A DNA stretch of 64,000 nucleotides from positions 1,802,545 through 1,866,544 of the forward strand of contig NC_088790.1 in NCBI RefSeq assembly GCF_949628265.1, in the 5' to 3' direction. Under the pieces are notes generated by a model. That model did no database searches. It was not told the DNA's origin and saw only the letters and a program-made list of their open reading frames with translations. Numbering within the stretch: the first letter of the stretch is position 1; every line of letters begins with the position of its first letter. This DNA is from Cloeon dipterum. Taxonomy: Eukaryota > Arthropoda > Insecta > Ephemeroptera > Baetidae. Positions 1-64,000 of the stretch are shown in pieces. The translations under genes and the position numbers were made by a program.

Positions 1-1279
1 TTTAGTTTCATTTTCCCAAAATTCACCTATATTTACCAGTCTCGTGTTTAAAATTCTGTAAATCGATAAAATCATTAAAATGACAGTTTTTTTAAATTTT
101 AGTTTTTTAATTATTTGTAATTTTAACTAAATAACCAACCATAATAAAGATTACTTTGAAACTAAAGAAGTTTAAAAATGATTTGCGACTAGATTTTCTG
201 AATTCGGATTAAAATTATTCTTCCTGGATTGTGAGAAGCAATGAGGCGAAGCGAAGCATTGACTTTTCACGTGGTATTTTTCGGGCCTAGTGCGTCACCG
301 GGCTGTTTGACCTGGTTGCGCTAGGGTTCTCCATCTCGGCGCTGCGAAGGGTTCTGTCGCAATAAACTATCGCTAATGCTCACCAGGAAAACCCGCTCCC
401 TGACTGCAGTCTAGGTGCTCGCTCTCTTGCTGGCTTGCGGTCGTAAAATGTGTGACGCCAAACAGCGGCCGCGCGCGCTCATTTATACAAACGTTTTACG
501 CGGAATTTTCGCTGATCGTCGTAATATGTATAATAAATGTATATGCGATTGGGTTGCTTACGCGCATGGTTTTTTAACGAAATATTAAGGAAATAAAAAT
601 ACAAAAAATATTTACTTTATATTCAATGAAACAAATTACTACTCTCTTTCAGAACAAGTAAACTTTTTGCTTAAAATGCACAGAAAATTTGTTAAAAATG
701 TGAAATTTTTTGAAGCAAATTTATTAGTTTCATAGTTTAAAGGCTTTTAAGGAGCTTTCGGCCGAAGCACCTTTTATACACCCCTGAAACGACCTGTCAC
801 CGATCCATCAAAATTCCCCTTGCTGTGCATGAGATAACCTTTTTTAAGTGTTTGTACTTGTGGATGTAATTGATTTATTTAACTTTATCTACGGCTCATT
901 TTTTGTTTCGTTTCTTAGTTTGTCGAACCCTACGTCGATTCGTGTCTTCAAACACTGCTCAAATACAAAATTTTATTTTAATTGGGCAAAAGATGTTTTT
1001 TAAATCTATAATTTTGGCCATTTTCCTCTAAGTCCTGGAAATATTTCAAATGGTAAGAGTTTCCTTGTAAGTATTTACGATTACGTTTGCAGCAGTAATA
1101 AAAAAGAGTAAAAAGGGTAATTACTCGAACGCGTGATTGAGAGATGCTCTGAGATGACGCACCAATAGTTTCTCTCTGAAAGAAGGGGAAAAGCGTTTAT
1201 TCCATATTTAGACCTTCAGTACGCGCTTACCTATTGAAATAATTATTACATTTCATCCACTCTGGGAAACAATTATTTA
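1..1279. other. Non-coding AT-rich flank with a GC-richer island
   Basis: No convincing coding exon is seen. Positions about 240-490 are clearly richer in G+C than the flanks and contain a CACGTGG E-box-like motif near 269 and a GCGGCCGCGCGCGC stretch near 466-480. I compared this island mentally with common spliceosomal and small nucleolar RNAs and found no match. It could be a promoter remnant or an unrecognised non-coding RNA. The rest is AT-rich DNA without clear structure. Confidence 0.4.
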
Positions 1280-1663
1280 TTAAAAACCGTCTCTGACGAA
1301 GTTTCTGAGCACATTACTAATCGATTCTTGAGCGTTGAATTAGGTAAAGTGGATATTTTTCCGACCAAAAGGTCCAGCGCAACGTGCGAACTTTTTTCCC
1401 GCCAAAACAAAAGGAATTCAAGAAGTGCGCATGCGTCAGCTCTTGCAGAGAGACCGCCTGTACAAAATGACTTCTTTGTCAGATCCAGCCAGCTCTGACG
1501 CATGCGCACTTCTCGCATTCATTTTGTTTTGGCGGGAAAAAGTTCTACTTGGGCTACGCACGTTGCGCTGGCCTATTTGGTCGGAAAAAATGTCCACTTT
1601 ACCTAATTCGATCCTCAAGAATCAATTGGAGTGATCAGATGCCTCGTCAAAGACGGTCTTTAA
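1280..1663. mobile_element. Palindromic MITE, family A copy 1
   Basis: A 384-bp near-complete palindrome. It starts TTAAAAACCGTC and ends GACGGTCTTTAA, so the ends are inverted repeats bounded by TTAA. Each arm carries CGAATTAGGTAAAGTGGA, a TTTTCCCGCCAAAA block (1394-1407, mirrored at 1527-1540) and a GTGCGCATGCGTCAG block, in opposite orientation. There is no coding capacity; open frames crossing it are artefacts of the palindrome. Four related copies lie elsewhere in the window. TTAA ends are usual for piggyBac-type elements, but no transposase is present to confirm the superfamily. Confidence 0.85.
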
Positions 1664-3526
1664 AAAACATCAATTTCCTAAATTCTGATCCTCCTTCTTC
1701 GGAATTTTGTATTATTTATTTAATTATGTTTGAGTAATTCGATGCTCGGAACACACTCATGAAATACTTAGTAGTTTTTTAAACTGACTAATCACTTATG
1801 ACGCAAACGTTTTTGTTAGCTCAAAAATGTATTATGTTAAAGCTCGCGTCTCGCGTCCTACCAAAACAAATAAAGAATTACCATCATTCAAAAATCGAAC
1901 CAGTCATGATGTTTTGCTTCAAGATTCGTAAAATTATTCAAACCATGATTGCTGATAAAACGCTTGGCAAAGAAAGTGATTATATAACGTTTAGGTCTAA
2001 TACTTACTCTCTACACATTTCTTTATCTCTTATTTAATTTGTCTCGTCGGTTCTCAACTCCAGTAAGAAGCTTGACATTCCCAGAGTTGGAGCGATATAG
2101 AGCACAGAATGGATTTCATCTCGGATATTTTCATTCCTTTGCTCGGTCTGTGCGGTCTTAGCTGCATTTCTTGCATGTTTGTGCTCTATGTGAAGCATTT
2201 CGTGTGCTATTGCATGGGAAGAAGCGTTCACGGCCTCCACCCAGGTATTTACTCTTTTTCAATAAAATATATTCATATTTAATTTGAATTAATTTTATTA
2301 GATTTGGCGGAACCATCTCAAACAACTACCTATCAATCATGCCAATTGAAGAATCTCAATAATATTTAAAAATCAAATTTATATGAAATAAATAAAGCTT
2401 AAAACGTATGCATTTTCAATCACACTCTAACCTGAAGGAAAAAATCCTTTTTGCGCCGTGGGGATGAAATTATGGCCAATAGGGGTTGATGGGTGGGGGT
2501 GAGCATACCCTGAAAACCATCCAGCTTACCAGAGAAAGTGGATTCAAGTCGAACGGTGGTTAGTTTTTGCATTTCTGACACTTAAAAAACCCAAGATTTG
2601 GCGCTCGCAAAATTTAAAAACCACCTTGAAATTTTCACACAAGTTCACATGTACCCTGACACCACTTATTAGGGACGTTTCTGATTTTTAAAAATTTCAA
2701 ATTCCAAAACAACACCCTGAAATCTCCGAAAATGAGCTTTGGTGACATTTGACCTTGACCGATGACCTCAAATTTGGAGTTCATTATATCGGGCTTTACG
2801 AGAGGAGCTCAACGCATATACCTTTACTCTTCAAAATTGGTAATTTCACTCTCAGAATCAGCCTAAAATGTCCCGTAAAACCCGCAAAATTGAAAATCTT
2901 TCGATAAAAATTTAATTTTTATTATATAATAAAAAAAACAAACCGGGCCATAAATCTGTCCTTAACACAAATTTCTAGTGCCCTGCTTCCTTTGTTGGGC
3001 CGTGACGGCCGCTGGGATTTCATCACTTCCTCTCTCTGTTGTGTGTCATTAATAGGAAAAAGAATAACATGCCAAACAGAAAATCGACACTCTCGCCATC
3101 AGTCAAACTTGCGTTCCCGCTGTCAGAGGGATGGCCGTTGGATTAATTTCTCTAGTTTTTGCGTTAATGGTTTGTTTTAAGGTCTTAAAGTATAATTTGT
3201 GTCAAAATAACATTTATTTGTCAGGTTATAGACGTCTTTTGCCCGAGAACGACCGTTTCTATGCATTTCGACACTAAGACCGGTACAGATTATATGTAAA
3301 TCTACTCAAAATAAGGTTAAGGCGAAAATAAATTCCCTAAATATTTTTCCTCGCCCATTTTCTCAGAAAATTGAAACAAAATTACCATTGCAGACCTTTA
3401 CAAATGCACTTTCGGTTTGGTGCAAACGTGCATTGCTCGGTGTTTGGGACTTTTCAACGAGACAATGACCGCTTGCGAGTATGACCGAGTCACAGGAGAG
3501 GAAATCGTTCACATCTCTGTAAGATA
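1664..3526. other. Intergenic DNA with family B repeat arm
   Basis: No supported gene. Positions about 2034-2240 hold an open minus-strand stretch that includes an HEMLH (HExxH-like) string, but it lacks an ATG and a clear acceptor. Around 2470-2640 lies one arm of repeat family B (guide words AGTCGAACGGTGGTTAG and TTTTTGCA, followed by CCCAAGATTTGG). The remainder is AT-rich and unremarkable. Confidence 0.4.
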
Positions 3527-3899
3527 ACGACTGTTTATGACACGAGGTGTCGGAGCTCACCAATCGATTGTTGAGGGTCGAATTAGGTAAAGTGAACATT
3601 TTTTCCGACCAAAGAGTGCAGCGTGATGTGCGAACTTTTTTCCCGCCAAACAAATGAAAGCGAGAACTGCGCATGCGTAAGAGCTGGTTTGAGCACTTGC
3701 AGAGATACCGCCTGCACGAATGACTTCTTTGTCACATCCAGCCAGCTCTCACGCAAGCGCACTTCTCGCATTAATTTTGCTTTGGCAGGAAAAAAGTTCG
3801 CACGTCGTGCTGCAGTTTTTGGACAGAAAAAATATCCACTTTACCTATAATTCGACCCTCACGAAGCGACTGGTGTGCTCAGACACATCGTCAATTAAT
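3527..3899. mobile_element. Palindromic MITE, family A copy 2 (degenerate ends)
   Basis: Same architecture as copy 1: an arm with CCAATCGATTGTTGAGGGTCGAATTAGG, cited here only as position 3560-3587, then TTTCCCGCCAAAC, a GCGCATGCG core and the mirrored arm. The outer TTAA-type ends have decayed on the left. The right E2F-like block is mutated to TTTGGCAGGAAA. It ends just before the candidate 5' exons of the plus-strand lectin gene, so it may lie in that gene's upstream region. Confidence 0.75.
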
Positions 3900-3938
3900 T
3901 ATTTAGAATTTCCCTCTTCAATTTTTGTTTGATATTAG

Positions 3939-3989
3939 CCTGAAGATGAGTGCTTGGTGTGTCCACTTGTCAGCAAAGACACCGAATCG
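3939..3989 (+). CDS. Candidate upstream exon of the plus-strand lectin gene
   Basis: A 51-nt segment flanked by a TTTGATATTAG acceptor and a TCG|GTAAAT donor. It is open in two frames. One reads PEDECLVCPLVSKDTES. The other reads LKMSAWCVHLSAKTPN, and its phase fits an exon starting at 4133. Neither choice can be settled by eye, and no signal-peptide exon was found further upstream. Treat it as a probable 5' exon of unknown frame. Confidence 0.35.
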
Positions 3990-4132
3990 GTAAATCAATT
4001 TGGAAGAACAAACAACTAATCTTTTTGGCTTTTAAAGGGAAGGACGATTTCTGCGACAAATAAATTCATGGGTATTAATAAAAATTCAAAGCAATATATT
4101 TTTTATTTTAAATCAATTGATTTTTAAGGCAG

Positions 4133-5597
4133 TGTAACCACGACGAGATTGTGCGGAAAAAACATTTTCTTTTCGCGAGCTGTCTCGGTATTCAATAAAA
4201 TTTAATACCCTGAATTTTTCTTATAAAATTGTATACAGAACAATTGGGATTTTTCGCTGCACTCGTGCGCGCTCAACAACATGAAGCCCTGGGACCCTGT
4301 AAATGTTCAGGAAGTCGAGTGCATCGTTCAAAATCTTCCATGTAAATTGCTATTTTAATCATTTCCAGGATTGAGAGACACTTCTTTTTTTACTAATTTT
4401 CCGCGGAATATCATTTTTCAAAAGTGCCTGTCAACTTTAGGCAGTCAAATTAATTCGCTTTTTGGAAAAGTTGAATAAAAATTTATATTAAAAATCAAAT
4501 CAAGTTGAGGGTGCTCTTCAGATCTTGATTAAATTTTGTGGGGGTGTTGCTATATTAGTTTACTTTTGTTCAACCCTAAAATATTAGGTTTAAATTCAAA
4601 GATATATCTATTTTACAGGGGATCAAAATTTACGATTTTTCGGGATTTTTTTAAAATTCAGATTTTCAAACGATTGTAACTTGGCTTCTGGTTGAGATAA
4701 ATTGAAATTTTCGGTATCTAAAATGTAGTTCAAACAATGCTGAGTAATTTGTAATCATTGGAAAACTTAAAGGCCACAAAACGTGACTGTTAAGTTAAAA
4801 ATTCATGAAATATCGAAGAATAAAAATTTCAAGTTTAAAAATGCCAAAATGTGCCCCTTGTATTGTAGAATCACATATTTAAATTTTTTAGCACAGTTAT
4901 TGTTGTTTTCAAGATATTATAGGATTTAAAAAGTTGCATAAACCGATTTTTTTGCTTCCTGGAATTTGCTTCATTTTGCCCAGATTTCAAGCAGATGGCT
5001 TAGAACCCTGACTTAAAAAAAATCGGAAAGATTGATTTCCTGTAAAATAGGCATTTCCAGTAAAATCAACCGTTTCAACCTAATATTTTTAGTTTCAACC
5101 AAGGTACACTTTAGGGCATCAAGATCTGATGTACCTTTTATACAAAAATCTTTTTATTTCGAGTAAAATTAAATTGAATTGAATTTATATTTGACTTTTT
5201 TTTAAAATCGTTTAAAACTGCTTTTTTGGTTTTAAAGTGTCTCTGCATTCTCCAGCTGTATTGTCTTGAACAAATTTGTAAATTTGATTACATAGTCCAG
5301 CATCGCTCAGCGGGGAAAATGTTCGCGAACGGATTCGCGAGTGGGTGTCCGGCGGCGGCGTCGGTTTGGACGAATCACACGTGGTGCGGCGCCAACCGGG
5401 CCAAGTCTTTTCTGCTCGAGCACTGGCTGCCGTGGGCCGAGCGCCAAACACAAGAAAAACAAGGCCCGAAAGCCAAGCAGGCGTGCGTCGTGCTCACCTT
5501 CTCAGGGGCCAAAGGCTCGCCACCCAACAACCTGAGGCTTGACCTGGCAGAATGCGCACGCGGCGCACCCTTCGTTTGCGAGGCAGACAAAACTTGA
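4133..5597 (+). CDS. C-type lectin-domain protein, plus strand, N-terminus incomplete
   Basis: A secreted-type C-type lectin-like fold is encoded by three phase-compatible exons: about 4133-4187 (CGKNIFFSRAVS), 4239-4341 (NNWDFSLHSCALNNMKPWD, through VECIVQNLP) and 5311-5597 (VWTNHTWCGANRAK, then LLEHWLPWAE and ACVVLTFS, ending ECARGAPFVCEADKT and stop). The paired cysteines, the W-rich centre and the terminal PFVCE motif are the CTLD landmarks. In arthropods such proteins usually bind sugars or act in immunity. The last exon is far richer in G+C than its flanks, as expected for coding DNA. No EPN or QPD sugar-binding triplet is apparent, so calcium-dependent carbohydrate binding is doubtful. 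The signal peptide exon was not found. The first exon could start at 4129 or 4133. A minus-strand lectin gene lies 1.7 kb downstream in divergent sequence. Confidence 0.7.
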
Positions 5598-6306
5598 ATT
5601 AAATACATTTTTCTATATTAAATTTCCTTCTTTCTTTATGTAAAAAATGGTTATTTTTTAATTTTTATTACAGTGGAAAATTTCGTCATGATTTACAGAT
5701 TTTTATTTTTTAAACAGGAAAAATAAATTGAGAATTTGAGTTTAATGGGTATATTTGTGCCCAATCTTTCTGAAACTTGGTGTGCAGACTCTGCATGAAA
5801 ATACGAATCGATTGATATACAATTTTGAATCTTTGTCGATTATTCATGAATTTTAGTTTCCTCAGTAAACAGCTAGTGACATGCCAACAGATTGACATAT
5901 TTTTAAATTTTAAAGATGAAACTTTAAATTTAAAGGCTCGCACTGAATCCAAATTTTCGTATGTTTAAATCGATTCCTTAGAGTCGAAATAATTATTTCC
6001 GCGCGTTTTAAACAAATCTGGGGCTCTATAATTGTTCCATTTGCAAAAACTGCATACTCGTCTCCACGTCCCATGATGAACTGAAGGGGTTTTCAGGGTG
6101 ATAAACACTCAACTCCGTTGTGTAGTGAAGTGCAAACATGAAAAATTGCAATAAATCATGTGTTTTAGGATTTTTTACTCTGTACATATAATGGCTATGT
6201 CAAAATTTAAAAACTTTTTGACCTTCAATTTCAAATTTGAAATTAATTTCGAAAATTGTATATTTTTTATCAGTAGAGCCTTGTTTCGGTAGTAAAATTT
6301 TTCTTT
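5598..6306. other. Intergenic DNA between lectin loci
   Basis: No gene is seen up to about 5990. From about 6050 to 6300 the sequence resembles the third intron of the minus-strand lectin gene (compare ATGGCTATGTCAAAATTTAA near 6190 with ATGGCCATGTCAGAATTGAA near 8005), including a worn family B repeat arm. This indicates a duplicated intron-plus-exon block. Confidence 0.45.
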
Positions 6307-6410
6307 TCCGTTTAAAATGCCGAAAGTTGACCGATTCCCACTTTTTCTAGGACGTGATGGCTATGCGAGTTGCCATCATGTCCATTAGACTAGTACTTGC
6401 ACGTTTTTCA
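6307..6410 (-). pseudogene. Decayed copy of a C-type lectin exon
   Basis: On the minus strand this stretch aligns with the third exon of the lectin gene at 7322-8582. Shared blocks include GTGCAAGT, ATGGACATG, GCCATCACGTCC and AAGTGGGAATCGGTCAA. The reading frame is broken by a TAG where the intact gene has CAG (in ITSQQKW) and by small insertions and deletions. Neighbouring intron sequence is duplicated as well, so this is a fragment of a tandem gene duplication, not a processed copy. No partner exons remain recognisable. Confidence 0.7.
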
Positions 6411-6807
6411 TTTTTGAGTAGCGGTGATAGATGTGCTGCCCTCGCGTAGCAACTGCGAGAGTTTTCTGCAGCTTGCAGGAACTATTATATCCGTTCGATC
6501 ACTTTAGGCGCCAAAACCACATTGTGTCTATGGTAATAGTGGAAGTTGCCTGTGATCACGTAATTTTCAAAAAAGACTCAAAGAAGTTAGGAGCTGTAAT
6601 CTAAATTGTATAAAAATGTCGGGAATCGCACCATGAAACATTTTTTAGAATCATCTCTTACATCACAATAGAAAATAGTCGTGTTTTTAATTATTCATGG
6701 TTTTTTAACATTTTTAAGATTGAAAAAGTGAGTGTTAAAAACCGATTACGACCTTTTTTCAAGTATTATTTAGCAAGGAGACATACTTTTTAAAAATTTA
6801 TGAATTT

Positions 6808-7134
6808 AATTAAATCAGTGGATATTTTTTTTTTGGCCAAAACGTCCAGCGCGACGAATAATTTTTTCCAGCCAAAACAATATGAATGCGAGAACTGCGC
6901 ATGCGTCAGAGTTGGTTTGAGCACTTGCAGAGAGACCGCCTCTACTATCGACTTCTTTGTCAAATCCAGCCTGCTCTGACGCATTCGCACTTCTCGCATT
7001 CATATTGTTTTGGCGGGGAAAAAAATTGGCACGTCGCGATGGACATTTTGGTCGGAAAAAACATTCATTTTCCCTAATTCGACCCTCAGGAATCGATTCG
7101 TGTGCTTAGAAACTTCGTCAAAGACGGTCTTTAA
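6808..7134. mobile_element. Palindromic MITE, family A copy 3 (left end worn)
   Basis: The right arm is well kept: TTTTGGCGGGGAAA, CCTCAGGAATCGATTCGTG and the end GACGGTCTTTAA at 7134. The left arm is recognisable from GTGGATATTTT and GTCCAGCGCGACG onward, but its terminal part is lost or replaced by AT-rich sequence. The central GCGCATGCG and the two mirrored arms mark it as the same family as the copies at 1280 and 44340. Confidence 0.8.
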
Positions 7135-7321
7135 ATTGTGTCAAAATCGCGAAGAGCATATTTCTTAGATCACGAGATAAGCTATATCGTCTCGAAACTT
7201 TAGATTAGAACATTCGTCTATACTGATTCACGCATGCTGATAACAGACAGGATTTATTTTTAAGTAAAACTACCAATTATTAATATTTCTAGTATCTAAA
7301 ATAATTTAATTAATATCAGTC

Positions 7322-8582
7322 TCATCTCTCGCAGATGAATGAAAGTCTTTCGTGATCGCAGTCAAAGACGTACCAGCCGCCGAGTTCAACGGTGAAGCCA
7401 ATGCACTGTCTTTCATCATCTCCATCTGATTTCAATTAATTTTAATTTTATTCCAACCAACTTCTCGCTTTTAAAAGAATACGAACCTAGTTCTGGCTGG
7501 AACGGCGCCCACTGGAACTCGGTGACCTCCTGCTTGGAGTTTTCCCAAACCCAGCTGCTGGCGCCCAACTCCATCACTCCGCTCGTCCAGAAGTAGCCCC
7601 AGTAAAAGCCTTTTCAGAATTAACACAAGGAATTTGAATTAAATACACAATTTGTCATAAACTTCTTCAGATATTTAGTGGAGGTCATACCGAGTCGAAC
7701 ACCGTGGGTAGTGTGTGCAAATATGACAATTTAAAAAAATCATGTTTTTTAGGGTTTAAAATAGGGGTTGAAGGGCTGACACCCTTAAACTGCTTTGGCT
7801 ATTTAGGGAAGGTTAAGACGAGTCAAACAGTATTTGGTTTTTGCAAATCCGACCATATTAGAAGCTGAAATTTGGGCTTGTAAACATTTTTTTTAAATAC
7901 GAAAATGCAAGATTTCTGTAGTTTTTATTTGTGACAAATAAACCTCAAAGAAAACACCATTCCAGAATTTAACATACGCAACCTAATTCTGTACGCTCTA
8001 CAACATGGCCATGTCAGAATTGAAAGTCGTCAATTTAAAATTTGAATTTAATTTCGAATACTAGATTTTAGTGACCTTGACATTTGACCCACGTCTTTGA
8101 TATCAACAGAAAAGTTGTTCCCCTTGATGAGACGAGTTCGACGGTGACTAAATTTTTGTTCTACGACCAATTTAAACCCGGAAAAAAATAAACTTGTTCT
8201 TTACCGTTCAAGAGGAGCCAAAATTTGACCGATTCCCACTTTTGCTGGGACGTGATGGCTGCGAGATGCATGTCCATCGACTTGCACCTTTTGAACGCCT
8301 CGTCGCGTGACACCGGCGTAAATTGCACGTAAAACTCGCTATCCTCTTCCTCTACGCTCGATTCCCAATACGCGGTTTCTGTAATAAAAAAATCAACAAT
8401 TATTCATGCACCTTTTTGAAATAAAACCTCACCTCTATTTTCTATGCTCGCTGCCTTGCTGTGTGGAATAACCTACGGAATCAGACGCAATTTGTTGATT
8501 TTAATCAATTATAGTAAAATGTTTCCTGTACATTTATGACGTAGACAGCGATTGCTGCCAGGAGGAAATTGGAGCGGACCAT
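7322..8582 (-). CDS. Secreted C-type lectin-domain protein, complete five-exon gene
   Basis: Five exons in transcript order: 8532-8582, 8433-8472, 8205-8378, 7487-7609, 7322-7425. They join to 492 nt, 163 residues. Residues 1-17 (MVRSNFLLAAIAVYVIN) form a hydrophobic signal peptide, so the protein should be secreted. The CTLD follows: RDEAFKRCKSMDMHLAAITS, QKWESVKFWLL, FWTSGVMELGASSWVWENS, QWAPFQP, then CIGF, WYVFDC and the terminal FICER. These match the usual WTSG and FICE landmarks and the conserved Cys pairs. FQPELD sits where sugar-binding CTLDs have EPN/QPD, so ligand binding may be altered. All introns are phase-compatible; the fourth exon uses a GTTCGT donor. A TTTATT (AATAAA on the coding strand) lies at about 7254. 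The third intron holds a family B repeat. Its role is inferred from the family (immune recognition or similar). Confidence 0.88.
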
Positions 8583-8959
8583 CGTGGCGCCAGTCTTTGT
8601 TGATACTAAATATCGTCTGCAACGAAAAATGTCACACTTTCCACGAGCAAATCTGATTCTGGAGATCTGGAGATAAGCCAGTTGTCGGATTTCCAATTTC
8701 CCCAATTGTTATAATGCAGGTGATAATATTGTCCAGACACACTGTACTGATTTTGAATCTAGATCGAGCGTACTTCAATTGATTAATGACCTAATTTGCA
8801 TTATCGCTCTGATAACGTCAACGCTGAAAAATCAAATTTTCTGATATTATTTCTTAAAATGCCAATCAAGATCTTCAGTTAATTAAAAAGCATTTTTTAC
8901 TGTTGCAGTTCTAAAGTAATTCTGTTCAATGAATTATTTAGAAATCAAATGAAATTTCA

Positions 8960-9640
8960 AACTGCCATTTTTTTAGGGAAGTGATCGGATCTCAATAAAT
9001 TTTACATTTTTCAAATCTGCTCAGCGAGACGAATCGAATGATATGCCAATTTCCTATTTTTGCATCAGTTCTTGATTTTCCGAAATTTTCCAACAAAAAA
9101 TGTGCTAGGAAAATCGCATAAAGAAAGGTTACGACTTGTGGATTGTCTTTCCTTGTGGATTGATTTTCTTCAGATCCAAACATCTCAACTTTTCAAATAA
9201 ATTTTCCGGGAAATTGGGGGAAGGACAATAATGAAAATGGTCGGATTTCTATCAAATTTACATTATTGGAATCTGCCTAGTGAGACGAATCGAATGGTGT
9301 GCCACTTATTAAATGCTTATTACGAAAAAGTGAATTTTCCGTAATTTTCTAGCAGAAGTGTTTTGGAAAAATCGCGTGTAGAAGAGCAACGGCTTGTAGT
9401 AGAGTTTTGATTTTTTCAATGATGATGTCATAAAACCAAGCAGTATTTTTCCTTGTAAAATTTAATTATTATGAGTAATTTTTAAAAACGACTTTCTCGG
9501 GTAATTATTGGTGTTGGATTTTAATAAATTATACATTTTTTTAATCAGCTAAGCGAGACAATTCGAATATGATGTGCCACTTTTATACTTTTGCGAATCT
9601 TTTTTAAAAAAAATAAAGAATTGCTTTTGCACCTCAACTT
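8960..9640. repeat. Family E tandem repeat, about three diverged units
   Basis: Three diverged units of roughly 250 bp start near 8975, 9240 and 9510. Each has the order: GGATCTCAATAAATTTTACAT-like, TCTGCTCAGCGAGACGAATCG, ATGATATGCCACTTTT, ACTTTTGCA, then a TTTTCC-rich tail. The same words recur around 37.2-38.1 kb and 62.7-63.8 kb. There are no open reading frames. It lies directly downstream of the histone 3' stem-loop. Confidence 0.7.
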
Positions 9641-9650
9641 GCGAATTTTT

Positions 9651-9666
9651 GGCCCTGAAAAGGGCC
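9651..9666 (-). terminator. Histone mRNA 3' stem-loop
   Basis: On the minus strand the sequence reads GGCCCTTTTCAGGGCC: a perfect 6-bp stem with a TTTC loop, flanked by AAAAA on the 5' side and AAAAAT on the 3' side. This matches the conserved stem-loop bound by SLBP that forms the 3' end of replication-dependent histone mRNAs in place of a poly(A) tail. It lies 40 bp after the H1 stop codon, within the normal distance. It identifies the neighbouring reading frame as a replication-type histone gene. Confidence 0.93.
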
Positions 9667-9706
9667 TTTTTGGATACTTACGAACAAAAAAAGAAACTAT
9701 ATACGA

Positions 9707-10090
9707 CTACTTTCTCCTCTTGGTAGGCTTGGGAAGCTTGCTCTTCGCCTTGAGGCTGGCGATGGACACGCGCGGCACCCTCTTCCTCGCCAGTGTCTTC
9801 AACGTCCTGATCTTCGCAAGCTGCACCACGGCCTCCCCAGATGCGTCCTGTGGCCTTACCTTCTTGGTTTTGGTCTTCTCGTCGGGCTTGTTGACCTTCT
9901 TGACGACTGCTGCTTTCTTCTTCCTGGCCAACTTGAAGGATCCGTTGGCGCCCGTCCCTTTGGTCTGGATGATCCTGCCGGCCTGCACCTCCTCCCGCAG
10001 GAACTTGCAGATGCGGCTGGCGAAGCGCTGCATGTCCAGGGTGTACCTCTCCAGGATGAACCCCTTGATGGCGTAGAGTGAGGATCCACC
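9707..10090 (-). pseudogene. Histone H1, 3' part (globular domain and basic tail), cut off from its start
   Basis: Encodes residues 44-170 of a linker histone. It reads GGSSLYAIKGFILERYTLD, then RICKFLREEVQAGRIIQTKG and TGANGSFKLARKKK, which is the winged-helix H15 domain of H1, followed by a lysine-rich tail ending KLPKPTKRRK and stop. The frame is intact to the edge of an LTR at 10091, where it stops being H1. The other 43 codons lie at 14503-14631 beyond the retrotransposon. With one 4-bp target copy removed the two parts total 513 nt, a clean 170-residue frame with no internal stop. H1 proteins are usually longer (about 190-260 residues), so this is a short variant. A histone 3' stem-loop follows. 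In this haplotype the gene should not yield normal H1 unless the element is absent from the other allele. Confidence 0.9.
10087..10090. repeat. Target-site duplication, left copy (CACC)
   Basis: CACC abuts the outer end of the left LTR (TGTGCC starts at 10091). The same CACC occurs at 14499-14502 after the outer end of the right LTR. On the H1 coding strand this is GGTG, inside the RGGSS motif of the globular domain. Four-bp duplications are typical of Ty3- and BEL-class integrases. Confidence 0.85.
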
Positions 10091-11295
10091 TGTGCCGACT
10101 GCTCGGGTGTCGCGGGGCTCGGTCCGCGCGCTCGGGCGCGCTCACGGGGTTCTGGGGTCGGTGTCTAGGGGGGAGGGTTGACCTCACTTGGGATTCTTCG
10201 CTCGCGGCACAAATAGCTAGCTTACTAACAATCTCTAACCTGACTTAAAGCGCTACTGAAATTCTAGAAACAATTCTACCTAGTCCTGGTTTAAGGGTAA
10301 ATGTTCAGAAGGGAAAACAAGCAGGGTTTGGCAAGCAAGGGAACCGATTTTATTGGCAAACTAATTTAATTACAAAGTGAAATTGGCTCTACTTTAATAG
10401 GGCAGGAAAACAGCTCTGAAGGAGCTGTGAAAAACCTCCCGAAAGAAAAAGTGGCTTTAATCTACTGAATTTAATTGACTTTAATTTGAGAGAAATTACA
10501 AAGATTGGGTTTGGTGTGTTCGCCGGTGGCGGCCAATTAGCGGGCGCCCAAGTCAGGCGGCGGCCTTCTCACAGAGAGGCCATGCCCTGGACTTGGTGAC
10601 AACGCGTCCCACACAGGCCACACCGACTAGCACAACCGTTTCCCCAATTTGCAAGCCAGACGCGGAACTCACGGGCGAGAAGCGGGCTAATAACTGTGAC
10701 AAAACGCGACAAAGTCACGTCCAGAATGCCGCGTACAGTCCTAGCCACGCAAGTTCCACGCAATCTGACGCAATCAGCCGCCAGAAACAGAAACTTAATC
10801 GATCCGCGATCATCCGCTCTAAATCGCGCTTTAATCCGGTGAGCGGCGCACGCCCGGCTCACCGACAAGCGATATCTCTCACAAAACAACGAAAATTACA
10901 AAGAAAAACCGAATAATTCGCCAAATTCGCGCGGGACCACGCCAAGTCTCTCTACTTGCGTGCTCTGTCCCGCGCTATTCTCGCTTCACAATCCGCCAAA
11001 TCCCACTAAATCCCGCTAACCTTTCTCTCGCCTACGCCGCTCAGGGTTCCTGGACCTCCGCAGGTCGCCAGGACCGCCCCGAACGCTCACAAAACGCGCT
11101 GGATCGACGCCACGCCGTGTGCTCCCTGCACCCGCGTTCGCTCGCTTCCAGACTCTCTTCCAGACTCTCTTCCAGACTGCTGTCTAGCGCGCGCAGCGCT
11201 CTGATTGGCCGTGAGCGCTAGGCTCGCCTATTACGCTCAAGTGCCAACTTATCTTTTGACTAGGGCGGGCGGGAACAAGGGGGATCACGGCCACA
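10091..11295 (-). repeat. 3' LTR of the retrotransposon (element orientation)
   Basis: 1205 bp, TG...CA ends, the same length as its partner at 13294-14498. It contains a short tandem TTCCAGACTCTC repeat near 11147-11180 and GC-rich blocks. The 106- and 107-residue open frames inside it occur identically in both LTRs and look like chance frames. Being on the same strand as H1, its own poly(A) or promoter signals could affect H1 transcription; no specific signal was pinned down. Confidence 0.9.
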
Positions 11296-11379
11296 TGCCC
11301 CCCAGAAATTTACCTGGGGGTGCAACCTCCAGGGAAATTTCTCACAACAAGGGGGACACGGCGCGAAAACTTTGGCATA

Positions 11380-13197
11380 TTAGTGGAGAACCACTTTAAT
11401 GCGGTGATTTGACCAAAGGCTTGACGCCCTCGGTCTTGGCCAAGATGGTCGGCGCTTCTTGAGCGCCGCCAACAGGCGGTGGTTGTCCCACCACTGACTG
11501 GCCTTGAGGGGTTCACCAAACCTCCTCGAAGCCATCAGCTTAAGCCTGTGGTTTGACCACTGGCGGCTCGCTTTCGCGTGCATGGTTTCTTCTTGCTGTC
11601 GGCGACGCGCCGTCTTCGTCTGCCGCTGGCCTTCAGGTGGTCTGCGCCTCCTCCTCCTTCCTTCACGGCGGCAGGATTGGGGGCCTCTCTTTCTCCTGGG
11701 CTGACGTCCATCAGGCTCGTCCTGCATCGGCTCCAGAGCAGGCCAGGTCCTCCGAGGACGCGTCATCTTCGCACGTCGGCTTCGGTTTCGTCTGGTCTTC
11801 ATCCTGTGGTTTGAGCAGACACTGCTCGAGCGCGGCCGCTTTAGACCGCGGCTCTGTTGCTCCTTGGTAGGAGACTCATTTCTCGCCCTGGCGTACACTT
11901 CTGCCAGTTTGACGTCACATCTTGGGGTTTTGAATGGGGCCTTAGGTGGCACCTTTACAGGTAGCACCTCAGGGGGACCCTCAATTGGGCCGTGGCTTTG
12001 CGCCTCTGGTGGCGCAGCCAGCGTCACAACAGGTGGCGCTGAACGCGGCTGAACAAGGGGCGCTGGTGGCGCAACATCTTGTTCCCTCTCAGGCAACGCT
12101 TTAGGTACCGCGCTGCGCGGCACGTCAGGGGGCACCACAGACAGAGCCTCGCGCCGCTCAATCAGCAGCGTTGGCGGCACCTCAGACGGCGTCACCCGCA
12201 GCGGCGCCTCATGCGGCACCTTACACGGCGCTGGCGGGATGGCAGCCAGCTCCGGATCAGGTAGCACGGCGGACAGAGCCCCCTCAGGTGGCGCAATGTG
12301 CTGTACCTCACGCTGCACCACACTAGGCGCAGGTGTCACATCAGGTGGCGCACCACGCGGCTCAGAGGGCTGTGCCGTCATTGGGCGCGACTCCTGGAAC
12401 CTGAGTGGCCGCTTTTCGCGTTCCTCCCAAGCGTCTCTTTCCGCCCAAATCGTGACAAGCTCCATGCGGAGCTCTTTGATCCGGTGGTTAGCCGAACCAG
12501 GTCCACTCATCCAGTCAATCGCCTTGGCCTGCTGTCTGACTTCAGCCAGTTTCACCTTTACGGCGTCTGACTTCTGCCGGAAGAGGTTCTCAGCCCTCAG
12601 TTGTCGTTCCGGCGAAACCCACCATTCCATAAGTTCAAGTTCTTCTCGCGTTAGTTTCGTCCGCCGGCCTTGCCAAAGCCGTTGTGTGATCTCTCGAGCC
12701 TGCAACTCACGAGAATCATCAACAGGAGCAGCCATCAGGCGCTCGTACTCGAGGACGTAGCATTTGCGCTCCTCGTCTGTAGTCTGACGGCTCCCCTCGT
12801 CAACCGTCGGAGAATACGCCTCATTCGGCATCGATGGCGACGCCGGCGGCACCGCAAGCGGGGCCAGGGGCCTGGCAAGCGGGGCCGTGGGTATGGCAAG
12901 CGGGGCTGTGGGCCCTGCAAGCCGGGCCGGGCGCGCTTCTTCACCAAGCCGGGGCCAGTCGAAGCCGACCATGTACCCAATCACACACTGGCTTGCAGCC
13001 GCAGGTGACTGGACAGGCGGGCCAAGCCTCGAGGCGTCAATGAAAGGGCAGGGCCGACTCAGAAACGCGCCATTTTGCGGTTCTGGACCAGGCCATGTGT
13101 CCTCCACCTGAGGGCTCACAACTCGGGCATAGCCGGAGAAGTTTACATAGTCATTTCCAGGCAAGTTACAAAAATTTTTACCGTTAAACCAAGACAT
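11380..13197 (-). CDS. Retrotransposon internal ORF, possible Gag-like protein
   Basis: First ATG at 13197 gives 605 residues, starting MSWFNGKNFCNLPGNDYVNF. The frame is open further upstream but without an ATG. The N-terminal third is followed by a proline/alanine repeat tract (PLAIPTAPLARPLAPLAVPP), then a charged helical part (TREELELMEWW), a long Pro/Val-rich low-complexity middle and a strongly Arg-rich C-terminus. A short word (S/A)NHR(I/M/L)K recurs four times exactly and once as DNHRLLA, ending SLWSNHRIKVVLH. No CCHC zinc knuckle, protease or polymerase motif is seen. Position and basic tail suggest a nucleic-acid-binding Gag-like product, but this is inference; it may be a captured or novel ORF. 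Base composition is much richer in G+C than host introns. Confidence 0.6.
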   Translation of the reverse strand: MSWFNGKNFCNLPGNDYVNFSGYARVVSPQVEDTWPGPEPQNGAFLSRPCPFIDASRLGPPVQSPAAASQCVIGYMVGFDWPRLGEEARPARLAGPTAPLAIPTAPLARPLAPLAVPPASPSMPNEAYSPTVDEGSRQTTDEERKCYVLEYERLMAAPVDDSRELQAREITQRLWQGRRTKLTREELELMEWWVSPERQLRAENLFRQKSDAVKVKLAEVRQQAKAIDWMSGPGSANHRIKELRMELVTIWAERDAWEEREKRPLRFQESRPMTAQPSEPRGAPPDVTPAPSVVQREVQHIAPPEGALSAVLPDPELAAIPPAPCKVPHEAPLRVTPSEVPPTLLIERREALSVVPPDVPRSAVPKALPEREQDVAPPAPLVQPRSAPPVVTLAAPPEAQSHGPIEGPPEVLPVKVPPKAPFKTPRCDVKLAEVYARARNESPTKEQQSRGLKRPRSSSVCSNHRMKTRRNRSRRAKMTRPRRTWPALEPMQDEPDGRQPRRKRGPQSCRREGRRRRRRPPEGQRQTKTARRRQQEETMHAKASRQWSNHRLKLMASRRFGEPLKASQWWDNHRLLAALKKRRPSWPRPRASSLWSNHRIKVVLH

Positions 13198-13273
13198 AGC
13201 GCTATCAGGGTAAGCTAACTGGGTGCAAGAGGAAGGGCAGTACAAAATTTGCGAACAACAAAAAATGCACTGA

Positions 13274-13291
13274 TCCCGGCCGAGCCCCCAC
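13274..13291 (-). promoter_or_regulatory. Primer-binding site, tRNA-Pro type
   Basis: Reads TGGGGGCTCGGCCGGGAT on the minus strand, two bases inside the 5' LTR edge. It differs at one position from the standard tRNA-Pro primer-binding site (GTCC versus GGCC in the middle). It fixes the orientation of the element as minus and shows that minus-strand DNA synthesis would be primed by a proline tRNA. Confidence 0.85.
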
Positions 13292-13293
13292 TT

Positions 13294-14498
13294 TGTGCCG
13301 ACTGCTCGGGTGTCGCGGGGCTCGGTCCGCGCGCTCGGGCGCGCTCACGGGGTTCTGGGGTCGGTGTCTAGGGGGGAGGGTTGACCTCACTTGGGATTCT
13401 TCGCTCGCGGCACAAATAGCTAGCTTACTAACAATCTCTAACCTGACTTAAAGCGCTACTGAAATTCTAGAAACAATTCTACCTAGTCCTGGTTTAAGGG
13501 TAAATGTTCAGAAGGGAAAACAAGCAGGGTTTGGCAAGCAAGGGAACCGATTTTATTGGCAAACTAATTTAATTACAAAGTGAAATTGGCTCTACTTTAA
13601 TAGGGCAGGAAAACAGCTCTGAAGGAGCTGTGAAAAACCTCCCGAAAGAAAAAGTGGCTTTAATCTACTGAATTTAATTGACTTTAATTTGAGAGAAATT
13701 ACAAAGATTGGGTTTGGTGTGTTCGCCGGTGGCGGCCAATTAGCGGGCGCCCAAGTCAGGCGGCGGCCTTCTCACAGAGAGGCCATGCCCTGGACTTGGT
13801 GACAACGCGTCCCACACAGGCCACACCGACTAGCACAACCGTTTCCCCAATTTGCAAGCCAGACGCGGAACTCACGGGCGAGAAGCGGGCTAATAACTGT
13901 GACAAAACGCGACAAAGTCACGTCCAGAATGCCGCGTACAGTCCTAGCCACGCAAGTTCCACGCAATCTGACGCAATCAGCCGCCAGAAACAGAAACTTA
14001 ATCGATCCGCGATCATCCGCTCTAAATCGCGCTTTAATCCGGTGAGCGGCGCACGCCCGGCTCACCGACAAGCGATATCTCTCACAAAACAACGAAAATT
14101 ACAAAGAAAAACCGAATAATTCGCCAAATTCGCGCGGGACCACGCCAAGTCTCTCTACTTGCGTGCTCTGTCCCGCGCTATTCTCGCTTCACAATCCGCC
14201 AAATCCCACTAAATCCCGCTAACCTTTCTCTCGCCTACGCCGCTCAGGGTTCCTGGACCTCCGCAGGTCGCCAGGACCGCCCCGAACGCTCACAAAACGC
14301 GCTGGATCGACGCCACGCCGTGTGCTCCCTGCACCCGCGTTCGCTCGCTTCCAGACTCTCTTCCAGACTCTCTTCCAGACTGCTGTCTAGCGCGCGCAGC
14401 GCTCTGATTGGCCGTGAGCGCTAGGCTCGCCTATTACGCTCAAGTGCCAACTTATCTTTTGACTAGGGCGGGCGGGAACAAGGGGGATCACGGCCACA
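13294..14498 (-). repeat. 5' LTR of the retrotransposon (element orientation)
   Basis: 1205 bp; the same length and, as far as compared, the same sequence as 10091-11295. It would carry the element's promoter, pointing toward the internal ORF and toward the 3' half of the H1 gene. It is followed on its outer side by the right CACC target copy and H1 codons 43 to 1. Confidence 0.9.
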
Positions 14499-14502
14499 CA
14501 CC

Positions 14503-14631
14503 GCGCCGGTCCAAAGCCGTCAAGGCCTCCTCCACCATCACCGACGTCTTCGGGTGCTTCAGGGCGCTGATTGGGCGACTCCCTCCTGCAGCTGCGGCGG
14601 GGACTATTTCCTCTTCTTCGTCAGACAGCAT
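14503..14631 (-). pseudogene. Histone H1, 5' part (start codon to globular-domain helix 1)
   Basis: ATG at 14631 in a CAACAATG context begins MLSDEEEEIVPAAAAGGSRP, followed by the globular-domain opening HPKTSVMVEEALTALDRR (residues 26-43). The acidic N-terminus before the domain is unusual for somatic H1, which generally starts Ala/Pro/Lys-rich; acidic N-termini are known in some germline or embryonic linker histones. The frame runs straight into the LTR at 14502. Joined with 9707-10090 through a single CACC, it restores the RRGGSSL motif. Confidence 0.9.
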
Positions 14632-15299
14632 TGTTGATGAGAATATGCAGCTTTTAGAAACGAGAATGAATCCAAGGGAACAGGATAAGTGCGAATGGCG
14701 TCACGCACACGTACTGCTTTAAAGATTTTTGAATTCTCTTTTTAACCTCCAGTAATGAGGAATGGTATAAGGTGTGGGTCTAAATTTATTCTTCTTATTG
14801 CATTTAAAAGTTAGATGATTCGCATTTGCTGCCGAATTAAAAACTTGGATTAATTGGCTGGAAGGAGGTTAAAAAGTGCAGATCGATCAGGTGGTGGAGT
14901 TTTGTACTCTTGCAGAGAATTTAGAACGGAATTCTTAACATCCTCGAAAGTATTCCGAGCCGCAAACAGAGAGAACACGAATTCCGATTCCCGCCATTTC
15001 TGATTAAGCGCTAATGCCGCGCTCGGCGCGCTCTGTCGGCGAAGAACGGCAACCGAGCAACCTCTGCAGCTGCCAGCTGCAGCGAGTGCAGCGCTAGGGA
15101 ACGCAGCCAGCTAATCAGCCAATCAGCGTCGGCCTCTGCGTCACGTGATCAGTGAGTGATATAAACAAACCAAGGGCTACATTACGAGGCGAATAAATTC
15201 GACTCGATTGAGGCCAATCCGTCGTAGAGGCGGACCTGGACGAATTTCGGCCGCCGAATCGGCCTCACTTGGCTGCCGGACGTCCAGTCATGAGCGCAG
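14632..15299. promoter_or_regulatory. Shared upstream region of histone H1 (minus) and Atg101 (plus)
   Basis: The two start codons lie 669 bp apart in divergent orientation. The GC-rich core at about 14980-15150 contains a 19-bp perfect palindrome CTGCAGCTGCCAGCTGCAG (15064-15082), a CCAAT box (15119-15123, in AGCCAATCAG) and a palindromic E-box TCACGTGA (15141-15148). An AT-rich GATATAAAC lies at about 15158. CCAAT boxes are common in histone promoters. TCACGTGA matches the CLEAR/M-box core bound by MiT/TFE factors that drive autophagy and lysosome genes. Function is inferred from motif and position only. Confidence 0.55.
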
Positions 15300-16852
15300 A
15301 TGAACGCGCGTTCGCAAACCTTTGAGCTGGTAAGCAGTTGAGACGAATTGCCTTCCCCATAGCAACCAATTCTTCAAGGCTTTTCTGCGACTGATCGCGG
15401 AACAGATGTTTTTTGTTTGGCCTCAACAACAGCAGCTATTAATGATCGATTCTTATTAATTCATTTAATTGTTCACTTTGTGCAGCTCCTGGTTTTAAAA
15501 CTAATTAAAAGGATTCTTAAATTTCAGTACAAAATTTTTTATCAGCTGTCCAAAAAAATGAAAGATTTGAGTGATACATATTGCGTAATAAGCTGATTGT
15601 TGTGGAATAATTGGGATTTTTCCGCAGAGCGTGGAGGGCCGGCAGGTGGAAGAGGCCGTGGCCAGCATTTTCCACACCGTGCTCTTCCACAGGTCGTTTG
15701 GCAAGTTCAAATACAAAGAGGAGGGCTCCTACTCCGTTGGAACCCTGGGCTACGCAGATGTCGACTGCAATTTCATCGACCTCACCTACGTGAGGACTTA
15801 GTTATCAATTTTACCCTTTGAAAAGCAATTAAATATCATTTTCAGGTGTGCTGCAGCTCGGACGAGTTGGACCAGACGCTGAAGCGCGAAATCACGAGCT
15901 TCTCGGAGGCGCTGCGGAGCCACGAAGGGCAGCGCTCGGGCCAGATCTCGCTCGAGTTCTTCCAGAGGAAACGCAGCCGATGGCTGTTCCAGCCCGAGTG
16001 CATCCCGTGGGAGGTGTGGAACGTGCGGCTGGACCTGCTGGCGCTGCACTCGGAGCATGAGCGGCAGGCGTGTCGCGAGCAGGTCGCCGACGTGCTCACC
16101 GACAAGATCATGTGCATCGCCGAAGCCATGAACAGACACGACTTCCTCCCTAAGATGCCCACGCAGGCCGAGCTCGACCTCGTCTTCGACACCTCCTACT
16201 CTGACGTCCAACCCTATCTCTTCAAGGTACGCTGCAATTTTAACAAATTTTAATATTTGATTAATTCTAAAAAATGAATTAAATTAAGAGGATTTTTGTT
16301 GAAAATCGCAGTAAAAGTGAATTTACAGCATTTTCCGTTGCGTGCAACGCCCCTTTTGTTTATATCTGCATTTTGACTTTCCCGCAAATTTTAAGTGAGG
16401 TTTGCCACGCCCCCTATTGAAAATTCTCGAGGAACGACGCCACCATTGTGAATTTCCGGAGTAAGATTGTAAAAATTTTCGTTTTCCCCGCGCTTTAGGT
16501 CATGGGCCACGCCCAAATTTTTCAAATTTTATGGTAAACTACGCCTTCACATCGTATTTGACGCGAATTTTCAGTTAAATAATCAAATTTTACTGTTCTC
16601 CCATGCTCTGCATCACTTGCCACGCCCCCTCTGAACAATTCCTCAGGAATCACGCCCCTATTTCCAAATTCCCGCGATATTTCAGTAGAATGTCGATTTT
16701 CCCTTTTCCGCCCACTGTGTCACGAGCCACGCCCCCTTTTAATTTGTCTGAATTTTGAATTTCTACAGATTGGATACACAACAAGCGGTCCATCGAACGC
16801 ATCGGTGAGTTCAACGATGAAGAAGCTAATCAAAGAGACTCTGTCCTTGTGA
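15300..16852 (+). CDS. Atg101: Autophagy-related protein 101
   Basis: Four exons: 15300-15329, 15628-15789, 15846-16226, 16769-16852. They total 218 codons plus stop, the same length as human ATG101. The protein starts [10 protein letters not shown] then [20 protein letters not shown], with [52 protein letters not shown] (family signature), [15 protein letters not shown] and a C-terminal [13 protein letters not shown]. Atg101 is a HORMA-domain subunit of the Atg1/ULK1 initiation complex; it pairs with Atg13 and acts at the autophagosome formation site through a WF finger. The PERF strip around PWEVW is present. All splice sites are GT/AG. AATAAA lies at 16913-16918, 60 bp after the stop. The third intron (16227-16768) is filled with family D repeats. 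Confidence 0.97.
16280..16750. repeat. Family D degenerate tandem repeat in Atg101 intron 3
   Basis: Roughly 100-120-bp units recur, each with a CCACGCCCC core followed by AAATTC or TTCAAATT, a CGAG/GCGGAATC piece and TTTTCCCGCGCTTT. Cores occur near 16346, 16406, 16508, 16618 and 16728. Similar blocks occur in FoxL2 introns and upstream region and in a PLC-like intron. CCACGCCC is a KLF/Sp-type GC-box word, though there is no evidence that it is used. Confidence 0.65.
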
Positions 16853-17093
16853 CACTCGGCCGTTCAGTTTTTAAGTTTCTTGTTTCCCATTGACGGAAAC
16901 GGATCTCTTGTAAATAAATTTCTGCCAGAATATTTATTTCTTGTAACAAAATGATCACTATTAGCTGTTGAATTGCTATTAAAGAGCGTCATAGTGTTTT
17001 TTTTATTGTATTATTTGTTTAGCTAAAGCTGTAACTGTATAGAAATGAAAGATTTTTAACAAAAAGTATATTTTTCTAAACAATTCCTATGAT

Positions 17094-17120
17094 TGTGTGT
17101 GTGTGTGTGTGTGTGTGTGT
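17094..17120. repeat. (TG)n microsatellite
   Basis: Uninterrupted TG dinucleotides upstream of the Rho-like gene. Open frames translated through it (VCVCVC) are artefacts. Confidence 0.95.
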
Positions 17121-17241
17121 TGTGGGGATGAAATCCAGTTTGGTGGCTTGGATTGCACCACCGTGCCGCATTTATCGGATTAGTGCACTTGGGGGGCTTG
17201 GAGGCGGCGCGCAGTGTCTGGCCGACGGCCGAGAGAAGGGC

Positions 17242-18508
17242 ATGCTGCGTCACAGGGAGGTCCGCATCAAAATCCCCCTGCCCAACCTGCAGGGCTGCTG
17301 CTTCAACTCGAATCCCTCAGGTACACCAATTTCAAATTCGTTCATTTTCCCGCACACAATTCAACGAACTTGAGTTTAAATTATACTTCTGCCTTGGTGT
17401 CGATTTCAAGGCCCATTTATTTAAATTTCTTCCAATGCCGCAAGTTGGGCTTCAGTATTACATCTGATCTGAGAGCTGAATCGACGCTCCATTTTTTGTA
17501 AATAATGTGGCAAAAAATTCCAGGAGTGGCGCGCGTGAGGAAAAAACTGGTGATCGTCGGAGATGGGGCGTGCGGAAAGACTTGTTTGCTCATCGTTTTC
17601 AGCAAAGACCAGTTCCCTGAGGTCTACGTGCCGACCGTCTTTGAAAACTACGTAGCAGACATCGAGGTGGATGACACACAGGTAATTTTCTGTCTTCAAA
17701 TGAGCATAGAGCGAAAGAAATTTGCGAAATTTTAACTTTTTACCTTGTTATTCGTGCTGTCATTTAAATGTTCGCTTCATTTTTTCAACTCAAAACATTA
17801 AATAATGTTTTTTCGTGAAATAAACGTATGAAAAACGGATTTTGCAAATTATTACATCAAAAAACGTAATTATTGTATTTTACGCGAGTTACTTGCGGGA
17901 ATTTAAAAAAAAAGAGGACGTGGTATGCGATTTAAAGTGCGGGATCACTAAAATTGATTCTTGGGAAAACCTTTCATTTCAACTAAAAATAAGATCTCTT
18001 ATGAATTTTTGAAAGGAGGCGTGCTACGTGTTGATAATCCTAGTAAATTGAAATAATTCCTATTTTTTTGGATCTCTCAAACAGGATAAAAATTATAAAA
18101 TAAATTTCCTAGGTGGAGTTGGCGTTGTGGGACACGGCGGGACAAGAGGACTACGACCGGCTGCGTCCCCTTTCATACCCGGACACGGACGTGGTTCTCG
18201 TGTGCTTCTCGCTCGACTCGCCAGACTCGCTGGAGAACATCGCGGAAAAGTGGACGCCGGAGGTGAAGCACTTTTGTCCGAGCGTGCCGGTGCTGCTGGT
18301 GGGCCTGAAGAAGGACCTGCGCGGCAGGGTGGGCGGCTGCGTGGCCGCCGAGGAGGGCCGCGCCATGGCCGACAAGGTGCACGCCTACGGCTACCTCGAG
18401 TGTTCGGCCAAGAACAAGGACGGCGTGCAGGAGGTCTTCGAGGCGGCCACCAGGGCGGCCCTGCAGACGCCCCGCCGCCGCCGCCCCCTCCGTTGCACCC
18501 TCCTCTGA
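17242..18508 (+). CDS. Divergent Rho-family small GTPase with altered G4 motif
   Basis: Exons 17242-17320 (tentative), 17524-17681 and 18113-18508 give 210 residues. An alternative start at 17505 ([15 protein letters not shown]), without the first exon, gives 190. The body is RhoA/Rho1-like: P-loop GDGACGKT, switch [12 protein letters not shown], switch [23 protein letters not shown]5 ECSAK, and a polybasic tail [11 protein letters not shown] whose CTLL box predicts geranylgeranylation. Two departures stand out. The G4 motif NKKD reads LKKD (Leu144), removing the Asn that contacts guanine. The Rho insert helix after it is shortened by about ten residues ([19 protein letters not shown]). The 26-residue N-terminal exon ([20 protein letters not shown]...) is unlike known Rho N-termini but is phase-compatible and GC-rich. 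It is likely a lineage-specific Rho1 duplicate with unusual nucleotide cycling; true Rho1 is presumably elsewhere. Confidence 0.85.
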
Positions 18509-20536
18509 CCTGCTACTCACCTCCCTCCCATTCCATAACCGACACCTGCAGATTGGGGGCTTTTCCAACCATTTGAATTAATATTTGTAATGCTGAGACT
18601 GAATTAAAAAAACGCAATTTCTCTTTAAATTGCCATGAAAATTATTAAAAAAAACACACAAGAAAATTTCTTTTGGATATGTTGATGCAAAATTCCAACC
18701 TTTTTGCTAAAAAAATACCTGGCTTGAATAAAATTTGGACAAATCCCACGTTTTTTCCTTAATTATATCCAATTTTAAATTCTGGCCTCAGGAAATTTAA
18801 ATTTTTATTTCTATTTGGGTCATCTAGAATATTAAATAATTTTAAGCAGATTAAAAAATATTTCCGGTCAGATTAAAAAGATTGTTTAGAAACACTCTGG
18901 TAATTTTGCAAAAATTGTAAGAAAAAGTTTTTTAATTTTAAACCGTACTGTCAATTTTTAGAACTTTTTCTTACAATATTATTTTTTTAAACAATAATTT
19001 TCCTGTAATATTTGGAAGCCATGAATTTTTTTAAATTTTCCTGTAAACCAGATTTCCAATAAATTAAAAATAGCACATTTAAATTATAATTGACTATATC
19101 TGGCAATAAAAAAAATGCCACCTTACAAAAATACCTGAGCCAATGTAAATCACTAAGATGTTTTAAAATATTAAATCTGTAAAATTTATCAGACGCCTTG
19201 GCATATAATTTTAATTTAAATTGCAACCCCTGCTCTAATCTGCACGTCGGGATACTGCGTCTAGATCATGCGGACCACAACAGCCATTTTCAGTTCTTTT
19301 TTTTTGGAAAATAAAATTAGTGAATAAACTCAGTGCGTTGTTTCTTTTATTCGACCTTTGGGACCAGGAATAAAAAAACGGCGTGTTTTGATAATGCACT
19401 TTTATTTCTCTCATGTAAAAATATGCACAGTAACCGACAATAACTATGATTCATCAAATCTTGGTAAAGCTGAACTGATTTTAGGTCAATTACAAAATGT
19501 TGGGCGTGATATTCAAAAAGGGAAGGAGACGGAACGAATCTTGGCACAAGTGGCGCGATTCACACGTTTGCGGTCAACGCTCGAAAATACCAAATTTACT
19601 TTCTGTATAATATTATTGCTAGCACAAACGTACAAAAGTGTAACAATTATTTTTCATTCTTTGTCGTCGTCGAGAGGAAGGAACCATCAGTTAGTTTGTG
19701 TTTTTATTTCGGAAGCAGTTTTCTTTAAATTTCGCCTTCCCCAGGTGCATAACAGTGAGTAACATCATCAAAGTCGTTGCTTACACTTGTAAAATAAAGA
19801 TTATGAAGAAGCCTCCCTTTTTTGAGAACAAGCAAACGCAAAAATACTGCTCTGGCGCACGGAATGTCGCACGATCAATTTTTCGATTAGGCCGAAGCGC
19901 GAAGACGATATTTACTCTCGGCTGAGAAATAAATGCATTATTATTTTCTGGACAGAGCAAATTCAAGTCCGGAGCTTCGGCAGTAGAGTAGAACGGGAAA
20001 GAAATAGCGAGTATAATACAAAAGACCGCTAACAATTTGCAAACTTATTATCTAGCATAAATAGCGAAGAAGGGGGAAGCCTGACCCGAGTTAAGCTGAG
20101 CGCACGCACACAGGCGCACACGCACACCCAATTTTCTCTTTATCCAAATTCGCCTGCAGTGTTTGAATCCTCCGTATAATTTCGATTTAGACAATAGTTT
20201 GGACGTCTTAAAGACGTTTTTTGGACAAGTTTATCATACGCGTTGTATGAAAACAAATAAATGAACTAAATTCGGATGGCCTTAAATAAATCAAAATTAT
20301 ACGGTGTCGCCATCAGTCGGCGGCTTCGAACACTTCGATCCTAAAAAAATTCCAGTCTCGAGTGTGCGTGTGGTTATTTCATCTCAATCAATCATCATTT
20401 GCGTCATACATGATCAAAATCCAATAAGGCATCTCTGTAGGAAAGATAAATGTGTGTGTGTGTGTGTGTTGTTGCAAATCTTCTGCTGTGTGTGTGTGTG
20501 TGTGTCTCAGAGCACCAAGCGTGGGTGTGTGTGTGT
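18509..20536. other. Convergent 3' region between the Rho-like gene and moesin
   Basis: It holds the 3' untranslated ends of both genes. AATAAA occurs on the plus strand at about 18727 (Rho side), and TTTATT (minus-strand AATAAA) at 19401-19406 and near 19346. No ORF here looks coding: frames at 19358-19762 and 19781-20035 have no family resemblance or splice support. CA/TG repeats fill 20447-20536 next to the moesin stop codon. Confidence 0.5.
20447..20536. repeat. (TG)n blocks abutting the moesin stop codon
   Basis: Three TG-rich runs (about 20449-20468, 20485-20504 and 20522-20536) separated by short unique sequence. In the moesin mRNA they read as CA repeats directly after the TAA, so the 3' UTR opens with a CA-rich microsatellite. 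Confidence 0.9.
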
Positions 20537-23500
20537 TTACATGTTCTCGAACTGGTCGACGCGGCGCTTGGTGTTGCCCTTGCGGATCTCGCGCAGCGTC
20601 TTGTACTTGTCGCGGCCCTGCCTCACGTTCTCCCGGTGGATCTTGTCCATGTGAGTCTCCTTCGTCTCGTCTCGCGTCTGCGCCAAGTCTTGCTTCAACG
20701 CCTGAAAAACACGAAACACGTTGGAAATTCAGTCTCGGAAGCGCTATTTTGCGGTTGATGGACTTTTTTATCTAACGTAAAGAAAGTTGAAAAGAGATAA
20801 AACTGCATTTTTGAAAAGTTTACATCTAATTAGAAAAGAGCACTTAGAATCTCTGAGCGCCTTGAATGTGCTCAGGTTTAAGATTTCAGGCTCATGAGAG
20901 ATTTCCTAAGCACCCTGATGGTTTTTGAAGGGTCAAATTAAAAGTCTCTCGACTAGGCCTTTGAAACGGTGTGAAAATCTAGCAAATCGAGCAATCACAG
21001 AGCCCATTTGAAGTGGTTTGAGGGCTACCTAGACGCTAGTATTCAATTTTTAACCTGTTCCGAATGTCTTGTCTGAATTCAGGGGCAACCCCAAGCATGT
21101 TCTGAAGGTAAATATCAATTGATCATGCAATTTAAAATTTTCTTATATGCACACTTTTTGACCATTGACCCTCCATATCACAGGAAATCAAATCTTCCCG
21201 ACCCTGAAAATTTCTAGGCATTTTACACACACTCAGGGCAAGAAATACCATGAAAATATTAAAAAATTGAGTGCATGAGATGTGATATATTCAAAATTTT
21301 TAAGAACATTTATCTCCACATTTCCCTCTGATTTTCTAAAAAAGTATATTTATCAAGTGGACATACCTTGAGTTGTGAGTGGAGGCGTTCGTTCCTCTCG
21401 GCGAGGGTGCGTCTGTCCTCGACGGGGTCAATGATGCCTTCGTGAGTGCCGAGGTCGCGGCTGACGTCTCCGTTCGGGATCTCGTCGTTCTCATCGTCGT
21501 TCTCGGCCACGTGGTGGTGCTGCGGCGTCGTGGTCACGGCCAGCAGGGCCAGCTTAGCCTCCTCCTGCCGCCTGATCAATTTGTTAATTAATCATCCTGG
21601 AATACTGCGGTGCAATAATTACTGTCGCGCGTCCTCGACCTCCTGCTGGAGTCTTCTGGTCTCCTCGTCCTTGACCTCCACCTCGGTCTGGATTCGCGAC
21701 ACCTCCTCCTGCTTCATCATAATCTCCTCCTCGAGCTTGGCGCGCTCCGCCGCCTCCATCTCCTTGCTCTCCTCCAGCCGGATCATCATGGCCTGTTTAA
21801 ATTAGAGATTTTAAGAGTTTCACTCTCGATCAACGTGTAATCAAGATTGATCAACGTGGATTCGATGTTGACCGTCAATTTTTTTAGTCATAAGCATGTT
21901 TCCAGGAGAGATTTTCAAATTACCCTGAAAACCCAACTAAATCTCTCCTGGAAACACCCGATCAACATGGATTCAGGGTTGTTTTGAGTTTAATGACCTG
22001 GAGCTCGTTCTGGCGCTTCTCGAGCTGGTCCTTGGCCTCCTGGAGCTGACGCAGCTGCTCCTCGAGTCTGCGGATCATCTCCTGGGCCTCGGTCAGCTCG
22101 CTCTGCCGCTTTTCCATCTCCTCCTGCATGGTGCGCAGCTTGTCCTCGTATTCCTGCTGCTTGCGCTCAGCTCTCTCGCGGGCAGCGATTTCCATCTAAA
22201 ATGTAATTGCAAAGTTGAAAAAAGGAGGTTTAGCACTTCTGTGACCTAAGGAAGGTCGGTGAAGGGGAAGGGTAGAAAATCATCAGAGTATCGCTAAATG
22301 TGCTCGAAATTACTGAGAGAGCATGAAAAAACAGCCTGGGAACGGATCACAGGTTGGGGTACCCTGAAAAAGGTCGTTGAGGTATTCCAGGTTAAAGTCC
22401 AATCAAACACCTGTTTGATGGGGGATCGCGGCTGACGATCGGAGAACCAGCTGAATTTTAAGAAAAAATTAACCGTTTTTTAAAATGTAGACTTTTTGAA
22501 AAATTATAAAAAAAAAACAAAAAAAATCTAAAAATAGCCAGATTTTAGAAAACCGAAAACAGGCGAACGCGCCCAAACAAAGGGTATCGATTGGTAATTG
22601 AATCAGCACCGAAACCAAAATTTTGAAATGTCACATTTCGCGTTTTTTTTCGACTTTAAAAATTAATAACTCTGCTCCTGTAGGTCATACAACGGAAAAC
22701 CAAAGCTCATCGGATTTGCCGTTAAATTCTTATGGTGCCCCCGCCCACCCCCATTATACCGATTTATTTCCGTCAAGGAGCCCCTCCGGTTCCGATTCGA
22801 AAAATGTTGCTTTACTGAATTCAAAATATTCCGGTTTGAGAAAAGGAATTGTGAAAAGGTTGCCGACCTGGAGCTTCTCGCGCTGCTGCTGCTTGGCCAT
22901 GCGCTCCTCGCGCGACTGGGCCTTCATCTGCTGGACGTCGATGGTGTCCGGCTTGCGGCGGCGCATATACAGCTCGTGGTTGCCCATGCACAGGGCCAGG
23001 ATGCGCTTGTTGATGCGCACGCGCGACGCGAAGAAGACAAAGTCGGGCGCCTTCTTGTCGATCGGCTTGATGATGAACTTGCGGTCCGAGAAGGAAATGT
23101 TGCGGATCTCAGACCACGGGAAGCCGATCTTGGGCGTCAGCTTGTCGTCCTTCTCGTAGATGTTCAGCCCCAAAGCGTCCACTCCCAACCACAGCTCCGT
23201 GTTCTTTTTGTTGCGGATCTCGAAGTAGTTGACGCCGTACATCTCAAGGTCCTGCGCGATCTTCAGGTACTCCATCATCGCGTCCTCTCTGCAAAAATAT
23301 TTCAAGAATTAGTCACATTTTTAGACGGTATTATGTCCTAGACCTGAGCTGTACCAGAAAAAGGGATTTCACGAGTGAAAAAATCTAGGTTTAAAAATAA
23401 AATATAAAGGCTATGGGAAAATTCAATTTTTCAGGGTGCGTTTTGGAGGTTCACCGTGATTTTCTGTACAAGTTGACCAAATTTCATAATGGCAATCGCG

Positions 23501-26500
23501 ATAGTTGAGTGGCTACATCAATTTAGAATTTAAAAACTGGCTCGAAAAACCCTGAGATTGAACATGTGATAACGTTGTTTAAATATACATTTAGGTGGCT
23601 AATTAACAGAGTGGTAATTAAAGTGGACCGTTTCAGGACAATTCCAACCTTCAGGGTTCGACACTGACGTGACCCTGAGCGGAAAAACACGAAAAATCAA
23701 GTTTGGTGTCTTTTCTTAGGTGTCCGACCCCGCCGAGTTCAAATTTAGAATTAAAATGACACCAGGAAATCCTAGATACCGAAATTAAAGTAGGCATGGC
23801 CTATCAAGAACATATAAATTTCCATATAATTTTTTAATCCTTTGTAATTAACGCATTTATGGTTGGAACTTATCTGGGATGATAAATATTATCACTTTGA
23901 ACCCCACAAAGTTATCTTTCTGTATTTACCTGAGCATGCCCTTGTGTTCGTTCCACCAGGTCGTGACGCTCTGGTCCCATTCCTCTCGTGACATTTTATG
24001 CTGGTCCATGACTCTGTAAAAACAAAATTGTAAGCTGAATTTTTCATTTGGCAATGCTCGAGTACCTCTGGGGAAGGAGCCGGTCATTGGCGAGGAATCC
24101 GGCACTGTGCTTGGACTTGTCAAAGTCTCCGTGTCTCGCTTGGACGGCGTACGAGGCCAGAAGAACCGACGTTTCAGGAGGGCAGTAAATTTCGTCAGAC
24201 AGGATGGCGTTTTTCACTTGCAGGTAGAATAATCTCTGTAAGAAATTATTGAAATTAATTGGAGACACTAATTATTATTATTATTTGGTCTCTCACCAGA
24301 GTAATGTCCTGGATGATTTCCTCTTGCACGTCTTCCGGGTAGAATTTGGCACGGAATTTGAACTGCAGCGGATTCTCTTTCTTCACGTCTTGGCCCATGA
24401 CCTGGATCACATATTTTTTAAGTTAGAATTCATTCCGAATAGTTATTTTTATCTAGCAAATAAATAGCAATAAGGAAACTTAATTTTAAAGCATTTTTTG
24501 TTACCTTGGCAAGAAAATGACTAACGGCTTGCTAACAAATGGCAATTTACCATCATTTTTTTTTTTAAATCAAAACCAGTTCTGGTGAATTTTTTAAACA
24601 TTTTAAAAACATACTGATTTTATTGATAATTTTTTTTCAGATTTTTATAAGAAAATGCTTTTAAAGTCTGTCCGTTTCCGTTTTTATTTCTAAAAAAGTA
24701 CAAACACGCATACAAGGAAAAAGCAGTTTGAAATAATTTGTATTTCGTTATCTATCCGTCGGAAATCCATCCTGGCTTGCGTGTTTTTGTTTTATCAGTT
24801 TCTCCAAGCAGAGAGCAGAAATTATCATTTAAGCCAGCGAAATATGCCGAGGGGCGTCTGAACAAAGCAGGGGAATCAATTCTTTGCGGGGCTTCGCAGG
24901 CCGAGACAATTGTCGGGCGAAAGAAGCGCCGCGTTTGCACAACAATTCGCCATGGCGGCGGTGTTTGCGGCTCCAATTATTGGCTCATTAATGCACGCGC
25001 CTATATCTGATGGCTGGCGTGCGCGTTATCTGAGTGAGCTGCGAAAGTGGGCCAGCAGCCGAGCAAGGCAAAATTGAATCAGCAAACAAATAATAATACA
25101 CACGCGGCCCTTATCAATTTATTTACGAATTCACACACGAACAAATTTCACACCTCGCCTCACTTTTGGAGCAAATCGGATAATAAATACTCCGAATAAA
25201 GTTCTATAATTTAAAAAAAAAGGTAAAATCAGCAAGACGCTAGACGGATAAAGAACTAAATTAGAAAAAATATTTTAAAATTTTTTGGCAGTGCAAAAAT
25301 TCGACATGAAGAGTCAAATATCGTAAAAATCGTTAATTTGGCGTTTTTTTAAACCTAGGACAATTGATTGGGATCTCGGCAGAGTCTCAAATTGGGACAG
25401 CCAGTCGAAGCTTCCGCTGGCTGACGCTATGACGCTGCTGTCTCGGTCTCTGATTGTTCCCTGACGTTCTTTTGGACTAGATTCAAAACAAATTGCGCGA
25501 AAATAACGTTCGTTTTTTTTAGTTTTGGCCAATTTCTGGCAAATTCAACGCTTGGGAATCGATTGGCAGTGTCAAAAAATTTAAAAACATTATTTTCTCT
25601 AAATTTTGCAACTAGACTAACTACCGTTCTGGCAAATTTTCTACTTTCTTATCAAGCAAGGCGAGAAAGCTGTTCTCGATTTTTTTCGGACAGCTTTGAA
25701 ATATTCCTGAGCAAATATTGACAAAGCAGATACTGGAGCGGTGCAAGATCTCGTTATCTAATCGTAGGCGACTACTATGTTTTGTCTTTTTACCAGGTCG
25801 TCATCAGACTCGTCCTCAGAGTCGCTCGGCGGCTTGGACAGCCGCCGCTTCAGCTTCTTAATCACTGAGTCCGGCTGCATGCACATGCAAATTTCAAACC
25901 TTTCTCGACCAAAATAGAATCCGTGTTATTGAAACACTTGTAGCTCGATGTAACGGATACATTCAAACGGGGGGAGGGGCATTTCAAAAGAATAGAGACA
26001 AATGTCGCAAGACCGCAAAGTAAACAGAGATAAACATATCATCAAATATGCTGTCGACTCGGTCGAGATAAGACCAAAGGAATTTCTCTCTCTCCTCGTG
26101 GGTGGGTTGTTGGGTGGATGAATGGACACGTACCTTCTTGTACAGCTTGATCCAGGTGAGGTCGCCCTTGCTGTCCGTGTACTGCAGACCAAAGAACCAG
26201 ACCTCGCGCAGGCCGATCGTCTTGACCACCTGGTCGAACAGCTGTTTGCCGGTCGTCGTCTGCTGGATCGCGAACTCGAGTTCCGCGTCCATCGTCGTGA
26301 CCCGCACATTCATCTGGAAACAAAAACAAATTGTATTAATTAAAGACACTGTAATAAATTACTAAATATTAAAAAACCGTTAAAAAGATTAATAAAAAAA
26401 ACTAAGAAACCGTTCATTTTTAATTTCTTTGTTAGGAAGATAAAAAGTGAACTGATTAAATTGATTATCTGCTGTTATATAATTATTTTTCCTTTTTTTT

Positions 26501-29500
26501 TGTAGTTTTAAATTTTAAAGGCTAAGTATGTTTATTTTTTAACAATTGATAATGGTTTCCGAGCCTGTCCATTAACTTTCAACCATTTTAAAAATTTTCC
26601 TCTAAAAAAGTTAATTATATACACAGATTAAATTATTTGATCTGCCTTTTTAGCTGAATAATCAGGTTCCACGCTTGTTTTTATCAAACATTCCAAGGAA
26701 TTGAATTTCTTGGCCTTCACAAAAATTGCATTTCGACTCCGAGTCTCGAAATTCACACCCGAGACCCGAGAAATTCATGCGACGATGAGGAAAATGAGTC
26801 ACGGGCGTTGGACGATGATGAAAGACTGGTATTTGTCCAGTGACTGCAGGATAAATTTACATAGGCAAGAGCTTATTAAATAATACACCGCGCGCTCGCT
26901 CACATGAGTCACGGAAGAGCACCTGCGAGCAGATGCGAACGCAGGTGGATTTTCAAAAGGTCGAAAGGTGGCGATGCGCTCGGCGAATAGTGGTGCGGGT
27001 TTCACTCAGGGTAAATGGGACAATAAACCGAGTTGCGGCGGCGGCGGGTGACTAATGAAAAATACAAAAAAAACTGGTTCCGCCCACTTTCGTGAATGGG
27101 ATTCGTTCGTTTGCTCTCGCTCAATGAAAAAGGCAAACAAAAAGGCCAGACGAGAACTTTCCTCCAAAGGAAAGATAAATCGACGTGTAAGTAATTTGAG
27201 GGCTACCCTGACGCCAGGGTTTGGCTCTGATGGCCATGTCTGACCTCGGAGCATTTTTACTCTCTTAATAAAATCCAGAAATTGGGAAATTAATCGAACC
27301 CTGGTGTCAGGGTAGTCCTCAAGCGATTGGTCAGAAACCTGACGGGCTCTAATTTGGAAAAATAAATCGAATTAGTTGGAAAGGAGATAAGAGGTTATTT
27401 AACTTTTAATGGAACCCGTTAATTGCCTCAAAAAGAATAATTGAGGCACTCTAATGTGTGTGTCTCGTTAAAAACCAATTACCGAGGCTATCGGAAGAGT
27501 GGTAACAACATTTTTGTTCAATCGTTTCGAGATGACACAAATGCTATTATTGTGCGGAGGAGAAAAGCGACGGTTGCTGAGGATGGCGAGAAGAATTATA
27601 GCGTGCCCCCTTGGACGATGATGTCATGATGAGCGTGCAAGGCCACAAAGCCGTTTTTGTGCAGCCAACGGCTGCCAGGCCAGGCCAGGCCAGGCGGCGG
27701 CTCCAGCCCCGACCGACAGTAAAATGCCGAGAGGAAAAAATAATAGAACCGACGAACACCCGCCTGACGCACAGCTGATAACAAAAAATATCGAATTCGC
27801 GTTTGTTTTAATTAGCCCCAATTAAGAACAATTTATATTGTCTGCCTTTGTTCGGGCCAAAACTTTCACTTTTTATCACTCTGGCTGCGGACCTTGGCCT
27901 CCAAAGGTATTGTTGCCGATTTTTGCTGTTTACCGAGAGAAATTGTTTTGCTGCATTTACTCATAGCGTCATAAAAAAAAGAGAGAGGAGGAAAATAACG
28001 CCTATTTTTGCACTACGGGTTTCTGATATGTGCGAAAAGCCAGTTTTCCAAAAGGAGAGCGAGTGCATCGAGGTGAAATTGCAACTCAACAGGTTCGACT
28101 GGCTGCCGAGAGTCCGAGTCCGTTTGCCAAGGCGACGCCCAGCCCGACAAACGGCGAAAAAATCGGACTTCGCTCGAGCTGCTGAATCACTCTGACGAAA
28201 ATCGGCAGTGACTGGCGAGAAGCGAAAAAGTGGCACGCATTTCTCCCCTGAGAAGAGAAAAAATTGGGCAAACCGTCGGCGTTCGACCGTTACGAAAATT
28301 CGCTCCGACGGAAGCGTCCGTCTTTCCCGGGGAATTCGTTTCGGATACTTGCCATTTTTCCTCCGGCCACCATGTTGGCGAGATGCAACGAACGATCGGT
28401 CGAAATCGAAAAAAGGCCGATCGCAATTGGACTGAAACCAGTGGAGGTAACTGCAACTCGAACGGCACAACACTCAACAGGCGTCCGACTCCGACACTCC
28501 GACTAGCCGCACTCGCTTCTCGCCACACCAGCACCGCCAACCAAACCGGTATCGCCGCCTTCCAATACCGGTATACACTTGTAAGGCTTGACACGAATTG
28601 GAAAGACAATAAATAAATCATCGATTCTTGTTTTTCTTACAATTAGTTCAAATGCACCGCAATGAAATGAGAAAAATAAACTCATTGGAAAAAAGTTACC
28701 AAAACAAAGTAATGTTATTTATTTTTTTTTAAATTTGGGTCTAATTTCCTCACTTGGTTTACAGTAAAATTAGTAATTGCTTCCTAATTTTCTTCGTGAA
28801 AACATAATTCCACAACCATATTCAAGTTAAAATGAAAAAATATGTAAAAGGAAACAACAGTAAAATTTAATTTAAAGTCTCAAATTGGGAACTCGGCAGT
28901 CTGAAAAATTTCGTCTGACCATGAGATCTGTTCTAACGGCGATTTATTTTTTAAATCCCATTAACAATAATAAGCGCAATTACAGACCCTTAAAAGGACA
29001 TTAGTTAAAAGTGAAAAATAACCAATAAGAAAAAAAATTATTTTCAATTTTAATTGTTTGCCTTTCAATAGGAAAAATATTACTAATGAGTGGCTGAGTG
29101 ATTTATAACTATTATCAAATTAATAAAACAACTAATTACTGCAGCTGTGTTAATTATTGGTCATAGAAACAGACTCATTTTCGAAGAATGCGCGAAATGA
29201 CGGCACGACAGTGACGTATCTTCTGCGTAAGACTGCAGATCACTCTCGAGTGACGGAAGCCGGAATTTTTACGGTTCTTATCTCAGCGATAATACATATT
29301 CGAAAATTCCTCAAAATTAAAAGGTGCCTATATCCTTATGCCTCCAGAAGACAACCGGTTGCTCTTTTCGCGAACTGCTGCTGTGCGAACCGCGAGACGG
29401 TGACGCCCCCGCGGCGCCAACTTCGAAGGCGATGTCACCTAAGGACACTCGGCGTCCTTATCTGCGGTGACGTCAGCACAGCTGCAATCGTCGTCGGGAC

Positions 29501-29792
29501 AGGTCAAGCGACCTCGAGGGCACTGACAAGTGCGGGCCTGCCTGACCGAGCGCCGGGGCCGCCGAGTGCGGCGGCGGGGCGGAAATCTCGCGAATCTGGC
29601 CTTTTCGCCGCATGCCGCGACGCCGCGGGGCCGCCGCCGGGGCCGCGGGCCGGCGACCCTCGGGCCGAAGGGGGGCAACAACGTCGTCGGCTGAGACGGA
29701 GAAGAAAAAAGCGGGCGCCCGGTGCCAGGGCGGAGGAAGTGCGAGTCGGTCTGACATGACACTTGCAGATTTGTACTCACTGATTTAGGCAT
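20537..29792 (-). CDS. Moe: Moesin (ERM-family membrane-cytoskeleton linker)
   Basis: Exons in transcript order: 29781-29792 (MPKS), 26134-26313, 24297-24401, 24066-24235, 23930-24013, 22868-23288, 21998-22195, 21623-21792, 21367-21571, 20537-20701. They total 1710 nt, 569 residues, all phases consistent. The N-terminal FERM domain (about 1-295) starts [20 protein letters not shown] and includes [31 protein letters not shown] and [21 protein letters not shown] long Glu/Gln/Arg coiled coil follows (about 300-465), then a linker with [13 protein letters not shown] and the C-terminal actin-binding ERMAD ending RRVDQFENM. The regulatory threonine of [12 protein letters not shown] is Thr550. Moesin couples cortical F-actin to the plasma membrane and is opened by PIP2 binding and phosphorylation of that Thr. 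The first coding exon has only 12 nt and lies in a GC-rich promoter area, giving a 3.5-kb first intron. One more in-frame exon (25794-25874) may be used optionally. Confidence 0.96.
20860..21300. repeat. Family C repeat in moesin last intron
   Basis: A worn copy of the roughly 1-kb family C unit. Its guide words are CACCCTGATGG, CTCGACTAGGC, GGTGTGAAAATCTAGCAAATC, GGGCTACCTAGACGCTAG, CATGTTCTGAAGGTAA and TTTCTAGGCATTTTACA, the same order as at 35160-36240 and 57540-58480. Non-coding. Confidence 0.65.
22290..22800. repeat. Family F repeat in moesin intron
   Basis: About 500 bp resembling 52230-52710 in the PLC-like gene. Shared words in the same order include CACAGGTTGGGGTACCCTGAAAAAGGTCGTT, cited as 22350-22380, then GATCGGA, GGTATCGATTGGT, AAAATTTTGAAATGTCACA and AATAACTC. 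No ORF. Finding the same unit in introns of two unrelated genes indicates a dispersed element with no recognised ends. Confidence 0.65.
24402..25793. other. Moesin intron with a GC-rich unique block
   Basis: The intron is AT-rich except 24760-25110, where a unique GC-rich block occurs (ATTGTCGGGCGAAAGAAGCG, CGCCATGGCGGCGG, GTTATCTGAGTGAG). There is no splice-supported exon. The block does not resemble any repeat family in the window, so an intronic regulatory element is possible but unproven. Confidence 0.35.
25794..25874 (-). CDS. Moe: Optional in-frame exon of moesin (27 residues)
   Basis: An 81-nt segment with a TGCATGCAG acceptor and a CTG|GTAAAA donor, both phase 0. The flanking moesin exons also meet in phase 0, so inclusion adds 27 residues, [20 protein letters not shown] then DESDDDL, between KLYKK and VMGQDVKKE in the FERM domain. 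The peptide is basic then acidic and serine-rich, with a KRRLS kinase-type site. Coding character is supported by base composition and open frame. An alternative is a separate first exon starting MCMQPDSV at the same place, giving a FERM-truncated isoform. Confidence 0.6.
26314..29780. other. Moesin first intron
   Basis: 3.5 kb. It contains a family C fragment at about 27190-27350 (GGGCTACCCTGACGCCAGGG and its inverted partner CCCTGGTGTCAGGGTAG), a short GGCCA/CCAGG tandem run at 27672-27695, and a GC-rich area at 27960-28600 with several overlapping open frames in both directions. None of these frames resembles a known protein or has good splice support. Confidence 0.45.
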
Positions 29793-30130
29793 GGTGCTGG
29801 CGTTGAGGCTCCCTGATCGCTCTGCCAGGCGCTGCTGCAAGCGCCCGCGACAATATGTGCTGCGGTGAGGGCGTCTTCGGCCCGAATTACGGCTCACCTA
29901 CTGTGCAAAGGCGCGGCGGCAACCCTTGTCGGTGACAACTCACGTCCAATATGGCCGCCGCAGCGCAGGGTGGGGCTAAGCACGGAGAAAGCGGGACCAG
30001 CTAGTCCGCCATGTTTTTTTGTGACGTTTTGAGAGTTGGGGTTATACAGATAGAAGGTACGAGTTGAGGGGCGTGGCTGCGAGCTAACATGGCGGATCAG
30101 CTGGTCCTGGATAAAGCGGCTTCAGGAGGG
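29380..30130. promoter_or_regulatory. GC-rich (CpG-island-like) moesin promoter region
   Basis: Strong rise in G+C and CpG around the first moesin coding exon (29781-29792). It contains CCAAT followed by ATGGCCGCCG (about 29946-29960), and two YY1-like ATGGCGGA cores in opposite orientation (TCCGCCATGTT at 30005 and AACATGGCGGA at 30086). These two belong to a 23-bp inverted repeat with arms at about 29993-30016 and 30086-30108. No TATA box is evident. Long open frames crossing this region follow from its high G+C. It could also serve a plus-strand transcript; none was identified. Confidence 0.6.
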
Positions 30131-32280
30131 GCTGATACTGCCAACTTGACGGTGTTTGTGTTTTTATTCATTTCCAGTAAACATTCGAGATAAAACATGA
30201 TATGAATAGAAGGACGTCTCATAACAAAGGTTTGATATAAAAATATTAAAACGGTCAACGGTTCAAATCATATTTTTACACTGCTGGTATTATTTTAAAA
30301 CGGCGTTTTGCTGGCTGCTCGTTATTTTCGAAAAGAGGCTGGCGCGACGCTGACGGCTATAGTTCCGGCGTTCTCCCGCTGCGTGGCGCATTTTTTGCCT
30401 TTTCCGGTGATAATGTGTGCGCGCAGCAAGCACCACAATTGGATTTCCCTCGAAATGCAGCGCTGGCTTTCAAGCGGGTAGCGGTATTTAGGAAGAAATG
30501 CAAACAAGGCTGACGAGAGGCTAAATAAAGACTGCCGCCGCCGCGTCGTGTGGTCAAGAATGTGCGCTGCTCACCATTGCGCATGCAGACAGCTTCACTG
30601 CTTTACTGTGTACGCAGTATTATTACAGCAAATTATCCAATTAGCAGGATAAGATTGTTTGTCGAGATCAAATAATTGCTTTAATGTACACGGCTTGCTT
30701 AATTTATTGCGGTAGTTGTAATATCTGTTTGTTTTTATTATATTCAAGATGGCGGCCTGTAAGGATAAATAGCTAACAGGTGGCGCCACTGTTCATTTAA
30801 AGTTTTGTTCGTAATTTAACTGCGATTATGTCAGGTTAAATATGAAAAATTTCAATTCCAAAATAGGCACTTAAAAATACGATTAACATTAGTGGTGCCA
30901 TCTCTTGGCGAGTATGAACATTGTAACGGAATGTAATTGTTTTTTTTAATTTTATTGAATTTTAGGAGTTTTTGCTTATTCCAGGACCACGCTTGCATTT
31001 TGCAAAGTAAGCAGATGCGGAAAAAGAAAAAATAAAATGAATAAGTGAGTCAATGAGTTGATTATTGTTGCGCATTTTTACTACATTGGCGTGCACCTGG
31101 GTGCCGAGCGTGCAAAAACGAGTGCGAGCACGTTTCGGTCACGAGGCCGTGCGCCCTTTGGCAGGACTGAGCCGCCCCCGGCCGGTCGGCGCGCCGCCCC
31201 CGAGGAGGAGCCAAGCTGAGTTCGGGGCGGGTGTCGGACGCGGCTCGTTAGTCGCTAATTGACGTCCCGAGCACATGGATAACCCCTGTCCCGAACCACA
31301 CCATCAGCTCCACTTGCAGGTGATCAGCTCATTAGCGGCCCAATTAGCGGCCAATTAAACTCCGCTTATTCGCTTCTTTCAACGCCAATTAATCAAATCC
31401 GCGCCGTTTTTTTCTTTATTTATTTGTTTTCTTCCGAAGGCTGTAAAAACGTCGTTCGGAATTTTAATGTAATGTCGAATATTGGAAATTTTTAAAATAG
31501 GATAGAGGTAATATGCATGCGGGAGTTTTTGCCTGTTAAAAAAATCTCCGGCAAAGGGTTAAATATTTTGGAACGGATCCGAGAGTGCAAATGTAATTAT
31601 TATTACCCTTTCGAGTTGTGTATTTTGCAAATATGCGACGTTTGTTTCTTATTCGAGACAAAGTGCGAGAGTGATACAAATAAACATTCGCTTTAGTCTC
31701 AAAATTTACGACAATTCCACATGAAAGAGAACTGTTTCATGTTTGATTCTGAATTATATTAAGAGGAATTTTCGGTGCCAAGGGCTGAAAACGCGTCTCG
31801 TTACTTAATTTATTGTTATTATTTAAGCCCGCTATTAATAAATCTTTTTTCTCGGTGTTCAATTTCTATTTTAGAATGCATTTCAAAAGTGCAGGAATTA
31901 TTTAGGCGTGAGACAATTGGCTCAGTCGGTGACATCACTGCTCTACAAACGAAACGCATTCATTTCGAGTTAGGTGTCACGACGAATATGCAATTCTGCT
32001 GCATTCGCACTCTTTCGCTTGGGGTCGTTCAACTCTCCTGCCTGACACGTTTTGGCATCAAAATTCAATTTCTAGAAAATTAATCAAAAATAAATTATTG
32101 AGGCGAATTTATTTTGAATCATTGGTATAAAGCAATTAACTAATTGCCTGCAGTCGCGGCTCTCTCGTTAAAAAATTAAGCTGACTGTGCAAAAGACAAG
32201 CAAAGCAGGTCAAGGGAGAAACATATAATTTTCTGTCTTTGGTGCAAAAAAGTTTAAAATATTTATATTAATGTTTGCAG
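30131..32280. other. Spacer between moesin and the FoxL2 locus
   Basis: No supported gene. Positions 31100-31330 form another GC-rich block with a repeated word TTAGCGGCC(C)AATTA (31330-31360). The open frame at 31065-31262 is explained by G+C and has no recognisable domain. The rest is AT-rich. Confidence 0.4.
30745..30757 (+). promoter_or_regulatory. YY1-type motif CAAGATGGCGGCC
   Basis: An exact AAGATGGCGGC core, the classic YY1/Pho-type site, in a non-coding spacer 1 kb upstream of the moesin start. Pho, the insect YY1 homologue, recruits Polycomb complexes. Role inferred from motif only. Confidence 0.4.
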
Positions 32281-32350
32281 GAGCTGAAGCAGAGGCCCTT
32301 TCTGCCCCCAGTTCCTGACCATCTGCCCCCAAGTTCTCTTGGAATCCTTG
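32281..32350 (+). CDS. Candidate upstream exon of FoxL2
   Basis: 70 nt between an AATGTTTGCAG acceptor and an ideal CTTG|GTAAGT donor. It reads ELKQRPFLPPVPDHLPPSSL then GIL and ends in phase 1. The exon at 36863 (acceptor CTGTCGCAG) starts with two bases that complete a codon in the frame of the FoxL2 ATG, so both join in frame as [15 protein letters not shown]. This suggests an N-terminally extended FoxL2 isoform whose first exon lies further upstream, or a coding-looking 5' UTR exon. No start codon was found. Confidence 0.4.
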
Positions 32351-32689
32351 GTAAGTTCTGATTTTATTCATATTAATAACTGAAACTGTGTTGTAAAAAT
32401 TGGTGTGCTTTCTAAATGCCCTTTTTTATTTTGTGAGGAAAGCGGAAAGAAAAATTACAAAATTCGGTTGTTGTTTAATTCTGGATTTAATTACTTGCAA
32501 AATAATCGAACCAAATTGATTGTTTCTTGGTGCCAGAATTCAATTACAGGTCTTTCGATTTAATTTGTTCGTTTTTGCACATATAGGATTAACCGATTAT
32601 TTTTACTGTGACCATCAAATATGGCACGAGAACCATTAGTTTTTGGCAATTATTCCCGATTTTTATCGGTAAATTAATCAGAATTTTGG

Positions 32690-34250
32690 CTAAAAACCTC
32701 AGTTTAAAGGTCAAAGTTCACGAATTTCCTGCTCTGAGCGACAAAATGCCAATTTTTTCTTAAATCCCGTGAGATCTCAATAGAAACGTTAACCTAATAC
32801 GATTTTCCCGTGCTTTTCAACTCTTGTCACGCTCTCTTTAAAACAATCAAGAAAACAACGTCCACATTTTAAATATTCGCATGAAGAACAATATTTTGAC
32901 CATTTTCCCCGCGCTTATCGACACATGCCACACTGTCTAATTGAATTTCTAAAGAATTGTACCCCGCCCATATAACAATTCCCGTTGGGTAAAAACGTCA
33001 AATTTGGTGATTTTCCTGCGCTTTGCAACACGTGGCACGCCCCCATTTTGAAATTCCCCTCTGCATTTTCGCTTTTTACAGAGAATCCGGTATACATGTT
33101 TTTAGATAACTAAAATTACAAAATTCGAAAAAAATGAGTTATTTTTCTTAACGGACAATTCGTGGAAATCGATTATTAATTATTAATCTATCTCGTTTTT
33201 AGTAGAAAATAAACAAGCGATCATTTTACTTGGCAAAAACCGTAATTTTTTATTACCATGCTAAAAGTAAAATAAATGAATTGAATTGAATCGATTATTA
33301 TTGCAAATCCCGAATGTTTCTCTTCAAACATTTTGGCAAAGCTCAACAAAAACATCCGCTTAAGACAAACTCGGGAAGCTTTGCCGCAGTTTCAAAATGT
33401 TGGGGAACAATTTATTTTGGGCGGAATCGTTCTAAAATCGGTGCTTGGGAAATTCGCTGCCGCTTCTTCGGGCGGATAGCGGGTATATAGCGGGTAGGTC
33501 GGAATAAGAAACGAGACGAGAGAATTGCAGCTACAGGCACGCACTCGCAGCGCACACACGTGCTGTTTACCCGATGGATTACGGCTGAAAATAAACCACT
33601 TGGTCATAATTCATGCACTGCCAATTGCCTTCGGCAGGACGAACGCTCAGTGCTCTGCTCTGCACGCCTAAAAATGCGCTTTTCTCTCGCACTCGCAAAC
33701 ATGATCCGCCCAATAAATTCGATGTCCTCAGCAGCACTCACACAAGTCGTTCCAACTCCCAGTTTAGCTTCTGACTAAACTCACTATCCAATCCGACCCT
33801 TTTGTCTCGCCAAAAATGGCTCCCGATATTTTTGTTCGACCAAATAAACCTTAAGTTAGGGCTGTTTACAGAAAAACTGTCTCGAGGTTAGGGTTTTTAA
33901 TTTTTATATTTTTCAACGATTTCCCTCACGTTTTTGAGTCAGCTCGCCTTGCTTTCGTTGTCATTTTACGAGAAACCATGCCCCCCATTTTAATGTTCTT
34001 GCGATTTTTGCGTAAAATCGTTAATTTTTATTATTTTAATTTTCTGGCTGTAAACCACGCTCTTTTACAAAATTCTCGCGGCGAATTCAAATTTTCCATC
34101 GCCTTTTTCAAATTTTCCGTTAAACCACGCCCCCATTTGAAAATTCCCATGAATTCTGACTAAAAACGTCAAATTTTACGGAATTCCCGCACTTTGAAAC
34201 AGTAACTGCGCCCCAATTCGAAATTCTCGAGAATTATGCTATATTTTCCA
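32690..34250. repeat. Family D degenerate repeats upstream of FoxL2 coding exons
   Basis: Diverged CCACGCCCC/GTGGCACGCCCC units at about 32820-33080 and 33940-34230, separated by unique DNA. They share TTTTCCCGCGCTTT, GAATTCTCG and AATCCA words with the Atg101 intron. The unique DNA at 33360-33780 between them is richer in G+C, with a GGATAGCGGGTATATAGCGG mini-repeat. Confidence 0.55.
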
Positions 34251-35159
34251 ATGGTTGCTGTTCACGGAGAATCCAATGAACGTGTTTTTCGCTGTTAAAA
34301 ATTGCAAAATTGAAGTCCTGAAATATTTTTGGGAACTGATTTCACCTTTGAAAAACCATAAGATTCGATTCATCAATAAAAACGGAGACAACTTTGATAA
34401 TTTTTTACCAATTCAATGGATTTGACGGCTTTATTTATTTATTTATTTACTGCTTTGCTTTGTTTTCGTCGGTGCATGCGTGTGTGTGGATACGTGTGTT
34501 GTGATGCTTGCTTTTAGCTAAATATTTAGTTGTCTGCGTGGCCAAATATTTACTTTCAGCAATCCATCTTATTTTGTAAATTTTCCACGCCTGCTGATCG
34601 TTTGAAAAAATATTTGTGCAAAATCATCCGCTCGTCTCGTTTTTGCAATCTGGACCCTTTGCGGCCGAATTTTGGACAATTGTACGAGTGCACGTGCTCA
34701 TTTGGAAAGGTTGCGCCAACCTTGCCAACAAAGAAGCGAATTCATGCCCTGAAAGTGTAAACTATAACGCGCTCGCGCCGCTTATCTGCTCTTCGGCTCG
34801 GCTCAATTGTGCTGAAACGCGCATAAAAAACTATCTCGCTCGCTCGCTCGCTCGCTCTCGCCGCAGTTTCAAAATCGAAAACAATTTCTGAATCGAGCTT
34901 CCCGTGAGAAATTTGTCTTGGGAAATAAAATAATGTGCGGCGTGTTTTCTTTCGAGTCTAAAGCGACACGAGACAGAGTTAAACCCAACCGTCGTAAAAC
35001 GTGCTTCTAATTGCGAACGCGCTCGTAAAATATAATATGCATAAATGCGTCCAGCTTCCAGCTGGGGCGAAATTTTCACATGCTTGCATACAATTAGCTT
35101 GTAGCTAAAATTAAAATAATAAACAGGCCAGAAAAATATTGACAAAATTAAAAAAAATC

Positions 35160-36240
35160 CGACATTTTGGGCACATCAGCGTGTTCACTGAGCACCCTGA
35201 TGGCTTCAAAAGGATCGAATTGGAAATTGTCTTAAAGATATCGACTTGGCCGTTGCAACGGTGTGCAGATCTTGCAAATCGAACCATTACGAAGCCCGTC
35301 AGGCGTCGTTTAAGTGGCTACAAATAATAATGTATCAAAATCGATCAATCGAGGGCTACCCTCTACCCTGGAGCCATGGTTTTGTTCTGATGACCATGTC
35401 TGACCTCGGAGCAATTTTTATTTTCTTACTATTTACCTACTCTAAAAAATTAGGAAATTAATCAAACCCTGGCATCGGGATAGCCTTCGAGCGATTGTTA
35501 GCCACTTTAACGACACCTGATGGGATCTGTAATGGTTCGATTTGCAATATTTGCACATCGTTGGAATGGCAAAGTCGAAAGCTTTCAGAAAATATTCAAC
35601 TCGACCCATTTTGAAAGCCACCAGAAAACGCCCTGATCTCGTTTCTGAGTACCCTGAAAGTGTCCTGATTTGTTCAAAAGTTTTCGAATTGAACATATTC
35701 CGAAAGCTCTTGGCCATTCCAACGGTTGGCAAATCTAATAGCAAATCGTACCATTACAGAGCCTGTCAAGCGTCATTAAAGTGGTTTGAGGGCTACCCTG
35801 ACGCTAGGGTTCGTATTCTTACTCTTCTGATGGTCTTGTCTGACCTCAGGAGTGACTCGCAGCATGATCCGAGGGTAAAAACAAATTGATTGTGCAATAT
35901 TGAATTTCTTAAAAATTCCCCTGAATATTTTTCAACCTTTGACCCTGCTCTGCATCTCAAAATTGAAAGGTTTCACCATCCTGAAAATTTTCAGGCATGT
36001 TACATACACTTGCATGGGCAACATTTTTTCTCATTTTAAAACAAAAAATGAACCGACCGTGTTTGAGATATTCAGAATTAAAAAATTTGGCCGAAAATTA
36101 CTCAAACTTGGCAAATTTCAATGAAATTTTAGAAAATATAACAGTTGTTGGCCTTCTAATTAGGCATCTTTTGGCACACACTTTGAAGTTCTAGCTTTAT
36201 TAGAAGTCGAGATAATCTCAATTAAGCTCTAAAATCTTAT
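35160..36240. repeat. Family C repeat, longest copy
   Basis: About 1.05 kb and internally structured. Its first half contains opposed pieces (AGGGCTACCCT... and CCCTGGCATCGGGATAGCC, GTTGCAACGGTGTGCAGATC and its inverse), followed by a run through GCATGATCCGAGGGTAAAA, TTTTCAGGCATGTTACATAC and TTAGGCATCTTTTGGCACA. The same order recurs at 57540-58480. No ORF of substance; probably a non-autonomous element or satellite-like relic. Confidence 0.65.
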
Positions 36241-36606
36241 TTTATCTCTTACGGTTTAAAATTTTTTAATTTAGGTCCGTTTTGCTTTTTGTTTTGTAAA
36301 TACTACATCAAATCGCGCTGAGAACTGTTTAAAAAAATCCGATTTACAATGTTTATTTGAAGGGAAGCGGCATCCAATCAATGAATCACAGCGCGTGGCA
36401 ACAAGTGTCAAAACATTTGGGCGAATATTTGCATAACAAGCAACTGCAACTACGCTCAAGTGACTTGCTACCTTTTGATTATTTATTTGCCTCCGCGCTT
36501 TCATGGCCGCGGATGAAACTACTAACTATACCTGCTCGCACCAAGCTTGCGTGCTCTCTCGAAATTCTAAATAGCGCGATCGTTTTCCTCGAGTCGCGCG
36601 CGCTTG

Positions 36607-36638
36607 TTAGTCGCGGGATCGGATTGCCTCGCGACTAA
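36607..36638. promoter_or_regulatory. Perfect inverted repeat upstream of FoxL2
   Basis: TTAGTCGCG and CGCGACTAA (9-bp arms, 14-bp spacer) in a CpG-rich patch 245 bp upstream of the FoxL2 ATG. It could be a dimer binding site or hairpin; no known factor is assigned. Confidence 0.4.
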
Positions 36639-36882
36639 TGGATGCAACTCGCGTCTCTCGGTGGCAAACTGATACTCTAATTATAGCCGCCAGCCTGCTG
36701 ATGCTGATGCTCCGCGACTCGGCTTCTTGTTTTCTTTCCTATTTCGCTGAAACTCACTCGCTCTTATTTACAAAATTTGTCAAAACAAAAGAATATGCGT
36801 CTCGGCTGAATACATGCCATGCAGCACAATTGAATCGACATTTGAAATGTTTGCTGTCGCAGGCTACGGCAGAGAGCATCAA

Positions 36883-39800
36883 ATGGTCGGGCGATGCCTC
36901 GAGCCCATCAAGAGCGACGACTTGCCGCCGCGCGACGAAAAGCCTGACTTGGCCTCCGTACATTCCATGTCGAATTACGCCCTGCACCACCAACAACACA
37001 TCGCACCACCGGAATCCATCCAACCTGCCTCACCTGACCCTCCACAGACGGCAGTCACGCCTACAAGGTAATTTTATAAAAGACATTTTTTCATTTTTTA
37101 AATTTTTATCCCTAAAAATATAATCACGCTGAACTTTAAAAACAGAAAAATTAATAAATAAATTTGACTCCCAAACGCAAATAAAATGGGAAGTAATAAT
37201 TATGCACTATACAGAACGATTTTTTGTGGGAGAATTATTTATGAAAAATCCCAAATATTTCCAAAAGTATGTAAACGGCCAATCATTCAATTTGTCTTGC
37301 TGAGCAGATTCCAAAAATGTAAATTTTTTGAAATCCGATCACACAAGTTTTTTCCCATCCCCAATTTCTCGGAAAAACAGAATGAAAAATGGACTCCAAT
37401 TTTTCCAGAACGAAAGCCAAAATAACGCTTAATTTAATGGAAAGTATCCTAGCAAAAATTAAATCTCTGTGGCAAGCCCTTAAATTTCTGCACGCGATTT
37501 TCCCAGGACACTTCTGTTGGAAAATGAGGGAAAATACCGAACACAATGTATGAAAGGGGCAAATCATTCAATTTGTCTCGCCGAGTAGATTCCAAAAATT
37601 TAAAATTTATTGAAATCCGATTACAAATGTTATTTCCTTACCCCAATTTCCCTGTAGAGCCATTTGAAAAATTGTTTAGAGTTTGCCAGGACGAAATTTT
37701 TGAAATAGCTAAAAAAGCTTTTGATTCAGTGGAAACTATCCTTGAAAAACTGGAATCTCTCTGACAAGCCGTTGCATTTCTGAACGTGAATTTCCAAGAG
37801 CGCTTTTCCGTTGGAAAATCCTGTGTTTTCCAATCGTCTCGCTGAGCATATTCCAAAAATGTAAATGTTATCGAAATGCAACCACAAAATGCCCAATTTC
37901 CCGGAAAAACAGTAACACAAATCGACCCGTATTTTCCAGCTAAAATTGTTGAAATCAATATTAATTAAAATTATTGGAAAAATGAAATCTCTGCTGCATT
38001 TCTATACGTGTGATTTTACCAGAGCAGCTTTCCGTTGGAAAATTTCGGAAAATCACAAATATTTCTAAAAGTGAACAAGTTAACCATCAATCGATTCGTC
38101 TCGCTGAGCAGATTCTAAAAATATCAAGTTCATATAAATGCGACCACTTTTCAAGAAATTATTACAAAAGTTGTTTTGTCTAATTCTCAATAAAAACACT
38201 CGTGAGCGCAGCAATCACCAGGAGCTGGGCGGTGTGATCCGCGAGGCGACGTCGCCGACGGACTCTGAGGACCACTCGGACCCGAACACGAAGCCGCCGT
38301 ACAGCTACGTGGCACTGATCGCGATGGCCATCCAGAGTTCGAGCATGAAGAGGGCCACGCTGAGCGAGATCTACAACTTCATCACGTCCAAGTTCCCCTA
38401 CTTCGAGCGCAACAAAAAGGGCTGGCAGAACTCGATCAGGCACAATCTGAGTCTCAACGAGTGCTTCGTCAAGGTGCCAAGAGAGGGCGGCGGCGAGAGG
38501 AAGGGTAACTACTGGACGCTCGGTGAGTACAAAATCCGGAAACAACAAACAACAAGAAGGCGTGGCTCAGATCTGAACGGATCTGAAAGCGCGGGAAAAT
38601 CATAAATGTTTTTAATGAAAACTCGCTGGTATTTTGATAGAGGGGCGTGGTTTGATTGACATTTCAAAAAGAAGGCGTGGCTCGCTGAAAAGCGCGGGAA
38701 AATAACTGTTGATTCGCCGAACTATTCGAATATTACATAACATTGCGTCATATATATATATGTACATGTGCACATTTTAATCGAATCTAGCGCCTGCGGA
38801 TCGGAAAGGTATACAACCCTAGCAGCAGGTGAGCCGAGACGGTTGCATACCTGAGACGATGGCAGACGCCAAAGTTTAAATCGAATCAAGATCCTTATTT
38901 TAAATTAAAATTTATTTTCGCGCGCTTTGCGACGTGTGCCATGCCTTCTTCTGATACCTTAATCCAAATTCCAAATTACTCTCTTGTCTTTTTTAAAATC
39001 CTGGGAGCCACGCCCCCTTTCAAAATTTCGCGGGAAATATTTCCAGCTCCTTATCTGCATAAAATAAAAATGGAATTTACTTGATTTTGGTTTTGAATTT
39101 GGCCAAAAATAAAAACCATGCCCCTTTTCGTTCTTTGGTCGGCAGACCCGCAGTACGAGGACATGTTCGAAAACGGCAACTACCGGCGGCGGCGGCGGAT
39201 GAAGCGTCCGTACCGGTCAGCGGGCGGCTACGCCAAGGCCTCCTTCTTCACCGAGTCGTTCGCGCACACGCTGCCCCTGAACGGCCGCAACCTGTTCAGC
39301 CCTCCCGCCTACAACCCCTACCCCAGGTTCGTGGGGCCAAAAACTAACGGCGAAAGACGCGTATTATTGGATCAAGAATTAATTGCATGGTTTCAGTCCC
39401 AGCTGGCCGCCCCTGCACAGCGCCGCCTACTCAGGGTGCCAGTCGGCCCGCCCTGGCGCACCCCCGGCACACCAGAGCGTCGCCCCCACCCTCTTCCAAC
39501 CCCTCGCCTCCTCGCAGGTATTACAAGCATGAGTTTATTTCACTTTCTGTTATGATTAATTTTATTTTTCAAATTTTGATTCGATTTTAGAGCTATTATT
39601 ATTATGCTAGAAATGGAGAATTAATTTTTTAACCCTGATTCAGCTTGAGGAACTTTAGAAATGTACTTAAAAGGTTTCTCAAGGCATGTGAGAACTTGTG
39701 TGAAAATTTCAGAGTGATATCTTTTTTGTTTTCGAGGTATATCGAAAAATAGGAATTTTTCCCATTTTTGGCCACTCCAAATCTCGGGTTTTAATCACCA

Positions 39801-42800
39801 GAATTGCAAAAACTACCCACTGTTAGACTCGTCTGAACCACCCCTAGATATTCTAAGGAGTTTGAGGTTGATCAACCCTCATCCCCTACTAGCCAAACTA
39901 CAATTTCATTGCAGAAATGCATGCATCTTCGGGAATGTAAGATTTGGCGTTTTCTAGGGGGTTTGAATTTCTGGGTTGGAGGGTAAGTACTCTAAATCCC
40001 TTTCGCTGCTCAGGGGAGGTTAAGACGAGTCGAACGGTGGTTAGTTTTTGCAATTCTTATGGCTAGAACCCAAGATTTGAAGGTGCTAAGAACCGAAAAA
40101 CACGAAAAAATAGGATTTATTCAAATTTTGAGTTATTTTTGCAGCTCCATATCTCGGGTTGTAATCTATTGAATTGCAAAAACTAACCACCGTTCGACTC
40201 GTCTCGACCTCCCCTGACCTAGCTGAAGGGTATAGGGGTGTTTATCTTCACCTCTTTCAACCACTTGATATAATTTCAATAGGGAAAATGTACTACGAAT
40301 TGTAAGAATGCTTCTACGGTCAAAAATCCAAAAACTCAATCGGGGGTGGAGAATAGGCACCCCCTACACTATTCAGCTGGTGAGGGAAGGTCGAGGCGAG
40401 TTTAATGGTGGGTAGTTTATGCATATTTTACGGTTAGAACTCGAGATTTGGAGGTGTAAATATTGGGAGAAAAAATAAATCGAAATATTCGGGTTTTTCT
40501 AGTTTTTAAGCTGAATTTCTCAAAAACAAAAGATTTCACAGTGTCATTCATGTCATAAGACAACTTGAAAAAATATTTTTAACTTTTAAATATCCATAAC
40601 TCGCTACCAAAATTTCAAACAAAAATTAACCGTAGTGACCTTGACCTAGGACATAGAACATGGTATCAGTTCGATCGGGCTCGGTGAGAGGATTCCAAAG
40701 CACATACTATGTTTGATATTGCACCGCGGGGAAATGAGATAACGACGTCTCAAGGTTCCAAAATCGACCCGAAAAAACTCCTAAAAAGGCATATTATAGA
40801 GTAAAAACGTTGATGAGTTGATTTAATAATTAAAAACTGATTTCTGGAGTACTTACGTCTAATTTAAAAATAAAATTGATTAATTTTTTGCACATTTTTA
40901 TATTTCAAATTAATTTAGATAAAATAAAAACATAAATTTTTGTGTTTCGTGAAGTCATTGAGCATTATGTGATTGCTCTTAAGTGTCCTCAATATTTCCC
41001 GCAGATGAGTCCTAGCGTGCAGCTGCCGTCGATGAGCGGCTACTCGCACCAACTGTCGCCCGGCTTGGGTAAGCCATTTCTATTCCATCTTCCCTTTGCA
41101 AACGGCCAAACTGACTGTGCGCCCTCCGAAGGGTCCGGTGCAGCAGGTTCCAGCTTCGGCCAGCCGCAGTTCCAGGCCGCGTGCGCCCGCAGGGACGAGG
41201 CCGCGCGCTACTCCTACTGGTCGCCCGACGGTGAGAACAACTCGCCTGCACCAGGCCTTCCTCTCCACATTTGATTTGCCCTCTGCACGCGCATGCTGCA
41301 TGCATCCGCATCAGGCCGCATGACCGGGCCTTCGAAACAAACTTTCATGTACAATAAATAACAAATTTTTACAGTGTACACACAAATTCCACTTTTGGGC
41401 GTTTCCACCAGAGTTTTTAATAATTTTCAGTGCCTCATCCTGGTTTTTAGCGTGAAATTATTGAGTTTGATGGAAAATTTTTATTAATTTCGTTTTATTT
41501 TAAATTTTATCAATTTTCCACATTTTGGAATTTGTTTTTAATTTTACATTTAATTTTTTCTGAACAGCTTAGAGGCTAAAATGCTGCCCAGGCCAAATGT
41601 AAAAATTCCAGGAATTTTCACGAAGTAGAAAATATAGAGTTTTTTAGTTTAATTAATTAAAAAAAATAAAAAATCTACAATCGGTTGGTTTTTTCTCTCG
41701 GAACATGCTTTGTATTCAAATAATTTGAAAGAAATTAAATTGGTGACTGTTTATTCAGGCATCTTTTGGCGAATCATTTTGTAGTTCAACTCGAGATAAT
41801 TTTGTGAACCTTTTTTTCTCGAAACTCGGCAATTTCGACGTCCCCAAAAAAACACAAAATTTAAACATTTTAGACCAAATCAAATCTCTCGTGGAAGCCC
41901 CCACATCCAGTCATGTTTTTTTATAAAAGTATTTTTGTATAAAATTTTATCACTCTTTTTCTAGCTCAATCAAGTAAATGTGATTTTGTTGTGAATTAAA
42001 ACAATTTTATTTTAAATAAGTTAAATGTGATGAAAAGAGAATAAAAAGCTCAAGTATCGCGCGTCAAAAGCAGCTGCGTTTGGAATTGGTCTTGTTGCCC
42101 CGCACCCCGCACGTAAAAAATTAAATAGCATGCTAATTGACAGTTAGTGTTTTTGTTTTGAAATCTTAGCCGAGTGTGGTGATAATAAAAAGCGGCTTGT
42201 TGTACACACACACACACACACACACGGAGGCTTTCGCTTTCGCTCCCCCAAATGCGAGTGTTGCTTTCTCCGATTTTGCCCCCTGCGTGCGCGCTGTTTA
42301 TTGTTTTTCCTCGATGGCTTTGAAAACAAAATTAAGAGGTCAAAGCAAACCTGACTGCGCACGTCTATCAATTTATTTAAGACTCGTCGTGGCTGCTTGC
42401 TTGCTACTTTCGACGATCGCTCCCGATTTACACTTTGCCGAGCGCCGCGATCCGCCGGCGCATTCTCGATCTCGACACAGCCATTACCGCCGAAATCCCT
42501 CCGCTGACACGACGATACAGAACGCATTTACTTTAAATACACACTTTCCGCCAAATACCTCAGAGACACACGCCGACGCCTTTTTTTTCTAAATTAAAAA
42601 TACACAATGCTTGGACCAAAATTTATCTCAGCAAGCAACTGATGCAAAAAACGTTTGTTAATTAATTTTATTAATTAAAAATTCCAGTAAAAATTAGTAT
42701 TAATAACATTTTTGGACAAAAGTTTTGATGAGGAAAATTAAATATTAGAAAATCAAACAAATTTTTTTGTAGCTTCATCTTAAGGACTGTGGATTTTTAC

Positions 42801-43981
42801 TCTCGGAACATGCTTTGTGACATTCCTGAGGTTAGAAAATACCATAAGAAAAGGTACAAAATCGAATCCTGGCGTCAGGGTAGCCCTAAAACCCTTTAAC
42901 GACTGCTAAACTTTATTTAACAAATCAACAAGCCTTCTTGAAATCTATAGTGTTTGAACTTCCTGTCACAAGTTGGACTTCATTTTCATCATATTTATTG
43001 CTGATGTGTAAAATTAATCGCAGTACATTTAGGTTATCTTTACTGTCGTAATTGTTCATGTACCTCTCTTATTATTCTTTTCCAAAATAAGATTAAGCAA
43101 AAATTGCAAAAAGTTGTCCAAAAATTGAAAATTAGCTGTTAAATTAATTGTTTTTCTAATAAATATAAATGGCTTAAAATTCGATTGTCCTAAAGATTGT
43201 CCTTCGTCGCATCTAAAATTTACAACCTTTCTGTTTTTATGAAAAATTTCCTTTTTTTCATAAATTTTATTTTAAATACAGTGACTGTTAATTCATAACT
43301 AATTTAAAACTTTTTATTATTTTCACGCAATCATTTTTCTTTAAATTTGGAAAAAACAGTGATTTTTCCACAAAAATCATTTTTAAATAGATAAAAATCC
43401 CAAAAATTGCCGATTTTAGAGGGGCTCAAGGTTGCGGGTTTTGCGTGATTTTTCTCTTTTGTTTTGAGCGAGTTAAATTGAAAATATTCTTATTTAGACG
43501 CCCAAACACTTGTCAAACGTTGTATTTTCATTGTCAAGGCCACTCTAATCGGGTGGAAAATATCACAAAATTCTGCAAAACCGTTGCACATCAAATTAAA
43601 GGAGTCGAAAAACACATTTTTTGGCCCCACAAAAAATCATCTTGCTCAGATTTAGTTTGAAAGGGTTGGAACTAACCCCTTGTCTTCAGGGGTGGGTTTA
43701 GCCATCAGAAATTCAAGTATAAATTTTACAAACATTTTGAACGTTCAGAGAGCGACCGTCGAAAAATATTTAAATAACATTTGCATGAGATTTGGTTGAA
43801 ATTAAATAAAAAAGAGCACGAGAAATGAGTGAAACTTTGATGTAATTGCTGTTGTGTGGTGTTGAAAGCTTTGCAATGGAGTTGTATAAATATTTGCGAA
43901 TGTGTGTTGGCAGCGAGCGTGCGCGGCGAGGCGGGCGGCGGAGGCGCGTTCGCCGGCTTCAACCCCAAGTGCTTCATGTGA
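36883..43981 (+). CDS. FoxL2: Forkhead transcription factor FoxL2
   Basis: Seven coding exons: 36883-37067, 38212-38522, 39146-39326, 39397-39517, 41005-41068, 41147-41230, 43914-43981. They total 1014 nt, 337 residues, all phases consistent. The forkhead domain runs from about residue 89: [80 protein letters not shown], then [13 protein letters not shown], a FoxL2-type signature. The tail is Pro/Ser/Tyr-rich ([15 protein letters not shown]) and ends GFNPKCFM. FoxL2 is a nuclear DNA-binding factor tied to ovary and follicle-cell development in animals. The sixth exon has a tandem CAGCAG acceptor (41141-41146), allowing a one-residue variant. The exon carrying the ATG begins at an acceptor (36863), so at least one 5' exon lies upstream. 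Introns hold families B, D and E. Confidence 0.95.
37170..38125. repeat. Family E tandem repeat in FoxL2 intron
   Basis: About four diverged units. CTGAGCAGATTCCAAAAATGT or variants recur near 37300, 37580, 37840 and 38105. Each is followed by GAAATCCGA, CCCAATTT and CCGGAAAAAC, and a CTCTGNCAAGCC word. It has the same makeup as 8960-9640 and 62690-63260 but in reverse orientation. Confidence 0.7.
38755..39145. other. FoxL2 intron with family D pieces and an AT dinucleotide run
   Basis: Starts with a TATATATATATGTACATGTG stretch, then unique DNA (38780-38870), then family D words (TTTCGCGCGCTTTGCGACGTG, CCACGCCCCCTTTC) up to the exon at 39146. Confidence 0.45.
39640..40460. repeat. Family B foldback repeats in FoxL2 intron
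   Basis: Alternating arms of family B. ATTGCAAAAACTACCCACTG...GACTCGTCT (39805-39835) is opposed to GACGAGTCGAACGGTGGTTA...TTTTTGCAATTCT (40025-40060), which is opposed again to ATTGCAAAAACTAACCACCG...CGACTCGTCTCGACC (40170-40210). Between arms lie CGAGATTTGG/ATCTCGGGTT. The hairpin between 39990 and 40230 has arms of about 100 bp. Confidence 0.75.
42206..42224. repeat. (CA)n microsatellite
   Basis: A run of CA dinucleotides in the last FoxL2 intron, next to unique GC-richer DNA (42225-42560) of unknown role. Confidence 0.9.
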
Positions 43982-44339
43982 CTGCGTTTAGAAAATCATA
44001 AAACTCTCTCTTTAATTGTTATTGGTACAAACGCGCGGCTGTAAATAGCGTGACGCGCGCGTGAATTAATGGCGGCAGGTGGACGGCGAAGACGCGACTC
44101 CCACGATTTACCGGCCCATTTGCTCAACATGATGTGTGTGTCGCGCTAATGCACCCAGTCTCTCTCCTCTCCTCTCCGAACGCCATCCTCGCCTATTAAT
44201 CCTCGACTATTTTTTACCCTCGCGCTGCCGCCACCGCCTGTCTTCCACTCTGCTCCGGGGGCCCACCGACAACGCACCACACACATGCTGCTTTTTATTC
44301 CCAGGCCGGGCAGCAAAAATTCACGAACGAGATTTTTGC

Positions 44340-44716
44340 TTAAAGACCGTCTTTGACGCAGTTCCTCAGCACACCAATCGATTCCTGAGGGTCGAATTAG
44401 GGAAAATAGACATTTTTTGTGTCCAAAAGGTGCAGCGCGACGTGCGAACTTTTTTCCCGCCAAAACAATATGAATGCGAGAAGTGCGCATGCGTCAGAAC
44501 TGGCTGGATCTGACAAAAAAGTCATTCGTACAGACGGTCTCTGCAAGTGCTGACGCATGCGCACTTCTCGCATTCATATTGTTTTGGCGGGAAAAAAGTT
44601 CGCACGTCGCGCTGCACCTTTTGGACACAAAAAATGTCTATTTTATTTCCCTAATTCGACCCTCAGGAATCGATTAGTAATATGTGCTCAGAAACTTCGT
44701 CAATGACGGCCTTTGA
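44340..44716. mobile_element. Palindromic MITE, family A copy 4 (best preserved)
   Basis: About 377 bp, starting TTAAAGACCGTCTTTGACGC. Both arms carry intact TTTTCCCGCCAAAA / TTTTGGCGGGAAAA (44452-44465 and 44582-44595), AATGCGAGAAGTGCGCATGC and its inverse, GTGCAGCGCGACGTGCGAAC and CCTGAGGGTCGAATTAGG with its inverse. The right outer end is slightly mutated (GACGGCCTTTGA). It lies in the 3' region of FoxL2, 360 bp after the stop codon, and could be in its 3' UTR. Confidence 0.9.
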
Positions 44717-46411
44717 GTATGGAACCACTCAAAACTAAAAATAAAATGTGACGAGCTGTTTTTTTCAACCCAAAATGAATTTTTATTAACAAAATTGTTT
44801 GATTTGGAAAAAACTGCAGACTGAAAATTTTGGATTACTGCCTAACAGCAACAAGATCTATTCAAACATGGCCGCTGCCAGAGTCTTGAGTCAAGAAATA
44901 AATCAAACCAAAATTTTCTAGGGACACAAAATTTTGAAAATCCGAATTTTTTGCTTCTTGACGAGAGAAATTGATCATTATCAATATCTTAATTTTAACG
45001 CAACGGTATCAAAATTAACAATTATCCTAAAATACCGATGAATTATTGGCTACATCGTAATCATCTAAATTTTGTCAATAATGCAAATAACTGGCAGTAG
45101 AGATTTAAAAATCTTTTATTTCATAAAAAATTATATAATTATTATTTTTTAAATTATGTTTTTTTATCTCCTTTGACTTTAAAAGATAACTGCTACAAGA
45201 ATTGAAAAATATTTCAAACCGTGAAATAACATCAAAATAATGACGTGATAATTTATTAATAAAAAATAGAAATGTAGTAAAAAAAATACTTAACGATCAA
45301 AATGTCTCGTCAAGGAGAGTCTGGGTACCAAATATCGCAATTTTTTAAAATTAAATTTCTTGTCATAGGCTCACCTATTTATTTAAAAAATATTTAAGTT
45401 GAAATATTGCGAATTTATGGGCAGATCACTGCGCAACAGTATTAACAAAACCTCTTCAAACTCGATTTTATTCACTTAATTATTGCCAGAAGGAACAAAT
45501 CAAACGGAAATTTACCCCACTGCATTCAAACTTACGCGCGGGGATTTATGCGCGGTCCGGTCTGGTGATGGCGCAGTGCAATCGATGAAAATATTTTAAT
45601 TTTGTTAATTTTGAATTATTATTTGAAGCTAAACAGCGGGAAGACAATAAAAATTTCAAAATCAACGCAATTTCTTGTAATGAAGTAATCGATTTTTCTA
45701 TACTAAAAAAATTATTGGTTATAAAAAAGCGATAATTTTGATCAGATTCCTTTCATCACAAGAATTTCAGTTTGTGCTCAGTTAAGATGAAATTTGGTTT
45801 TAATCGTAAATATTTGTAATTATGTAATACGTGAAATTGATGTGCGAAGATGTGATCAGTTCTGTATAAATATTATTATTGCTTCAAAAGCAGTTTTCTA
45901 ATGTAAAATAAATCCGTTATGTGATCGATGTACATACTAGAATTGGATTATTGGTAAATGTATAAATGGAATAAGTGTTGGCAGGCGTTGGTGTTCCCTG
46001 TTCTCCGTCCATGCAAACGATTGAAGCTCAGCACTCTGCTCCCAGGGAATGCATTTTCCTTTTTACTATTCTTAGCTGCTGCGACTCGCGCACAATTTTT
46101 TGTGCCGCCATAATCAAATGTATCCGTTTTTCTCGCTGTAAATATATTAAAAAAAATTAAGTTGATGTCTTCAGATAAATTGCGCAGTAATTTTAATAAA
46201 CTGTGATTGAATCTGATTTTTTTGGGTATTAATTAATTGGCAAACACCTTTCACTACTAGCTGTATAGTTGTTGTATGATCCGGCTTGATGAACAACGTA
46301 TCGGGTTGAATATTGATAAACTTTGGCCCAATGTTTCTAAACTTTGCAGTCGTAGGAAAAAAGCGGCTGTCAACGCGCGGATCAAGCGCCGCGCAGCTGC
46401 CACCTTTAAAC

Positions 46412-46466
<55 letters not shown>

Positions 46467-46471
46467 TCTTT
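46412..46471. repeat. (TC)n microsatellite, about 60 bp
   Basis: A nearly pure TC run. Encoded SLSLSL or REREREREE strings on either strand are artefacts of the repeat. The long run may bind GAGA-type factors, but no gene is adjacent. Confidence 0.95.
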
Positions 46472-47559
46472 CTCACACGCTCCACTGTCACTCTCTTTTC
46501 GAGCCATCTCCCAAATAAAACTGGCCCCGCGCCGTTGGTTCGTTGGTTCAATTACGAAAGCAGAATTAGTGCGTGTTGATATTAAAAAGTATTTTTATTT
46601 TCAACTTCTGTTAAACCATTTAAATGAATGCGAGCGGTGCGCTTCTTCTTTCAATTGGACCTTCCGTCTAGGGACACGATTCCTAGAAAATAAAATAAAT
46701 GTCGTAACTTTTATTAAGTACAAATTAGCTGTGATGAGTGTTTTAAGCGTTAATTTTAGGCTTTTTATTAAAGAAAATCAAATATTATTGAAGCAATTTC
46801 TAGGAGCAAATATTTCACATTTTTCAAGGCTTTAAAAACCACTTTTAAATATTTTCCAGCTCTTTTATAAACAATTTTTCTTCCGATTAAATCAGCAATG
46901 TTCCGATATTTCATTAAATTTTTAACGTTTGGTTAACATTTAATTTTTGCACGAACTGAAACTGCAAAAAATGAGATTATCATCAAATGAAAAAACGTGT
47001 CAAAAATCACGAAATACAGTAAAAATTGTCGACTAATTAATTGTGATAATTAGTGTGCGATTTCCTTTTGGCTCAGTGCGGCGTGATTTTATATAATGTA
47101 TCTGATCGTTTTTGCAGTATTCTGCTAGCATTGTATGCCATTTCTTGCTGTAATTTTTATATTTTGTATCTTATGACTTTGGCAAGAATAAACAATAATA
47201 ATAATAAAATAAATAAAATTCACAGACCCGGATAATATGTTTGAAAAATGTTTAAAATCAAAGAGATTAATTTTTTTAAGAAGCGAACATGGTAATACAG
47301 CCCTTTCTTAATCTTATAAATCTTAAAACCTGCTGTAACTAAAAACGTCTTCTCTAAAAATATGAATTTTTATTCATCAATCAAACAAAAATAATTATTT
47401 TATTTATTGGCCTTTTTTTCTAAATTAGAAACATTTACTTCAATGGAACTTAATTACTATTAAAAAAAATTAACCGTGTAAAAGTGAATTTCTCACTACT
47501 AAAATCTGCTGAAAAAATCCAGTCATTTTCCGAATAAAGTTTTTCACAAATTATTCTTC

Positions 47560-47830
47560 ATATTTTTTTCTATTTTATAAAATTATAATTGCCTAATTTT
47601 TTTTATCAAAGTTCAGTATTTAAATTGAAATTCCCAATTTTTAATAAAAAAAATATGTCAAATGAAATACACAGGTTGGTCAAAACCACAAACACTGCAA
47701 ATTTTTGCATAAAATCTTCAGTGCCAACTGTCAACGGCTTAAAACAATTTTATTTCAAAAAAGCTTCTTTCTCGTTTTTTACAATGTTGAATTCTCGAAA
47801 TAAATATCAAATGGTAATGATATCCTGAAA
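47560..47830. repeat. Family G repeat, copy 1
   Basis: Shares with 50440-50830 the words GGTTGGTCAAAAC, AAACACTGC, CAATTTTTNCATAAA, TCTTCAGTGCCAA and CAACTGTCAACGGCT, followed by AATTTTATTT, in the same order. Two diverged copies about 3 kb apart; no ends recognised. Confidence 0.6.
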
Positions 47831-49058
47831 AATTATTTATTTAAAATCAACCCCGAAAAGTTAAAAAAATCGGAAATTTTGGAAAATTATTCAGTTATTG
47901 AAAAATGCGACCACTTCTTTATTAAAACGACAATTTTGCAACTAGGATGAAGTCTGGTTGAATTTATTTCCAATATAAATTATTCAGTTTTAAAGAAATG
48001 CGGGTTTTGCGAACCTCTTGAGAAAAGTACCACAAAAAAGGCCGGGGAAAACGGGGAGAAAATAAAGGAATTTAATTTGATTATTTTTTCGGTTTTATGA
48101 GTAAATATAAAATTTAAAGAGAATAAAAATTATTAAATTGTCTGAATGCAACCTATAATACCTTGCAACTCTTTAGTGAGGAATGATAGTGAATTTCCCC
48201 GCTAAATCCCTTTAAAATGAAAAAACCAAATTTTCTGAGATGATGTTCGAATAAATTAACTTAATTTTGGGTATTTTGATTTTTCGCAACAAAAAATTAA
48301 AGTTATATAACAGCCAGTTGATATTTTCAGGCAAATTTTGAATGAAATTGGTAAATTTGAGAAAAATTAGCTCATTAGGAAAAAAACTAGAAATTTAATC
48401 AGCTTTCTAAATATTGTCAGTTTTCTACGCTACTATCATCTTGTGAATTTAAATTATGCCGAACACTAACAATTTAAATTAACTTCCATGACTCAAAAGA
48501 GCTATTTTTTATAACCTCACTATTCAATTTTCATAATTTTTCTCACCCCGCAAGCAATTAATTTCCTTAAAAAATTGAAAAATTCGATTTTGGGGCATTT
48601 TGATCAGAACTTTTCATGTAATTTTATTTTTAAAATAAAAAAATCATTTTCCACTCCTATGCAAGTGCAGTTTAGGGTGAGATTTATTTGAAATTATTTA
48701 TGGAATCGAATGGATTGAATGGGTGTTAGGAAAGAATAAAAGTCGAGAATGAGTACTGTACAGATAGTTAGGTTTCATATTATTCGTCGTCTGTTCTTGT
48801 CCATACATCGCACACGGAAACTATGATACACCTACTCTCTTGTTAATAATCCAACTGAATTACGCGTGACACACAGAACTACACACTTTGATTGATGAAC
48901 AATAAGAGCCGCATTCACTCTCCGCACTCGCTCTACATGTTTATTTATAATTTATTAATTTCACGAGTGGAACACAGCGCGTGTATTAAAATCTGTAAAT
49001 CGTTTACTTTAGCTCAGCACACACTCAAAATTTATAGCTTGGTTGGATATAATAGTAT

Positions 49059-49440
49059 TTAAGGCTGTCTTTGACGAAGTTTCTGAGCGCACTAATCGAT
49101 TCTTGAGGGTCGAATTAGGAAAAGTGGATATATTTTCCGACCAAAATGTCCATCGCGACGTGCGAACTTTTTTCCCGCCAAAACAATTTGAATGCGCGAC
49201 CTGCGCATCGTCATAGCTGGCTGGATTTGACAAAGAAGTCGATAGTAGAGGCGGTCTCTCTGCAAGTGCTCAAACCAGCTCTCACGCATGCGGAGTTCTC
49301 GCATTCAAATTGTTTTGGCGGGGAAAAAAGTTGGCACGTCGTACTGGACTTTTTGATCGGAAAAACGTCGACTCTAGCTATACTTCGACCCTCAGGGATC
49401 GATTGGTGTGCTCAGAAACTTCGTCAGAGACGGTCTTTAA
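49059..49440. mobile_element. Palindromic MITE, family A copy 5
   Basis: 382 bp, beginning TTAAGGCTGTCTTTGACGAAG and ending GACGGTCTTTAA. The left E2F-like block TTTTCCCGCCAAAA is intact (49170-49183); the right one has one extra G. The central GCGCATCG/ACGCATGCGG cores are partly mutated. It lies 1.5 kb beyond the 3' end of the PLC-like gene. Confidence 0.85.
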
Positions 49441-50439
49441 ATGAAATTAATTATAGAAGTGGATTTGTTGCGGTACCTGCTGCTTGAGCTATTGGTCAAA
49501 AGTGGGTCTGTGGCGCGACAGAGGCCCCATCCGCCGGTCCATCCTTCAATTAACAATCAAATCAAATCACAATCAACAAATTATTTTACAGAGCTATCGC
49601 CTACAATTACAGTATGTCGATACAATATATATTATATATGTACGTGTTATAAAACTCTGACTTGATTCTCTTTCTTGCATGCGCGCGGCGGATAAAACAT
49701 CAAAATATCTCGATCGTATTTTGTTTTTATTTTTCTTTGCACACACTTATTGTTAGCTACGACCGCATAAATTCTGTACTGGAAGGCATGTAGATTTTAT
49801 TCATTTTAACGTTTCTTCCGCAAAACAGCAATTTTACTTACTCCCGCGATTGACAAAATAGAGAGAAATGATGCGATGTCCGAATTCAATTATAACAAGG
49901 CACACTCAGACTAGACACGTGATTTTTGCCACCTGCCAATATTTATACCAACGTAATTCTTTTCCTGCCTGCACTAAATTCACCATTTTTATTTTAATAG
50001 TTTCAAGCAGTATACAAATAAATGCCAGTGAGATATACTATGAACGCTCATTTTTATATTATATTTCTCTAAAAAAAAAACTTGTTGTTTTATACTACGT
50101 AAATAGGCCAAATTGTGGCTAATTTGAATATTCGAGGGCTTAAAAGAACTCTGTTTTTAGATAAATTTTATCCAAATTTTTCAAGAACCTCAAAATGAGG
50201 ACCAATTTTTACTTTATTATTGGTTTCGAAATTTTTTTTAGACAAAACTAAGAAAAGTTCTATTAAAAAAATTAAATGGACTAATGACGTCATTATAAAT
50301 AGTTGTGAATTATTTAAAAATTTCAAGAATAAATTTCCTTTTCTTAAAAATATGAAACGAAAATCCATGAAACGTTTGACAGATTCTATATATAATCTTC
50401 ACTGTAAAAATGGGAATTTTTATTACTACAAATCTAGGC

Positions 50440-50830
50440 ATTTCCCATAATTTTGGTTCAAATTTTGAATTCCTTAAAATATTGTTTATATTTTTACAGT
50501 CCCAAAATATTTAATGAAACACCATAGTTTTATTTTTGGTAGCTTTATGATAGTTTTAAGATTTTCAAGACAGAAATTTGCAAGAATCTATTTATTTTTC
50601 ATAATTTTCATACACTTTAAAATTTTTTATTGCTTTATTTTTATTATTAAAATTTACGTGAAATAATATTTTTCAAATTTTATTAGAAACGCGCAGGTTG
50701 GTCAAAACTGCAAACACTGCCAATTTTTCCATAAATTCTTCAGTGCCAATGCCAACTGTCAACGGCTCAATACAATTTTATTTGTTAAAATCAGTTCTAA
50801 TTCTAAATTTCTATATACTCCTTAAAAAAA
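50440..50830. repeat. Family G repeat, copy 2
   Basis: Partner of 47560-47830, matching best over 50690-50785 (GGTTGGTCAAAACTGC to GTCAACGGCTCAATAC). It lies 120 bp beyond the stop codon of the PLC-like gene, so it may be transcribed in that gene's 3' UTR. Confidence 0.6.
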
Positions 50831-50946
50831 TCCGATTAATTTCATTAAATGGTCAGATTTTAGTGCAGGAGGCTTTTATTAAAGTAGTTGTTGGTCGATA
50901 GATAGATATAGTTTTAAATATTGGCACGAGGTGTGAGTGAGAGAAA

Positions 50947-53900
50947 TCACTGGTTGTTGGTGGAGATCCACGAGTTAGAGCGGAGGCTGTTAGTCGGCGA
51001 GACATACCCGGCGACGCTGCTCTGCTCGATGTTCGAGTTGGACTTTTTGAGGATGCTCTTGGGCTTGACCGAGGACGGACTCGCCGGCGGCCCCCCGGGC
51101 GACGTCGGGCTGCCCGGCTGCTGCGTCACGTGGATCGCGTCCAGCGACGGACGCTTGCAGAACAAATTTAACTTGCGCTGTTGCTGCTGCCCGCGCGTCC
51201 CCGCAGGACTCCGCTCCTTCGCCAGGTACGTCCCCATCGACGACGCAGAACTCTGCACCTGGAGTCCATTCACACAAATTTTTACAAAAAAAAAAAAAAA
51301 AAAAAAATACAAATAAATTTAATTTAAATATTGCTCTGTTCCAATTTTATGAACCTTGTGGAAAACTTTTAATTGTTTGAATTGAAAAACGGTTGAAAAA
51401 TGGGATTTTTTAGTTCAGGTGGAATTTGAGAAAATCAAAATTGCACGAGTTGCACGACATTCTGTACTAGTTCGATTTGCAAAATTTGCACACCGTTGGA
51501 ACGGCCAAGTTAAGATCTTTGAGAATATGTTCAACATGACCTATATTTTGAGAGCCATCAGAAAACACCCTGAGTACCCTGAGAGTGCCCTGATGTTTTC
51601 CAAAAGGGTCGAGTTGCACACATTCTGAAAGCTATCAGCTTGGCCATTCCAGTGGTGTTCTAATCTTGCAAATCGAACCACTACAGAGCCGTCAGGTGTC
51701 GTTAAAGTGGCTCTTTTATGGAAATGTTTAATAATATTGATCCCTGAGGTCTTCCCTGATTTATTCATTTCTGATCTTTTCTGGTAGTCTTCACTGACCT
51801 CAGGGGTATCATGTTTTTCCTTGCAATTTTAAACTCATTACGGAAGTCTTTGAACCTGTGAAATGGCCTGCAAACACTCCTTCTTGCAGCTCTCGAGCAC
51901 GTCCATCTGTCCCCTGAGGATGCGCACGTTCCACGTGTAGTTCTCGTGCACCTTGTTGTACTTTTTGCCCTTGAGGCCGGCTTGGTTGGCGAGCGCAGGC
52001 AGCTCCTCGTGGAACTCGAGCAGACTCGAGTGGTGGCTGCTGATCTGGCTCAGCAGCCGGTCTCCGTTCTCGATCATGAACTGCATTTCCGACATGACCC
52101 GCTCAAACAGCCCGATGCCACGCTGCAGGTGCTGCGGCATCCCCGACGACTCCACCTTGAAGCGAAACACCTGAGAAAAACACAATTCCAATTTTAAATT
52201 TAATATTTATTTCCAAGTTTTGCAAAATGTTCTCGAAAGTACTGAAAAAGCATTAAAATCTGGCCTCGGAGCGGATCTCAGGTCGGGGGACCCTGAAAAA
52301 GGTCGTTTGGGTATCCCAGGTAAGAGCCCAATTAAAGAGCTATCCGATAAAGCGTCTTGGTCAACGATCGGACAAACGGCCGAATTTTAACTAAATACAA
52401 TCATTTTTTTAAGGAAATTTTGACTTTTTCGTAAATTCGGCTGAAAATAATCGCGGTAATTTGACAAATGGTCCGGTTTTGAAAAACCACCCACGGGTAG
52501 ACGTGCCCCATTGAAGGGCATCGACTGGTGCCAAAATCCCTCCGGCCCACAGGGCCCCGCCTAGGCCCCGGAAACAAAAATTTTAAATGTCACAAATTAC
52601 ATTTTGCAGATTTAAACAAAAATAAATAACTCAACTTCTATATGGGTTGTAAAGTGAAAAATAAAAGTTAATTAGATGCGTTTAAAAATTCTGCGTCGAA
52701 TGGAGTTAATTCCTCGATTCCTGAGGGTCGAAACATATTTTTCCGATTGAACATTGTTTTGTGCCATGGCAAAATGCACGTTGCTTTGGCGCGCTTTTGG
52801 TCGCTACTGCGCAAGGGTTACCCCCTCTCATCAGTTGTGACGTCTTACAAAAATTTGGTTACTGTGGCCGCGGGTATCCACAAAATCAATCTTACGCCTT
52901 CAAAGTCTTCGATGGAGACGGCCGAGATGTGCGGACAGCTGGCCAGCCGGTGGAGCAGCACCCTCAGACACTGTTTCATGTTGGCCGCCTCGTTGAGGCC
53001 GCAGTCCGCCCTGAGCGCCTCCATGGCCACCTCCACGTCTTGTCGCGCCCTCAGCACGTCCATCAGGTCCGCGATTGCACCCTGAGTTTCATTTTATTAA
53101 TTAAATTAATTATATATATTTTAAATATTTTTACTAACCTTTAATTGATCATCGACTTGCTTCAAGCCGATAGTTCTGATATCCGTGTGCAGCTTTTCCG
53201 ATTTCGAAGCGGGTCGCTGCAAAAGTAGAGAAATTAAATTGGCGTGTCTTGGGGAGGAAACGGCTGCACTCACCCCGCCACCTTTTTTGTTAGTAATTGC
53301 AATGTGCACAAAGAGAAACGAGTTCTCCAGGGGTTCCCCGGTGTTGGAAAGAAGTCGTATGTGCCGATAGCCTGCATGCAAATCAGCGAATCAAGAAAGA
53401 ATAAGAGCGCGGTAAAGAAGAATATTAATTAGCCAAAGAGCGCACCTGGTTGGAGGCAGTCGAAAGGAATGGTGTATTGGCCGATGAAGTCGTCACCAAT
53501 GTACTCGTCATCCAGCACGACAAATCGCACGAGCACCAAATCAGGAAGCACAATCTGGAACTCGAAGCTCTCCTCGAAAATTGGACAGTTGCCCTCGTTG
53601 GACACAGTTTTGGTTTTTCTCTCTGCGAATTAGACGGCAGGGATTCATTTTTTTGTATTTTATTCATGGTTCCATAAATTCAGAGTGCGCTGCTCATCCA
53701 CGTCTCTCTATCTTTTCCCATGCTAAATGATTTTCGTTAGAGTCTCTACGTCAAAATTACTCAAGCCATCCGCATCTCGATTGGCGTCAAACGAAAGCGC
53801 ACGAGTTGATCCTACGACATAACTCGAAACCATGCCCTCAGGAAATAAAACAACCGATAAATTGGCGTCTGGAAAGTGCCCTTTTTGTCTGGGAAGAAAG

Positions 53901-56900
53901 CAGGACTAGGATTTTGAGAGTTACCAGTGCAGTCTGCTGGAATGCCGAACAGTTGGATCACAATGTATGGGTCAATCACGTCCCCCTTAGCCATCGACCC
54001 CCGAGGTCTTGGCAGTTGCTGCCCACTTATTATCTGCATGGAAAAATTAACTAATTAAAATATTCAATTCCAAAAAATATGTATAGTCCGCACCTTAATG
54101 TGAAGGGTTTGAGGTGCTACTCCAGGTACAAGGTCTCTAAGATTAGCGCTAAAGAAGGAGATCTCTTCTCTCATCACAGACGGTTTCAAAACGTAGCCAC
54201 AACCACCATTCTGCCTAAATCTACCATCGTACAGGTCCATCATCTGGCCCGGCGTTTGAAAGTTTAAAGCCACTGCCGACACAAATATGAAATTATTTTC
54301 TCTGAAATAAAAGTTTGGTTGGATTTCCACCTAGCTGGCAACCGCAGTTCCAAAAGTCCTGAGGGTTGAAGTTGCTCGAGTCGACGCGGCTCGAGTTGGG
54401 AAACACCTTGGTGAGAAAGGACTTGTTGTGGTTGACAAAGTCCTCGGCGCAAGCGTGAGCCAGCCGCGTCGCCGCCGACTCGCTCAATGAACACATTTCT
54501 TTCGTTCTCTCTGCAAACCAACAATTTTTATCCACTGGACGAAATTTCATGGCTCAGAGGACAAAATTGGCATAATTTACAACAAAAATCATCATATTCT
54601 TTTAAAATTTCGATAAGAAAAACATCAACGTTTTTTTCACTTTTTGCTCATCCAAATGCAATTATCAGAATTGCAAAAAATACCCACCGTTAGACTCGTC
54701 TCAACCTCCACTAACCAGCTTAATTGTTTAGAGGATGCTCACGCTCAACCCCATCCCCTTTCAACCCCATTGCTACAATTTTGAAGTAAACATTTTATCA
54801 TGTCTCCTCTGGGCTTGAAAATATTTTTAATCTATCCAAAACTCCTTCTAAATTAACACCTTGTCCCGTATTTAAAAATTGAAACAAAAATATTTTAAAA
54901 TTAAATGCGAATTAATAAAGAAAAAATCAAGAGTTTGGCTTTTTAAGGGGGTTGATGAAGTATAGCAACTTAGAGATAAAGGTTAAGCACCCCTAAACCC
55001 TTCAGCTGGTCAGAGCAGGTCGAGACGAGTCCAACGGTGGGTAGACTTTGCAATTCTGAACCCGAGATTTGGAGATGCAAAAAGGGCAAAAAGTGAAAAA
55101 TATTGAAAAATGTTTTTTATAAAGTTTTGTTATTGTGTATTGTTTTAATTTTATAGGAACACTTTATAAATAAGGATTATGAACAAAAATTGCCAATGCC
55201 AATCATGAGCTGGACGTTACATTTAAAAAATTACGGACAGAAATGGAGAAGCTTCGATTTCTGTACCGCTGTGTAATACAATACAAATAAATGAAATTAA
55301 ATTTAAATAATGAAATACAATAAAAAATTAAATTTAATAAGTTAAATTTTTATTTAACTTAAAAGTTAATATTATTTGTTAATATATTTTTACAATATTT
55401 TTTGTGTGTTCAGTTTTGGCAGTAAACTTACGGGTTTGCTTGGAAGTGGCAAAGTCGACAAACTTGGTCCTGACCAGGCTGATGAGGTCAGACAGCTCCC
55501 GGCACAGCGCCATCGTGCGTGGTTTGTCCGTCTTGATGGTGCTGGCCCTTCGGTTGTTGTTGTCGCAGCCCTCGTCCTCGTCGCTCACCTCGCCACTCTC
55601 CTCCTTGCACTCGGCAGCCAATTTCTTGCCCTGAGATCAATCGATTTTCTATTTTTGAAATTATTTTTCTTTTTATTGAAAATTCACCATGATGAGGATT
55701 TTGCCCCTGAGCTCGATCGGACTCATTTGGCAGGGGTCCTTGGGGCTGTTGTCCTTGTGAATGTACAAGTGCTCCCTGAGAACGTGTCGCATAATGCCGG
55801 CCACCATCCTCTGCTGATCCACGCTACAATGGTTCTCCAGGTGAATTATTAGAGGATACCTGCGCGGAAAAAAGCGACGCGCGCATCAGACACAATAGCC
55901 GCGACAATGCAACCGGCCCACTCACTGAGAATAAATGAAAGCGAACTCCTTTATTACTTCTATGCAGTCTCTGAATAGGATTTTTGAGGTCATCGAGTTG
56001 CCGTGGTACACCAGAGGCTGCTCCGGACCGTCCCAGCAGTCCACTGAAATCGGGATTTCTTTTGTAATTTCTTGACAGGAGTTGAATTAAAATTAATGTT
56101 GAAACAAAATCATTAATTTAATCTAACTTTGATTATGGGGGGAGGAAAAGGCAAATTGGGGTTGATCATTCCCTTAAGCCCATCGGCTATCTAGGGAAGA
56201 TTGGGACGAGTCGAATGGTGTGCAGCTTTTGCAATTCTGACCTTTAGAACCCATTATTTGGTGCATAAAAAAAACGATTTTTGCCAACATTGCGACGACC
56301 AAATCTCGGATTCTAAAAGTCGAAATTGCAAAAAAATTCACACCATTCGACTCGTCTCAACTTCCTCTAGATAGCCAAAGAGTTTTTAGGGTGAACAACC
56401 CTCATCTCCGTTCCACCCCACGCATTCAAGTAACGATAAAAATCGCGTTGCTTTGCACTTTTACAAACTTATACACTGATCTAAATCTTTTTAAATAAAA
56501 AAATCAACCCCGAATTCTATTGGCTATCTAGGGAAGGTTGAAACAAGTCGAACGGTGTTTAATTTTTGCAATTCTGACCGTTAGAACCCGAGATTTGGCG
56601 AGCGTAATGTTGGCAAAAAGCGAAATTTATCTTTTATTTTTGCTAATCTTGCCGCAAGGCCTAATCTCGGGTTCTAACAGTCTGAATTGCAAAAACTGCC
56701 CACCGTTCAACTCGTCTCGACCTCCCCTAGACAGCCGAAGGGACCTTCACCCCCTTCCACCCCATGCATTGCAATAACGAGAAAAAATCACGTTTTTTGC
56801 ACTTGCAGGAAACATATGCACTGAAAACAAATCTCTAAAATCAATACAAAACTACCCCAAACTATCCCCTTTAATCCTTTATAGAGGTTGGGAAGGTTTG

Positions 56901-59716
56901 AAATAAAATCTAAATTGCAGAAAAAGAAAATTTCTTTAAAACTTTCAAAAAAACTCGCAATTCATTAAATTTAAACGAAAAGTTTAAAAGTGTGGGTTAA
57001 GTGGTGGAGAAATTAAGGCACCTTTAACGCAGCGGCAGCCATTTCCGAGCGCCCTAATGTAGCCCTCTACGCTGGAGGGCCCTTTGACCTGGTCCTCGAG
57101 TAAGTACGAGTTGTGGGAGGAGGAAACGAAGTAGTGCGTGAGTGGTTGCGACATGTCCTGACAGACGGCCCGCTGCACCGGGTCGAAAATGTCGCAGTCC
57201 TCCGACAGCAGGAACTTGGTGAAACCTGCGCCACAAGTTTCAAAGTTCGCTCATGCCAAATAAATAAAAACCTCACCGTCGATTTGCAACTGGTTCTTCT
57301 CGCGCGCCTCCGGGTTCGGCTCATGCTTTTGGATTATCGACACGCACCGCTCCATCGTCAGGTCTGATATCTGGAAATGCGTTCAAGCAACTTTGCTGGT
57401 TAAATTTGTTTTTTTGCATCAACCGAAATTTATTTTAATTAAAATATGTTTCTATTTTATAACAAAATATCACAAAAATTATTTTAACTTAAATCTGTTG
57501 CATATGCCTGGAAATATTTAGGGTGGAGAAATTTTCAGTATTCAAGAAAGGTTGAAAAAAGGGTAATTCTGAGTTCAGGTAGATTTTGTGAAAAAATAAA
57601 AATTGCACGATCAGTTTTTTTACCCTGGGAACATGCTTGGGCCACTCTTAAGATCACATAAGACCATTAGAAAATCAAACCCTGGCGTCAGGGTAGCCCT
57701 CTAGCGGTCGGTAGCCACTTTAACAACGCCTGACGGGCTCTGTATTGATTCGATTTTCAAGATATGCACAGAGTTGGAATGGTCAAGTTGAGAGCTTTCA
57801 GAATATGTTCAGTTCGACCCATTTTGAGAGCCATCAGAAAACGCCCTGATCTCTTCCCTGGGTACCCTGAGAGTGCTCTGATGTCTTCCAAAAGGGTTGA
57901 GTTGCACATATTCTGAAATCTCTCAACCTGAACAGTCGAGTGGTGTGCTAATATTGAAAATCGAACCACTACAGAGTCCATCAGGGCGGGTAATTTAAGT
58001 TGCTACATTTATGGGGTAATTTAATAATATTGATGCGGGGTTAGATTTCTGATCGGTTCTAGCGGTCTTACGATCCTATAGGGTCAGCCCCCAGCATGTT
58101 TCGAGGGTATTAAAATCAACCAATCGTGCATATTGATTTTCTCAAAATTAAACTGAACTAAAACATGCTCATTTTCAACTTTTGATCCTCTGCGTCATGA
58201 AAGCTACAGGTTTCTCCATCTTGAAAATTTCTAGGCGTATTACATACTTCAAGGGCAACATTTTATCCAATAGTTAGAAAAAATGAACGAGGCCAATTTC
58301 AAGATATTCGAAATTGAATGATAAAATAAAAAAATACTCAAATTTGAAAAATTATTATTTTTTCTGCAAATTCAAAAGATGTGGCCCTTTAATTAGATAT
58401 TTTGTTGGCACAAAGTTGACTGTTCTAGCTTAACTAGAACTCGAGATAATGTCCACTTTGTAAGCTTTTAGACGCTGATTTTGCGGAAAATGCGGCTTTT
58501 CATCTCTCGTTGGAAACAGGCAATAATGGCATTTTTTGATGATGTCTCAAAGCTAAAAGGGGTTGAATAAAAGAAACTTTTTAATGCGTTTGCTTTTCCA
58601 ACACTTCTTTTACAAGGGGAAAATCACGAGTTGTATCTATGAGCATAGTGCTAAAAGTAATCTGGAGAAAGGTCTAGTGCTCGAAAAGCAATATATAGAA
58701 GATTAATTAGTCGGCAGATAAACCAGGAAAGAATTCCTCCGGCTGTCGGTTAATAAACGAAAGCAGCAGGCTGGATGGTCAGGGTCGCGTTACACAAGCG
58801 CGGCGCCCGAAGCAAAACTAAAATGGCACGCACCCACGGGGGTGCCGAGCGAAAGGGGATGCTCTGCCGGCCTCTTTGCCTTTGGCGTGCGTGCGTGTGC
58901 ATTAAAAATAATCTTGCATATCAGCTTTCGCTACCATGCACTTACCCCTTGTTCCCCTTCGAGGAAAAGCTGCAGATCTTCGAGCGTCAGGTAGTCCTTG
59001 TTAGCGAATCTAAAAGCATACAATCAAAACAGAAACTTGAGGCCATGAGAGGCGGCAGCGTTCACACGACGACTCAATAAAAATGATGAAATAAAAAATG
59101 ATGCGATGAATCAAAGAAAAAAAACAAAAACCTCCTTTCATGGTAAGGAATGCGTGGAGTTTTTTACAATCTTAAAAATTTAATTTATTTCGCCAAATGA
59201 ATGTCTTACGGGAAATATCCGCTTGTTTCTTTTTCACATAAAAAGTGATAAAATAATCGGTTTGCACTAGTTGACCGTTGGAAAATTTGTTTAATATTTA
59301 AGTGGTGCACCGGAAAATATGAAGCGTGGCACGCGTTGGAAAGCGCAGAAAATATTACGTATAAGAAAAAAATATTTTAACTGGAAAAATCGCGGGATTT
59401 TTTAATTGGGGGCGTGGTTTACTAGGAGAAAAAGGCGTGGCACGTGTCATAAAGCGCGGGAAAATATTAAAATTTGACTGAGCGAATTTGAAGGTAGATT
59501 AAAATGGGGCGTGGCACGCCACGATGAAAATAAAGGTGTGGCAAATATCACGTGTCACCGAAAGAGCGGGAAAATGTTTAAAAATGAACAAAATATAACG
59601 TACCTGATGAGGAGGAAGTAGATTTCCGGTCGAGTGGCGACCTCTTTGAACATGTCGATGAACTCCTTGCTGTCCACCTGTCCGCGCTTGCCGTCCATTT
59701 TCATCTGGTCGAACTC
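50947..59716 (-). CDS. Inactive phospholipase C-like protein (PLCL/PRIP type), N-terminus missing
   Basis: Sixteen exons in transcript order: 59604-59716, 58946-59009, 57277-57370, 57022-57225, 55926-56043, 55688-55859, 55432-55630, 54331-54510, 54094-54272, 53925-54033, 53446-53622, 53274-53371, 53139-53216, 52896-53081, 51856-52170, 50947-51258. They total 865 codons, phases consistent. Order of domains: EF-hand end ([16 protein letters not shown]), X box ([52 protein letters not shown]), Y box ([41 protein letters not shown]), C2 ([45 protein letters not shown]), then a PLCL-specific tail ([20 protein letters not shown]) and a Ser/Pro-rich end. The tail and IPADC identify PLCL, not PLC-delta. 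The residue matching PLC-delta1 Glu341 is Lys; both histidines remain. PLCL proteins bind IP3, phosphatases and receptor-trafficking partners. PH-domain exons were not found within the window. Confidence 0.93.
51410..51830. repeat. Family C repeat in last intron of the PLC-like gene
   Basis: Contains TTCGATTTGCAAAATTTGCA, CACCGTTGGAACGGCCAAGT, GAGAGCCATCAGAAAACACC, GGGTCGAGTTGCACACATTC and CGTCAGGTGTCGTTAAAGTGG, in the family C order. Bounded by the exons at 51258 and 51856. Confidence 0.7.
52230..52735. repeat. Family F repeat plus MITE A scrap in PLC-like intron
   Basis: Partner of 22290-22800 in a moesin intron. It ends near 52710 and is followed by GATTCCTGAGGGTCGAA (52718-52734), a worn half-arm of MITE family A. 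Confidence 0.65.
53217..53273 (-). other. 57-nt stop-free, in-frame intron of the PLC-like gene
   Basis: It lies between the exons ending KKGGG and starting RPASKSEKL. Borders are GTGAGT...TTTTGCAG, length 57 nt (19 codons), with no stop in frame ([19 protein letters not shown]). Removal follows the family alignment, but retention would add 19 residues to the loop just after the C2 domain without breaking the frame. Confidence 0.55.
54640..55090. repeat. Family B foldback repeat in PLC-like intron
   Basis: Left arm at 54660-54730 (AGAATTGCAAAAAATACCCACCG, cited as position, then TTAGACTCGTCTCAACCTCC). Right arm at 55000-55080 (GGTCGAGACGAGTCCAACGG, TTTGCAATTCTGA, CCGAGATTTGGAGATGCAAA). The arms are complementary, separated by about 270 bp of AT-rich loop. 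Confidence 0.7.
56140..56780. repeat. Two family B hairpins in tandem in PLC-like intron
   Basis: Hairpin 1: 56160-56260 pairs with 56285-56410 (GACGAGTCGAATGGTGTGCA against TTCACACCATTCGACTCGTC). Hairpin 2: 56520-56610 pairs with 56665-56760 (AACAAGTCGAACGGTGTTTA against CCCACCGTTCAACTCGTCTC). Loops are short (about 25-60 bp), so single strands would fold into long hairpins. In the pre-mRNA they would be double-stranded and possible targets of RNA editing. Confidence 0.8.
57540..58480. repeat. Family C repeat, long copy in PLC-like intron
   Basis: About 0.9 kb with the same order of words as 35160-36240, from CCCTGGCGTCAGGGTAGCCC through CATGTTTCGAGGGTATTAAA and TTTCTAGGCGTATTACATAC to ATTAGATATTTTGTTGGCAC. 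No ORF. Confidence 0.7.
59280..59590. repeat. Family D degenerate repeats in PLC-like intron
   Basis: GGGCGTGGTTTACTAGGAGA, GGCGTGGCACGTGTCATAAA, AGCGCGGGAAAATATTAAAA and further GGCGTGGCACG/GGTGTGGCA words, i.e. the reverse complement of the CCACGCCCC/TTTTCCCGCGCTTT units elsewhere. Confidence 0.65.
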
Positions 59717-60299
59717 CTAAAATGCGAAAAGTTGTTTTAAACGAGACTCGGCAGCGGATGGATGGATGGGGCGTTGCGGTAATTGCAAATACGCGGGCGG
59801 GGGGCGGAAACGTGCTCGGCGGGTTCGGAAGTGTGCGCGGAATGCTAATCAGATTTTCGTCAAAGGAGAAGCAATCTTTTGAGAGCTAGGGCAAAAGTTG
59901 CAGGCGAAATTAGCGGCTCATTCAACGGAACAGCGGCGGCGGCGGCGGCGAAAAAGGCGCTATTGAGAAGAGATCATCTAAACTTTGCAAGATAGGAAAA
60001 TTTTGCAAAATAGACGGATCACTTTTGTTTTTCCCTCATTGTGCTTCTTTGAACCAAATATAGCAAATTGGATTCTCTTTACCTGAGCCCTCATGAGCTT
60101 CAATCTAAACTCTCATTTCATGATTAAAAACTGATCAATTGAAACAAAATCTTTCGACTAAATGTTCATTTTTACCGGATTAACGGAATGATTTTGATAA
60201 TAATTTCTCGGTGGTGCAATTTAAAAATAGTAATGGTATTTCTTGTTTCCAAGAAATTCCTCTATAAAACTCGAAATAGCAGAATATTTCGACTTTTTC

Positions 60300-61160
60300 G
60301 CATTTTTGCAACCCAAAATCTCGGATTCTAACCTTCAAAGTGGCAAAATTTACCCACCACTGTTAGTTTCTTCTGAACCTCCCCTAGACAGTCCAAGGGG
60401 GTTGAGGTTGATTGGATGGGGATCCACCCCAACTACAATTTAATAGCAAAAATGCACTACTAAGCATGCTTCTTCAGGGATGTCAGTTGTGACGTTTTCA
60501 AGGGGGTTCTTATTTTGGGGGAGGAGAGTAAGTGCCTCCTAAACCCTTCAGATCGGTAAAAGAGGTCGAGAAGAGTCCAACGGTGGGTATAGTTTTTGCA
60601 ATTCTGATGGTTAGAACCCGAGATTTCGAGGTGTAAATTCCCCTAAAATTTACTTTTTCCCCCATTTTTTTTTGTTTCTTTGTACCATAAAATCTCGAGT
60701 TATAACCATCAGAATTGCAAAAATTAACCACCGATGAACTCGTCTTGACCTCCTTAGACCAGCTGAAGAATTTAGGGGTGCTTAACTCAACCATTTTCAA
60801 TCCCGTGCTATAATTTAAATTGTGAAAATACTTCCGCGGGGTAAAAACATAATAATATTTCCAAAATTCAATCTAGGATTTAGGGTAAGCAACCCATAAC
60901 CCTTCAGTTGCTTAGGGGAGATTAAGACAAGTCTAATGGTGGGTAGTTTTTGCAATTCTGATAGGTAGAACCCGAGATATGGAGTCGCAAAAATAACGAA
61001 ATTTGAAAAATTGGAAAAATTCCTATTTTTCGAGTGTTTGAATTCTTTACACCTCAAAAACTCAAATTCCAAAAACCACACATCATTAGACTCGTCTCGA
61101 CCTCCCCTGACCAGCTGAAGGGTTTAGGGGGTGCTCATTCCTACCCCTTTCAACCACCAA
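60300..61160. repeat. Cluster of family B arms forming two hairpins
   Basis: Arms alternate in direction at 60330-60420, 60520-60640, 60690-60800, 60870-60990 and 61050-61160. Hairpin 60520-60800 opposes AGTCCAACGGTGGGTATAG with AATTAACCACCGATGAACTC; hairpin 60870-61160 opposes AAGTCTAATGGTGGGTAGTT with AACTCAAATTCC...ACATCATTAGACTCGTCTC. Each outer end carries CCCTTCAG...GGGGTGCTCA-type words. Confidence 0.75.
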
Positions 61161-62689
61161 CTTATTTTTTTCTTTGATCTTTTCTGCTCCCGACGTGTAG
61201 AGTATTGCAATTAATTAAAACACAGTGTATGAACGAGTGTGGGCGTTGATAATGCGGTCGGGCGTGATGTATTGAATAAAATAGTGTGTGCCGCGTTTTC
61301 TGTGTGTGGCTCATGTCAGCGAGAAGTCGAGGGGCGGCAGCCACTTGATGCTCTTGGCCCTCTGCGCTCCTTCAGCCGCCGCGCGTCGCCGCAATTTGCC
61401 CGAAAATCAATCCGGCGGGCAGCGCAAGATTGATAAAGATGATAAATGAGCGCCTCGATAACAAGCAGCAGGTGCGGAAGAAAAGAATCGCCGCTGCAAA
61501 ATAATGAGACCGCGAGCAGGCGATAACGAAAAAAAACACAGCAGCGGCACCGACCGAGCCGAGCCGTGCCTTGCTTAGCTTGCCGAATAAATATAAAAAA
61601 ACTGCGAGCCGAAGAAATGCAGCTCGATTTCTTGCTCATCAGGAAAACAATTGATTTTGCGGCGCATGCGAGAAACAAAACTAACTCAGATTTAAAATGG
61701 GAAACAGACATTCCTAGTAAGGAGACAGCTCTAGAAAGGACTATATAGTAAGGCGACATTTCTAGTAATTATTCTTAATTCATATAATTTTTCTATCCAG
61801 ACGAACCTTAAAAATCCAATTTTTGTTCAATTACGGGGATTTTAGGTAAGCAAATCCTTCATGACGAGCAAAATTAACGTTGAAGTCTTCTGCGAGTGCA
61901 AAACTGGCAACATTTCCCTCTTAGTTTTGCTTTGCTTTAATATTGTTAAGCAGCTTCCTTTTCCACTGAGATAAAAATCCACTCTGAGAGCATCTTTTTT
62001 TAGCGTCCGACAAGGAAAGTTTCGTTTTAATTACTAAGAAGGCGAGGCTTTTCTCTCGGCTGTTTCTTCTATGCTTTCACTCGTGCGTAAATGCAAAATC
62101 GGGGAGTTGAGTGAAAAGTAAACAAAGAGGCGCAATCGCATCAAAGAAACGGAAAATGCTCGAGTGGCGAGTGTGTATTTATTGATTCACTCGGCTGCTC
62201 AGCGAGGCTGCATCATCATCATCATCAATAATCCATAACAGCTCCTCTAATGCCCCGCTCTCATTCGATATCAGGTTGCTAATAATGCCCAAAACGTGTT
62301 TGGCGCAGGAACAGACTGCTTTAACAAAGCGCGCCATGATATGCAACACTGCCACTACCACTGCGCTATGCACCAACGAAACACGAACAGCAACCGCTTT
62401 CGCCATTAAAACTTGCATGAAAGAGACAAGTTGGAATAAAGTTTCAAGCAGGAAATTCATATTCAGTTTTATTTATTTTAGCTACTCGGGAAATAAAATT
62501 AAATATATTCTTATGGCTATGTCAGCACGAACATGCAACAAATGTTTTTTTACAAGGGTTGCGAAAGAAAGACGATTTAATAACGAAAATAATACATGGA
62601 AAAGAGATTTTTTTCAACACAAAAAATTTCGCTGTATTGACGCCTCCACAAATGTGAAAGCAAAATTATTTCGTAAACTTCTTAAAAAG

Positions 62690-63260
62690 TGGTCTGATTT
62701 CAATTAATCAAACAATTTTGGAATCGGCTCGTCGAGACGAATCGAATTAAGTGTTGCGTTTATACTTTTGGAAGCATTCGGGATTTTTCCAAATTAAAAA
62801 AAAATTGTTCTGGGAAAATGTGTGCAAAAACGCAACAGCTTGTTTTCAATTGTTGAAAGAGAGTTATCATAAAATCAAGCAATTTTAATTTTAATCATTA
62901 TTAGAAACTTTTTCAAAAAGGCTTTTCCGGGAAATTATGAAGAAAATAATCATACTTGATCTGATCTCAATAAATTTTACATTTTTGGAATTTGCTCAGC
63001 GAGACGAATCGAATGATATATGTCACTTTCGTACTTTTGCAAAAGATCAGGTTTTTCCTGAATTTTTCACTGGAGATACGTGTTCTGGGAAATTCGATTA
63101 ATTTTTAAACCAATTTCAAGCGGATTTTCCGGGAAAGTGGGATAAGAAAAACATGAGCGGTTGGAATATAATAATTTTACATTTTCTAAATCTGCTTGAG
63201 AATAATCCAGTGATGATAACTTGCGTACTTAAACTAAGATTCTGGAATTTTTCCAAGATT
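62690..63260. repeat. Family E tandem repeat units
   Basis: Units begin near 62690, 62960 and 63150. Words GGAATCGGCTCGTCGAGACG, AATTTGCTCAGCGAGACGAA, TCGAATGATAT, ACTTTTGCAAAAG and TTTTCCGGGAAA recur at about 250-bp spacing, as at 8960-9640. A further partial unit is at 63620-63800. Confidence 0.65.
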
Positions 63261-64000
63261 TTCCAACAGAAATAGGATTATGGGAAGTTCGCGTGCAAAA
63301 ATTTGTAGGCTTGAATCAGAGTATTCTTTACTCTAATATGACTTTCCTTATTATTTGGCAAATTTAATGTTCTATATTCGAGTACATTTTTAAAATGGAA
63401 TAAACCGGAAAATTCGGGAAAGGTAATAGTAATAATATTTTTATTTGAACTTTTGGTATGTAGACTGTAGACAATATTGTCATAATTATACATCAAGTCT
63501 TGGGCCATCCAATTGCAAATTACATTACAAAGGAAACACACAATTATCACAAAGTCAAAATATTCATCATAGCATTATAGAATCTGCGTTCTCATCAACA
63601 AATGTATGCAAAAAACTGAAGTGGTCGGATTTTAATGTTTTATATTTTTGGAATCTACTCGTCAAGAAAAATCGAATGATGAGTAACTTTTATACTTTTG
63701 GAAAAGTTTTTGAAATTCCAAAATTTACAATGAGATATGTTTCAATATTTTTTCTTTTGAATATCTGATTTTTCGTGGGTTGCACAACTTGCTGTTCCGG
63801 GAAATTGAAAAAATGCCGAAATTTCAAACCCTTTGAGGTCTTCATAACATTCAGACTACTAGAAAAATCAGATGCAAATAATCCCAGCTCAAAAGTGGTG
63901 TGTCGCTCTCGGCGTAATGAGAAATGTACACATTATTATTAATGGAGGCGAGCGCGTGGCCCCTGATCCGTGATGCAAAACAAAAATGCATGCGCCCTGC

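Follow-up and report, generated by a model that had tools for sequence, protein, structure and literature searches.

A divergent histone H1 gene interrupted by an LTR retrotransposon with identical long terminal repeats

Introduction

Was a working linker-histone gene recently broken by a mobile element at this locus, or does its interrupted reading frame have another origin? The gene lies in a window of 64,000 nucleotides (contig C5:1802545-1866544, G+C content 41%), which is the whole stretch of DNA analyzed here and belongs to an animal genome, probably that of an insect, and its minus-strand coding sequence is broken by a 4408-bp LTR element at positions 10091-14498. We consider it very probable that the locus as a whole is best explained by the recent insertion of a non-autonomous LTR element into a working H1 gene, giving a null allele. 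This is a familiar kind of event in an uncommon target gene; among the publications judged by title, no report to the point on H1 genes broken by LTR elements was found.

Anatomy of the Insertion

Along the gene strand, 43 codons starting with the ATG (14629-14631, with its A at 14631) are followed by GGTG, the element, a second GGTG, the remaining codons up to the stop codon and a stem-loop at 9666-9651. The 5' part of the H1 variant coding sequence, which comprises codons 1-43 in front of the target site, occupies positions 14503-14631 of the minus strand, and the 3' part, from codon 44 to the stop codon TAG at 9707-9709, extends over positions 9707-10090 of the same strand. The target-site duplication CACC abuts the exact outer edges of both LTRs, its upstream copy in the sense of the gene being located at 14499-14502 and its downstream copy at 10087-10090. 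The locus is an insertion of an LTR retrotransposon into a divergent H1 gene, accompanied by a 4-bp duplication.

The 5' LTR (13294-14498, minus strand, 1205 bp) starts with TGTGGCC and ends with CGGCACA when read on the minus strand. It is followed by AAG and then, three bases inside the LTR, by the putative primer-binding site TGGGGGCTCGGCCGGGATC (13272-13290, minus strand), which we take to resemble tRNA-Pro. At the other end of the interior the putative polypurine tract CTGGGGGGCA (11296-11305, minus strand) precedes and adjoins the 3' LTR (10091-11295, minus strand). The features by which LTR retrotransposons are recognized, namely two direct LTRs with TG...CA ends, a short target-site duplication, a primer site and a polypurine tract, are all present in this element. 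The positions of the primer site and the polypurine tract identify 13294-14498 on the minus strand as the 5' LTR and thereby support the same orientation for element and gene.

The initial annotation had described a very young LTR retrotransposon that splits an H1 gene and lies on the strand of the gene, and this interpretation is supported by the identical LTRs and the CACC duplications. The 4408-bp element, its two 1205-bp LTRs and the duplicated CACC were all reproduced. A base-by-base comparison of 10091-11295 with 13294-14498, for which no difference had been noticed before, gave 1205 identical positions out of 1205. Joining the flanks in silico with a single CACC, which corresponds to the empty site, led to 170 open codons, as had been stated for the sequence without the element and one CACC. 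The proposed cut between codons 43 and 44 is correct if the duplicated GGTG of the gene strand is counted rightward; the physical edge of the element, by comparison, is situated 133 bases past the A of the ATG.

The Interrupted H1 Gene and Its Relatives

The assignment of the frame to the linker histones, with a canonical 3' stem-loop, proved to be justified. The Pfam family Linker_histone (PF00538) matched the joined frame over profile positions 1-74 of 74 with 78.4 bits (cut-off 22.4) and placed the globular domain at residues 26-98; the 3' part alone reached 54.5 bits, from profile position 19 onward. Linker histones of the PDB matched the joined frame as well, the best of them being histone H5 (E 7e-9). 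The deduced protein consists of 170 amino acids, 41 of which are K or R, and has the acidic N-terminus MLSDEEEE. The coding sequence is intronless apart from the insert and is followed by the histone 3' stem-loop GGCCCTTTTCAGGGCC (9651-9666, minus strand), both being features of replication-dependent histone genes at the level of DNA.

A search of the same genome with PF00538 yielded four places, all of them on contig C5 (six of six candidates scored), and querying it with the joined protein (E up to 10) yielded five, which correspond to the two halves of the split gene and the same three further H1 genes. A search for other intact H1 genes had already been suggested in the initial annotation. 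These three, at C5:4216258, C5:19811526 and C5:16258524 (L003), are located on the contig of the window and resemble the split gene in their intronless open frames (215, 218 and 204 amino acids), the full Linker_histone domain and the stem-loops downstream. They differ from it in length (204-218 versus 170 amino acids), in the number of K and R residues (57-65 versus 41) and in a TATATAA motif, which three of three genes carry 51-89 bases ahead of the ATG and which the split gene lacks in its 300 upstream bases. The acidic N-terminus likewise sets the split gene apart from them. L003 itself is a moderately divergent H1, with a stem-loop of altered loop sequence, AGCCCTTCTAAGGGCT, versus AGCCCTTTTCAGGGCT in the two canonical genes.

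Comparison of the globular domains revealed 36, 37 and 36 of 72 residues to be identical between the split gene and the other three, which share 70, 59 and 59 of 72 residues among themselves. The corresponding pN values are 0.35-0.38 for the split gene versus the others and 0.02-0.12 among the others, and for the split gene versus L003 a dN of 0.53 and a dS of 0.79 were obtained, the synonymous distances being near saturation. Judged by these comparisons, the split gene is the most divergent of the four H1-like loci found.

Such fast protein divergence, together with the short C-terminal tail and the missing TATATAA, could also be expected if the H1 variant had already been a pseudogene and the element had struck dead DNA; with the pN, dN and dS values given above, an earlier decay that left the frame free of stop codons is possible. 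Nevertheless, we regard this as unlikely. All 170 codons are open, a state that only 24 of 10000 mononucleotide shuffles of the frame retained, and the GC3 of 0.82 is higher than in the three other H1 genes (0.71-0.77) and lies in a window with an overall G+C content of 41%. Moreover, the Pfam match is complete and the canonical stem-loop is intact, and the lack of TATATAA could just as well point to a different expression programme. On the basis of the GC-rich third codon positions, the full globular domain and the intact stem-loop, we infer that the split H1 gene was working until the insertion.

Each half of the gene was detected at a single genomic place (40 of 49 candidates scored; five of five in the search with the joined protein), and no second copy of the split H1 gene was found in the assembly. 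Since there is only one place for each half, an uncollapsed empty allele is not seen in the assembly either. The insertion may be heterozygous or somatic, and it may be polymorphic, as the initial annotation had suggested.

The Element and Its Family

The interior of the element comprises 1998 bp and contains one long reading frame with 637 open codons in all, 605 of them counted from a Met common to the copies (11380-13197, minus strand; stop codon TAA at 11380-11382). Searched at E up to 10, Pfam contained no family matching this frame, and the best PDB match to it had an E value of 0.29; a recognizable Gag capsid or zinc-knuckle domain was not detected in it by these searches. Likewise, reverse transcriptase, protease and integrase were not detected in the 1998-bp interior by Pfam, applied to its only long frame. 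The element therefore looks non-autonomous by sequence, and as no pol was detected, the enzymes for its mobilization would have been supplied in trans by an autonomous element.

Ty3/gypsy-type and non-autonomous LTR elements possess LTRs with TG...CA ends, produce 4-bp target duplications, carry a primer site and a polypurine tract and leave solo LTRs. The family described here is like the Ty3/gypsy type in all these respects, with the primer site by the 5' LTR and the polypurine tract by the 3' LTR. In contrast to autonomous Ty3/gypsy elements, the window element has a single frame without recognizable domain and without detected pol functions (reverse transcriptase, RNase H, integrase).

Further members of the family were sought with the LTR, which gave at least 50 matches (40 of 53 candidates scored), and with the interior, which gave 14 (eight of eight scored). 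Among the matches listed there are five full-length copies: the window copy, C4:23835679-23840062, C2:36792300-36796838, C5:21658332-21662848 and C5:775801-780156. Their LTR pairs differ, in this order, at 0 of 1205, 1 of 1193, 1 of 1203, 0 of 1191 and 0 of 1176 sites, and their interiors measure 1998-2135 bp. In all five copies AAGTGGGGGCTC directly follows the 5' LTR and TTCTGGGGGGCA directly precedes the 3' LTR. The long reading frame is open in all five as well (605, 605, 607, 650 and 650 codons), and its dN/dS between distinct copies amounts to 0.51-0.65; for both reasons it probably encodes a protein under mild constraint.

A 4-bp duplication flanks each of the five full-length copies and seven of the eight complete unpaired LTRs listed, the exception being L019. 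A preference of the element for one target motif was considered and rejected, as the duplications of the other four full-length copies (ATAG, CCTG, ATTG and CTTC) differ.

Substitutions between the LTRs of different copies amount to 1.9-3.6%, leaving aside the pair formed by the window and C4 copies, which indicates that several lineages each moved lately. The LTR family has probably been active recently. For the window copy, zero differences between the LTRs place the insertion no more than 2.1 to 4.5e5 generations back (95% upper bound) if substitution is assumed to proceed at 2.8 to 6e-9 per base per generation; gene conversion, as an alternative source of LTR identity, could make the insertion look younger. 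The locus and its relatives thereby document very recent movement of a non-autonomous LTR family.

The near-identical copy on C4 gives a reason to think of an assembly artefact, in which the element would have been wrongly joined into the H1 gene: misjoins are known to arise from identical repeats, and all 1998 bases of the interior recur unchanged at C4:23836872-23838869, within that copy. We nonetheless attach very little probability to such a misjoin. The 4-bp duplication is perfect and sits at the exact LTR ends, and both LTRs of the window copy contain a 12-bp unit of which the LTRs of the C4 copy have one fewer. Owing to this difference the window copy is not simply a misplaced C4 copy.

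Two other members of the family showed particular arrangements. At C4:18611837-18613029 a solo LTR matches the 3' LTR of the full-length C4 copy without any difference and has CATT on both sides, which may reflect LTR recombination already at a very young insertion. At C2:36247611-36258877 an LTR is split into the pieces 1-828 and 825-1205 by approximately 10 kb of other sequence, with AGTT at both outer ends, and this looks like a nested insertion.

Within the element frame, inspection by eye of window positions 11380-11830 (minus strand) revealed five NHR motifs in frame, four of them in the strongly basic C-terminal part. For two of the motifs the coding sequence consists of GTGGT...ACCAC inverted repeats, potential hairpins in the RNA. 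A tRNA-Lys call at 11429-11503, inside the open frame of the element, is probably spurious. At gathering thresholds, no Rfam family matched the window.

Consequences for the H1 Allele

The most probable course of events, in our opinion, is that a non-autonomous element from a recently active LTR retrotransposon family integrated at codons 44-45 of the divergent H1 gene. The H1 message would enter the LTR after codon 44, about one quarter into the globular domain, and the allele represented in the assembly is for this reason probably null.

The H1 protein would still be made, however, if the element were spliced out as an intron. On paper exact removal is possible, because GGTG and the TG...CA ends of the element together create GT and AG sites: joining GCG|GTGTGT in front to CACAG|GTGG behind restores the empty-site sequence with the frame exact. 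For a 412 insert in vermilion, splicing is named in the title of a reference within PMC2586383. Here, the donor ranks 14th of 307 GTs in a simple consensus score, and the acceptor 118th of 415 AGs in a crude pyrimidine score, with eight pyrimidines in 18 positions and another AG close upstream, while better-scoring sites exist inside the element. According to our own count, about one in 28 random 4-bp duplications would permit some exact GT-AG excision. Removal by splicing consequently appears highly improbable; if it did take place, one retrotransposition could turn an intronless histone gene with stem-loop into an intron-bearing one with the protein kept.

The likely effect of a null allele would be the loss of a specialized H1, perhaps a gonad-enriched one. 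Such a loss may be assumed since the split gene is the most divergent of the H1-like loci and the other three have open frames. Divergent H1 variants are described from insects. For Pteromalus puparum, PMC10264595 reports PpH1V1 and PpH1V2 as testis-enriched, rapidly evolving H1 variants that are generally single-copy in Hymenoptera; knockdown of one of them lowers sperm fertility and knockdown of the other is without detectable effect. From Nasonia, two single-copy protamine-like H1 relatives, Nv-PL1 and Nv-PL2, are described in PMC13148410. The wasp proteins are like the split H1 in being single-copy, divergent insect proteins with an H1 (winged-helix) domain. In contrast, the PpH1V1 and PpH1V2 genes, according to PMC10264595, have introns and polyadenylated mRNA. 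Due to its stem-loop and the lack of any intron in the coding sequence besides the insert, the split H1 was not grouped with the hymenopteran H1V1 and H1V2. In searches of the genome for signs of its host group, the hymenopteran family PF12278 gave no match, nor did any control, and COX1 gave one weak match of 138 bp, which contains stop codons and lies below the cut-off. Expression of the split H1 in the germline or gonad would be a guess by analogy with the testis H1 proteins of wasps.

As a knockout, the locus is clean and can be dated, and the gene affected looks like a specialized linker-histone variant for which a second copy was not found. If the insertion segregates, individuals with and without it would provide a natural test of the role of this variant in chromatin.

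Candidate Partner Elements and Surrounding Sequences

For an autonomous partner, a pattern composed of the LTR end and the primer site was searched with up to three mismatches and occurred at 78 places in forward and 76 in reverse orientation. The reversed control pattern gave 39 and 55, so that many of the places are attributable to chance. Five stretches of 5 kb were compared as partner candidates, one of them (L058) by a domain search and the others by their frame lists. L058 (C5:937800-942800) is gypsy-like, with a frame bearing a reverse transcriptase and the junction pattern with one mismatch; blastn at E 1e-3 detected no similarity between it and the window. L057 and L061 each have 46 bases at 89% identity in common with the window, and L060 had no match to it. 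L062 is a diverged relative with approximately 75% identity in two segments, each some 210 bases long, and contains no frame of more than 227 codons.

Just downstream of the H1 gene, the AT-rich segment at window positions 9200-9600 resembles dozens of places with 67-88% identity. It gave at least 56 matches including itself, many of them in the region from 1.6 to 3.0 Mb of C5, and represents a local dispersed repeat family. Among the neighbouring genes in the window, an exon at 22754-23305 encodes a FERM C-terminal domain and is presumably moesin-like, and a forkhead-domain frame is located at 38138-38605.
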